Source of the DNA: Afipia sp.
Lineage (GTDB): Bacteria; Pseudomonadota; Alphaproteobacteria; Rhizobiales; Xanthobacteraceae
Direction of reading: 5' to 3'
NCBI GenBank assembly: GCA_017474385.1
Contig: JAFVHU010000054.1
Span: 1-39,711, forward strand
Length of the DNA: 39,711 nucleotides
Part shown: positions 1 through 39,711 of the stretch, piece after piece
Layout: each line of letters begins with the position of its first letter
Position numbering within the stretch: position 1 is the first letter of the stretch
Notes under the pieces: model-generated
The model's input: only the letters and a program-made list of their open reading frames with translations
Database searches by the model: none
Told to the model about the DNA's origin: nothing
Position numbers and translations under genes: made by a program

Positions 1-333
1 GCCGCGCACGATTGCGATTGCTTCATCTAACGAGCGGGCAACGGCATAGGGATGATCAAGCATTTCGCAGCGATGCTTGAACCCCTGCTGGTAGACAGAA
101 AGCGAGCCAGTGCGCGTCTTGAATTCGAGCCAGCCGACACGACCTGCCGGGAGCATGAAGCAGAGGTCTGCGACGCCAGGCCGAAGCCCTTCGGCCTTCA
201 TCATGGCGCCGACACGCATGCTGCGCAGGCCAGCATTTGGCACTGCGAACCAGTAGAGATCGCGCCGGCCAGCGACGGTCAGATAGTCGAGGAATGACAC
301 CTGAAGCTTATGCTCGCTAATGTCGGTCTTCAC
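1..333 (-). CDS. VRR-NUC domain nuclease (3' end cut by window edge)
   Basis: Read on the minus strand from a GTG at 333-331; it stays open to base 1, so at least 111 codons are present and the C-terminus is outside or across the end. The PD-(D/E)XK pattern of VRR-NUC is visible: GVADL (Asp56), LEFK (Glu70, Lys72) and the following YQQ (Gln82/83). Stand-alone VRR-NUC proteins are common in phages beside replication helicases and are thought to act as Holliday-junction or repair nucleases. The GTG overlaps the TGA of the upstream 61-aa gene (GTGA), and GGAGG lies about 7 nt upstream. If the window is circular the frame continues without a stop into the D5-type helicase, which would make a nuclease-helicase fusion. 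Confidence 0.88.
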   Translation of the reverse strand, partial: MKTDISEHKLQVSFLDYLTVAGRRDLYWFAVPNAGLRSMRVGAMMKAEGLRPGVADLCFMLPAGRVGWLEFKTRTGSLSVYQQGFKHRCEMLDHPYAVARSLDEAIAIVRG

Positions 334-515
334 CGCTGCACCTCCCTGCGCAGAATGTCGGCCGTCTCGGAGTTGAGACGGAATAGCTGGTCGCGGTTGA
401 GCGCGAACGAGAGTGCCTCGTCGCCCGGTTTCCCGACCTCAAGCAGTGTCAACACAACCAACCCGCGCTCGGGGTTGGTCAGGTAGGCAAGATGGGCTTG
501 GCGGGGCTCGTTCAT
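330..515 (-). CDS. 61-aa hypothetical protein, early operon
   Basis: Small soluble protein with no family I recognise. It is coupled on both sides: its ATG overlaps the stop of the DnaA-domain gene (ATGA at 515-512), and its TGA overlaps the GTG of the VRR-NUC gene. That tight packing in the replication operon is the main support for it being real. It could be a replication accessory protein, but nothing in the sequence proves this. Confidence 0.75.
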   Translation of the reverse strand: MNEPRQAHLAYLTNPERGLVVLTLLEVGKPGDEALSFALNRDQLFRLNSETADILRREVQR

Positions 516-976
516 GCGGTGATACCGGACTTGATCTCGTCCAACCTGTTTCGGAGCGCTTCGGACTGCAGCAGCTCGCGAACGGTTTCGCGGGCATGCA
601 AAATCGTGGTGTGGTCTCGGTTTAGATGTTTGCCGATCGCCGGCAGAGACATCGGCGTTAGTTCGAGGAACAGGGCGACAGCGAAGTACCGTGCGTTCGT
701 GAAATGAGGCCGGCGATTGTCTGCCAGCAATTCCGGAACGGAGATGCAGAACTCCATGGCGATGGCGTTCAGAATGCGCTTAGACATCGGCACGTAGGCA
801 GAAATCCGCGAAGCCGTGGCATACTCGCGATAGCGCCGACGCTCCTCTGAAACTGAGATGACCGCCAAAGGCTTCGTTCTCTCCTGCTCGCGCCGTATCT
901 GGCGCAGAGCGGCTTCAGCGAAGCGCGCATCGCGCGCCCGCTTTGCTGCGATGAACTTAGCCTGGGATGGAGTCAT
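512..976 (-). CDS. DnaA domain IV-like (box-binding) protein
   Basis: 154 aa. Residues 1-35 are basic and helical; residues about 90-135 match the DnaA C-terminal DNA-binding domain, including the signature RDHTTILHA at 120-128 after a helix-turn-helix (SLPAIGKHLNR). The ATPase domain of DnaA is absent, so this is a free-standing DnaA-box reader. Its place between an HTH gene and the nuclease/helicase suggests it recruits replication proteins to the phage origin, or reads or titrates host DnaA boxes. The start is 18 nt after the upstream stop, with GGAAGGG ahead of the ATG. Domain assignment is firm from the signature; the role is inferred. Confidence 0.87.
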   Translation of the reverse strand: MTPSQAKFIAAKRARDARFAEAALRQIRREQERTKPLAVISVSEERRRYREYATASRISAYVPMSKRILNAIAMEFCISVPELLADNRRPHFTNARYFAVALFLELTPMSLPAIGKHLNRDHTTILHARETVRELLQSEALRNRLDEIKSGITA

Positions 977-994
977 TACTGCCCTTCCACGATC

Positions 995-1351
995 TCAGGT
1001 GCGATCCAGAGCGCGAATCTGGTCAATGATGCGCTCCAGCCGATCAATTTGCGGGCCAAAGAAATCCTCATCCTGCGCACGCATTCCTCCGATGATCCGC
1101 TCGTATTGATCCGCGAGCGCGAGAGCTTCTTCGCGGGCTCGCTTCTGTTCGATCGCCCGCTCGATGGCGAGCACGGCCCGGTGATCAGGAGACTGAATCT
1201 CCCCTCGCCATAGCGACCGCGCCATTCGCTTTGAGATGTTCGCTGCATCAGCAATTGCCCCGAACCATCGCGGTTGCTCGCCGTATCCCGGCTTCCCCGC
1301 CAATGAAATCATTGCCTCACGCACACTCATTTTGGCCAACTTCGCCCACAT
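995..1351 (-). CDS. HTH-like early protein with C-terminal coiled coil
   Basis: 118 aa. A helical segment at residues 30-65 (GAIADAANISKRMARSLWRG) resembles the HTH part of phage and alphaproteobacterial proteins that contain an R-x-x-R-x-L-W-x-G-E motif. Residues 65-118 are charged and probably coiled coil. The ATG at 1351 is chosen because GGAG stands 7 nt upstream; a second in-frame ATG lies at 1330. It is the third gene behind the Cro promoter, so a CII-like or replication-regulatory role is possible, but I cannot name a family. Confidence 0.75.
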   Translation of the reverse strand: MWAKLAKMSVREAMISLAGKPGYGEQPRWFGAIADAANISKRMARSLWRGEIQSPDHRAVLAIERAIEQKRAREEALALADQYERIIGGMRAQDEDFFGPQIDRLERIIDQIRALDRT

Positions 1352-1456
1352 TTGGATTCTCCGTCGTGCTTTGATCTGCGCGTGGAGAACGATGACACAT
1401 TCACTCGACTAGACGACGTAGCTTCACGACTGATTGAACGGCTGGTACCCGCGCGA
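1352..1456. other. 105-bp gap in the early minus operon
   Basis: Between the membrane-protein stop (1457) and the HTH-gene start (1351). I see only the ribosome binding site of the HTH gene at its low-coordinate end and no convincing gene or hairpin. Confidence 0.5.
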
Positions 1457-1663
1457 TCAACCGCAGAATTTGATGATCCCGATGACAGAGAAGAGAATGG
1501 CGATAGGCAGACCGATTGCAGCGGCAGAAAACCAGAGAGCAGCAAGCTCTCGGTCTCGATCAATTGAACCTGGATAAGAAAAGCCAATCGGAACGCGAGC
1601 GCGTATCTGCTCAGCGTGCGCGCGGTCGGACGGATGCCCCGCTGTCTGGCCGCGCGTTGTCAT
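1457..1663 (-). CDS. 68-aa single-pass membrane protein
   Basis: The N-terminal half is hydrophilic and basic; residues about 41-65 form one strong transmembrane helix (alternating AAIGLPIAILFSVIGII), with a very short C-terminal tail. The start overlaps the cro stop (ATGA at 1663-1660), so it is translationally coupled to cro and expressed as soon as the Cro promoter opens. No family recognised. Early single-pass membrane proteins in phages sometimes affect superinfection or the host envelope; that is only an inference from position. Confidence 0.72.
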   Translation of the reverse strand: MTTRGQTAGHPSDRAHAEQIRARVPIGFSYPGSIDRDRELAALWFSAAAIGLPIAILFSVIGIIKFCG

Positions 1664-1884
1664 GCGGTGGCCTCGGCGGTGGCGGGGATTTCGAAGAACC
1701 AGCTATCGTTCCATTCACCGATCTGCTGAGCGGCAGTCCGGATGCGGGTCATCTCCTCGCGGCCGGGCTCCAGCTCGCCAGATTCCCAGCGCGACACAGT
1801 GGCTTGCGTCGCTCCTGCGACCTCGCCAAACGCCATCTGCGTGGTTTTGAAGATGTTCCGCCGGATATGCTCGATCGGTCTCAT
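1660..1884 (-). CDS. Cro-like HTH repressor
   Basis: 74 aa with an HTH_3/XRE-type helix-turn-helix at residues about 16-38 (MAFGEVAGATQATVSRWESG). It diverges from the CI-like repressor across a palindromic operator region, the classic cro position. The ATG at 1884 lies only a few bases after the predicted transcription start, with no Shine-Dalgarno sequence, so the mRNA would be leaderless or nearly so. It heads the leftward early operon. Confidence 0.85.
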   Translation of the reverse strand: MRPIEHIRRNIFKTTQMAFGEVAGATQATVSRWESGELEPGREEMTRIRTAAQQIGEWNDSWFFEIPATAEATA

Positions 1885-1886
1885 GT

Positions 1887-1901
1887 GCGCATACTATGCG
1901 C
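1887..1901. promoter_or_regulatory. Operator palindrome GCGCATA-C-TATGCGC
   Basis: Perfect 7-1-7 inverted repeat immediately before the cro start codon, sharing its right half with the neighbouring operator. It places a repressor or Cro dimer over the -10 and start region of the cro promoter. Confidence 0.7.
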
Positions 1902-1920
1902 GAACGCATAATCAGGTCAA
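1893..1920 (-). promoter_or_regulatory. PR-like promoter for cro and the replication arm
   Basis: On the minus strand: -35 TTGACC (1920-1915), a 16-bp spacer that contains operator site 1, and a -10-like CATAGT (1898-1893). Predicted initiation is around 1886, at the cro ATG. Its spacing and sequence are almost repeated by the rightward promoter at 4126-4153. Confidence 0.7.
1895..1910. promoter_or_regulatory. Operator site 1 (TATGCG-CGAA-CGCATA)
   Basis: Perfect 6-4-6 inverted repeat between the -35 and -10 of the cro promoter. The same TATGCG-N4-CGCATA design recurs at 1927, 4103 and 4136, which marks it as the recognition site of the CI-like and/or Cro-like protein. Confidence 0.82.
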
Positions 1921-1926
1921 GGAAAT

Positions 1927-1942
1927 TATGCGTTTGCGCATT
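1927..1942. promoter_or_regulatory. Operator site 2 (TATGCG-TTTG-CGCATT)
   Basis: 6-4-6 inverted repeat with one mismatch, centred 32 bp from site 1. An overlapping perfect repeat GCGCAT-TTG-ATGCGC covers 1936-1950, so this side has three half-sites. It lies between the cro -35 and a weak TTATAC -10-like element (1952-1957) for the repressor, as expected for a repressor-maintenance control site. Confidence 0.78.
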
Positions 1943-1976
1943 TGATGCGCGTTATACGGCTGTGCATAGTTTTGGC

Positions 1977-2615
1977 ATGGGACATAACGTACCGAAGCTA
2001 CTGGAAAAAATGATGGAGGCCTTGCCGGGAACGCAAACCCAGCTTGCCAGTCGCCTGACACTGCCCGGGAAAAGCGGGATAAAAATTACGCAGCCTCAGA
2101 TTTCACGATGGATCAAAGGGCAGGAGCCGGAGCGCCCCGCCTACGATCGCATCGTCCAAGTCGCGGTTCAGCTACATGTGCTGTCTGACGTTCGATCGGA
2201 GGATGTGGCGAGCGATCTGCCCTCCCCTCCGGCCAAAAGGAAGGTCAAGGTCAAGGGCTACGTCGGCGCCGGCGCCGAAGCTCATTATTACGCACTAGCC
2301 GATGAGGATTTTGAGGAAGTGGAAGCGCCTCTGGGGGCGACGGATCAAACGATCGCCGTCGAAATCAAGGGAACGAGCTTTGGCCCGCTGATGGAGTCCT
2401 GGCTCGTCTTCTACGACGATATCCACTCTCCGATTACTGAGGCCCTCATCGGCAAGGTCTGCGTCGTCGGACTTTCAGATGACCGCATCCTGATCAAGAA
2501 GATCGTTCGAAACCGGAACGGTGGTTTCGATCTGCATTCAAACTCCAATGAAGATCCATTGCTTGACGTAGATATTGAGTGGGCAGCCAAGGTCACAGAC
2601 ATGAGGCCAAGATAG
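1977..2615 (+). CDS. CI-like repressor with S24 (LexA-type) C-terminal domain
   Basis: 212 aa from the ATG at 1977. Residues about 5-65 are an HTH domain (TQPQISRWIKGQEP near 38-51). Residues about 90-205 are an S24/LexA-like domain with a candidate Ala-Gly cleavage bond in GYVGAGAE (about 98-99), nucleophile Ser134 in KGTSFGP, and the general-base lysine in ILIKK (174/175). So it can plausibly self-cleave with RecA during the SOS response. In-frame upstream codons to 1896 run through the operators and are rejected. No Shine-Dalgarno precedes 1977, and the leader from the TTATAC element would be very short. It faces cro and heads an operon that continues at 2630. Confidence 0.88.
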   Translation: MGHNVPKLLEKMMEALPGTQTQLASRLTLPGKSGIKITQPQISRWIKGQEPERPAYDRIVQVAVQLHVLSDVRSEDVASDLPSPPAKRKVKVKGYVGAGAEAHYYALADEDFEEVEAPLGATDQTIAVEIKGTSFGPLMESWLVFYDDIHSPITEALIGKVCVVGLSDDRILIKKIVRNRNGGFDLHSNSNEDPLLDVDIEWAAKVTDMRPR

Positions 2616-2629
2616 TCTGGAGAAGAATT

Positions 2630-2881
2630 ATGGGGATCAAAGCAGTTGTTGCGGCCACTATCGCACTTCTCATCATCGGCTCGGCCGCTGCCGAAGCCCG
2701 TGGCGGCGGTCGATCATCAGGCGGCAGCCATTCAATTCGCGGTCATTTCCGGTCTAGCGGCACTTATGTGGCGCCAAGTGGCGCCCGCAATCCGAACAGA
2801 ACGCAGTTCGACAACTACGGGACGCGCGGAAACTACAACCCCTACTCAGGGCGGATCGGCACGAAGACGCCGAGGTACTAA
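2630..2881 (+). CDS. Small exported Gly/Arg-rich protein
   Basis: 83 aa. Residues 1-21 are a signal peptide (Lys, then a long Ala/Ile/Leu core ending AAAEA). The mature part has the GTYV-x-P-SG-x-R and NYGTRGNYNPYSGR pattern seen in many small uncharacterised proteobacterial exported proteins. GGAG at 2619 precedes the ATG. It starts 14 nt after the repressor stop with no terminator between, so it should be expressed in the lysogen. Function unknown. Its position corresponds to lambda rexAB, which makes superinfection exclusion or lysogen fitness reasonable guesses. Confidence 0.8.
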   Translation: MGIKAVVAATIALLIIGSAAAEARGGGRSSGGSHSIRGHFRSSGTYVAPSGARNPNRTQFDNYGTRGNYNPYSGRIGTKTPRY

Positions 2882-3198
2882 TGAAGCGCGCAGTAGTTTT
2901 TGCAGTATGTGTGGGCTGGATTAGTTCAGCCGCAGCGGCCTTTGATGATGGCAACGATCTCTTGCAGATTTGCACCAACGAACGTGAATTCTGTCTTGGG
3001 CTAACTTCTGGATATTATGACATGATGAGGACGATGGGCGTGACCTGCCCACGGGCCTCAAATGTATCAAGAGGTCAAGTTCGAGATGTCATAGTTAAGT
3101 ACCTCAACGACAACCCAGCGAAGCGCAATCAATCTGCATCATTTTTGGCGGCCACTGCGCTTACACAAGGCTTTGGTTGCAAGAAGCCGGGCACATGA
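2881..3198 (+). CDS. Rap1a/Tai-family exported protein
   Basis: 105 aa. Signal peptide at 1-20 (ending SAAAA), then FDDGNDLLQIC, CLG, GQVRDVIVKYLNDNP and a final GFGC, the order typical of the Rap1a/Tai family. Four cysteines of the mature part (31, 38, 56, 100) can form two disulfides. Founding members are periplasmic immunity proteins against Serratia type VI amidase effectors; the phage copies have no established role. The start overlaps the upstream stop (TAATG at 2879-2883). Family call is from the motif order; function in the phage is inference. Confidence 0.82.
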   Translation: MKRAVVFAVCVGWISSAAAAFDDGNDLLQICTNEREFCLGLTSGYYDMMRTMGVTCPRASNVSRGQVRDVIVKYLNDNPAKRNQSASFLAATALTQGFGCKKPGT

Positions 3199-3278
3199 CC
3201 TCCCCACCCTACCGCTTCCTGCTGGGACTGCTGGTCGTGGCGCTGGCCGCGCTGATCTTCGTGATACTGAGGTGGTGA
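3195..3278 (+). CDS. 27-aa membrane peptide
   Basis: ATG at 3195 overlaps the stop of the Rap1a-like gene (ATGA), and the TGA at 3276-3278 is one base before the next start. After six residues the peptide is a single transmembrane helix rich in Leu/Val/Ala, ending ILRW. The junctions on both sides support it as part of the repressor operon. No family can be named at this length. Confidence 0.6.
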   Translation: MTSPPYRFLLGLLVVALAALIFVILRW

Positions 3279-3279
3279 C

Positions 3280-3504
3280 ATGTCCAACATCGAGCCGCTC
3301 GCCCGCGAAGTTGTAGAGCGCGTCTGTCGACGTACCGGCATGCCGGAAGCTGAGATTCCTGCATGGGTCGATAGGCACTGGGAAGCTGCGGCGGCCGAGA
3401 TCGAGGCAGGCAACTGCGACGAGAACGGCGAGATCAAGCCGGGCTCAGACTGGCGGAAGGGTCTGGAAGCGTATCGCGACCGGTTGGCGGCGAAGCGCAA
3501 ATGA
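3280..3504 (+). CDS. 74-aa hypothetical protein
   Basis: Soluble, acidic-basic, mostly helical protein with a GAGGTGG ribosome binding site. It is the last gene of the apparent repressor operon. No recognised domain; the ENGEIKPGSDWRKG segment suggests a loop between helices. Likely cytoplasmic. Confidence 0.75.
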   Translation: MSNIEPLAREVVERVCRRTGMPEAEIPAWVDRHWEAAAAEIEAGNCDENGEIKPGSDWRKGLEAYRDRLAAKRK

Positions 3505-3794
3505 CTGCCTACCTACCGGGCGGCCGAAATTCCAACATTTATCACTAGCTGTCTTCAGAAAAACTCAAGGAACCAATTGCGCTGACTCAGGAAATCAAGC
3601 TGATTCAGTACGTTGATTCGTCTTGAAATGAAGAACCGCCCAAGGCTGCAACCGAGGGCGGTTTAGATCGAGGCGGAGTGTGCCAAACCCGTTGTCGTCG
3701 CACACCCTGGAGAAAGACCCCGACCGAGGCACACAGCCTTATTCGGACTCACCTGTCAAGGCGGCAACAGTCTAACCAGTCACAAGGAAAGATC
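3505..3794. other. 290-bp non-coding stretch within the immunity region
   Basis: No gene is evident. The AT-richer first half (3530-3630) is followed by two hairpins: 3634-3663 (see terminator) and GTGTGC/GCACAC at 3678-3705. The stretch separates the repressor operon from the gene at 3795, and could hold a promoter or a small RNA; I cannot pick out clear -35/-10 elements. Confidence 0.45.
3634..3663 (+). terminator. Putative terminator of the repressor operon
   Basis: Inverted repeat AACCGCCC/GGGCGGTT, 8 bp, with a 14-nt loop and a short TTT run after it. The weak U tract leaves it moderate. It would end the transcript that starts with the repressor. Confidence 0.5.
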
Positions 3795-3995
3795 ATGACT
3801 GGAACTGCAAAGCCTAGCGGCAGCGGCCGCGTACCTTCGTACAAGATCAAGCCTACGGACGTTCCGTACATCAAGAAGCGCATCCGCGAGGGTGAGTTCT
3901 TGAACCGGATCGCCGCAGACTACGATGTGAACCCCGGACGGATCTCTGAGATCAAGAAGGGTCGCAAGTACGGTGGTATCCCGGCGGCACACTAG
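3795..3995 (+). CDS. 66-aa HTH-like protein
   Basis: Start ATG at 3795 with AAGGAAAG ahead. The C-terminal half (LNRIAADYDVNPGRISEIKKG) has the pattern of a helix-turn-helix in small phage DNA-binding proteins with an A-x-x-Y/F-x-V-N-x-G-R-I motif. It lies alone between two hairpins inside the immunity region, just before the second operator/promoter. It may be an additional regulator of the switch; the target is unknown. Confidence 0.72.
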   Translation: MTGTAKPSGSGRVPSYKIKPTDVPYIKKRIREGEFLNRIAADYDVNPGRISEIKKGRKYGGIPAAH

Positions 3996-4006
3996 GCGAT
4001 AACGGG

Positions 4007-4028
4007 GAGGCGCAGAAAGTTGCGCCTC
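4007..4028 (+). terminator. Putative terminator after the 66-aa HTH gene
   Basis: Perfect 8-bp stem GAGGCGCA/TGCGCCTC with a 6-nt loop, 12 bp after the stop codon, followed by a pyrimidine run (TTCCCTTCCC) and not a pure U tract. It would insulate the immunity region from the rightward promoter. Confidence 0.5.
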
Positions 4029-4102
4029 TTCCCTTCCCTACGCCGCCACACTCACCTCTGGCGGCACGCGGCCATAGGGTCGCACCCAGCCTCGCAACAA
4101 AT

Positions 4103-4118
4103 TATACGTTCGCGCATT
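4103..4118. promoter_or_regulatory. Operator site 3 (TATACG-TTCG-CGCATT)
   Basis: Same 6-4-6 design as the cro-region operators, with two changed positions. It is centred 33 bp upstream of site 4, the same spacing as between sites 1 and 2 (32 bp). Confidence 0.68.
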
Positions 4119-4125
4119 TTTTATG

Positions 4126-4153
4126 TTGACTTGTATATGCGTTCACGTATATT
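4126..4153 (+). promoter_or_regulatory. PL-like rightward early promoter
   Basis: -35 TTGACT (4126-4131), 16-bp spacer, -10 TATATT (4148-4153), initiation expected near 4160. The spacer and -10 contain operator site 4. Read in its own direction, it matches the cro promoter from TTGAC through TATGCGTTC and beyond, so the two promoters look duplicated. It diverges away from the immunity region, as lambda PL does relative to PR. Confidence 0.75.
4136..4151. promoter_or_regulatory. Operator site 4 (TATGCG-TTCA-CGTATA)
   Basis: 6-4-6 inverted repeat with one changed position, overlapping the -10 of the rightward promoter, so that bound repressor would block RNA polymerase. Confidence 0.75.
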
Positions 4154-4187
4154 TACCCCCATCGGATCAACCACGGGGATGGCAGTC

Positions 4188-4895
4188 ATGTCAGGGGCTT
4201 CGGTTATCAACGAAGGCATCGCGCGCAAGGTTCTTCAGGTTGTCGATGTCGGGCTGGTCAATGGAGTTGGAAATCCGATCCCCGGCCAGATGTGTGTGGA
4301 GGCGGCGGTTTGCTACGCGCTTGGTCTCCCCCACGGTGATGATCCGGGTTGTGTTTCCCCTGCTCTGCGCCGCCTCAAAATCCGATTGAACGACTCTCGC
4401 TGGTCTTCAACCAAGGCCCGCGCCAACGGCCTTCGGCGGCTGGCGGTTGCCCAACTCGGCAGCAAGGGCGAGTTGGATGAAAAGGAATTCGTGCGCCTGC
4501 TGGTTGACTACGCGCTTCGCGTCTCGACACCTCAGGCCCTTCGCTCGGCAGCTTCGGTCCACAAAGACCCGGTTCATCAAAAAGCGCTCCGCGATGCGGC
4601 CAATCGCTGCGAAGTAGAAGCCTCGCGCGGAGCCGCTTTGGCGGCGCGAAAGACTGCTGCTGCTTATGCTGCTGATGCTGCTTATGCTGCTGCTGCTGCT
4701 GCTTATGCTGCTGCTGCTTATGCTGCTGCTGCTGATGATGCTGATGCTGCTGATGCTGCTTATGCTGCTCGGACGCGGGCGCGGGCGCGGGCGCGAGACA
4801 AGGCTTTGGCGGACTACGCCGAAGCGGTCGTTCAAATCCTTATTAAGCTCAACGCACCAGGCTGTCAGTGGCTTGTGCTGACTGAGGCCGCGTGA
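4188..4895 (+). CDS. Hypothetical protein with Ala-Tyr/Asp repeat
   Basis: 235 aa from ATG 4188, chosen because GGGG (4175-4178) is 9 nt upstream; ATG 4179 is in frame but has no such spacing. The N-terminal 120 residues form a conserved-looking domain (NPIPGQMCVEAAVCYALG, HGDDPGCVSPALR, RLKIRLNDSRW) that I associate with uncharacterised bacterial and phage proteins. It is followed by a low-complexity stretch of Ala with Tyr and Asp encoded by GCT/TAT/GAT repeats (4654-4770), then an Arg-Ala run from GCGGGC repeats. First gene behind the PL-like promoter. Function unknown. Confidence 0.8.
   Translation: MSGASVINEGIARKVLQVVDVGLVNGVGNPIPGQMCVEAAVCYALGLPHGDDPGCVSPALRRLKIRLNDSRWSSTKARANGLRRLAVAQLGSKGELDEKEFVRLLVDYALRVSTPQALRSAASVHKDPVHQKALRDAANRCEVEASRGAALAARKTAAAYAADAAYAAAAAAYAAAAYAAAADDADAADAAYAARTRARARARDKALADYAEAVVQILIKLNAPGCQWLVLTEAA
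4654..4795 (+). repeat. Coding microsatellite: GCT/TAT/GAT then GCGGGC
   Basis: About 117 bp of near-pure trinucleotides in which every Ala codon is GCT, unlike the GCC/GCG preference elsewhere, followed by three GCGGGC-like hexamers. Unit length is a multiple of three, so length change keeps the frame. Typical of slipped-strand expansion. Confidence 0.9.
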
Positions 4896-5296
4896 TGGCC
4901 CGCCAGACCCTCCGATACGAGTTCGAAGAACTCCCGGCCTTCATCGATCAAGGCTTTGAGTGCGGCCAGCTCGATGGCATCGCAGAGATTTCCTACGCAA
5001 GCGACGGTGAATGGTTCATCCGCGACATCGGGCTCGTTGGTGCGCGCAAGAACAAGCACACGCTTGAGCAACGCCTAGCGGCAATCCAGAGCGGCGTTCA
5101 CCTCCCGATCTATGACCGAAAGCTTATGTGGCTCGATAGCGGCACGCCAATCTTCTCGATGGTCTACGACGTTCTTGACGGTGCTTGGAATGACAAGCTG
5201 TCCGAAGCCGTTGCCGAGCAGATTGCAAAGGACCGCGAGTCCGCTGCCGACGATCATGCTGATTATATCCGCGAGCGTCGGAGGGAGCCCGCATGA
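4895..5296 (+). CDS. 133-aa hypothetical protein
   Basis: ATG 4895 overlaps the previous stop (TGATG). Mixed alpha/beta composition, several Trp and acidic residues, and a charged C-terminus (YIRERRREPA). No signal peptide or membrane segment. The tight coupling supports it as the second gene of the rightward operon; no family recognised. Confidence 0.72.
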   Translation: MARQTLRYEFEELPAFIDQGFECGQLDGIAEISYASDGEWFIRDIGLVGARKNKHTLEQRLAAIQSGVHLPIYDRKLMWLDSGTPIFSMVYDVLDGAWNDKLSEAVAEQIAKDRESAADDHADYIRERRREPA

Positions 5297-5496
5297 TGAC
5301 CTCCCCCTATCTCGTTGACGACATCGGGCCGACTTTCGGGAAGCTCAAGGACGTTTGCGATGTCCTTCTGGCTGCAAACCCAGTGCGCCTAACTGGCGAC
5401 GGCATGACGATAGCGGCAGCAATCATAAGTCTTGAGCTTGTTCTCAATCGCATCAACGCGGTTCACGCGCGGCGCGAATTGCAGGCGGCTGAGTAA
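5293..5496 (+). CDS. 67-aa hypothetical protein
   Basis: Starts at ATG 5293 (a second ATG follows directly at 5296) and overlaps the preceding stop. Short, mostly helical, no recognised motif. Supported by coupling and codon use only. Confidence 0.62.
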   Translation: MMTSPYLVDDIGPTFGKLKDVCDVLLAANPVRLTGDGMTIAAAIISLELVLNRINAVHARRELQAAE

Positions 5497-5545
5497 CGCG
5501 GTGACACCGCAACACCAGGCCAGTGAACGAAACAGGGGCAACACG

Positions 5546-5938
5546 ATGGACGCAGAACTGAAACGGAAGTGGGTCGAGGCGCTGCGGAGTGGCGAGTACA
5601 AGCAGGGCGATAGCAAATTGCACGATCCAAAATCGGACGCCTTTTGCTGCCTTGGCGTGCTGTGCAAGGTAGCTGGCGCTGACTTTGGGCCATACGCGGG
5701 GCTCGATGCTAATGACGAGTATGGCGATTATGACCATGTGCCAGTGCTCGGCGGTGAAATCATCTCTGGCAGAGATGATGAAGAGTTAAGTTCAGAATTC
5801 GCCTATCGCATCGGCCTGTCTGAGCACCAAGCCGCCTTGATCCGCATGAATGACGGCTTCGGCGTGGTTGGTCGAGAGGGCTATCGCGCCCCCCAATCCT
5901 TCCTCGAGATCGCCGACTACATCGAAGCCAATCTCTAG
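5546..5938 (+). CDS. 130-aa conserved phage-type hypothetical protein
   Basis: Begins MDAELKRKWVEALRSGEYKQ and then has CCLGVLC near residues 33-39, a pattern I recognise from a widespread uncharacterised phage family (KWVxALRSGxYxQG...FCCLGVLC). The C-terminal half, with LSEHQAALIRMNDG and FLEIADYIEANL, also fits it. Soluble. The role is unknown in all members I know of. The ATG at 5546 follows a weak AACAGGGG about 10 nt upstream. Confidence 0.82.
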   Translation: MDAELKRKWVEALRSGEYKQGDSKLHDPKSDAFCCLGVLCKVAGADFGPYAGLDANDEYGDYDHVPVLGGEIISGRDDEELSSEFAYRIGLSEHQAALIRMNDGFGVVGREGYRAPQSFLEIADYIEANL

Positions 5939-5994
5939 CTCCGCACTCGTGCTGAGAGACAGCGCCCGTCCCTATTTTTCAAGGAGATTTCGAA

Positions 5995-6291
5995 ATGCTC
6001 TACGATCCGAAGTGGGAAAAGAACTCCGAGACCAAGACCGATCCGTTCTCGCTGGAGAGCCTGATTGCGTGGCTGGAGAAGCAGCCAGCGGACAAGGCAT
6101 ACAACTTCTGCGACAAGCAGAATTGCCTGATCGCGCAATACCTCCAGGCCGCAGGCGTTGAGCAGTACGAACTGTCGTCAGCCGAAGTGGCGAGCCTCGG
6201 GTGGATGCAGATCGTGAATCCGAAAGCGTATGTGCCGACCTTCGGCGCCGCTCTCGAACGCGCACGCGCCGCCCTCGCTGATCGCGCCTGA
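5995..6291 (+). CDS. 98-aa hypothetical protein
   Basis: Strong AAGGAG 9 nt before the ATG. The segment WLEKQPADKAYNFCDKQNC, followed by LIAQYLQA, resembles small phage/alphaproteobacterial proteins of unknown role that carry a W-L-x-x-Q-P-x-x-x-x-Y-x-F-x-D/N-x-x-x-C motif. Soluble, helical. Confidence 0.75.
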   Translation: MLYDPKWEKNSETKTDPFSLESLIAWLEKQPADKAYNFCDKQNCLIAQYLQAAGVEQYELSSAEVASLGWMQIVNPKAYVPTFGAALERARAALADRA

Positions 6292-6329
6292 TTTCCCGTT
6301 CCTCCTAATCACAGCAAGGGTCCGCGATC

Positions 6330-6506
6330 ATGCGATCAATTCTATTTCGTTCCGCGATGATGGCAGCCGCTGTGGCGCATATGGCTGGTCCGGCCACAGA
6401 GAAAGCCGCCTATCCGAAGCCGGGTCAGACCAAACTCAAGCGCCTCACCCAACGGTCACCCGACCGGTCGAAGAAGCAGTATCTGCTAAAGGGCGTGCGG
6501 CCATGA
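6330..6506 (+). CDS. 58-aa basic hypothetical protein
   Basis: ATG 6330 with AAGGG about 9 nt upstream; the stop TGA (6504-6506) overlaps the next ATG. The N-terminal 22 residues are hydrophobic/Ala-Met rich and could be a weak signal or membrane anchor; the rest is strongly basic (KLKRLTQRSPDRSKKQYLLK). It may be an anchored nucleic-acid- or membrane-interacting peptide. No family known. Confidence 0.6.
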   Translation: MRSILFRSAMMAAAVAHMAGPATEKAAYPKPGQTKLKRLTQRSPDRSKKQYLLKGVRP

Positions 6507-6661
6507 CGACACTATGGATCGCGCTCGGCATCTATCTCGCCCTTGGCGTAGCAACCTCCTGGATCGGCTCGCGAGACATGATCGCTGAGAAGTGGTGGGC
6601 CTGGATCGCCATCGTGTTCGTGTGGCCGATGTTCTGGTTCGCGCTGTTCAGGGGGCGATGA
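6503..6661 (+). CDS. 52-aa two-helix membrane protein
   Basis: Two transmembrane segments (residues about 4-22 and 30-48), with a short GSRDMIAEKWW linker and a basic end. It overlaps the preceding gene by four bases. It lies far from the lysis cassette in the early arm, so a holin role is not supported. Small membrane protein of unknown function. Confidence 0.68.
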   Translation: MTTLWIALGIYLALGVATSWIGSRDMIAEKWWAWIAIVFVWPMFWFALFRGR

Positions 6662-6662
6662 C

Positions 6663-6995
6663 ATGCTGAACCGGGATGAACTTATCCAGTTGATGAAATC
6701 CGGCTATGCCTTGGACGTTTCGGCCGAGGTAATAGCTGATAGGATTCTGGCGACGGTGACGGTGGCAGACGAAGTTGGCTGGCTCATTGAGCTTGCCGAC
6801 AAGCAAGGGGTCCCTTCCTACCATCAACTGGAATACGACGACGACTGGACTTCGGACGCGAACAAGGCTCTCCGCTTCGCGCGCCGTGAGGATGCGCAGG
6901 CTTACATTGATCACATAGGCTGGACGGAGCCGAAGCCAGTCGAACACATGTGGCCCGCTGCCTCTCTGCAAGAGTCAGGAGCCCAGCATGAGTGA
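6663..6995 (+). CDS. 110-aa hypothetical protein
   Basis: GGGGGCGATGAC precedes the ATG. Contains an acidic YDDDW stretch and ALRFARREDAQAYIDHIG, a motif common in small phage proteins of unknown role where such an A-R-x-E-D-A segment precedes an aromatic turn. Soluble. Confidence 0.75.
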   Translation: MLNRDELIQLMKSGYALDVSAEVIADRILATVTVADEVGWLIELADKQGVPSYHQLEYDDDWTSDANKALRFARREDAQAYIDHIGWTEPKPVEHMWPAASLQESGAQHE

Positions 6996-7770
6996 CAAGC
7001 CCGTCACCCTACCTCGCCTGGCCGTCGATCCCGATGAACGCGAAGGCTATGAGTGGAACGCGCACATCGTTGAGGCCGATCGCCCACACATGCGCGTCTG
7101 CTTCATGTCGAATGGCCCGAATTCTGAGGCCTACGCCGAGTTGCTGGTCACTGCCGCGAATGAGCGTCCTTCGCTCCTCGCCCAACTCGCGGCGGCGCGG
7201 GGTGCGCTGGAGAAGGCAAACAATTTCATCGTGGACCGCTATGGCGCCGGCTGTTCAACAAATACAGAACTTGAGGTTCTTCTTTCGGAAATCGGCGCCG
7301 TTCTAGTATCGGCCAACGACTGTGACGTCTGCGGTGGCGATTGCTCGGCCGCAAACCCTCCGGTGATGAACTGTCCACGCGCGCAGGAGCCTGCGGGGCA
7401 GAGCGAGGCGCACCCGCTTGCGTCGGTCGCGACGGCGGGGCTTGGCTCCGCGGCCGTGGATTGGGAAAAGCTGTGGGCTGATTGCGTTGCCGCATGGGAA
7501 AGTCAGACCAGCCAGCCTTACTCGACCGACGCGCTTGAGCATGTCATCATAACCGTCGAATCTGCCCTTTTCCCCGCAGGTAGTGCGTCACCGGGCGTGA
7601 CGGGCGGAGTCGTCGCATGGCAATACAAGGATAGCTGGAAAGACCATTGGTCTACCTGCAACGAGCGTCCAGCCAGCGCAAAGCATAGACAGGTTCGCCC
7701 GCTCTACGCCCACCCCACCGTGAAGGTGAGCGGGGACGCCGCAGAGATGCGTTCGGAGGACTTGAAATGA
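6988..7770 (+). CDS. 260-aa composite hypothetical protein
   Basis: Starts inside the previous gene (8-bp overlap) with AGGAG before the ATG. N-terminal 100 residues: HIVEAD and AELLVTAANERPSLLAQLAAARGALEKA, as in phage proteins that track early-arm growth. Middle: a Cys cluster (CDVCGGDC...C) able to bind zinc. C-terminus: a WQYKDSW...YAHP segment typical of phage Ead/Ea22-like accessory proteins, where VAWRYK...PLY is common. It looks like a mosaic of small accessory domains. Function unknown. Confidence 0.75.
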   Translation: MSDKPVTLPRLAVDPDEREGYEWNAHIVEADRPHMRVCFMSNGPNSEAYAELLVTAANERPSLLAQLAAARGALEKANNFIVDRYGAGCSTNTELEVLLSEIGAVLVSANDCDVCGGDCSAANPPVMNCPRAQEPAGQSEAHPLASVATAGLGSAAVDWEKLWADCVAAWESQTSQPYSTDALEHVIITVESALFPAGSASPGVTGGVVAWQYKDSWKDHWSTCNERPASAKHRQVRPLYAHPTVKVSGDAAEMRSEDLK

Positions 7771-8273
7771 CAAAGTCCTCATCGATCATTGATCGATTTT
7801 GGAAGAAAGTTGATCGTCGTAGCGACGACGACTGCTGGAATTGGCTCGGATGCAAGGACCGCCCGAACGGCTACGGCACAATGTATGTCGATGGCCGGCA
7901 TCGACGGGCAACACGCATCTCTTGGGAGATGCACAACCGGCGCCCGTTCCCGAGCGGGATGGACGCGTGTCATACTTGCGACAATCCAGCGTGTGTGAAC
8001 CCTCGCCACATCTGGCCCGGCACGCGACTCCAGAATGTCATGGATGCAGTGAGCAAGGGGCGCCAGCAGCCGCCCGTTCTATTTGGCGCGGATCACCCTC
8101 AAGGCGGAAAGACGCACTGCAAGCTCGGGCACGCTTTCACCGAAGAAAACACAAGGATAACCACTAAGGGGTTTCGCGAATGCCGGGCTTGCCGGCAAAT
8201 GCTGCGCGCCAAGTATGCAGCACAGGACGCCGCCATCCGCGCCCTTCCGCTCACCCCGGAGGGCCGGTCGTGA
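7767..8273 (+). CDS. HNH endonuclease
   Basis: 168 aa. HNH_3-type domain at residues about 20-95: CWNWLG, GYGTMYVDG, RISWEMHNR, then CHTCDNPACVNPRHIWPGT with the His/Asn/His set and zinc cysteines (68, 71, 76). A second Cys/His cluster (118-143, HCKLGH...CRACR) is a zinc-ribbon-like tail often attached to these enzymes. Such proteins are free-standing homing-type or nicking endonucleases of phages. GGAGG stands 8 nt before the ATG, which overlaps the preceding stop. Substrate unknown. Confidence 0.92.
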   Translation: MTKSSSIIDRFWKKVDRRSDDDCWNWLGCKDRPNGYGTMYVDGRHRRATRISWEMHNRRPFPSGMDACHTCDNPACVNPRHIWPGTRLQNVMDAVSKGRQQPPVLFGADHPQGGKTHCKLGHAFTEENTRITTKGFRECRACRQMLRAKYAAQDAAIRALPLTPEGRS

Positions 8274-8470
8274 GCGAGCAACTAACATACGGCGAACGAT
8301 TGCTTCTCGCTATTCTTGCAAGAGAATCGCAGGACGATTTCGATACCGTGGCAGATCGCGTTCTTGTCGGTCGCGGGCTCGCGGAGCGCTTCGGCGTCGG
8401 CCAGATCCGCATCACCGACGCCGGCCGCGCCGCCCTTGCGGTGTCAGAACGTGAGGCCGACCGTGGCTGA
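8270..8470 (+). CDS. 66-aa hypothetical protein (GTG start)
   Basis: GTG at 8270 overlaps the HNH stop (GTGA). The final third (RITDAGRAALA) is the end of a winged-helix-like fold common in small phage proteins (x-I-T-x-x-G-R-x-A-L/V-x). Possibly a small DNA-binding accessory protein; unproven. Confidence 0.68.
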   Translation: MSEQLTYGERLLLAILARESQDDFDTVADRVLVGRGLAERFGVGQIRITDAGRAALAVSEREADRG

Positions 8471-9233
8471 GAACAGCAAGATCGAGTGGACGACGCACAC
8501 GTTCAACCCATGGATCGGCTGCACGAAGGTGTCGCCGGCATGCGACCACTGCTACGCGGAGGCCATGATGGACACCCGCTATGGGCGCGTCCGTTGGGGT
8601 GCCGGCGAGGACAGGCAGCGCACATCAGCGTCTAACTGGGCGCTTCCTCGTCGTTGGAACAAAGCGGCGCCGATGGAAGGTATCCGCCCATTTGTCTTTT
8701 GCGCCTCGCTGGCCGACGTTTTCGATAACGAGGTTGACCCGGCGTGGCGCCGCGATCTGTTCACACTGATCGGACAGACGCCCAATTTGGTTTGGCTACT
8801 TCTCACGAAGCGGATCGGCAACGTCTTGAAGATGACCGATCCGGCAGCCTGCAACCCTCTCCTGCCCAGCAACGTTGGTATCGGTGCGACCCTAGCCAAT
8901 CAGGAAGAGTATGACCGCGACCGCATGAAACTGGCCGATGTCGCCCGTGTGTGTCAGCCACTATTCACCTTCGCCAGCATCGAGCCGATGCTTGGCCCGG
9001 TCATTCTCGACAAGAACGCGCCTGACTGGATCATCTGCGGCGGCGAGAGCGGACGCGGCGCACGCGAGATGGATCCGCAGTGGGCTCGCGATCTACGTGA
9101 CGGGGCCCGTCGTTTCGGCCGCGCTTTCTTCATGAAGCAGATGACCGGCAAGAAGCCGATTCCTGACGACCTGCTGGTGCGGCAATTCCCCACCCCGCGA
9201 GTGTCCTCCCCCGACCGATCAGGTGACGCATGA
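8463..9233 (+). CDS. DUF5131 / phage Gp37-Gp68 family protein
   Basis: 256 aa from GTG 8463, overlapping the previous stop by 8 bp. N-terminus KIEWTTHTFNPWIGCTKVSP, then ACDHCYAE, gives Cys20, Cys27 and Cys30 (C-x6-C-x2-C), followed by RFVFCASLADVFD-like and FASIEPMLGP, WIICGGESG motifs characteristic of this family. The cysteine set suggests an iron-sulfur cluster and a radical-SAM-like barrel. Many mycobacteriophages and proteobacterial phages carry it, and its reaction is not established. In this window it sits next to a DNA methyltransferase, which may hint at DNA or nucleotide modification. Confidence 0.92.
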   Translation: MAENSKIEWTTHTFNPWIGCTKVSPACDHCYAEAMMDTRYGRVRWGAGEDRQRTSASNWALPRRWNKAAPMEGIRPFVFCASLADVFDNEVDPAWRRDLFTLIGQTPNLVWLLLTKRIGNVLKMTDPAACNPLLPSNVGIGATLANQEEYDRDRMKLADVARVCQPLFTFASIEPMLGPVILDKNAPDWIICGGESGRGAREMDPQWARDLRDGARRFGRAFFMKQMTGKKPIPDDLLVRQFPTPRVSSPDRSGDA

Positions 9234-9781
9234 GCCAGCGCGATTCCGGCTACGAGCGCAAAGAGCGCGACCTGTACGAGACGCCGGCATGGGTGACAGA
9301 GGCGCTGATCCCGCACTTGCCTCGACGGCCTCTCGCGATTTGGGAGCCGGCATGCGGCGGCGGGAAGATGGTTGACGCCCTTGTAGATGCCCTGCCCGAC
9401 ACCATCGTCACCGGCACCGACATCGCGGCCGGTCGTGACTTCCTTGTGGGAGAGCCAGCGGTTGTCAGAGCCGATGCGATCATCACGAACCCTCCGTATG
9501 AATTTGCCACTGAGTTTGTCCGGCGAGCGCTTGGCAGCGTGCCGAAACACGGCGTGGTCGCCATGTTGCTGCGGACTGACTTTGACCACGCGAAGACACG
9601 CTCGCATCTCTTCGCCAAGCATCCCGCTTTCGCAAAGAAGGTTGTCCTAACCAAGCGCATCAAGTGGTTCGAGGGTTCCAAGGGGCAGCCGTCATTCAAC
9701 CACGCCTGGTTCATCTGGGACTGGACACACGAGGGACCGCCTACCCTCGCCTACGGCCCGCAATCTGGGGGTGCCGAGTGA
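9230..9781 (+). CDS. DNA adenine methyltransferase-like protein
   Basis: 183 aa. SAM-binding motif I WEPACGGG (38-45), motif II acidic residue in GTDI (64), and catalytic NPPY (87-90). This is the order of the gamma-class N6-adenine methyltransferases, here as a short version without a separate target recognition domain. It overlaps the DUF5131 gene by four bases. Likely role: self-methylation of phage DNA against restriction, or regulation; the target sequence cannot be read from this. Confidence 0.88.
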   Translation: MSQRDSGYERKERDLYETPAWVTEALIPHLPRRPLAIWEPACGGGKMVDALVDALPDTIVTGTDIAAGRDFLVGEPAVVRADAIITNPPYEFATEFVRRALGSVPKHGVVAMLLRTDFDHAKTRSHLFAKHPAFAKKVVLTKRIKWFEGSKGQPSFNHAWFIWDWTHEGPPTLAYGPQSGGAE

Positions 9782-10191
9782 CGAAGGCGGACCATGTCCC
9801 GGAGCATGTGCTTGCCGCGTTCGAGAGCGAGCCGCACCTATCGATGCCCAAGCTGGCGAAGGTCATGAAAATTGACCGCGCGACGCTGGGGAAGCATCGC
9901 GAAGCCGGGAACCTGCCGGTGCATATCAAGGGGACCGGGCTTGAGCGCCGGCATTACGTCTGTACCCTTGGTGACGTAGCCGAATTCTACCGCCGCACGG
10001 GTGAAGCATGTCAGTCTTCAGAGTCAAAAACTCGCCCTATTACCAGTTCGATTTCCAGATCAAAGGTCATCGGTTTTACGGTTCGACCGAAGAACGGAAT
10101 GAACGTAAAGCTAAGGAAGTCGAGACCGCGAAGCGCGCCGAAGCCAAGCGCATCGTTGACGACGCCGTCGCAACCGGACGGAGGCCTCTAA
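9778..10191 (+). CDS. Excisionase-like HTH protein overlapping integrase
   Basis: 137 aa from GTG 9778 (GTGA overlap with the methyltransferase stop). Residues about 8-75 form an HTH/MerR-like module (MPKLAKVMKIDRATLGKHRE...GLERRHYVCTLGDVAEFYRR), the type found just upstream of phage integrases as Xis or directionality factors. The last 61 codons run out of phase through the first 184 bp of the integrase gene; this tail is basic and low in hydrophobics. Similar overlapping tails occur in relatives as I remember them, but the tail may be incidental. Confidence 0.7.
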   Translation: MTKADHVPEHVLAAFESEPHLSMPKLAKVMKIDRATLGKHREAGNLPVHIKGTGLERRHYVCTLGDVAEFYRRTGEACQSSESKTRPITSSISRSKVIGFTVRPKNGMNVKLRKSRPRSAPKPSASLTTPSQPDGGL

Positions 10192-11177
10192 CCGTGGAGG
10201 TCGCATGCGACAACTGGTGGAGCGAGGTTGGCCAGCACGGCAGTGACCCCGACCTGAAGCGCGCTCTCGACTGGCTCAAGGGCCAGATCGGCCCGCGCGT
10301 GGCCCTGCACGATATCACTGACAGCATCGTGACAGCCGCCGTTGAGGCCCGCCGCAAGCATGTAAAGCGCTCCGGCCGCGACGCCAACGGCAAGCAGCTT
10401 TTCAAGCCGCTTAGCAATCGCACGGTCAACAAGACCGTGACCTCCCTCCTCAGCCGTGTATTCACGCGGGCCAAAGAAAACTGGAACGCCACGATCCTGC
10501 GCGAGCCGGACTGGCGGAAGCACTGGCTTCCTGAGCGCAAGCGCCCAATCCGTGAGATCACCGCAGCTGAGGAAAAGCGGATCGACGCGGTCGAGAGCAA
10601 GGACTTCGCGGAGCTTCGCGAGTTCGCTGCGCTGATGGGTCTGCGGCGCAAGGAACTGCTGCTGAGGTGGCCCCAGGTCGATTTCGACATGGCCGTCATT
10701 CGGATCATCGGCAAGGGCGGGAAGCCGGCCACCATTCCCCTGCCCCGTCGAGCCTACGAGATCCTCTGGGGGCTGCGCGGCAACCACGAAACTTCCGTGT
10801 TCACGTTCGTGGCCGAGCGCACCCGAAAGTGCCCCAAGACCGAGGTCAAATTCGTCAAGGGTGATCGGTACCCAATGACCTACTTCGGGATTGGGACGAA
10901 CCGGCGCCGCAAATGGGCTAAGGCGGGCGTAGATGCGCGTTTGCACGATCTGCGCCACACGACGGGCATGCGCACTCTGCGCACCACGGGCAACCTGAAG
11001 CTCGTTCAGAAGCTCTTGCGGCACACGGACATCAAGACCACCTCCCAGTTCTATACCGACGCCGATCTGGACGATATCCGGGCCGGTATGGAGGCGACCG
11101 CCAAGAGCACGGAATCCCAGAAAAAGTCCCAGACAGAAAATTTGGATGCCGCTAACAACTTGAAGGACAAGGCATAA
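10008..11177 (+). CDS. int: Tyrosine-family site-specific integrase
   Basis: 389 aa. N-terminus SVFRVKNSPYYQFDF is a typical arm-binding opening; core-binding helices cover about 60-160. The catalytic set is complete: Arg213 (GLRRKE), Lys236 (GKGGK), His313-x-x-Arg316 (LHDLRH), His339 (LLRHTD) and Tyr349 (FYTDAD). It integrates the circular phage genome at attB and, with Xis, excises it. attP follows 20 bp after the stop and consists of a tRNA 3' end. GGGTGAAGC precedes the ATG. Confidence 0.96.
   Translation: MSVFRVKNSPYYQFDFQIKGHRFYGSTEERNERKAKEVETAKRAEAKRIVDDAVATGRRPLTVEVACDNWWSEVGQHGSDPDLKRALDWLKGQIGPRVALHDITDSIVTAAVEARRKHVKRSGRDANGKQLFKPLSNRTVNKTVTSLLSRVFTRAKENWNATILREPDWRKHWLPERKRPIREITAAEEKRIDAVESKDFAELREFAALMGLRRKELLLRWPQVDFDMAVIRIIGKGGKPATIPLPRRAYEILWGLRGNHETSVFTFVAERTRKCPKTEVKFVKGDRYPMTYFGIGTNRRRKWAKAGVDARLHDLRHTTGMRTLRTTGNLKLVQKLLRHTDIKTTSQFYTDADLDDIRAGMEATAKSTESQKKSQTENLDAANNLKDKA
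11111..11134 (+). repeat. attP left arm-type sites (TCCCAGA x2)
   Basis: AATCCCAGA (11113-11121) and AAGTCCCAGAC (11124-11134), inside the 3' end of int. The same two words occur in the same orientation at 11367-11390 on the other side of the tRNA-derived core. They are probable binding sites for the integrase N-terminal domain. Confidence 0.72.
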
Positions 11178-11196
11178 GCGATGCGCGAACCAAGTC

Positions 11197-11241
11197 TTTC
11201 GATTCCGAGGGTCGGGAGTTCGAATCTCTCCGAGTGCGCCA
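11197..11241 (+). other. attP core: 3' end of a tRNA gene
   Basis: From an anticodon-loop-like TTTCGAT (11197-11203), through a 5-nt variable loop GGGTC, T-stem GGGAG/CTCTC around T-loop TTCGAAT (11219-11225), acceptor strand CGAGTGC, discriminator G and encoded CCA (11239-11241). No 5' half exists upstream: the bases there do not pair, so this is not a functional tRNA but the identity segment restoring the host tRNA on integration. The anticodon position reads TCG (tRNA-Arg) if class I numbering is right; the isotype is tentative. Confidence 0.85.
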
Positions 11242-11428
11242 TTGGAAATCACCCCAAAAGTACTGGAATTACTGAGCTTCTCGCCAATTCTTGGCGTGGA
11301 GCGAATCGCCCCCGCTGTGAGAACGCAAGAGGATCAAAGCATTCGCTAGTTCGTGCTAGCGGACGCAAAGTCCCAGACGGAATCCCAGACCCGTTCCCGC
11401 TCCTCCCCCTCCAGCTTCGGAGGGCGGC
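11242..11428. other. Non-coding attP right flank
   Basis: 187 bp between attP core and the J-domain gene. Holds an inverted repeat CGCTAG-TTCGTG-CTAGCG (11344-11361) and the right arm-type repeats. No gene is evident. Confidence 0.6.
11367..11390 (+). repeat. attP right arm-type sites (TCCCAGAC x2)
   Basis: AAGTCCCAGAC (11368-11378) and AATCCCAGAC (11381-11390), matching the two words in the int 3' end. With the left pair they bracket the core asymmetrically (about 65 bp and 126 bp away), as lambda P and P' arms do. Confidence 0.72.
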
Positions 11429-12034
11429 ATGAGCGGCGCAGAGGCCTTTCCACTCCAGTGGCCCGATGGCTGGCCGCGCACTGTCTCATGGAAGCGCGAG
11501 AGCGACAGCAAGTTTGGAGGCAAGACCTATGGTCTGACCATGGGGCGCGCCCGAGACCAGTTGATTGCGGAGCTTACGCGCTTGGGCGCCCGCAGCGTGG
11601 TCATCTCCTCGAACGTTCGCCTGCGCCTTGATGGCCTACCCTACAGCGACCAGCGCAAGATCGATGAGCCCGGCGTCGCCGTCTACTTCGTACTGAAGAA
11701 GCGTCCGATGGTGATGGCGGTCGATCGTTATTCGTCCGTCGCCGGCAATATGCGGTCCCTCACACTCGCCATCGAAGCCATGCGCCAGCTCGAGAGGCAT
11801 GGCGGCGGCACGATGATGGAGCGAGCCTTCACTGGCTTCGCCGCAATCGCGCCTCCCGACTGGAAGAAGCCTTGGCGTCAGGTGTTCGGCGTCGAGCTGA
11901 ACTGGTCGGGCGACCTAGCTGCCCTCTATCGCGAGAAAGCCCGCAACCGCCACCCAGACGCGGGCGGCAGCGACCAACTCATGGCCGAATTGAACGTGGC
12001 CTACGCCGAGGCAAAGAAGGAACTCAACACATGA
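11429..12034 (+). CDS. J-domain protein (C-terminal DnaJ domain)
   Basis: 201 aa. Residues about 155-201 are a J domain ending, with HPD at 175-177 in ARNRHPDAGGSD. Residues 1-150 are a phage-specific domain (MGRARDQLIAELTRLGA, VISSNVRLRLDG, DRYSSVAGNMRSL, AIEAMRQLERHGG) that I associate with phage proteins of this build. GGAGGGCGGC precedes the ATG. J domains recruit DnaK, so it may direct host chaperone to a phage complex such as replication. It directly follows attP, so it would lie at one prophage end after integration. Confidence 0.88.
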   Translation: MSGAEAFPLQWPDGWPRTVSWKRESDSKFGGKTYGLTMGRARDQLIAELTRLGARSVVISSNVRLRLDGLPYSDQRKIDEPGVAVYFVLKKRPMVMAVDRYSSVAGNMRSLTLAIEAMRQLERHGGGTMMERAFTGFAAIAPPDWKKPWRQVFGVELNWSGDLAALYREKARNRHPDAGGSDQLMAELNVAYAEAKKELNT

Positions 12035-12270
12035 CCCCCGCCCTCCGCAAATCCCTCCTCAAGCTCAGATCGCACCCGAAGCACTTCGGCACGGCGAACA
12101 CGATGATCGCCCAGTGCGACAGCAAGGAGAAGGACGCCGAGCAACACGCTCAGTTCGCCAAGAACGCCCGTCGCCTGCAGATCGCGCAGGCAGGCCAGCC
12201 CGTCACCATCAAGTCGCCGGCCGAGATCGCAGCCACGTTCGCGCTCGGTCAGGTGCTCGATCTTCAGTAG
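12031..12270 (+). CDS. 79-aa hypothetical protein
   Basis: ATGA overlap with the J-domain gene. Basic N-terminus (RKSLLKLRSHPKHFG), helical middle and a hydrophobic end (AATFALGQVLDLQ). Soluble; no family recognised. The coupling suggests it is co-expressed with the J-domain protein. Confidence 0.7.
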   Translation: MTPALRKSLLKLRSHPKHFGTANTMIAQCDSKEKDAEQHAQFAKNARRLQIAQAGQPVTIKSPAEIAATFALGQVLDLQ

Positions 12271-12288
12271 CAACCAAGGGAGACAACT

Positions 12289-12903
12289 ATGGACGTTCAA
12301 CTCGTTGAAGCTGATCGGAAGGAAGCCCGCGAACTGTATCGCAAGTACAAGGAACACTCCTCGTACTCAAAGCCCATCGATTGGGAGATACAGCGCACCT
12401 ATCAACTGCTCGCCCAGGGCAAGACGATCATCAAGGCTATCGAAAGCGTGCGCCTTGCGGGCCTGAACGACAAGGGCTTGCCGAAGCTGGCACTGGGACC
12501 GGCCAGCGCTGAGGCGTGCCATATCCGTCGTGAGCAGAACGGTTCGATGATCATGGCGCCCGAAACCCGTTGGTGGGGTGCGCGGCCAACCAGGCAGTTC
12601 AGGTTTGCTCAAGAGACGTTCGTTTTCCCGCGTGAGACGTTCCCTATCGCAACTTGGGACGCCACCAAGCGCCTCACCCAAGATGAACATCGGGCGATGA
12701 CACCAATCGTTCCGATCCACCTGCGGCCCAAGCGCGGCCTGGAGAACTATCACGTCCTCTGGGAAGCCGAATGGGAGCGTGTTGTCCCGAAGGACCCGTT
12801 CTTGCTGCGCCGGATCGGCAAAGGCGACCTGTGGCTGGTCTGCGCCCACTGGGACCTCACCGAGGTTGAGCGCGCCGCACTCGCCACGCGCATTCCCGTC
12901 TGA
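12289..12903 (+). CDS. 204-aa hypothetical protein
   Basis: AAGGGAGA ribosome binding site. N-terminus is helical and basic (EARELYRKYKEHSSY); the rest alternates strands with many aromatics (WWGARP, FPRETFP, PIHLRP, NYHVLWEAEW) and ends in a WLVCAHWDLTEVERA segment. The IHLRPK...YHVLWEAEW pattern is familiar from uncharacterised phage/alphaproteobacterial proteins. Function unknown. Confidence 0.78.
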   Translation: MDVQLVEADRKEARELYRKYKEHSSYSKPIDWEIQRTYQLLAQGKTIIKAIESVRLAGLNDKGLPKLALGPASAEACHIRREQNGSMIMAPETRWWGARPTRQFRFAQETFVFPRETFPIATWDATKRLTQDEHRAMTPIVPIHLRPKRGLENYHVLWEAEWERVVPKDPFLLRRIGKGDLWLVCAHWDLTEVERAALATRIPV

Positions 12904-12938
12904 GCTTCACAGTCAGCATTCGAGATTGAGGAACTGAA

Positions 12939-13118
12939 ATGGCGACGAAACGCGAGAACGAAGCTGGCAACATGGCTGAGAAGGAAATTCCCGGTCAGCT
13001 TGAATATTACGAGGGCCGCTTGAGAAGGGTTGTCGATCCTCGCCGTACCGGCTGGTGGCGCTTCAACGAGCACTACGATCGGGATGGCTATTGCGACAAC
13101 CCGGCTCGCGGCTACTGA
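12939..13118 (+). CDS. 59-aa hypothetical protein
   Basis: ATG 12939 with GAGGAACT ahead. Charged N-terminus, then EYYEGRLRRVVDPRRTGWWRF and a C-terminal DRDGYCDNPARGY that repeats the look of many small phage leader-arm proteins. Clean intergenic spacing on both sides supports it. Confidence 0.66.
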   Translation: MATKRENEAGNMAEKEIPGQLEYYEGRLRRVVDPRRTGWWRFNEHYDRDGYCDNPARGY

Positions 13119-13144
13119 CCCCGGCAACCTCTAGGAGAGACCAC

Positions 13145-13858
13145 TTGGGTATCATCCGGCCAAACGAGCCAGCCTTCATGACGGCAGAACAGGCAGCTAC
13201 CCGTCGCGGCTATGCGGCGCGCGGAGAACTTGCGCTTCGCAATTCGCTGGAGGCGTTTGCGCGTAAGCGCTGGCCCGACGCGCGCATCTGTCATGAGATG
13301 GTGATGGGCGAGCGCAAGGTGCGTGCTGATGTTGTTGCCGTCGATCCAGCTTACATTGCCGCATTCGAGGTGAAGGGCGAGTACGACGACACCACTCGGC
13401 TCCTCCATCAGGTTGGGATGTATCAACTTTGTGTGCCAGAGGTCTGGATGGTGGTCCCGGTTGGCCGGCACGCCGAGGACGCCAGAATCCTCCGCCACCT
13501 GCTGCCAAGCGTCGGCCTGCTGGTCGGGGCCGGAACGTCGCAGCGAAACCATTACGAATTTGACGGAAAGGACTTCGACCTTCTCGTTGAGGCCGAGCCC
13601 GATCCGCGCCCCGTCCATGTAGAGATGATGTTGGAAATGCTATGGCGCGATGAATTGGTCGGGGTCTGCACCCGACTGCGCGTAGCGCTGAGCAAGAAAC
13701 CGACGCGGCCCGAGATGATCAAGAAGCTGATTGATCTGCCTGCAACTGAGCTTCAACGCGAGGTCTGCACTGAACTGCGCGGACGTGATGCCCTGTGGCG
13801 AGCTGATCCAGCCATTGCGCCGGGCACCCCCGAATTCTTGGGAAGTGACGGGACATGA
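13145..13858 (+). CDS. PD-(D/E)XK nuclease-like (MmcB-like) protein, TTG start
   Basis: 237 aa from TTG 13145, chosen because AGGAGAG sits 7 nt upstream; the ATG at 13178 has no such site. Central VRADVVAVD...AFEVKGEYDD gives the Asp and Glu-x-Lys of a restriction-type nuclease fold, followed by QVGMYQLCVPEVWMVVP, the usual strand-helix continuation. Similar to MmcB-family DNA repair proteins and phage nucleases, but longer, with a helical C-terminus of about 70 aa. Role in DNA repair or host DNA processing is inferred. Confidence 0.74.
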   Translation: MGIIRPNEPAFMTAEQAATRRGYAARGELALRNSLEAFARKRWPDARICHEMVMGERKVRADVVAVDPAYIAAFEVKGEYDDTTRLLHQVGMYQLCVPEVWMVVPVGRHAEDARILRHLLPSVGLLVGAGTSQRNHYEFDGKDFDLLVEAEPDPRPVHVEMMLEMLWRDELVGVCTRLRVALSKKPTRPEMIKKLIDLPATELQREVCTELRGRDALWRADPAIAPGTPEFLGSDGT

Positions 13859-14070
13859 CCAACTTCAGCCACCTCGACGCAATCGACCAGCGCTTGTCCC
13901 ATGAACGCGCCCGCGTTCTGCAGGCTAAAACCAACAAAGAACGCGAGTGGCGTGAGCACAACGTGCGCCAGATTGAGAAAGAACGCGCTGACGAAATCAA
14001 GTTTCTGGAGCGTAATGGCGTCAAGTTTCCGACCCTCGAAGAGATCATGTCGGAACTGGATATTATCTGA
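13855..14070 (+). CDS. 71-aa coiled-coil hypothetical protein
   Basis: ATGA overlap with the nuclease-like gene. Very charged; residues 8-55 predict one long helix rich in Arg/Glu, then VKFPTLEEIMSELD. Possibly an oligomeric accessory subunit; no family. Confidence 0.7.
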   Translation: MTNFSHLDAIDQRLSHERARVLQAKTNKEREWREHNVRQIEKERADEIKFLERNGVKFPTLEEIMSELDII

Positions 14071-14090
14071 GCGTGACGGAGCCCATTCCG

Positions 14091-14252
14091 ATGGAAAAGC
14101 CCTACTGCGAGCGCTGCTATAACACCGGAGAGCTTGACTGCTATTGCGGCGGTGATTTCTGCATCTGCGAACGCAACGGCACGTATGATTGTCCAAACTG
14201 CAGCAGAGAGAATGGCTTCACCTGCGATGAAATCGAAGACGAACACGCCTAA
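14091..14252 (+). CDS. 53-aa cysteine-rich zinc-finger-like protein
   Basis: ATG 14091, with GGAG 9 nt upstream; a GTG at 14073 is in frame as an alternative. Nine cysteines in pairs (CERC, CYC, CICE, CPNC, C) suggest two small zinc knuckles, and the C-terminus is acidic (DEIEDEHA). Not recognised as a named family. May bind nucleic acid or a protein partner. Confidence 0.68.
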   Translation: MEKPYCERCYNTGELDCYCGGDFCICERNGTYDCPNCSRENGFTCDEIEDEHA

Positions 14253-14279
14253 CCCCGCGCCTCAGGGAAGGAACGGAGC

Positions 14280-14465
14280 ATGACCCTGACGCAAGACGAA
14301 TTCTGCGAGCGGTTTAAGGGCTTCCTGTTTGAACACAGCCCGTCGCGAACGCCAGAAGCAAGGAAGGGGCTTGAAGAATATGCGCTCCACACCGGCAGCA
14401 CCTATTGGCGGGCGGGCGGAATCTCGCCGGAGGAATGCGCCGACGAAGACATGCGCTGCTGGTAG
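14280..14465 (+). CDS. 61-aa hypothetical protein
   Basis: AAGGAACGG before the ATG. Acidic, helical, with GISPEECADEDMRCW at the end. The ISPEECA/DA motif is shared in style with the 60-aa protein at 14735 (GMSPEDAAGEEAYA), so the two could be distant relatives. Confidence 0.7.
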   Translation: MTLTQDEFCERFKGFLFEHSPSRTPEARKGLEEYALHTGSTYWRAGGISPEECADEDMRCW

Positions 14466-14514
14466 CGCGCTTACAGCCAGCTAACCACTCACAGCGCGTG
14501 ACGGAGGAACTGAT

Positions 14515-14700
14515 ATGAGCGTTTGGGCCGCATACCTAGGTTCGGAGCGCAGCGCGGAAGAACTGGCTAGGCGCCGGTCTGTTGTCGCCAGCGACTTCGA
14601 CATCGATGCGTTCACCTGTGACGATTGCCCGGCGAAGCCAACCTGCGAATGGGCATTCGACCCGTACAACACGGGCGGCGATTGCCTCGCTGAGAAATGA
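14515..14700 (+). CDS. 61-aa hypothetical protein with four Cys
   Basis: GGAGGAACTGAT precedes the ATG. The second half contains CDDCPAKPTCEWAFDPYNT...GDC, a likely metal-binding or disulfide motif. Acidic. No family. Confidence 0.7.
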   Translation: MSVWAAYLGSERSAEELARRRSVVASDFDIDAFTCDDCPAKPTCEWAFDPYNTGGDCLAEK

Positions 14701-14734
14701 CCCCGCCACTATCAACACGACACGGAGAACGACA

Positions 14735-14917
14735 ATGGACTTTGCTGATTGGATGAAGGCTCTGGCCACCGAGCTTGGCAAGACGTTCTCGATGGACGGT
14801 GCCGAGTACATTCGACAGACCGGCGAGGAATGCTGGCACGCGATGTTCGAGGATGGCATGTCGCCCGAAGACGCTGCCGGCGAAGAGGCCTACGCCGCGT
14901 CGACCATGCTCGGCTGA
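14735..14917 (+). CDS. 60-aa acidic hypothetical protein
   Basis: GGAGAACGAC ribosome binding site before ATG 14735. Strongly acidic, with WHAMFEDGMSPEDAAGEEAY; the DGM/DGxSPEDAA motif is common in small phage proteins of unknown role. Confidence 0.72.
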   Translation: MDFADWMKALATELGKTFSMDGAEYIRQTGEECWHAMFEDGMSPEDAAGEEAYAASTMLG

Positions 14918-14948
14918 CCCACCGCCTCATAAACCGGGACACAGGACC

Positions 14949-15338
14949 ATGGCAGAAGCGGCACTGATCGAAATGATCAATCGGGTCTTTAATGGCAAGT
15001 ACGATCCCGTGGCGGCAATTGTTGAAGGTGAGATCGCGCGCGGCTTCAAGGTGGTCAGGTCGGGCGATACACCGTGGTTTCGTGCGGTTGACTGGCGCGC
15101 AGCGTCTGTCGCGTCGATCGATGGAGGCCGCGTGCGGCTTGTGCTTCTACATAGCTTTGTAAGTGGCAAGGGCGCGATGACCAGAACCCTAGAGGGTATT
15201 CGTGCGGAGGGCTTAAAACCGACTGTGATCGACCCTACGCGAGAATTGGCCGCAACTCTACGTCGACGCGGCTGGCGGGGACGATCGAAGGGAACGACTT
15301 TCGACGACCGCGAGACCGTCTGGTCTCCGCGCCCCTGA
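14949..15338 (+). CDS. 129-aa hypothetical protein
   Basis: ATG 14949 follows ACAGGACC. N-terminal helix (ALIEMINRVFNGKYDP), then strands (VRLVLLHSFV) and a C-terminal basic region (ATLRRRGWRGRSKG). The IDPTRELAATLRRRGWRGR-like C-terminus resembles phage proteins with an L-x-x-x-L-x-R-x-G-W-x motif. Function unknown. Confidence 0.74.
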   Translation: MAEAALIEMINRVFNGKYDPVAAIVEGEIARGFKVVRSGDTPWFRAVDWRAASVASIDGGRVRLVLLHSFVSGKGAMTRTLEGIRAEGLKPTVIDPTRELAATLRRRGWRGRSKGTTFDDRETVWSPRP

Positions 15339-15356
15339 CCGAAGACGGAGAGACAG

Positions 15357-15593
15357 ATGGCTTATGTAAACGTCAGCATCCCCACTGAGGGAGACGTTCG
15401 CGCCGAACAGTATCGGTATTCGGCTGAGAAAGAGCGCGACTTCTGGCTGAAGAAGTCGGAGGAGCTTCGCGACCAATTGGAGAATGTCCTCGATGCCGCC
15501 AACGAACATGGCTACGTCGAGCTGCGCCACCGTGGCGAAAGGCTAGTCCTATACACTTGGGACAAGGCCCGCGAATTGACTGAGCCGTTGTAG
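15357..15593 (+). CDS. 78-aa hypothetical protein
   Basis: GGAGAGACAG before the ATG. Short beta N-terminus (AYVNVSIPTEGDV), long coiled-coil-like helix (SAEKERDFWLKKSEELRDQL), then an aromatic C-terminus. Soluble. Confidence 0.74.
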   Translation: MAYVNVSIPTEGDVRAEQYRYSAEKERDFWLKKSEELRDQLENVLDAANEHGYVELRHRGERLVLYTWDKARELTEPL

Positions 15594-15609
15594 GATGGAG
15601 AGCGTAAGG

Positions 15610-15900
15610 ATGGGTGAGATGCAGCCGGACACTATCGAGCGCGTAGCCCGCGCGCTTTGCCGCTACACTTGGGAGCGCGAATTCAAGGGCCGCAATCTAG
15701 ACGCCTACGTTGAGATACACTGGAAAGATCATGCCGCAGCCGCCCGAATTGCAATCGCCGCCCAGCAGGACGGGGTGATCGAGGAGCTTGCGAAATGTAT
15801 CAAAACCCACGTCTCGGAAGAGACCTACCGCCGCTTCCTGTCGTTTCGAGCGGCCGAGGTCGTCCACAACGGCGCTCTTGAGCAGAGATCAGGCCAGTGA
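15610..15900 (+). CDS. 96-aa conserved phage-type hypothetical protein
   Basis: ATG 15610, preferred because GGAGAG lies 7 nt upstream and because relatives start shortly before IERVARAL; ATG 15595 is an alternative. Motif IERVARALCRYTWE...WKDHAAAARIAI matches a widespread small phage family with I-E-x-V-A-R-A-x...W...A-R-A-A-I. Function unknown. Confidence 0.75.
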   Translation: MGEMQPDTIERVARALCRYTWEREFKGRNLDAYVEIHWKDHAAAARIAIAAQQDGVIEELAKCIKTHVSEETYRRFLSFRAAEVVHNGALEQRSGQ

Positions 15901-16049
15901 AAACGAACCCGTACTTTCCAATGGTGCCGTGGATGCGGCTTTCGACATTCGAGCTACTGCGGTTTCTCAGTGCTAGCGAACGTCGTACATACTGGTTTAG
16001 TCAGCAGCTTGGAAACTTCCGAAGCCGGAAGTACCTGCGTCATAGATGA
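15897..16049 (+). CDS. 50-aa basic protein (GTG start)
   Basis: GTG 15897 overlaps the previous stop (GTGA). Sequence MRLSTFELLRFLSASERRTYW and FRSRKYLRHR indicates a short amphipathic, strongly basic protein. Supported by coupling and length only. Confidence 0.52.
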   Translation: MKTNPYFPMVPWMRLSTFELLRFLSASERRTYWFSQQLGNFRSRKYLRHR

Positions 16050-16266
16050 AAATCGCGCGGCCCGCTCAATCATGGCCGCTACCAGGCACTGCCACAGAAA
16101 AGTCGACTATACATATGTCCGTCTTTTCTTAGGCAACTATCGACCAACGAAACTACGACACATATGCGCATTTATATACTTGAGTAGCATATCGATTATA
16201 GTCTGCTGCGTGACAGGCTGGCAGCTCTCAAGTGTGTGAATGCGCTCCGAATGAAAGGAGCGCCCC
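16050..16266. other. AT-richer non-coding stretch
   Basis: 217 bp with no convincing gene. Lower in GC than its surroundings, with an ATGCGCAT palindrome (16164-16171) that shares the operator half-site word, and the hairpin that covers the ribosome binding site of the next gene. Confidence 0.5.
16242..16263 (+). promoter_or_regulatory. Hairpin sequestering a ribosome binding site
   Basis: Perfect 7-bp stem GCGCTCC/GGAGCGC with an 8-nt loop; the 3' arm contains the GGAG Shine-Dalgarno of the gene starting at 16267. Would reduce translation unless opened. Confidence 0.6.
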
Positions 16267-16449
16267 ATGGGTGACTATAGTCCAAAGGAAATCGAGATTA
16301 CGCCCGATATGATTAGGGCAGGTCTAAAGGTTTTGCAGGAGTCTGGGAGGATTGAGCGTCTTCTATCTTCAGACTCTCTGCTAGTCGCCGACATATTCGC
16401 TGCAATGCAGCTTCATCGCCATCCCACATCGCGCGAATCGCACGATTGA
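16267..16449 (+). CDS. 60-aa hypothetical protein
   Basis: AAAGGAG 6 nt before the ATG (inside the hairpin). ITPDMIRAGLKVLQESGR...LVADIFAAM matches the style of small phage proteins with ITPEMI-x-AG. Soluble helical protein. Confidence 0.75.
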   Translation: MGDYSPKEIEITPDMIRAGLKVLQESGRIERLLSSDSLLVADIFAAMQLHRHPTSRESHD

Positions 16450-16506
16450 TGTTATCAACCTCGATCATCGCAATGGGCGCGATCCTCGTCGCTGGGCGGG
16501 TAGTGA

Positions 16507-16599
16507 TCAGGTCAGCATATGGAAGATGATCGCGGACAACAAGCCCGCTGAGACGACCACAGAGGCCGCACAAATCACGCCATACACAACCGGGGACAT
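16507..16599 (-). CDS. 30-aa membrane peptide on the minus strand
   Basis: ATG 16599 with AAGGGAAAGG just upstream. Almost the whole peptide is one transmembrane helix (VVYGVICAASVVVSAGLL). It lies behind the 58-aa minus-strand gene, against the direction of the surrounding arm. Tentative because of its size. Confidence 0.5.
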   Translation of the reverse strand: MSPVVYGVICAASVVVSAGLLSAIIFHMLT

Positions 16600-16624
16600 C
16601 GCCTTTCCCTTCATCGAAAGGCAT

Positions 16625-16801
16625 TCACTCAAGGGATAATCGCCTGCGGCCAACATCGTTGCCATAACATTTGTTCGCGGCACGGCGGGCAATCGCCTTA
16701 GGAACTCGGGCCTTTTTCGACTCCCCGTCCTCCATCTGCACCCGCTCACCATCCGTGAACGGCGTCTTCGCCGCTTCCCGCCACTGCGCCCAAGTGCTCA
16801 T
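16625..16801 (-). CDS. 58-aa hypothetical protein, divergent from the LexA-box gene
   Basis: Starts MSTWAQWREAAKTPFTDGE at 16801 (GGAAC upstream; ATG 16813 also in frame). Basic C-terminal half. It is transcribed away from the plus-strand gene at 16851; the LexA box lies between them, so it might share that control. No family recognised. Confidence 0.58.
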   Translation of the reverse strand: MSTWAQWREAAKTPFTDGERVQMEDGESKKARVPKAIARRAANKCYGNDVGRRRLSLE

Positions 16802-16814
16802 CGCCAGTTCCATG

Positions 16815-16843
16815 TTGACTCTGCTCTAAGCATGTTCCTATTT
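16815..16843 (+). promoter_or_regulatory. Candidate promoter of the LexA-box gene
   Basis: TTGACT, a 17-bp spacer and CTATTT. The -10 lies inside the LexA box, so repressor binding would block it. Initiation would fall at the ATG, giving a nearly leaderless message. Confidence 0.45.
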
Positions 16844-16848
16844 TGTTC
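16834..16848. promoter_or_regulatory. LexA box GTTC-N7-GTTC
   Basis: Exact direct repeat GTTC-CTATTTT-GTTC, the alphaproteobacterial SOS box, ending 2 bp before the ATG at 16851. Places the following gene, and perhaps the divergent one, under host SOS control. Confidence 0.72.
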
Positions 16849-16850
16849 TC

Positions 16851-17414
16851 ATGAAGTCAACCCTCCCAGTCAGGCGGTTTCCCGCCCCTTGGAGCGCGTA
16901 TCGAGAGAGTGAGGATTGCTTCTCGGTATGCGATGCGAGCGGATTCCGAATTCTCCGCATCTATTGCCGGGACGACCTTCAGCAGTACACCACGGGCCAC
17001 AACCATCTGAATTCTGAGGAAGCCCGCCGTCTCGCTTGCGCTATCGCCCAGTTGCCCGAACTGATGATGCCCGCCGAGTTCGCGCCGCGCGGTGAAGGCG
17101 TGCGCTGGCGACGAGAACGCCCCTTTCACGTCGCTATCCAGGACATATTCGCCCGCGCAAAGTGGGGCTGGATGGAAGCGATGTGCCGGCTCAACAAAGT
17201 GCCGATGGACCGCACCGGGGAGAAGATGGAGCGCGAGGGACAGCTTTGGCTCGTGTTCGAGTTCGAGCGCCTGTCGGACGCTATCATGTTCTGGGATGCC
17301 TTCGGCGGGCGCTGGTTGCTCGGCTACGAGTTTCACTACCCGAAGCGAACGGGAAACCTGCCGAAGATGAAGCCGGTCAAGAACTGGGACACGCGGCAGG
17401 ATGGACAGCGCTAG
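16851..17414 (+). CDS. 187-aa hypothetical protein behind a LexA box
   Basis: N-terminal module (RRFPAPWSAYRESEDCFSVC, DASGFRIL, then LNSEEARRLACAIAQLPEL) is a common small domain in alphaproteobacterial and phage proteins, of unknown role. The remaining 110 residues (WGWMEAMCRLNK, LWLVFEFERLSDAIMFWDAF) resemble no family I can name. No ribosome binding site precedes the ATG, in line with a leaderless SOS-driven message. Possible roles: inducer or antirepressor, or a DNA-damage accessory protein. Confidence 0.74.
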   Translation: MKSTLPVRRFPAPWSAYRESEDCFSVCDASGFRILRIYCRDDLQQYTTGHNHLNSEEARRLACAIAQLPELMMPAEFAPRGEGVRWRRERPFHVAIQDIFARAKWGWMEAMCRLNKVPMDRTGEKMEREGQLWLVFEFERLSDAIMFWDAFGGRWLLGYEFHYPKRTGNLPKMKPVKNWDTRQDGQR

Positions 17415-17447
17415 ATCGACCTGCCGGAATCGTGCGAGGTCGACCAC

Positions 17448-17702
17448 ATGAAAGACCCTGACGACAAGTACGCCCTCCCCGCCGCTGCGGGCCGGAAACT
17501 GCTCGATATCGCCAAGACCATCGAGCACCCGTTCAACTGGGTTCACGTCGAGAAGGTGAACACGCCTTTCCTCTACGGGCTCGGTGCCAAGCCCGCGCAT
17601 TACGGCGCTGGCATCAAATGGCTGATCGCTGAGGGTCTGATCGAGATGCAGAGAGGCGGCTGCTATTTCACCCTGACGGACAAGGCGAAGGCTACCGCCT
17701 GA
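17448..17702 (+). CDS. 84-aa winged-helix-like hypothetical protein
   Basis: GAGG is about 10 nt before the ATG. AAAGRKLLDIAKTIEHPFNW, then GAGIKWLIAEGLIEMQRGG and YFTLTDKAKA follow the helix-helix-wing order of small winged-helix proteins. Last gene of the rightward arm, ending just before the terminator shared with the late operon end. Confidence 0.72.
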   Translation: MKDPDDKYALPAAAGRKLLDIAKTIEHPFNWVHVEKVNTPFLYGLGAKPAHYGAGIKWLIAEGLIEMQRGGCYFTLTDKAKATA

Positions 17703-17706
17703 CAAA

Positions 17707-17740
17707 CAAAAAAGCCCGGCCACCTCTCGGCAGCCGGGCC
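17707..17740 (-). terminator. Terminator of the late/lysis operon
   Basis: On the minus strand: stem GCCCGGC/GCCGGGC with a 12-nt loop followed by TTTTTTG. Located at the convergent junction of the rightward arm and the leftward late operon. Confidence 0.85.
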
Positions 17741-17792
17741 AGTCTCTGGGAGGATGACAGGCCGAGCCTGCCGATCGGCCGAAGCCGATTGA

Positions 17793-18011
17793 TCAGCGCC
17801 GCTCAAGCAGATCCAGCCGACGCCCGTGTTCTTTCAGCCGCTCATCTACGCGCGCGGACTCGACAACGACCGTTGAGAGCTTCTCGACGTTCTTCTCCAG
17901 CGTGGAGAGCCGGTAGTCCGTGAGATAGAAACTGCCAGCCACGAAGATGATGACGCCGGTCACGGAGATGAGGTGGCCGAGATTGATGGTGGGGTCGAAT
18001 CTGGGGCTCAT
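17793..18011 (-). CDS. 72-aa membrane-anchored coiled-coil lysis-region protein
   Basis: One transmembrane helix (residues about 11-30, ISVTGVIIFVAGSFYL), then a helical coiled-coil tail with regular Leu/Val spacing (STLEKNVEKLSTVVVESARV...RRLDLLERR). This N-anchored coiled coil is the build of i-spanins (Rz-like) and of holin accessory proteins; no separate o-spanin lipoprotein is visible. Last gene of the late operon, 2 nt after the previous stop. Confidence 0.75.
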   Translation of the reverse strand: MSPRFDPTINLGHLISVTGVIIFVAGSFYLTDYRLSTLEKNVEKLSTVVVESARVDERLKEHGRRLDLLERR

Positions 18012-18013
18012 GA

Positions 18014-18367
18014 CTACCGCTTGATGATATTGGCAATGCCAGAGAAGAACATGCCGGACACAACGATCCCGGCGATGATTGCTGTCTCACCGCTGATCGG
18101 GTCAGTCGTCCATTTGTAGCCAAGCACCGGCCCTATCACCTTGTCGCAAGCCGTTGCCTTGAAGAACCAGATGGCGACGCCGTAGGCCATGATCGAAGGC
18201 GGCGATAGCGGGTGACCGATCCACAGCGACATCGCCTGCACCTGTGCCGAGGCAATCCCGACTGCCGACTGGATCGCGACAATCGAAACGTCCTTCGACT
18301 TGTTGTAGGCCGTGACGACGCCGCTAACGATACTCGGGACGATGTTGAGGATCGAGGTCAGCCACAT
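18014..18367 (-). CDS. 117-aa lysis-region membrane protein
   Basis: ATG 18367 overlaps the holin-like stop (TAATG); in-frame ATGs at 18379 and 18385 are upstream alternatives. Hydrophobic helices at the N-terminus (ILNIVPSIVSGVVTAY), middle (GVAIWFFKA) and C-terminus (AIIAGIVVSGMFFSGI), with a Lys/Asp-rich segment. Position suggests holin or antiholin function; the family is not certain. Confidence 0.72.
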   Translation of the reverse strand: MWLTSILNIVPSIVSGVVTAYNKSKDVSIVAIQSAVGIASAQVQAMSLWIGHPLSPPSIMAYGVAIWFFKATACDKVIGPVLGYKWTTDPISGETAIIAGIVVSGMFFSGIANIIKR

Positions 18368-18564
18368 TATTTCGACCATCCCCACTTACGGGCGAGCGCG
18401 TACCAACCCTCCGCCGCGAGACCGCACAGCGCGGCCAGGCCGTAGCAGATTGCAGAGACCAGTTCAGGATCAGCCAACAGGCCCTGGTCGCCTGCGCTTA
18501 TCCACCCTTTGGCGATCAACATGCCGCCAAGCCAACGAAGTCCTATCCTGACAAACGGGGCCAT
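18367..18564 (-). CDS. Putative holin (Pam3-gp28-like)
   Basis: 65 aa from ATG 18564, with AGGTGAGG upstream; ATG 18579 is in frame but lacks such a site. Pattern VRIGLRWLGGMLIAKGWISAG, then two further hydrophobic stretches (LVSAICYGLAALCGLAAEGWY) and a basic tail (ALARKWGWSK) fits small holins encoded beside lysozyme genes in alphaproteobacterial phages. The start lies inside the 3' end of the endolysin frame. Confidence 0.7.
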   Translation of the reverse strand: MAPFVRIGLRWLGGMLIAKGWISAGDQGLLADPELVSAICYGLAALCGLAAEGWYALARKWGWSK

Positions 18565-19156
18565 CGGCCTCACCTCCATCTAAGTGCTGAAAGGATTGAA
18601 GACAGCCAGCCGCTTCCAGCCGGCGCAGCGGAATCGCTGGTGCGTTCTCTGTGGCGGCGGGCGCCAGAGGCGGAGCAGACGGCAAACCCTCTGGGCGAGT
18701 CTCGCTGGCCCGATACGCGGCCAATGCCTTCTGCGCCCAGATGACCCGGCTGTCGTAGTGCTTCACGCCGGCACGTTCGAAAGCCTGTTCGAAGGCAATC
18801 ACCTTGTCACGCAGGGTGGAGGCCTTCCGGAGCGCCGGAATCGCTGCAGCCTCCGATCCGGTCAGCTCTACAAAGAGAAACGCATAGTTGGCATCCAGAT
18901 CAGACGGCTTCAGCCTGTTTCGGGCGCAATAGGACTCGTAGTTGCGCCGTCGCGGGCCCGTCCACTGAAACAGCCCGTAGCCACCACGCGAGCCGACAAC
19001 GGTTGGCTTGATCTCCTGAAGGATGCGGAAACCAGCGCTCTCGTGACCGGCGTTGCCGAACACCGCGGCGGCATCCTCGGCCGTGAGGTCGAAATCTGCC
19101 ATCAACCGCGCCATCAAGGCTGGCACCTTCTCGCGGAAGAGAGCGTCCGTCGTCAT
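18470..19156 (-). CDS. Endolysin (phage tail-tip lysozyme-like domain)
   Basis: 228 aa. Residues about 10-150 carry the Phage_lysozyme2-type fold: AAAVFGNAGHESAGF (candidate catalytic Glu38), EIKPTVVGSRGGYGLFQWTGPRR, then FLFVELTGSE and FERAGVKHYDSR. It degrades peptidoglycan at lysis. No signal peptide, so it needs the holin. The Pro/Ala-rich linker after residue 158 leads to a basic tail that overlaps the holin gene by 95 bp in another frame, which is long for a phage overlap and may hide a late frameshift. Confidence 0.85.
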   Translation of the reverse strand: MTTDALFREKVPALMARLMADFDLTAEDAAAVFGNAGHESAGFRILQEIKPTVVGSRGGYGLFQWTGPRRRNYESYCARNRLKPSDLDANYAFLFVELTGSEAAAIPALRKASTLRDKVIAFEQAFERAGVKHYDSRVIWAQKALAAYRASETRPEGLPSAPPLAPAATENAPAIPLRRLEAAGCLQSFQHLDGGEADGPVCQDRTSLAWRHVDRQRVDKRRRPGPVG

Positions 19157-19287
19157 AGGAAAACTGCCAGTGCAGCAATCCCCAAAACCGCCCCTGTCCC
19201 ACTCCAGAACGTCTTGTGCGGGTGCGCCGCGATCCAGTTGATCGCCGCCAAATAGCCCGCGACCACAGCGTCAATTGCTTTCTGCAT
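19153..19287 (-). CDS. 44-aa small membrane protein before the endolysin
   Basis: ATG 19287 with GGAGAAG directly upstream; the stop overlaps the endolysin ATG (ATGA at 19156-19153). Residues 5-20 are an amphipathic helix (DAVVAGYLAAINWIA) and residues 28-44 a transmembrane helix (GTGAVLGIAALAVFL). It is the first gene of the lysis cassette; an additional holin or pinholin-like protein is possible. Confidence 0.65.
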   Translation of the reverse strand: MQKAIDAVVAGYLAAINWIAAHPHKTFWSGTGAVLGIAALAVFL

Positions 19288-19297
19288 ATGCTTCTCC

Positions 19298-20557
19298 ATG
19301 AAAAAAGCCGCCCGGACGGGGCGGCTGGTGGGTTTACGGATTCGAGGTTGGCCGCTAGGATTCCAACTTGAAGTTGAAAAGTTGGGGATTGAAATTAAGA
19401 GCGCGCACGAGCTTTATCGCAACGCAGCACGCCTTCTAATCTGGTCGTTTTTCCTGCTCATATTTAGCAGGGTGCTGGAATTCTTTGCCTTTAGTTATGA
19501 ATCGCCTGTGAGACCCGTCGCGGTCTATGCGGCGATCGCTGGCGGCTTTCTTTTGCTTTCCGTAAAGCGGATTCAAATCGATCCGTTCTTGTGTCTGCTT
19601 GGCATTATCGTCGCGATTGGCTTTTGGCAGTATCGCGGCGAAGGTGTTGTTGAGTTTCCTTCCGAATTGCTATCGGACGTGCAGCCGAGACCGAGCCACA
19701 TAAGTTATGCAGTCTGGCCACTATTGAACCTAGTTGCAGCAGTCGGTTTGTTCTCCTTGGTGAACGAGGAAGACTTCCAAAAAACTGTTCGCGATGCGGC
19801 CTTCGCAACACTCTGTCTGTTGATGGCCTCAATGATCGTAGATTTCTTCTGGCCTCACATCTTTCACGACATCCCGAACGGGCGCGCGTCTGGACTTGCG
19901 AAGAACCCGAATACTGCGGCGATGATGGCTGCCACGCTGGCGGCTCTGATGCTTCCTCGAACTGGTGAAAGGCTTCCTTACCAAACGTGGATATCGATCG
20001 GGATTGCCGTTCTCGCGGCGATCATGAGTGGGTCAAGATCGGGGCAGTTAGCTGTTGGTGTTGTCGCGGCGACAGGGTTATGGACGCACTGTCAGTATCA
20101 CCCATCGCGTCGCGCCATTATTGGTTGGGGTGCAGTACTCTGCGGCCTTTGTATCGCGATCGTGTATTTCCAAATGGTCCGGATCGACTCATCGAACCTT
20201 CGACTGCACGCGGCCGGGATATTCTTGGATGCTGCGCTTGGTAATCCATCGGGCTTTGGAACAGGTGCCACCAACGACTACGTGACGGGACCACACAACA
20301 CATTCCTGAAGCTGATGGTGGAATCTGGTGTGGTATCGGCGGTGCTAATGCTCCTTCTGATGGGATATATCAGCTACTCCGCATATTCGTCGCGCAGCCC
20401 CCGTTCCGTAGCAGTTGTCTCGGTCGCATGGATTGCTGTGCTGTTCTCGCATACTGCGCTTGTAGAACCACTAGCTATGGCGGCCGTAGCTATTACAGCC
20501 GTTAAAGGAGTCGCACTCGTCAGTTTACGTCGAGATGAGATCTCTGCGAATCCCTGA
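19298..20557 (+). CDS. O-antigen polymerase/ligase-like (Wzy-like) membrane protein
   Basis: Up to 419 aa with about ten transmembrane segments and a periplasmic loop; the C-terminal part carries the Wzy/WaaL-type pattern ASGLAKNPNTAAMMAATLAAL, SGSRSGQLAVG and a PHNTFLKLMVESG motif whose His is conserved in the family. Such phage genes change host O-antigen linkage and block superinfection. Start is uncertain: ATG 19298 lies on the terminator hairpin; GTG 19328 (GGGGCGG upstream) or TTG 19382 are likelier. It is the only plus-strand gene inside the late region, and its AT-richer codon use suggests separate acquisition (a moron). Confidence 0.85.
   Translation: MKKAARTGRLVGLRIRGWPLGFQLEVEKLGIEIKSAHELYRNAARLLIWSFFLLIFSRVLEFFAFSYESPVRPVAVYAAIAGGFLLLSVKRIQIDPFLCLLGIIVAIGFWQYRGEGVVEFPSELLSDVQPRPSHISYAVWPLLNLVAAVGLFSLVNEEDFQKTVRDAAFATLCLLMASMIVDFFWPHIFHDIPNGRASGLAKNPNTAAMMAATLAALMLPRTGERLPYQTWISIGIAVLAAIMSGSRSGQLAVGVVAATGLWTHCQYHPSRRAIIGWGAVLCGLCIAIVYFQMVRIDSSNLRLHAAGIFLDAALGNPSGFGTGATNDYVTGPHNTFLKLMVESGVVSAVLMLLLMGYISYSAYSSRSPRSVAVVSVAWIAVLFSHTALVEPLAMAAVAITAVKGVALVSLRRDEISANP
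19301..19325 (-). terminator. Terminator ahead of the lysis cassette
   Basis: On the minus strand: stem GCCGCCC/GGGCGGC with a 5-nt loop, followed by TTTTTT. It ends 14 bp before the 44-aa gene, so lysis genes would need antitermination or readthrough. Confidence 0.8.
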
Positions 20558-20576
20558 CAATGCGACTAGTCCATCC

Positions 20577-22256
20577 TTACTGGACCGACATCCACGTCAC
20601 TTCGGCCGTGCCAACTGCGCCAACGCCTCCAGACGACGTTGCTCCAACCGCGCCACCGCCGCCACTGCCGAAGGCCCGACCCGCGCCGCCAGTTGTCGAT
20701 TGAGCAGCATTGGCATTTTCGCCGCCGCCGCCCCAAAAACTTCCACCACCTACGCCGCCCCCCAACGTGGCACCCGTTCCTGGATTGCCGTAAGTCCCGC
20801 GACCACCGATCACTGATTTTACGCCCGTCCCCGTCGAGCATGTCCCGCCACCGCCAGAGAACCCTACCGTGGTCGTCGTCCCGCCCCCACCACCGCCGCC
20901 CGTTGCCGTGATTGTGGTGATGCCGGTTGCCGCTATGGTTGAGCTACCACCGTTGCCGCCATTACCACCCGCCGTACTACCAGCGGTGCCGCCCGTCCCA
21001 AGCGTAATGGTTACAGTTGCACCTGCCGCTACCCCTGTGAAAGTACCGAAGCACGTTCCGCCAGCGCCCCCACCGCCGCCCGCCGCCGTCGCACCATTGG
21101 CACCGCCCCCACCGCCGCCCGCGCCTGTCAGGATATAAGAATAGACAGTAGCGGTTGAACTCGATGCGTCCGTCGTGAATGACGCAGTGGCTCGCGCCAA
21201 ATAGGGAAGCTTCGTTGGTACTGATTGCCCGGGAGAGCCTGAGGTGTTGGCCAACATGTTGCCAGAAGGAATCGCCGCTAAACCTATAACGTTGGAAATC
21301 GCATCGATTGATGAGTCTGTCGTGATCGCGCCAGTCTGGCCGTCAATCGACGCAACGCCCGCAACACCGCCAGCAACTTGCGCATCGACGTATGCAGTCG
21401 TTGCGATCTTCGTGCTGTTGTCGCTGAATGCCTGCGTCGTCGTGGTGGGCGACCCTGGCAAGGCTGCGTTGGACGGGATCGATATCGTCGGGTTACCTGA
21501 AACACAGTCCCCGTTCGTGACCGCGATCTGATTGGCTGTGCCTGTAATGGTCCGCGTTGCCCACGTATCCGTAGCCGTGCGCGCCGCGCAACCATTCGAA
21601 GATAGCCCCTCGAGTGCGGCCAGATCGTTCGCGAGCCCAAACGTCGGATTGCCGGCGACGCCAGCCGGGTTTGTGATCGTGATGCCTGCGGCAGGAGCAG
21701 TCAGCGAACGGGCTGCGCCTGTCCCGGCCCCGGTATGAGCCCAAAGACCGTCTGTCGAGTTGGCAGCGAGCGCAGCAAGATCCGCGTCATATCCCTGAAC
21801 GTCCGTACCAATCACGACTCCAAGCGTCGTTCGTCCGGCTGCAGCGTTCGCGTCATCAACAAGGGATCGACCAAAACCAGTGAAGTCCGCAAGGGCAGCG
21901 GTACCTAGTCCAGTGAAGTACGGAAGCTTGTCGGCAGCACTCGCAAGACCAGCCAGAGCCTTAAGCTCGGCGTCAGCGATCATCGAGACGAGAACCTTGT
22001 CAGCTCCGATAGCCGTCACGCCCGCTGCCGTAATCGTCACATCGCCAGTGATCGTGCGGCAGATCGGATCAGCCGCAGATTGACCAACGGCGAGCTGGGC
22101 CGAGCCGCACAGCAGCGATGTGTAGCCTGTCTGCCCAGGGCCTTTCCCGATGATGAACGCGTGGTTCGTGACGGCGCCAGGGTTCTGGGCAGCGGCAGGA
22201 CCCAGGACAAAGAAAAAGGCCGCCGAAGCGACCTTGAGAAGACGAATGATGTTCAT
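20577..22256 (-). CDS. Tail fibre with glycine-rich C-terminal tip and signal-like N-terminus
   Basis: 559 aa. Residues 1-24 look like a signal peptide ([20 protein letters not shown]), unusual for a virion protein. Then repeats of short beta motifs ([32 protein letters not shown]) typical of phage fibre shafts, and from residue about 370 many Gly runs ([41 protein letters not shown]), as in glycine-rich receptor-binding tips. The adhesin domain is therefore at the C-terminus. It lies next to the Wzy-like gene that could change its receptor. Confidence 0.85.
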
Positions 22257-22259
22257 GAG

Positions 22260-22802
22260 TTAGACCGCGTATCCTTTGCCAGGGACAGGATCGAGGACGA
22301 TCGAGCCGCCATTGCCACTGATTGTCCAAGTCGATTGATTGCCGTTGAACTTGTCAGAACCTGCGAGGCCCGTCGTGATCGGGTTGGTGCTGGCGTCGCC
22401 TTTGAAGTCCACAATCTTGCAGCGACCAACCTTTGCCGTTGATGCTGGCATAGTTACGGAAGTAGCCGCGCCTACCGTCTTATCGATGATGATCAAACCA
22501 TCGGTTGGTTGCACGACAACATCACCAGCCGTCACGTACTGCATCGTCTGCCCAGCAACGATGAGCGATGCAAACGAAACCCTATTCCAAACACCCGTTG
22601 TTCGGTCATAGACCGCGAACAGCTTCTGGGTGGCATCGAATGATGTGATTTCGGCAAATTGCGAATAGTCGAGATCGCCATACCAAATGCCGCCGATCTT
22701 CTGGAACAGGAGGCCAATGCGGCCAATGAGCGGCAAGCCAAACCCCGCCGCTCCCTTCAGTTTCAATCCAGACGGCGGGCCTACCTTGAGCTTGTATCCC
22801 AT
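22260..22802 (-). CDS. 180-aa tail-region protein
   Basis: Beta-rich, with GYKLKVGPPSGLKLKG at the start and a C-terminal half (TISGNGGSIVLDPVPGKGY) like the short fibre/baseplate proteins that sit between fibre genes in rhizobial phages. The start overlaps the preceding stop (TGATG). Probably a virion or assembly factor; family not identified. Confidence 0.72.
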   Translation of the reverse strand: MGYKLKVGPPSGLKLKGAAGFGLPLIGRIGLLFQKIGGIWYGDLDYSQFAEITSFDATQKLFAVYDRTTGVWNRVSFASLIVAGQTMQYVTAGDVVVQPTDGLIIIDKTVGAATSVTMPASTAKVGRCKIVDFKGDASTNPITTGLAGSDKFNGNQSTWTISGNGGSIVLDPVPGKGYAV

Positions 22803-23158
22803 CAGACACCCTCAAGGACGGCAACGTCGGCCAAGATCACATCATGCTTGACGCCGCTGATGGTGACCGCAACGCCAACGTCATAGGTCGCTGCGCAAAG
22901 GCCCGACAAATCGGCGGGCGCCAACTGCCATTGAAATCCCGTTCCATTCAGCGTGATTTTTCCATCGCCATCCGAAAGCAGTGCCTTGATAAGATCGTTG
23001 CGACAGCCAGACTTGCGAACGACAAGCTCGATCTCAACGCCAAGAGCAGGATTGGAAAGATCGATCTCGCTCCCGTCGCTCTCATTTACGAGCGTATAGA
23101 CACGAGATACCCAATCCGCCTTGTTCGATATCTCGCCAAGGGAGCCGCGATAGATCAT
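22802..23158 (-). CDS. 118-aa tail-region hypothetical protein
   Basis: ATG 23158, chosen for AGGGG 6 nt upstream and for the boundary with the preceding gene (stop at 23167); longer in-frame extensions run into that gene. Compact alpha/beta protein (SRVYTLVNESDGSEIDLSNP, ITLNGTGFQWQLAPADL, VAVTISGVKHDVIL), resembling small proteins found between fibre genes in other tailed phages. Role unknown. Confidence 0.74.
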   Translation of the reverse strand: MIYRGSLGEISNKADWVSRVYTLVNESDGSEIDLSNPALGVEIELVVRKSGCRNDLIKALLSDGDGKITLNGTGFQWQLAPADLSGLCAATYDVGVAVTISGVKHDVILADVAVLEGV

Positions 23159-23166
23159 GTCGGCCC

Positions 23167-24270
23167 CTACAGTTTTATGTAGTTGGTAACGAGCATCGTC
23201 GGCTGCACGGTTCGATGTGCGTTGCCTGAACCGAACGACGAAATCGAACCTTGCGGGGTAAACGACCCGCTTGAGGCGACGATACCCGAAGTGGCGCCTA
23301 AGGCTAAGCCTGGGATCGTAATGCCACTGCCCTGTGCTTGAGTGCCCACGCCGCCATATACCCAAGTGTTAATCGTGCTCGTAACGTTCACAGTCCCACT
23401 GATACCCGTGAACGTCGGCGTAACGACGGGCAACTGTGCCTGAGTGAGGGTTGTGTTCTCAGAGCCGCCTGCTGCGCCAAGCGTGGTGCCGCTCGCACCA
23501 AAGTACGTTGAGGTCAGTCGACCGGCGGCAGCGCCGCCCATATCGTCAAGGCCGGCCAGGATACGGCCTCGGCCATCCGGAAGCGTGATCTGTTTATTTG
23601 CCGCCCAATCCGCTGCCGACGAAGCTCCCCGCCCACCAGACACCACAAGATTTGCGTCAGTGTCCCACAGGTACTGAAACAGTGCCTGCGCATCGGCATT
23701 CGCGCGCTCAGTTGCACCGCTGGTGGCGCTACCAATCGTACGGCCGTTGAGGCGGACAAACCCCGATAGTGCGCCCGTTCCATACTTGGCTACGATGTAG
23801 CCCGTGCCAATGATCGTCGTCGGATCGACCGGCGATCCACCACCGCCACCTGACGATGCACCGATGACGAGGATGCCGTCAGCGGCAACCTGCGTGACGC
23901 CAGCCGCGTTCTCGAGCCGGATCTTGATCGAGCCATCGGCAAGGAAGAATTGCGGGACACGCCCAGCCGAATCCAGAACGATCGGGTTCGGATAGGCAAT
24001 CGTCAGCCCAGAGTCCTGATAAGCGGACTGCGGGGTCGTTGTGCCAGCCTGGAAGAAGTACAGCCGGCCGCCGTTGAGCGGTTTTCCTTGGCTGTCAAAC
24101 TGCTGGGAAAGGCTTAGGGAGATGGTCCCTGCAGCAAACGCCTTGTCTATTTTGACCGGCGACGTCCATTCGAGCGACTGTGCGCCAACGTATCGGACGG
24201 GTGCCGTGACTTGGACAGGAGTCAGCAGCCCGGCTATAATGCCGGCCGCTAGGAGTAACCTTTTGAACAT
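23167..24270 (-). CDS. Tail fibre/collar protein with signal peptide
   Basis: 367 aa. Residues 1-about 30 include a signal-like segment (FKRLLLAAGIIAGLLTPVQV). Residues 60-135 match the common fibre N-terminal domain (GGRLYFFQAGTTTPQSAY, NPIVLDSAGRVPQFFL, IKIRLENAAG). Residues 165-367 are a tail-collar-type domain ending HRTVQPTMLVTNYIKL, with GFVRLNGRTIGS near its start. The second virion protein here with an export signal. GGGAA lies before the ATG. Confidence 0.85.
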   Translation of the reverse strand: MFKRLLLAAGIIAGLLTPVQVTAPVRYVGAQSLEWTSPVKIDKAFAAGTISLSLSQQFDSQGKPLNGGRLYFFQAGTTTPQSAYQDSGLTIAYPNPIVLDSAGRVPQFFLADGSIKIRLENAAGVTQVAADGILVIGASSGGGGGSPVDPTTIIGTGYIVAKYGTGALSGFVRLNGRTIGSATSGATERANADAQALFQYLWDTDANLVVSGGRGASSAADWAANKQITLPDGRGRILAGLDDMGGAAAGRLTSTYFGASGTTLGAAGGSENTTLTQAQLPVVTPTFTGISGTVNVTSTINTWVYGGVGTQAQGSGITIPGLALGATSGIVASSGSFTPQGSISSFGSGNAHRTVQPTMLVTNYIKL

Positions 24271-24285
24271 TGCGGATTTCCCAAA

Positions 24286-24310
24286 GAAAAACCCGCCTCA
24301 GAGGGCGGGT
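24286..24310 (-). terminator. Intergenic terminator before the fibre genes
   Basis: On the minus strand: CCCGCC/GGCGGG stem, 6-nt loop, TTTTTC. Lies between the transglycosylase gene (stop 24356) and the collar gene (start 24270). Confidence 0.75.
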
Positions 24311-24355
24311 TGGATCACATGGCTTGTGTTCTGTTGGTGGCTGGTGCCTTACCCG

Positions 24356-26332
24356 CTAGGGTTTTGGCTGTTCGTCATCAGCGGCTGCACCCATCGGGCC
24401 TTGAATCGCCCGCATCAGGTCACCCGACGAAACAGCCACGCCGTCCTTCGATAATCCTGACGAAAGCGATCGGGATGCGGTCGCATAAGCAGCCAGCCTT
24501 GCCGGGGTTGGCTTATTCACAAACTCAAGCTGGGCGCGCTCGTACCGATTGACTGCCTTCTGAACTGCCTCCGCATACGCGGGAGACCGTTTCGCGACCA
24601 ACTCTTTCAACCGGTCAATCTGTTTGCCGGTGACGATAGTTGCCAGTTTGTTGGATGCGGCACCTAACGCCGGGATCGCCAGAAGCGCTGGATTGAGTGC
24701 CCCCGCACCAATCGCGCTGGCCGTTTGAATGATCCCCTTCGTTGGTGACGCCTGCCCAGCCAGACGCAGCGCGTTCGTTGCAGCCGTACCTTCAACAATC
24801 TCCCTGATCGCCGCGACTTCATCCGGCTTAAAACCTGTCGCTTTGCCTTCGATCGATTTCTGAACGATGGGCGACAGAACCTGGCGCATGGAGTTTACAG
24901 AATTGCCGCCATAACCGGCCCTGCCCGCACGCAATCCGGCGACATCCGACTTGCGCTGCAAGTCTTGCATTGCCATCGCAGTCGAATGGATCGCATCACC
25001 CGTTTTCAGGTTCTTGCTCGCCTCTGGTGCAACCTCGCTGATGATCTTGGAAATCTCTCCCGAGATGGCGGCAGCGCCGTCCCGAACGTCCTTCTCCGAA
25101 TTGTTGAAGCCGCGCCCCGCCATCCGCTTGACCCGCTGGAGCATGTCAATGCTGACAGCATCCCCATTCTCGAGCATACGGATCGCGGACTTGGCAGGAG
25201 CGCCGGCCATGTCATCGGTCAGGTTCACGCGATTAAGCGCAGTGCGAAGCCGATCTGCCATCCCTTGGGCTGTCTCGGCAGGTATCTCGATGTCTTTGGT
25301 TTCCGCCCTGAACGCTTGATAGTAGGGCTTCGCCGTTGACATCACATCGGACGCCTTCGGGCGAATTTCCGCAGCTTTAGCCGCTGGAATAGCAGGACGT
25401 GCGACAGGCGCTCCAGCAGACATTCCAGTCGCAGCTAGCCGGCCAATCGACTCCATTGCATTCCGATCCGTCGCGTCAGCACGGGCAAAAACTTTGATTT
25501 TGTTATCGGATGGATCGCGCAAAGCGATGTGCTTGTTCTGGTCAGTCGGAACAAGCTGGCCAGTCGACGGATCGCGGAACAACAACTCGCCGGCATCGTT
25601 CTGATGCGTGTCGGCCGAGATGAAATTCGGCATATGCTGTGCAATGTCCGAAGTCGTACCCTGACCTGCCGCTGAACCTTGATTCAGGAAATCGATAGCC
25701 ATGCTGGTGCCTGGCGAGGACGTGGCTGCCCCTCTTGCCTCCGACTGCATCGCCTCCGCGCGCTTGTCCAACCCAGTCTTCAGGCTCGCCTCATTCAAAG
25801 GCGCCTTGGCTGTGTCTCCAGCAAAACGCTGCTCAAACGTATCCGGCTCCGTCGTGGGGATTAGATCGTCAAAGGACAGCGAGGCAGATGTGGGCGCAGA
25901 CGGAGCGCGAGCCCCCTTCGGTGCATAACCCATCGCCTGCGTGAATTTCGTACCGTAATCCTTGACGGACGTTCCTAGAGCATCACGGGCATCAGGGTTG
26001 TTCATCCCCCTCTCGCCCGCGAACCATGCACGAGCAGCGCCTTCAGGACCGTACTTCTCTGCGTATTGTCCAAACTTTGCCTTGAACACCGCTTCCTGCG
26101 CCTGCGGGCTACCCAAGAACTCTCCAGGTGTTAGCTCGCGGCCAAGAACCTCTTTGGTCCACGGACCGACGTTCGCACTCATGACCTGATACTTGCCAAG
26201 TGCACGATCACCAGTTCTCGTGGGGACACCAACAGCACGGTAGTTCCCGCCGCTCTCGATCGAGGATATTGCCGATCCATAATCCGGCTCTGAAGCCTTT
26301 GGGATCAGATCATCGAACGACAATTCAGCCAT
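24356..26332 (-). CDS. Internal ejection protein with lytic transglycosylase domain
   Basis: 658 aa. Residues about 15-135 resemble the soluble lytic transglycosylase fold (AISSIESGGNYRAVG with catalytic-type Glu, then LGKYQVM and AARAWFAGERG). The motif LSFDDLIP occurs at the N-terminus and again near residue 150, a repeat seen in podovirus internal proteins. The rest is Ala-rich and helical. It probably enters the cell envelope with the genome and locally opens peptidoglycan, like other podovirus ejection proteins. The ATG overlaps the preceding stop by one base. Confidence 0.85.
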   Translation of the reverse strand: MAELSFDDLIPKASEPDYGSAISSIESGGNYRAVGVPTRTGDRALGKYQVMSANVGPWTKEVLGRELTPGEFLGSPQAQEAVFKAKFGQYAEKYGPEGAARAWFAGERGMNNPDARDALGTSVKDYGTKFTQAMGYAPKGARAPSAPTSASLSFDDLIPTTEPDTFEQRFAGDTAKAPLNEASLKTGLDKRAEAMQSEARGAATSSPGTSMAIDFLNQGSAAGQGTTSDIAQHMPNFISADTHQNDAGELLFRDPSTGQLVPTDQNKHIALRDPSDNKIKVFARADATDRNAMESIGRLAATGMSAGAPVARPAIPAAKAAEIRPKASDVMSTAKPYYQAFRAETKDIEIPAETAQGMADRLRTALNRVNLTDDMAGAPAKSAIRMLENGDAVSIDMLQRVKRMAGRGFNNSEKDVRDGAAAISGEISKIISEVAPEASKNLKTGDAIHSTAMAMQDLQRKSDVAGLRAGRAGYGGNSVNSMRQVLSPIVQKSIEGKATGFKPDEVAAIREIVEGTAATNALRLAGQASPTKGIIQTASAIGAGALNPALLAIPALGAASNKLATIVTGKQIDRLKELVAKRSPAYAEAVQKAVNRYERAQLEFVNKPTPARLAAYATASRSLSSGLSKDGVAVSSGDLMRAIQGPMGAAADDEQPKP

Positions 26333-27282
26333 TACAGACCACTCGGATCGATGCCGTTATCACGGAGGCGCTGGATCACCGCATTTCGATCAGCGCCCCT
26401 ACCGATTGCAGCGCGTGCTGCAGCAAGCGGATCGCCAGCCGCAGCGGCAGGAGTTTCAGCCCCTGGCTTGTAGTAGCTGCCACCGCGAAGATCCTTGATG
26501 CGGCGCTCCGACAGCTGGCGCTTCTTCTCCGTGAGTGCAATCATTCGATCAATCACACGGCCACGAATGGCGGGAGGCGTCGTCGGGTCGCCCAACTGCT
26601 GAATGAACGTTCGCAACTCAAAGTCCGTTGTTGCACCCTTGAGCGTATCAGCCATCGTCTTGAGCGCTTCCGGGGCCATGATCTTCTGCCACTCGGTCGT
26701 AGAGTCCGCGGTTTTCTTCTCGGCAATGAAGTCAGGAACCATCCAATCCGGAAGGTTCGATCCGATCGAAGCCCTGGCGCCGGCCGTGTAGCCACTGAAC
26801 GTCTTGTCGTTCAGGCCCTTCGCGGTCTTCAGAGCGTCCAGCGTTCCTTCAAGGTTCGGAAGCTCGTCCTCGGCCTGAGTGATAACCTTCTTGTCACCCG
26901 CAGAGATTGGTGTGTCGGTGCGCGGGAATAGCGCTTTCCGGCCTTCCGGCGACTTGGGATCAAGGCCGGCAGCCTCGACTATCTGCAACTGCGCGGGCTT
27001 CTCACGATTGCCTGCATTCTGTCGCGCGACATCGAGCATTCCAGACTGATACTTGCGCGTCCAGTCGTCCTGAGCATTTGCCCTCGCCACGTTCGCCAGA
27101 GCTGTCGCACCCTGTACGTTGCCAACGCGAAGCTGGCCCATAATGGCCTTCTGATAGTCAACCTGACCGTCAGGGCTGACGCCCTCGTTCGCTGCCGAGC
27201 GGGCAAGTGCCTCCTTACGCTTCGCGTCAATCGTACCGCCCAGACCCGAGAGCATGGTGTAAAAATCAACCTGTGCGACCAT
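26332..27282 (-). CDS. Internal/ejection protein
   Basis: 316 aa, helical and Ala-rich, with no signal peptide (MVAQVDFYTMLSGLGGTIDA). Sits between the P22-type injection-like gene and the transglycosylase gene, the place of the P22 gp20/gp16 ejection proteins. Similar length class, but I see no sequence motif that proves homology. Confidence 0.72.
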   Translation of the reverse strand: MVAQVDFYTMLSGLGGTIDAKRKEALARSAANEGVSPDGQVDYQKAIMGQLRVGNVQGATALANVARANAQDDWTRKYQSGMLDVARQNAGNREKPAQLQIVEAAGLDPKSPEGRKALFPRTDTPISAGDKKVITQAEDELPNLEGTLDALKTAKGLNDKTFSGYTAGARASIGSNLPDWMVPDFIAEKKTADSTTEWQKIMAPEALKTMADTLKGATTDFELRTFIQQLGDPTTPPAIRGRVIDRMIALTEKKRQLSERRIKDLRGGSYYKPGAETPAAAAGDPLAAARAAIGRGADRNAVIQRLRDNGIDPSGL

Positions 27283-27294
27283 ATCGGCTCTCGC

Positions 27295-28002
27295 TTAGAA
27301 CGGCATAAATGCCTTGGCGGCCAGATTGGCGCCGCCCATCAATGCGCCCCAGAAGTTCTTTGAGGCATCATCGCGCGCCTTCTGCTCGGCCTCGATACCG
27401 CCAGCCTGCGCACCGCTGCTGCCAACCGCAGCCTGATAGCCAATGCCAGCCTTCGTCTTTCCGATGTCGTTCGCGAGCGTGCCCTGTTGGCCAAGAACGC
27501 CAGCCGACCCCGCGGCTCCTGTCGTCATGATCTGCTGGCCGCTGTTCAGTCCCGGCAGCAGTGACGACAAATAGTCGCTGTACTTCTGCGAGGCGTAATC
27601 CGTCGCGAGTTTCGTGGTGTCGGCAATCGTGTTACCCGACCCGAGCATCCCACGCGCTGCGGCACGCCGATCATTTTGATCGAGGGCCATATTGATGCCC
27701 TCGGTAAAGCCCGGAAGCGACGTGAATGCCGTCTTGGCGCGCGCCGCACCTTCAGCGCCGTTCAAGCCAGTGGCGTCCGCATACGCGCCAGAATAGCGGT
27801 CGTAACCCGACGTGCCACGTGTCAACAGGTCGGAGAACGGAACGAGCGCCCGATCGAGATAGTCGGACGCCTTGCCATAGCCAGTATCCAGAGCGCTGTT
27901 CGCATTGGTCAGAGCAGTGTCGTAACCCTGCGCGCGAACAGCAGCGGCTTCGCGGGCTGCACGCGCACTGTCATCGCCGGTGAAAATATCAAAAATGCCC
28001 AT
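27295..28002 (-). CDS. DNA injection-like virion protein
   Basis: 235 aa beginning MGIFDIFTGDDSARAAREAA; the MG-x-F-x-x-x-F/L-x-G-D/S start, followed by Ala/Gly-rich amphipathic helices and a hydrophobic glycine-rich end (FWGALMGGANLAAKAFMPF), is typical of podovirus injection proteins (P22 gp7 position). Length matches gp7 (about 229 aa). Family assignment rests on position, composition and length. Confidence 0.72.
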   Translation of the reverse strand: MGIFDIFTGDDSARAAREAAAVRAQGYDTALTNANSALDTGYGKASDYLDRALVPFSDLLTRGTSGYDRYSGAYADATGLNGAEGAARAKTAFTSLPGFTEGINMALDQNDRRAAARGMLGSGNTIADTTKLATDYASQKYSDYLSSLLPGLNSGQQIMTTGAAGSAGVLGQQGTLANDIGKTKAGIGYQAAVGSSGAQAGGIEAEQKARDDASKNFWGALMGGANLAAKAFMPF

Positions 28003-28003
28003 G

Positions 28004-28201
28004 TCAGTTCGCTCCCGGCGTCCAGAGCCCGGTCGATGAATTGAAGATCATCACTTGGCCGTTCGTTGGAGATGCCACGGCGACAGGATCGCGGAGCACG
28101 CGCCCGTCGATGTCCTTCGCCCAGTCAAAGAAAATTTCAGTCGGCCGCCCGGTCTTCACATCGAACCATGCGGCGTCTCGCGGAGGCAGCGGCTTCTTCA
28201 T
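28004..28201 (-). CDS. 65-aa phage structural-region protein
   Basis: Starts on an ATGA overlap with the gp10-like gene. LPPRDAAWFDVKTGRPTEIF, then NGQVMIFNSSTGLWTPG; the last motif is the usual strand-turn of short phage tail proteins. A virion or assembly role is likely; name not known. Confidence 0.72.
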   Translation of the reverse strand: MKKPLPPRDAAWFDVKTGRPTEIFFDWAKDIDGRVLRDPVAVASPTNGQVMIFNSSTGLWTPGAN

Positions 28202-29622
28202 GCTGCCGCCCTCGGGTCATCACTCTGCGTGCCGTAGAACAGCCCGCCATAGACCGCATCCGAGATATCGACCCGCCAGCGCCGGCCCATCCAGCTTGCG
28301 CGGCCCGTCTCAGAAATCAGCGATATCAACGATTCAGGCACGCTCTGCCGGCCAAGTTTCCGCTGTGCGGGAATGCTCCAGGTCTGCCCGCCGTCGTCAG
28401 ACCAGGAAATCTCGACCGTTGGGTCTGTCTGGTCAGGATCGTGGCCGCTGGCAATGCCAACTCCCGTCACGAAATTGAAGTCTGCGCGGCCGACGACCGA
28501 GCCATAGGGGAAGTCTGCAACAGGTCCGCTTTCGACCCGATATCGCAATGGGCTGGATATCTCCTGGAACACAGAGGCGGTCACCTCCTGCACATTCCCG
28601 GTTTGCGTGTCGCCAACTAGCCACTTGCCGAACACGCCGATCGACTGGGTGATGCGGCTGCGCGCCTGCAGGTAGCTGTCGCGCTCGTGCCACTTCATCG
28701 TGTTCAGGTCGATCACCCATGACCACGCGGGGCAAGAAATCTGCACCATCGGATGGCCGCGAGTGATGTAGCAGCACATCTCAATAGTGGTTTTGTCCGC
28801 AACCGCTTCAATACGCGCGTCAAGGTCCGGTGGTGAAATCTTCACCGGCTCGACACCGGCATATTGGTAAACCGCGTAGTCGTCCCCGATCCAAACCGGA
28901 GGACGGGAAAACCCGTCTTCAAAGCCAGTCACGCAATATGGCCCGGCAATTCCTCGTGGGATGACGAAGTTGCGCGCGAACGGGAATGGCGTCGTTCCAA
29001 CGTTGGTCCAGACCTCTATTGTCTGAGGCCCCATAAGCAAAAGCTTGTCGCCCCACGGTACGGGGCGCGTCAGTCCATCCGGCTTCGCCTCAGCCCTGCC
29101 GAAACTCAGCGCGTTCACGCTGGTCGAATTCAGGTCCGTAGCAAAGGCGCGCCCATCGCCCGTCGTAAAGACGCCATATCCATCGATTGAGCAGGTCGCG
29201 TTGACTGCCGGCAGGTCCGCGTCCGGCCAGCCGCTCGTGACCGCGGTAGGCGTAAACGTCGATATGTTGCCGTCTGGGTCAACAAACCACTTATCCGGGT
29301 TGCTCGCGTTGTTGCGTGCAAAGAAGCCCTTCTTGGAGCCGTTCAGAGCACCAACTGTGGTCGAGGCCCCTCCTGCACTCGTGAACTTCTCGAGCTGACC
29401 GTTGAAAGCGACGTACAGCACTCCGCCAACTTCGATGAAGCCCCTGCAGCCCGTGCGCGCTGTCGTGCCGAAATTGCGCAATCCGGGAGCGCGACGGATG
29501 ACCGATCGGTTCGGCGCCGTCTCGCCTAATGCCTCAGGATAGGCGTTAATCAGCCGTCCGGCGCTTTCCTGGAAACGAGACCCAGGCGCCGTCGATAGCG
29601 GGAACGGAATAGGCTTCTTCAT
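28198..29622 (-). CDS. P22 gp10-like packaged DNA stabilization protein
   Basis: 474 aa, near the length of P22 gp10 (472 aa). N-terminus PGSRFQESAGRLINAYPEAL and the later FVIPRGIAGPYCVTGFEDG, DDYAVYQYAGVEPVKISPPDLD, VIDLNTMKWHERDSYL match the beta-propeller-like hub protein that closes the portal after packaging. Order coat, gp4-like, gp10-like is the P22 order. Confidence 0.87.
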   Translation of the reverse strand: MKKPIPFPLSTAPGSRFQESAGRLINAYPEALGETAPNRSVIRRAPGLRNFGTTARTGCRGFIEVGGVLYVAFNGQLEKFTSAGGASTTVGALNGSKKGFFARNNASNPDKWFVDPDGNISTFTPTAVTSGWPDADLPAVNATCSIDGYGVFTTGDGRAFATDLNSTSVNALSFGRAEAKPDGLTRPVPWGDKLLLMGPQTIEVWTNVGTTPFPFARNFVIPRGIAGPYCVTGFEDGFSRPPVWIGDDYAVYQYAGVEPVKISPPDLDARIEAVADKTTIEMCCYITRGHPMVQISCPAWSWVIDLNTMKWHERDSYLQARSRITQSIGVFGKWLVGDTQTGNVQEVTASVFQEISSPLRYRVESGPVADFPYGSVVGRADFNFVTGVGIASGHDPDQTDPTVEISWSDDGGQTWSIPAQRKLGRQSVPESLISLISETGRASWMGRRWRVDISDAVYGGLFYGTQSDDPRAAA

Positions 29623-30023
29623 GTGATGAAGGGATTCCAGCGCCGCGCGGTCGGAATGCCACTATCGATCCGGAGGAACTTCCTGGACGATGGCGGGCGC
29701 GCAAGCGTTCGCATGGTCGCCTCCGCCTCGATCGCCAGTGTCTTCAGCTTCGTGTCGGCCGGCAGGTTGAACTTGGGCGCGGCCTCATTGGCGATGTAAT
29801 CGGCCAGAGGAAGAAACACAGCGTCGTCAATATCGCCGTCAGACGGTCCGACCGACCCCGCGTCCGAGATGTAGAAGATTTCCAACCCATTCAACTTGGC
29901 GATGGTCGGATCAATGATCCCATCGACCTTGTTGACGTTGGCCGATGACGCGGCCTGACCGGGCACAAGAATGCCGAGACGGTCAAGAACCTCGTCAATA
30001 AGCTCGCGGCGGGTCTTGCTCAC
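29619..30023 (-). CDS. P22 gp4-like tail accessory factor
   Basis: 134 aa from a GTG at 30023, which overlaps the preceding stop (GTGA). Helical, with TRRELIDEVLDRLGIL and DAVFLPLADYIANEAAPKFNLP, the pattern of the gp4-type head completion protein that binds the portal ring before gp10. Slightly shorter than P22 gp4 (166 aa). No lysozyme motif visible. Confidence 0.78.
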   Translation of the reverse strand: MSKTRRELIDEVLDRLGILVPGQAASSANVNKVDGIIDPTIAKLNGLEIFYISDAGSVGPSDGDIDDAVFLPLADYIANEAAPKFNLPADTKLKTLAIEAEATMRTLARPPSSRKFLRIDSGIPTARRWNPFIT

Positions 30024-30175
30024 TCGCTAGCCTCTTCAGCGGCCTTGAGCGCATCAACCATTCGGCTGCGCACCTCCGCCTTTGTGGTCTTCTGACGATG
30101 AATCATTTCGTCGTCCCAACCGCGGGCTTTGAGATATGCGATCGTTGCCGCCTCAACCTGCTTATCGGTAGCCAT
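30020..30175 (-). CDS. 51-aa hypothetical protein downstream of coat
   Basis: ATG 30175 with GGGAGG about 8 nt upstream. Helical and charged: KQVEAATIAYLKARGWDDEM, TKAEVRSRMVDALKAAEE. Stop overlaps the gp4-like GTG. Comparable tiny genes occur between coat and gp4 in relatives. Confidence 0.66.
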   Translation of the reverse strand: MATDKQVEAATIAYLKARGWDDEMIHRQKTTKAEVRSRMVDALKAAEEASE

Positions 30176-30196
30176 TCATGACCTCCCAAAGAGAAA

Positions 30197-30216
30197 GGGC
30201 GGCTCGAAAGCCGCCC
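30197..30216 (-). terminator. Attenuator-like terminator after coat
   Basis: On the minus strand: GGGCGGC/GCCGCCC stem, 6-nt loop, then TTTCTCTTT. Just after the coat stop; could set the coat-to-tail transcript ratio. Confidence 0.65.
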
Positions 30217-30224
30217 CGTGGTCA

Positions 30225-31457
30225 TCAGGTGCCGGAGACACGAACCGCAAGACGCGGGTCGATCGTTTTGACGCCGTAGAGAACGTCCAGGCGCCAAGTC
30301 GAGTTGTCATTCACGCCGTCGTAGAACGGGATGACACGGACACTGAGGCCGTTCTTGCTCTGACGCGAGCAGTCAACGGCACCCGGAGGACGCACCATCG
30401 GAACGGTGCAGAGCGCGAAGGCGTTCTTGTGGAACATCAGGTTGTTGATGTACGGCGTTGCTGCCGTGCCAACGAACGTGATGGCCGCATTGTCGGCCGG
30501 CACCGAATCCACCGTCTGGAACGCACCAGATGTGATGATCTGCGGAGCAATGGTCATCGTCAGATTGCCGGACGCATCCGACGAACCGTCAGCCACCACC
30601 ACGAACTGCTTCAGCTTGGCCAGCGGCGCCTTGGTGACCGGGTTCACGTCGTAGACGTTGGCGATCGTGAAAACGTCGCCCTTCTTGACGCGGGCGGCGG
30701 CCGCCGCGGTCCAGCCGTCCGTAATCAGCGACTGCGTATTCACACCAGTCGTGTCGTAAGACGTTCCCTGTGCACCACCATTGACCAGCGGAGTTCCACC
30801 GCGAGGACCGGTCGTGAACGTCGGAACGTTCTGCGACATGAAGGTTTCGACACCACCGATCTTGCCGATGCTGCCTTCCTTGTACGCCTTCCCCGCCACC
30901 TGCTGCAGGTACAACGCGGTCTGACCGCCAGCCATCGACCAGTAATCGGCCGGCGAAAGAACGGCAGAGCGGCTGTCCTGCGGCACCGACCGCAGATCAA
31001 GATCGGTCGGCCCCTTCGCGAAGCCCGCGAAAGTGCTGATCAGCGTGCCGGGCGTACCGACCCACTGGGGCACATCCTTGTAGAGGTTCATCACCGCCAC
31101 ATCGATCTGGTTGGCGATCTGGATCATCGCCGGCCGGATGACACGTTCGGACAGCTCACCAATGTTCTGGGTGAGCTGCTGTGAAGTGAACGCGAAGTCA
31201 ACGCCCGCGATCTGGTTGACCTGGATCGTGGTCTTCGCTTCCTTCACGTCCTGCGCAGATGCAGTGATCGTATTACGAACCGTGAAGTCAGTCGGCTTGC
31301 GGATAGTGATCGTGTCACCGACCGTGTATCCGTTGACCTTCCGATCGAACTCGCCTTCGTAGCCACGATAGACGGCGTTCGCCATCACGAGTTCATTTTC
31401 GAGAATTGCCAGCGACGCTTTCGCGACGATGCTAGCGGTAAGTGTCGTATTGGGCAT
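30225..31457 (-). CDS. Major capsid (P22 coat gp5-like)
   Basis: 410 aa, close to P22 gp5 (430 aa). Features: N-terminal ILENELVMANAVYRGYEGEF, ITIRKPTDFTVRN, then VDFAFTSQQL, SPADYWSMAG, VKKGDVFTIANVYDVNP (the insertion-domain style) and a final FYDGVNDNSTWRLDVLYGVK. This is the P22 coat family with the HK97 fold. GGGA before the ATG. It builds the procapsid with the scaffold gene upstream. Confidence 0.92.
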   Translation of the reverse strand: MPNTTLTASIVAKASLAILENELVMANAVYRGYEGEFDRKVNGYTVGDTITIRKPTDFTVRNTITASAQDVKEAKTTIQVNQIAGVDFAFTSQQLTQNIGELSERVIRPAMIQIANQIDVAVMNLYKDVPQWVGTPGTLISTFAGFAKGPTDLDLRSVPQDSRSAVLSPADYWSMAGGQTALYLQQVAGKAYKEGSIGKIGGVETFMSQNVPTFTTGPRGGTPLVNGGAQGTSYDTTGVNTQSLITDGWTAAAAARVKKGDVFTIANVYDVNPVTKAPLAKLKQFVVVADGSSDASGNLTMTIAPQIITSGAFQTVDSVPADNAAITFVGTAATPYINNLMFHKNAFALCTVPMVRPPGAVDCSRQSKNGLSVRVIPFYDGVNDNSTWRLDVLYGVKTIDPRLAVRVSGT

Positions 31458-31476
31458 TGCCTAGAATCCCTTTGGA

Positions 31477-32328
31477 TCAGGCCCCACGTCCGTATGTTTT
31501 GTTCAGCCAAGCATTCAAGTCGCTTTCAGCGCTTGACGGGCTGGCGCCCCCCTTAAGGGCTTTCAACGGAGGTGGAGCGGAGGTTTGCTTCTTTGCGGAT
31601 GGCATTTGAAGCGTGGCCTCCAGCCGGCCGACTTCACGGGCCAGCTCGCGAGCGCTCATCGCGTTCATTGCACTAAGTTTGTCGGGGTTCTGCGCGAGAT
31701 GGTACGCAATGAGTTCCGACTTATCCGAAGACATGATCTCTTCGATCAGATCGTTTCGGACGTTAACGCCCTTCATCGCACCCATGACCTGATCGAAATC
31801 CGCGATGACCTCGCGGGCTGCTTCGACTCGCTCGGCGTGCGCTAGCTCGCGCTCCCGTGCGATTTTGGCCTGTTGTGCGCTGCGTTCAGCGGCTTCGCGT
31901 TCTTTGAACTGCTTCGCAATGGCTTCGCTTGCGGCCTTGCCAGCCTGATAGGCCGTCATCGCCTGCTGCCATTCGAAGTAGTCCTTGAAGTCCTCTTCAC
32001 GCGGCGGCTTGTCGTCCTCTGCGCCAGCGCTAGCCGGCGTCTTTGGGCGACTTAGCTCCTCGATCGTGCGCTGAGCCTCAGAAAGCTCGTCAAGCAACCG
32101 CTGTTCACGAAGCTTATGGCGCTGCGCGCCGCTGAGTTTCTTCGGCTTCTCTTCGTCACCATCTTCCTTAGGCTCTTCGGCCTTGGCTTCCGGCTTTTCT
32201 TCCTGTTCGCCTTCCGGTGCCTCTTCGGCCTCTTCCCCGACAACCGGCGTTTCCGCCGCATCAAGGTCGATAATGCCGTCATTCACGACTTCAGCCAGCG
32301 TTTCCGCCGTCTCGTTCGTATCAGTCAT
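31477..32328 (-). CDS. Scaffolding protein
   Basis: 283 aa, very acidic N-terminus (EEAEEAPEGEQEEKPEAK), long charged coiled coil (QRHKLREQRLLDELSEAQR), and a C-terminal basic/hydrophobic end. Located directly before coat, in the gp8 position; length fits P22 gp8 (303 aa). It assists coat assembly and leaves the procapsid. Confidence 0.88.
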   Translation of the reverse strand: MTDTNETAETLAEVVNDGIIDLDAAETPVVGEEAEEAPEGEQEEKPEAKAEEPKEDGDEEKPKKLSGAQRHKLREQRLLDELSEAQRTIEELSRPKTPASAGAEDDKPPREEDFKDYFEWQQAMTAYQAGKAASEAIAKQFKEREAAERSAQQAKIARERELAHAERVEAAREVIADFDQVMGAMKGVNVRNDLIEEIMSSDKSELIAYHLAQNPDKLSAMNAMSARELAREVGRLEATLQMPSAKKQTSAPPPLKALKGGASPSSAESDLNAWLNKTYGRGA

Positions 32329-32339
32329 GTTCTGCTCAT

Positions 32340-32364
32340 AAAAAAAGCCGCCCCGAAGGACGGC
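32340..32364 (-). terminator. Terminator between portal and scaffold
   Basis: On the minus strand: GCCGTCC/GGGCGGC stem with a G-U pair, 4-nt loop, then seven T. Between the portal stop (32411) and scaffold start (32328). Confidence 0.78.
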
Positions 32365-32410
32365 CGCCCATCGCTATGCCCAGCGCCGGACGCGCCAGAT
32401 CAATGCGAAA

Positions 32411-34669
32411 CTATTGAGCCTCTGCCGGCTCTGGCTTAGCGGTCAACTTCTGCATGGCGCGGCCATGCTTTTCGTCTCCCTGCCTTGCGCTAATCTCGAT
32501 CACTGCCATATCGGCAGCATGACGCTCACCCTTGTGGGCGAATTCCTGTTCGTGTGATCTCTCGCTGCGCTCCAACTCACTGTCATGGCGCTGGATCGTA
32601 CGCAGGTTTTCCATGTGCGTGTTGGCAAGCTCGACACGCTTAAGCTGCGCTTCTGTCTCGGCCCTGTCAGCATCAGCGATAGCCTGTCGCGCCTTGGCCT
32701 TCGCCTCCTCGGCTTCCGCTAGCGATTTCTCAACCTTGGCCTGAGCCTCTGCCAACTGTAGCGCCTGGGCTTGCTGGGCCTGCTGTTGAGCCTGTTCCTG
32801 CGCCTGCATCTCTTGTTGCATCTCCGGCGAAGGAGGTTGCCCGGCCGACTGCTCGCGCTTCATGCGGTCTGCCTGCATTTTAGCCTTGATCGGGGGCGGA
32901 AGAAGCTCTTCGAGCCTCTCCCCAATCTGCTCTGCATTAGGCCAGTCCATGGCCTTCGCATAAAGGTCACCCATAACCGGGGCTGCGGGCGGGAATGCAC
33001 GCAAAAACTCGGTCATTCCATCCTGGGCCTGCTGGCGCTTGGTCGCGTAGTTCGGCCCCTGCTCCATTACGACATCATACGATCCGGATGTGATGTCGTT
33101 CAGGACCTTCGAGACACCATTGACGAGCTGCGGCTTGTTGATCTCAACCATATCTGGTTTGCCGTCATCGCCCAGGATCTGAACGGTACGCTGAGTGTCG
33201 TAGACCTTGGGGAATAGCTCGTTGACAATCTCGGCCGTCCGCTCGATCGCGAGGGCGAAGTTGTCGTGATAGACAAACGTTCCCGTGTCCCCCTGCGCAT
33301 CACGCCGCGCAATTGCAACACCACTCGTTTCGTTGGACTTTGCGCCAAGGCTCGCATCGAACAGGCCGATGACCGCTTTCATATCTTCTGAATTGCGGAT
33401 TTTTGCTTCGGATATTGCCGGCGATCCGACGGGCGGCTGCACCCGTTGCGGGGGGCCTGGCGCCGCAGGGTCTGGAGTATACTCCAAGAATGGATGGGCT
33501 TCAGTGTTTGCGGTTTCCCAGATGTCGTAATGGTCCTGAAATTGCTTTTTGGTGCCGATCCAAGGCGCCTTAGGCTGCAGCGCGATCACCTCAGTCTCAG
33601 CCGAGGCGTAATAGTTTTCCATCCGCTGTGGGTCACGTGCGTAGCGGACGATGCCATGCCGATAGACCTCTCGGCCGATACGCACTTCCTCGCCAATCAC
33701 GGGGACAACTGGGATGTGCATCCCGAGCCAATCAACCTCGTCTAGGACCTCCGCCATTGTCAGCGTATAGCGGCAAACCTTATAGCTATCGCGATATTCG
33801 ACACGTGCACCGCGCCCTTCAAGATACTGTATCGCCTCCCTCACCCGATCGTCCGGCACATCAGCAACGACATCGGTCAGGTCATCGATCGTGCCATCTG
33901 GCATCAGTGCGAGCAGCCGTTCGATCGGCTTCTTTTTCCAGTATTGCTGGACGCGGATATAGTCGTCAGTCGCCCAGCTTGAAAACCAGCTCGTGCCGCC
34001 CAAGCCATACAGCGATGTGTCGAACCCTTCCGCCTTAGCTTTTGGCCATTTCTTCTTGAACTTTGCCCGGGTCATATCGGTCGGGACAAAACAATGTTCC
34101 GCGTCCGATTTTGTCGGCAAGAACGCATCGGCGTCCCACAGAACCGAAACGCCGTCCTCGATGCCTACGATCCTGATTTCCTGATTGAACGTTCCGGCGT
34201 GAGCATACTCGGTTTCGACTGCCCAATGGCCAATGCCACAAGTAACCTGGCTATCAGCGCCGGTGGTGTAGACGTGCTTCGCCTTGCTTCGGTTCTCCAC
34301 ATAGCGAAGCATGCCAGCGCGGATTTCCGCAGTTTCAACATCTGCCCCACTGTCGACCGGCACGACCTTGATGCTGGGCCGCGACTGCCGCATGTCGCCA
34401 GTCACCTGACGGATGAACTGCGGAAGTTTGTTGATCACAAGACATGGACGGTTTTTCCGCTGCTCAAGAGCCTCCGGTGACCACTGATCGTCCTGCCGAC
34501 CACGACGAAACTTCAGGTCTTGATAGGCTTCCTCAATGTTACCTTGTTCTTTAGCGTAGTCGCGCTCGTATTCTAGCAGCGCTTCCTCATGCACCTTCTG
34601 CCAGTCGTTCGGCGCGACTTTGCCGCCGCCGGACTTGTCGTCGGCGTCCATGTCGTCACTCTCGGCCAT
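32411..34669 (-). CDS. Portal protein (P22 gp1-like)
   Basis: 752 aa from ATG 34669 (P22 gp1 is 725 aa). The longer frame to 34732 overlaps TerL and is rejected. Motifs: NRPCLVINKLPQFIRQVTGD, GHWAVETEY, ARRDAQGDTGTFVYHDNF. The C-terminus is a long Gln/Ala/Glu helix (QQEMQAQEQAQQQAQQAQA) of the P22 barrel type. The dodecameric ring is the DNA entry/exit channel and sensor of headful packaging. Confidence 0.93.
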   Translation of the reverse strand: MAESDDMDADDKSGGGKVAPNDWQKVHEEALLEYERDYAKEQGNIEEAYQDLKFRRGRQDDQWSPEALEQRKNRPCLVINKLPQFIRQVTGDMRQSRPSIKVVPVDSGADVETAEIRAGMLRYVENRSKAKHVYTTGADSQVTCGIGHWAVETEYAHAGTFNQEIRIVGIEDGVSVLWDADAFLPTKSDAEHCFVPTDMTRAKFKKKWPKAKAEGFDTSLYGLGGTSWFSSWATDDYIRVQQYWKKKPIERLLALMPDGTIDDLTDVVADVPDDRVREAIQYLEGRGARVEYRDSYKVCRYTLTMAEVLDEVDWLGMHIPVVPVIGEEVRIGREVYRHGIVRYARDPQRMENYYASAETEVIALQPKAPWIGTKKQFQDHYDIWETANTEAHPFLEYTPDPAAPGPPQRVQPPVGSPAISEAKIRNSEDMKAVIGLFDASLGAKSNETSGVAIARRDAQGDTGTFVYHDNFALAIERTAEIVNELFPKVYDTQRTVQILGDDGKPDMVEINKPQLVNGVSKVLNDITSGSYDVVMEQGPNYATKRQQAQDGMTEFLRAFPPAAPVMGDLYAKAMDWPNAEQIGERLEELLPPPIKAKMQADRMKREQSAGQPPSPEMQQEMQAQEQAQQQAQQAQALQLAEAQAKVEKSLAEAEEAKAKARQAIADADRAETEAQLKRVELANTHMENLRTIQRHDSELERSERSHEQEFAHKGERHAADMAVIEISARQGDEKHGRAMQKLTAKPEPAEAQ

Positions 34670-34673
34670 TGAT

Positions 34674-36221
34674 TTATGCGCCCATCCATGACCCGGCACG
34701 GCGGGGCGTGCGGATCCTCTCGACGCGCTCAAAGACGGGCTCTGCGAACGTCAGCACAATCGCATCCCACTCGTCAGGTGATCGAACACCGCGCGCTCGC
34801 ATGTGCTCTTTGCTTTCCAATTGAAGCCGCTGGTTCACGTCGTAAGAGTAACCAGGGCCGCAGGCGTCCGCCTGCAAACTGTCCAAATCCGGTATGTCGG
34901 CGCCGCCCGGATCATCGAGCCAATCTTTTGAGCGCATCCACATTTCTGCCCGGCGATTGCGCGGGCCTGCTGCCTTCGTTCCATCCGGCAACAACACAAC
35001 GGGTTCCTGCGGCTCTGAGCCGAAGTTGATCGGCGTCACCACATCGAGGTACACACCACCCCAGCTATGCAGAATATCGACAACGCCCGCGCCAACACCA
35101 CCTACGTCAACAAACACCCTCGCAGGCTTATCAGCGTCGATAACCTGTTTGATCCAATTGGCACCCTGTACCGTGTCGATCTTCGACTTGCTTTCCAGCT
35201 TCTCGACCTTGCGGCCTCGCCGCCATGCGAGTGAGAACCGGTCGTCTCCAAACCGCGCTGGGTCTGCGCCGATCACTAACGGGCCGATACCCTCATGCTC
35301 AGCCTTACGAGCCGCCAGAACGCGATCTGACCGAATGTAGCTGTCATGCCCCGTAAGCTGGAAAGCCTCGTCTGCCGTCGCAGGATATTCCTGCTTGAAC
35401 AGCAGCGGGTCTTTCAGCTCCGCAATTTTCGCGCGGCGCCACACCATCTGCTCAAGGCTGAGATGGTGCGCAGCAGCATATTCTGACTCTTCCCCATCGA
35501 GGGCGAAGCCAGAAGGAACCGGCCTGCGGTATTCGTCCTGCCAGAACCACGGAATGAAGATCGCTTCGTAGTCGCCAATGCCGGCCTCTGCCTGCTGCCA
35601 GCGCTCATGAAACTCGCCACCCACGCCGTTAGCCGTCGACTCTAGAACAATCTCAGTGCCGGGTAGGTCAGGGATAGCCTGAACAACGCCAGCGAAATGT
35701 GTGCTCGCATTCGGCCAGAAAGCCACCTCTGAGCCGTGGAAGAGCTGGACGGTCTGTGACCGCCCTACCGCTTTCGCCCCCGCTGTACCGACCGCGTACC
35801 CGCTCTCAAGGGCCGAGAAACTCAACTCCTTTGCGTTTGCACTGCCGGTGATCGGCTTCACCAACTCTGGACAGTGTTGATGATAGCGATCAACCATCCC
35901 GAACAGGTTGTTTGTGGCGTCCTGCTCGTGCGTCAGGATGAACACCCGAACACCCCGACTGTGCGTCGATCTCCAGTAGTACCGACCGCCTATGTAGGTC
36001 GAAATGCCCTGCTGACGCCCCTTCAGAACCAGCGCCCGCACCTTGCCAGTCTTGGCGCGCTGCGCCTCCAGTCGGTCATGCAAGTAGAGCTGAGCCTGAT
36101 TCAGCACGAGGGGCTGAATGTCCCCGCCTTTGGTTCTGATCTTCAGGCACTTCGAAGCGTAGTGCTTGAAGTCGTCCCTAAGCCTGCGCCTGATCGTCCG
36201 TTCCCGGCTCGTCAAGCTCAT
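34674..36221 (-). CDS. Large terminase subunit (ATPase-nuclease)
   Basis: 515 aa from ATG 36221 (GAGG 9 nt upstream); ATG 36230 is an alternative. Walker A-type LKGRQQGIST near residue 70, Walker B with catalytic Glu in EIVLESTA, nuclease acidic residues in VIGADPARFGDD, VFVDVGGVG and EWDAIVLTF. Packages DNA through the portal, probably by headful cutting. It overlaps the small terminase end by about 44 bp. Confidence 0.93.
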   Translation of the reverse strand: MSLTSRERTIRRRLRDDFKHYASKCLKIRTKGGDIQPLVLNQAQLYLHDRLEAQRAKTGKVRALVLKGRQQGISTYIGGRYYWRSTHSRGVRVFILTHEQDATNNLFGMVDRYHQHCPELVKPITGSANAKELSFSALESGYAVGTAGAKAVGRSQTVQLFHGSEVAFWPNASTHFAGVVQAIPDLPGTEIVLESTANGVGGEFHERWQQAEAGIGDYEAIFIPWFWQDEYRRPVPSGFALDGEESEYAAAHHLSLEQMVWRRAKIAELKDPLLFKQEYPATADEAFQLTGHDSYIRSDRVLAARKAEHEGIGPLVIGADPARFGDDRFSLAWRRGRKVEKLESKSKIDTVQGANWIKQVIDADKPARVFVDVGGVGAGVVDILHSWGGVYLDVVTPINFGSEPQEPVVLLPDGTKAAGPRNRRAEMWMRSKDWLDDPGGADIPDLDSLQADACGPGYSYDVNQRLQLESKEHMRARGVRSPDEWDAIVLTFAEPVFERVERIRTPRRAGSWMGA

Positions 36222-36477
36222 CGAGTGCATCCTCGTGCGTCAGGCTCAAACCGCCAGAATGCTCGACAGCGGCCAGCCGAGCATGAACATATGGAGCCGC
36301 CGCTTTGGCGGCGTCCATCCGCGTTTCTTTGTCGTTGGTATCGTCGCGAAGCTGAGCGAGCATGTAATCGAGGGGACTAATCCCACCCTCTAGCGCCTTC
36401 TGTCTGGCGTCCTCGTTCAGCTTGGTTGTCTGGCCAGGTTTGCGACCAGCGCCCGCTCTAGCCCCGCCGTGCGCCAT
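36178..36477 (-). CDS. Small terminase subunit
   Basis: 99 aa. N-terminal GGARAGAGRKPGQ is the opening typical of many TerS proteins, then a helical oligomerisation region (SPLDYMLAQLRDD, METRMDAAKAAAPYVHARL-like) and an acidic tail. It recognises pac DNA and stimulates TerL. No good ribosome binding site is visible before 36477. The pac site is probably within or near this gene, but cannot be picked out. Confidence 0.82.
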   Translation of the reverse strand: MAHGGARAGAGRKPGQTTKLNEDARQKALEGGISPLDYMLAQLRDDTNDKETRMDAAKAAAPYVHARLAAVEHSGGLSLTHEDALDELDEPGTDDQAQA

Positions 36478-36514
36478 CTTGAATTCTTGAATTCATTTCA
36501 AGTTCACCCCATAG

Positions 36515-36545
36515 AAAAACCCGCCTCGGATCGCTCCGGGCGGGC
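36515..36545 (-). terminator. Strong terminator upstream of terminase genes
   Basis: On the minus strand: CCCGCC-CGGA stem pairing with TCCG-A-GGCGGG around GCGA, followed by TTTTTC. About 40 bp upstream of TerS, it separates two unknown late genes from the packaging genes. Confidence 0.82.
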
Positions 36546-36556
36546 TTCTGCATCAT

Positions 36557-37150
36557 CTATTTCTGACGAGAACTTATTCGCGCGCGTCTGTCAATCCCGA
36601 AATGCACAACGAGCGCGTCGAGCCCGTTGATAAGCAGCGCAAGCGAACCGGAATCCCTTACCGGCATATCCATGATCGCATGGTCCTTCACTGCGCGCGC
36701 TGCACGCGCCCCGACACTCGAGCAGGCTTCAAACGCCTTGTTGTGACGATCCTTGATTGCCTGAGCTTGCTCACGCGGCATGTCGCCATCGTAGCCGCCA
36801 CCACTCACGCGGTTGAGATCAATCCCGGTCGGATGGAGCGGTAGCGGCGAGTAGATGCGGCGTGCGGCCTCGGCAAGCCCGGCATACTGCAAACCGGCCT
36901 CATGCTGTGCAGGCGTGATCTTCCGGGTCAGCAACAGCTTCCCGAACTCTGAGCCAGCTTCTGGCAATTCCCGTAGTTTCTTCATCACCCCTGCCCGATG
37001 CGGCTGCGCAGCCACGAATGCCTTTGGATCCTCGTAGGCCCGCGCGATGCGGCCATTTGACTCACGCTTGCCTGCCTTCCTGCGTCGTCCGACCATGATC
37101 CAGATTGCTCCGTTTCGAATTTTCACAAGCTCGCGACGCCAGACCAGCAT
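36557..37150 (-). CDS. 197-aa hypothetical protein upstream of terminase
   Basis: Start 37150 overlaps the previous stop (TGATG); ATG 37096 (MVGRRRKAGKRESNGRIARA) fits the usual start of its relatives better. The R-R-K-A-G-K-R-E-S-N-G-R motif, AQHEAGLQYAGLAEAARR and a closing LLINGLDALVVHFG are known to me from uncharacterised proteins beside terminase genes of alphaproteobacterial phages. May be a packaging or regulatory factor; unproven. Confidence 0.75.
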   Translation of the reverse strand: MLVWRRELVKIRNGAIWIMVGRRRKAGKRESNGRIARAYEDPKAFVAAQPHRAGVMKKLRELPEAGSEFGKLLLTRKITPAQHEAGLQYAGLAEAARRIYSPLPLHPTGIDLNRVSGGGYDGDMPREQAQAIKDRHNKAFEACSSVGARAARAVKDHAIMDMPVRDSGSLALLINGLDALVVHFGIDRRARISSRQK

Positions 37151-37656
37151 CAGCTACCCGCCGTCGCGTGCCGGTCGATGATCTCGGCACCCGGGAACAT
37201 CTGCTTAACCGCGGCGACCATCTTGAACCCCTCGGCAGACGCAAACAGCGTCGCCACCTCGTCAGGCGTGATCCAGACCACATCCGCGCCATGAAGCTCT
37301 CTCACACGCTCAACTGCGGCCTTCTGCTCACCGATCGCCACGACCATCGCCGTACGAGAACAGCGGCCAAGCAGGTACGCATCGTCCGCCGCGCCTGCCG
37401 CCTCAAGAGCCCGACATGCAGCCGCGTATCCCCGACACATCGCCGCGCCCTGCGTTTCGATCTCGTCGGCCGTTCCGGTGATGCAGGCATGGTCGAACAG
37501 GTTCCGTTGCTCGCCAAGCCGCTGTGCCAGGTCAGCATCGACCCGACGCAGCGCCAGCATGGTCCACCTGCTCTCGAATGCCGTTGCTGCAGTCGCCACC
37601 TGTGCGAACCAATGGCGCATGGTCTGCTCGTCGCGAGCCATCTGCGAGGTGCTCAT
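37150..37656 (-). CDS. 168-aa hypothetical protein, first late-arm gene
   Basis: Helical, Ala-rich. Contains ACRALEAAGAADDAYLLGR and ADVVWITPDEVATLFASAEGFKMVAAVKQMFPGAE, a C-terminal module found in phage proteins of unknown role encoded before terminase. Starts right behind the iteron-like region. Soluble. Confidence 0.74.
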   Translation of the reverse strand: MSTSQMARDEQTMRHWFAQVATAATAFESRWTMLALRRVDADLAQRLGEQRNLFDHACITGTADEIETQGAAMCRGYAAACRALEAAGAADDAYLLGRCSRTAMVVAIGEQKAAVERVRELHGADVVWITPDEVATLFASAEGFKMVAAVKQMFPGAEIIDRHATAGS

Positions 37657-37681
37657 GCGACACCCCCGACGACCCGAGGGG

Positions 37682-37941
37682 ACAGCACTTCGAACGCCGA
37701 TCCTAACTTATTCCTATATGCGTATGCGTACATACCCCTGTATGTACATCTAGAAATAATAAGAGAAAGAAGTGCTGTAGTGCTGTGACGCACAGCATGC
37801 GACTGTTCCGTCGAATGAATTTTCACAGCACGTTGCGGAAACGAAATGCTGTACAGCATGTTCGGTTCTGCTGCTGATTTTTTGAGCAGCACGTTAGGCG
37901 CTGTGCACAGCACGTCGAAAATCGCCTTACAGCACATCGAA
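37682..37941 (+). repeat. Iterons ACAGCAC-N-TCGAA (three exact copies)
   Basis: ACAGCAC-T-TCGAA at 37682-37694, ACAGCAC-G-TCGAA at 37907-37919, ACAGCAC-A-TCGAA at 37929-37941, identical apart from the eighth base. Degenerate copies (CAGCACGTT) occur at 37825-37833 and 37886-37894. Palindromes built on the same core: ATGCTGTACAGCAT (37846-37859), GCTGTGCACAGC (37900-37911), GCTGTG-ACG-CACAGC (37782-37796). Confidence 0.75.
37728..37747. repeat. 20-bp inverted repeat GTACATAC-CCCT-GTATGTAC
   Basis: Perfect 8-4-8 palindrome beside the AT-rich patch. Could be a regulator site for the late genes or part of the origin. A partial copy of the repressor operator (TATGCG at 37717) overlaps its left side. 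Confidence 0.65.
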
Positions 37942-37947
37942 ATCGCC

Positions 37948-39711
37948 TCAAAAACGGGGTGCATTTGCGTCCTCCAGATGGGTGTTTGCGGTAGCCCGAT
38001 TGACCTCGTGCTTGGTCAGGCTGACGCCCTTGGAGCCGCCCTTGAGCTGCGGCCCTTGGTTGTGCAGGTCCCAAAGCTGGAGGCCTTCATCGGTCAACGA
38101 AACGCCGGTAATGAACCGCCGGCCGTTGGCGTCGGTGGTCTCTCCCGCCCATGGCGCGACCGCACGCAACCGCGGGAAGAAGGCCCGTGCACCGAATGCG
38201 CGGGCCTCGTCACCGTCCTGTTCGCGTTGCCAGCCGTGGTAGGCGCACATCATGTCGGCCCGGGCGACCTTGCCATGCGGCGCCTTGGCGATCGCGGCGC
38301 GCGCCCACTCGCCAACCGGATTGTTATCGTCCTTGAAGCGCTGGATGGCCGCCCGGACACTCTCAGGAAGGTCGTAAGAGCCGCGCTCAAGCAGGCGGCG
38401 AAGACCGATCAAAGCCCAGTTCAGAATCCCTGGTCCCTCATTTGAAGCGATCCACGCGCCAAGCGTCATGCCGCGGGTTACGCCGGCCCGTTGTCGGGCA
38501 GCGTGGGCCTGCTCCTCGGAGACTACGCTGGTCATCTCGAGGACCAGCGACCGGTTGAAGATGGCGTCCGACTTGTCCCGCGCCCGGGGCAGCGCGTTGG
38601 TGGTGAGCAGGACCGGCAATTGGAGCTCTACCCCCGCGACAGCAGGCTTGTGCTTGCGCTCGATGTCGATCGGTTCGCCCGTGACGATCGTCTTGAACCG
38701 TTGAGGGTCGAGGTCGTCGCCTTCATTGATGGCGTCGTCGCGGATCCATGCTGCGGCCTGGTAAAGCGACGACAGGCCGAACCGCTCGGACACCTCGGAC
38801 ACGCTGGGGGTGGCAATCGGATCGCCAATCAGCAGTCGAATGATCCGGGACAGCTCCGTCTTCCCTGTGCGGGACGGCCCGACGAGGATCAGCGCCTTGC
38901 GCTCCTCGCGCGAGAGGTGGCTAACCGCCAGCGCTGAGCCGACCCAGTCCTGAACCACGGTCAAGAAGGCGTCGCGGTCGCTTATGTCGCGGTCCGCGAA
39001 CATCGAGGCGAGCAGCGACTGGAAGGCCGGACACTCCTTCCCGGGCTCGTACGCGACGCCGATTTTACGCTGCGCATACCAGTGCGGGCCATGGGGGTGG
39101 AATTTGCCGCTGGCGATCTCGAGCACGCCGTTCTGGCAAACGATTACTTCGCCCCCCGCCCATTGCACGTCACGCTGGAACAGGTCCGGATGTTCCGTCA
39201 GTCGCTTCCAGGCAGCGTTGAGGTTGGCCGTTTTACTGGGTTCGCCCAACACCTCGAACCCGCGCTGCACAAGCGTGAGAAGCCATTGCTGGTCCGCTGG
39301 TGTCATGACGTGCCATGTGCCGGCCGAATACAGCCAGACCTCACCCTCTGTTAGGAGGATGTCTTGACCTGCTGCTCGGATAGCCTCCACCACACCATCG
39401 GCAACGACGGTCGCCACGGCAGTGCGTTCAGCCTGCCGTGAGGACGGCGCCTTCTTCTTGGCCTTCTCCTGCCGCTTCTCGGCAAGGTCCACGACCTGAC
39501 CGCCGTTGACGACCTCCTCCATCTGTTTGACCTGCTCAAGCGATCTCCGTGTTGGCGCTGCGGCCTGTCTTGGATGCTTCTTCAGCCAGGCCTCGCACAT
39601 CTTCTGGATGGCTCGCTCTTCCCGGCGCCAATTCCAGCGAGCGCCGTACGGGCCTGCAGCCGCTTGTGTGGCGGCGAGGACAGTATCGACCACATCGGCA
39701 ACATCCTGACC
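37948..39711 (-). CDS. D5-like/SF3-type replication helicase (5' end open at window edge)
   Basis: 581 aa from GTG 39693, but the frame is open to base 39711, so the true N-terminus may be outside or across the end. Walker A GPSRTGKT (about 272-279) inside LILVGPSRTGKTELSR, acidic Walker B-like WIRDDAIN (about 317-323), sensor-1 Asn in LLTTNALP (about 366) and arginine finger FNRSLVLEM (Arg381) are the D5/SF3 set. Upstream residues 113-235 are the D5_N-type linker region. The C-terminal 100 aa hold a winged-helix-like segment (RADMMCAYHGWQRE). It is the replicative helicase, with any primase domain not in view. Confidence 0.9.
   Translation of the reverse strand, partial: GQDVADVVDTVLAATQAAAGPYGARWNWRREERAIQKMCEAWLKKHPRQAAAPTRRSLEQVKQMEEVVNGGQVVDLAEKRQEKAKKKAPSSRQAERTAVATVVADGVVEAIRAAGQDILLTEGEVWLYSAGTWHVMTPADQQWLLTLVQRGFEVLGEPSKTANLNAAWKRLTEHPDLFQRDVQWAGGEVIVCQNGVLEIASGKFHPHGPHWYAQRKIGVAYEPGKECPAFQSLLASMFADRDISDRDAFLTVVQDWVGSALAVSHLSREERKALILVGPSRTGKTELSRIIRLLIGDPIATPSVSEVSERFGLSSLYQAAAWIRDDAINEGDDLDPQRFKTIVTGEPIDIERKHKPAVAGVELQLPVLLTTNALPRARDKSDAIFNRSLVLEMTSVVSEEQAHAARQRAGVTRGMTLGAWIASNEGPGILNWALIGLRRLLERGSYDLPESVRAAIQRFKDDNNPVGEWARAAIAKAPHGKVARADMMCAYHGWQREQDGDEARAFGARAFFPRLRAVAPWAGETTDANGRRFITGVSLTDEGLQLWDLHNQGPQLKGGSKGVSLTKHEVNRATANTHLEDANAPRF

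Follow-up and report, generated by a model that had tools for sequence, protein, structure and literature searches.

The window, a 39,711-nucleotide stretch of Afipia sp. DNA, carries a cI-like repressor gene and a cro gene that diverge from repeated candidate operators; a second cluster of the same operator lies past the repressor, over a promoter-like sequence pointing outward (Table 1). Both features are those of a lambdoid immunity region. The two regulators share the motif Q-x-x-(V/I)-S-R-W. Cro matched HTH_3 (E 9.5e-4, below the Pfam cut-off) and phrog_8 (E 1.8e-4), and CI matched Peptidase_S24 just below the Pfam cut-off (E 2.6e-4) and phrog_4 (E 2.1e-11). The top three Foldseek matches of the CI AlphaFold2 model (pLDDT 89.8, pTM 0.60) are lambda repressor C-terminal structures. 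The model points to a helix-turn-helix domain joined to a LexA/S24 fold with the predicted self-cleavage residues Ala98-Gly99, Ser134 and Lys174. In the right arm, the first gene product combines a conserved N-terminal domain with an Ala/Tyr/Asp-rich tail. At the far end of the contig, cro's strand encodes a D5_N/DUF5906 protein together with P22-like portal, scaffold and coat. Because these genes lie past the contig end as seen from cro and the two contig ends share no exact repeat of 20-399 bases, the left arm is only presumed to continue into the replication and head genes.

Table 1. Features of the immunity region and its two arms, in window coordinates.
Feature	Position	Strand	Basis and remarks
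DnaA C-terminal-domain-like protein, left arm downstream of cro	512..976	-	PF08299 E 1.7e-15
cro, 74-aa HTH protein, first gene of left (PR-like) arm	1660..1884	-	recognition helix TQATVSRW
PR-like promoter TTGACC-N16-CATAGT	1893..1920	-	sequence and consensus scan; predicted start ~1886, ~2 nt before cro ATG
OR1 TATGCGCGAACGCATA	1895..1910	.	dyad scan, 0 mismatches to TATGCGN4CGCATA
OR2 TATGCGTTTGCGCATT	1927..1942	.	dyad scan, 1 mismatch
Weak PRM-like TTGATG-N17-CATAGT for cI	1942..1970	+	putative, by position
OR3 TATACGGCTGTGCATA	1953..1968	.	2 mismatches; overlaps PRM-like -10
cI repressor, 212 aa	1977..2615	+	HTH (TQPQISRW) and S24/LexA-type C-terminal domain
Small secreted-looking protein	2630..2881	+	phrog_29674; slot of rexAB in lambda
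Rap1a-immunity-like protein, cargo slot	2881..3198	+	PF18602 E 5.7e-14; phrog_3870
Small ORF, cargo slot	3280..3504	+	no family match (Pfam, PHROG profile searches)
Hairpin after cargo genes, possible terminator	3633..3664	+	z -4.5; 1/200 shuffles equally stable
66-aa weakly HTH-like ORF	3795..3995	+	phrog_517 E 0.0013
Hairpin just upstream of OL cluster	4004..4031	+	z -2.7; 2/200 shuffles equally stable
OL2 TATACGTTCGCGCATT	4103..4118	.	dyad scan, 2 mismatches
PL-like promoter TTGACT-N16-TATATT	4126..4153	+	sequence and consensus scan; predicted start ~4160
OL1 TATGCGTTCACGTATA	4136..4151	.	1 mismatch; within spacer and -10 of PL-like promoter
First gene of right (PL-like) arm	4179..4895	+	start 4179 or 4188; 47 viral relatives
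Integrase, right arm	10008..11177	+	PF00589 E 6.1e-18

A sequence-only reading had described four TATGCG-N4-CGCATA operators in two nearly equally spaced pairs. Dyads do lie at 1895, 1927, 4103 and 4136, but only the first is perfect, and a fifth was found at 1953, giving a predicted layout of three sites on the cI-cro side and two on the distal side. This fifth site, OR3, scored 15.5 against a background 99th percentile of 4.1; the same scoring of the window yielded no third OL site. The spacing was as described, 32 bp for 1895/1927 and 33 bp for 4103/4136, with 26 bp separating 1927 from 1953. Allowing two mismatches, the whole window contains 8 dyads (mean 1.5 and maximum 6 in 400 shuffles), five of them inside 1895-4151, and two dyad pairs spaced 28-37 bp, compared with none in all 400 shuffles. 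At three mismatches the count of 23 was unremarkable (17.6 expected; 23 reached in 8 of 100 shuffles). Across the window's own genome, the motif with at most one mismatch occurs at 14 places versus 6 for the reversed pattern, a difference uninformative alone.

Both outward promoters proposed over the operator pairs were recovered, as was the string said to be common to them, TTGAC-x-TG-xx-TATGCGTTC. A consensus scan of 1700-4300 returned four promoter-like sites (shuffle mean 1.4, sd 1.2), namely these two, the cro promoter read a second time with a spacer of 18 bases, and a leftward one across the 4103 site. The PRM-like sequence was not among them. In each outward promoter the operator starts 4 bp past the -35 hexamer and spans the remaining spacer and part of the -10. 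The shared string could mean that one operator-promoter unit was recently duplicated, and the region had been called an apparently duplicated module. However, the arms look unlike by eye outside the operators and promoter hexamers, and phages with other operator variants keep the same element order on both arms, as shared constraint alone would give. A duplicated module is not shown, and we consider such a duplication improbable.

The two-arm immunity plan itself is textbook. In lambda, as in the window, cI and cro diverge around three operators, a second cluster lies past cI and cargo genes (rexAB), and CI is of LexA type, with weak BLAST similarity between the two repressors in the C-terminal domain (E 0.002). 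The operators differ in sequence (lambda OL1 and OR1, when tested, matched with 6 mismatches in 17 at best), in the number of OL sites (two in the window, three in lambda) and in spacing (26-33 bp versus 20-24 bp); given the wider spacing, the pairing geometry of lambda cannot be taken for granted. The immC region of Salmonella phage P22 (c2, OL1-3, OR1-3) follows the same two-arm plan, and the window's portal and coat are P22-like, but P22 operators are of the TTAAG..CTTAA type, and the stretch separating its clusters is shorter than 1 kb and contains c2 alone. In Rhizobium phage 16-3, another alphaproteobacterial phage, a single repressor gene is flanked on either side by an operator pair with an outward promoter, PL or PR; int and xis belong to the PL arm, as the window's integrase does to its PL-like right arm (PMC12429752, PMC3694467). 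Unlike the window, 16-3 has 2 + 2 sites, 17 and 26 bp apart, without cargo genes between. The window is not of the 16-3 type, defined by ACAA..TTGT operators and a homologous C repressor: the best matches of the four ACAA..TTG-type 16-3 operators in 1800-4300 had 3 to 5 mismatches, and the C repressor showed no significant similarity (E 0.094). Nor does the window have three operators per cluster, as lambda and P22 do. A DNA-level search of 1500-6500 against named phages gave one short match, in the window's right arm, outside the immunity region. These comparisons support a lambda/P22/16-3-type immunity region whose operator sequence, spacing and 3 + 2 layout are its own.

We looked for the layout in 64 viral loci retrieved by way of a Cro relative, with a search pattern that included Cro's QATVSRW helix. 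The motif scan for paired sites proposed in the earlier reading came out positive: the same dyad occurred as a distal pair, 0.7-3.0 kb from cro, in 17 of the 64 at up to two mismatches (mean 0.05, maximum 1 for 40 permuted dyads) and in 26 at up to three (mean 0.65, maximum 5), compared with none of the 64 in an equal downstream stretch. The remaining 38 include some distant loci or loci with other operators, and about six of the 64 have less than 4.2 kb of upstream sequence. In the related loci, most of them short, tblastn gave no match to the integrase, helicase, portal or coat of the window. For comparison row by row, 24 loci and the window gave 25 rows. L105 and L138, whose distal matches were judged off-register or due to chance, were left out of the rows, though counted in the 26; L090 and L092, with distal pairs 24-25 bp apart, were left out of both rows and totals. 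All 25 rows have the order operator, TTG -35-like sequence, operator on both arms, with TTGAC on both in only 6 (OL 17, OR 6; others TTGC, TTGAT or TTGT). Relative to cro, the best OR1 site falls between -24 and -28 in every row (searched -34 to -19), and OR3 exceeds the 1% background in 13, window included.

The two clusters vary together. OR1 and OL1 matched at 14.25 of 16 positions within a phage, compared with 12.51 when permuted between phages (0 of 10,000 permutations; 20 distinct rows). Where Asn or His replaces Ser in the CI recognition helix, OL1 base 4 is C (9 of 9 rows, close relatives of which 5 are distinct; 0 of 16 other rows), with exceptions at OR1 of L108 and the OR2-region site of L127. 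This result bears on whether the distal sites might be read only by Cro or a host regulator, CI being limited to the cI-cro region. The Cro QATVSRW helix is identical in all 25 rows, as that would suggest, though the search pattern itself contained it. Against this, base 4 tracks the CI helix residue while the Cro helix stays constant, paired sites flank promoter-like sequence on both arms, and the operator is also common to both arms in loci found through the CI domain. We regard exclusive reading by Cro or a host factor as highly improbable.

Loci found through the CI domain were examined with a blind two-arm dyad test. At strict score, 10 of 20 loci passed, window included, versus 4 of 380 swapped pairings; at any score 63 of the 380 swapped pairings pass, and a two-arm dyad was missing in 5 of the 20 loci. 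Among the controls, P22 was found, lambda weakly found and 16-3 missed. One sample of relatives comprised 13 of the 14 best non-own matches, leaving out G182 (on a 3.9-kb contig). Two relatives of the CI C-terminal domain, Mesorhizobium phage vB_MseS-P1 (47%, by eye) and Ruegeria phage 45A6 (38%, by script), have dyads common to both arms; these read CGACAC..GTGTCG and TTCCCC..GGGGAA, unlike the window's, and the listed annotations of the stretches carry no operator features. Microcystis phage Mwe-Yong1 has Cro and CI matches, yet yielded no convincing two-arm dyad. An exploratory dyad search without a null in relatives of the first right-arm gene provided illustrations only, L039, L040, L044 and L058 being among the matches listed. 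A 2025 study of phiLM21-like Sinorhizobium prophages reports that these lack operators identical to the lambda or 16-3 ones and suggests that operators differ or have changed (PMC12429752).

We judge the balance even on a broader proposal, that temperate phages of alphaproteobacteria commonly use a two-arm OL/OR switch, the clusters being some 0.1 to 3.3 kb apart and of about a dozen unlike operator sequences (our own grouping, six at strict score and the rest from exploratory or by-eye listings). In this proposal the clusters match each other and the local repressor, the CI helix residue (Ser versus Asn/His) sets half-site base 4, and a change of immunity type therefore replaces or re-tunes sites at two distant places in one step, the cro-cI-OL block probably being swapped as a unit.

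The earlier reading had also raised looping. In a lambda-type loop, CI on OR and OL would form an octamer over 2.24 kb that is needed for cI autoregulation. The OR1-OL1 centre distance (2,241 bp; 2,407 bp in lambda) and a match of the CI model to 1kca, the lambda CTD octamer entry (E 7.9e-4), are consistent with this. However, the distal pair lies about 0.7-3.4 kb from cro in Cro-family relatives and the L044 clusters are about 0.3 kb apart in the exploratory listing; as distances vary, no set distance is kept. In addition, OL3, which pairs with OR3 in the lambda loop (PMC5880393), is absent from the window, and the two-arm loci L100, L101, L104, L106 and L114 have CI ORFs of 114-132 aa with no S24 sequence seen by eye. 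We think such a loop doubtful.

Very probably, then, this is a temperate phage immunity region with P22-like head genes, working like lambda's in mirror image. The OL/PL-cI-OR/PR logic proposed earlier is borne out by the relatives, the CI fold and, in part, arm content (integrase in the right arm); the repressor and small genes do stand between two arms, although the cI-cro side has three operators rather than a pair. CI would be expressed from the weak PRM, whose predicted start at or adjoining the cI ATG would probably make the mRNA leaderless, and would bind OR1/OR2 and OL1/OL2 as paired dimers, shutting both outward promoters. PR would drive cro, the DnaA_C gene and presumably the replication and head genes, and PL the accessory early genes and integrase. 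From its position on the PRM -10, OR3 may let Cro or excess CI switch off cI. Both arms would be released at the same time once CI is lost, probably through RecA-stimulated self-cleavage at Ala98-Gly99.

A feature of broader interest is that the two far-apart operator clusters remain matched while their sequence varies from phage to phage. For other alphaproteobacterial phages, the layout yields candidate operators by geometry alone and predicts immunity groups; these phages also form a natural series in which joint shifts of specificity in a repressor and its two distant operator clusters can be tested. As a minor observation, neither hairpin in Table 1 was listed as a terminator by the promoter/terminator scan; that at 4004..4031 could possibly end transcription coming from the repressor side.

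The 92-bp gap between cI and cro contains three TATGCG-N4-CGCATA-type dyads, and 3' of cI lie four small ORFs (one Rap1a-like) and two hairpins, followed by two further dyads and a rightward promoter-like sequence. The four dyads named in the sequence-only reading all proved correct; the fifth had escaped it. In both outward promoters TTGAC is followed by five bases and an operator that extends into the -10. With up to two mismatches the window holds 8 dyads, compared with a mean of 1.5 and a maximum of 6 in 400 shuffles, and no shuffle produced a dyad pair spaced 28-37 bp; at three mismatches the motif shows no clear window-wide enrichment. The window spans an entire contig of 39,711 bases, taken from an assembly that is 84% complete. 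It has a short DNA match to a Bradyrhizobium phage, and a right-arm homologue is present in Bradyrhizobium as well as in Devosia and two other records; these matches point to a probable host of the rhizobia type. The minus-strand promoter-like sequence that overlaps the OL cluster faces the cargo genes and cI.

Features of the window, including the immunity region and both arms (window positions; dyads are predicted operators)
Feature	Position	Strand	Remark
DnaA C-terminal domain	512-976		cro arm; ATPase part not detected
cro	1660-1884	minus	HTH gene
OR1, OR2, OR3	1895, 1927, 1953		dyads
cI repressor gene	1977-2615	plus	divergent from cro
Rap1a-immunity-like protein	2881-3198		cargo slot adjoining cI
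Leftward promoter-like sequence	4101-4129	minus	TCAACA-N17-TATAAT (10 of 12 positions)
OL2, OL1	4103, 4136		dyads
GCT-rich triplet repeats	4655-4800		Ala/Tyr/Asp-rich low-complexity tail of first right-arm protein
DUF5131 protein	8463-9233		right arm
O-antigen-ligase-like (Wzy_C) protein	19298-20557		just below Pfam cut-off

Scanning viral contigs with Cro yielded 64 loci, in which the window motif (up to two mismatches) was compared with 40 permuted dyads. A site lies within 130 bp of cro in 31 of the 64 (permuted mean 0.5) and a proximal pair in 16 (mean 0). In all, 17/64 loci carry a distal pair, spaced 28-37 bp and located 300-4,200 bp from cro (mean 0.05), and 16/64 combine it with a proximal site (mean 0). 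No pair occurs in an equal-length stretch downstream in these loci. Allowing three mismatches raises the distal pairs to 26/64 (permuted mean 0.65, maximum 5). Aligned side by side, the distal pairs are spaced 30 to 35, and most keep the window's order of operator, TTG, operator and gene. Across 25 rows (24 loci plus the window; 20 distinct in OR1 and OL1; L105, L138, L090 and L092 excluded), the -35 core TTGAC is found in 6/25 rows on the OR side versus 17/25 on the OL side, the core otherwise being TTGC, TTGAT or TTGT; many relatives thus appear to have a PR weaker than their PL.

By analogy with lambda, CI bound to OR1/OR2 and OL1/OL2 would shut both arms. A leave-one-out weight matrix with a 1% background threshold placed a third OR-side site at -73 to -105 in 13/25 rows, including the window (score 15.5; background 99th percentile 4.1). 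Past OL2, a third site appears in 4/25 rows at 1% and 9/25 at 5%, and the window has none. OR3 coincides with the -10 of a weak sequence resembling PRM, the cI promoter, with a predicted start at the cI ATG; for cro, the start predicted in this way would be some two bases from the ATG. Among the 25 rows, the end of the expected -10 lies 6-10 bases ahead of the cro ATG (window, 1884-1898), so that cro may well be leaderless throughout the family. CI looping between OR and OL is possible but less likely than not, since the distance is not conserved, though the 2,241 bp from OR1 to OL1 in the window resembles the 2,407 bp of lambda.

Operators of the two arms vary together. When OR1 and OL1 come from the same phage they match at 14.25 of 16 positions, and with shuffled partners at 12.51 (0/10,000); the corresponding values are 12.4 and 11.19 for OR1 and OL2 (0/10,000), and 10.0 and 9.37 for OR2 and OL2 (189/10,000). 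As the rows are akin to each other and were picked by likeness to one motif, this co-variation is support and not an independent test. Base 4 of the OL1 half-site is C in each of the nine rows with CI recognition helix VNRW or VHRW and in none of the 16 rows with VSRW, ISRW or VTRW (Fisher p 5e-7); the nine rows reduce to five distinct site pairs. Exceptions are G in OR1 of L108 and C in the OR2-region site of L127 (VSRW). The Cro helix QATVSRW is constant in 25/25 rows; the same helix formed part of a search pattern. Relative to aligned relatives, the window CI has about 8 extra residues at approximately 28-38, directly before the recognition helix.

The CI model (22 sequences) was good, with mean pLDDT 89.8 and pTM 0.60. 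In the structure comparison, C-terminal structures of lambda repressor rank first (E 6.6e-7, 3.4e-6 and 5.8e-6, with a TM-score of 0.42-0.45 when normalized to query length); next come a lambda-186 hybrid, the full-length lambda repressor and LexA. HTH proteins rank best in the profile search, which also reached lambda repressor (3bdn) at E 6e-4 and LexA at E 0.006. An Ala-Gly pair, a Ser and a Lys are nearly invariant in the CI alignment; we take their roles to be those known from LexA and lambda CI. Five loci (L100, L101, L104, L106 and L114) share operators and two-arm layout with the window, yet their CI ORFs are short (114-132 aa) and no S24 sequence was seen in them by inspection; these phages are possibly not SOS-inducible, or the frame is broken.

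The C-terminal domain of the window CI also occurs joined to other N-terminal domains. A blind test on 19 CI-domain loci and the window sought a dyad repeated near cI plus a spaced pair downstream, using the known cI-cro gap for the window and a 370-base stretch for each other locus. It was positive in 15/20 loci versus 63/380 region swaps between loci, and at scores of at least 21 in 10/20 versus 4/380. L006 and Ruegeria phage 45A6 passed at 19, and L159, L164 and L165 at 17-18, scores also attained by swapped pairs; L154, L155, L161, L166 and L169 failed. In L155 (Mesorhizobium phage vB_MseS-P1), TTCCCC..GGGGAA sites common to both arms were recognized by eye only. Among yardstick phages, P22 (22) and lambda (17) were found and 16-3 was missed. 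The window shares its plan with lambda, P22 and 16-3; its operators differ from the lambda sites compared (OL1 and OR1) and from all four 16-3 operators, and its CI is not recognisably the same protein as 16-3 C. Judged by title, abstract opening or passages, the open-licence papers ranked highest in each literature search (top 3-15) apparently do not describe this operator, and it is apparently absent from the passages of PMC12429752, PMC10460002, PMC3694467 and PMC5880393.

The first right-arm gene has 47 viral relative loci. In an exploratory comparison made without a null, both arms of L044, L058, L040 and L039 carry matching dyads; five of seven ORFs scanned beside such dyads match transcription-regulator families, and the two that match none are minus-strand ORFs, one in L044 and one in L040. 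Four AAGC-N3-GCTT sites lie within about 165 bp of L039 (407-572) between a cro and the right-arm gene, where no repressor ORF was noticed. The right-arm protein tails of L039, L040 and L044 are similar to the window's.

Genes for a DUF5131 protein and an integrase lie in the right arm of the window. DUF5131 matches occur in six fetched loci, on the right-arm side in five (L100, L101, L115, L127 and L155), and an integrase is annotated on the right-arm side of vB_MseS-P1. None of the fetched loci, most of them short, gave a match to the integrase, helicase, portal or coat of the window. On the minus strand, a DnaA_C gene follows cro, and the far end of the contig encodes a D5_N/DUF5906 protein, P22-like portal and coat, and a P22-like scaffold just under cut-off; we infer that DnaA_C, D5_N/DUF5906 and the head genes follow cro as one unit. 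The DnaA C-terminal domain protein perhaps binds DnaA boxes. The Rap1a-immunity-like protein had no PADLOC match at E 0.01. The DUF5131 protein matches the PADLOC candidate models PDC-M41B and PDC-M30B, and the Wzy_C-like protein may perhaps serve in surface conversion.
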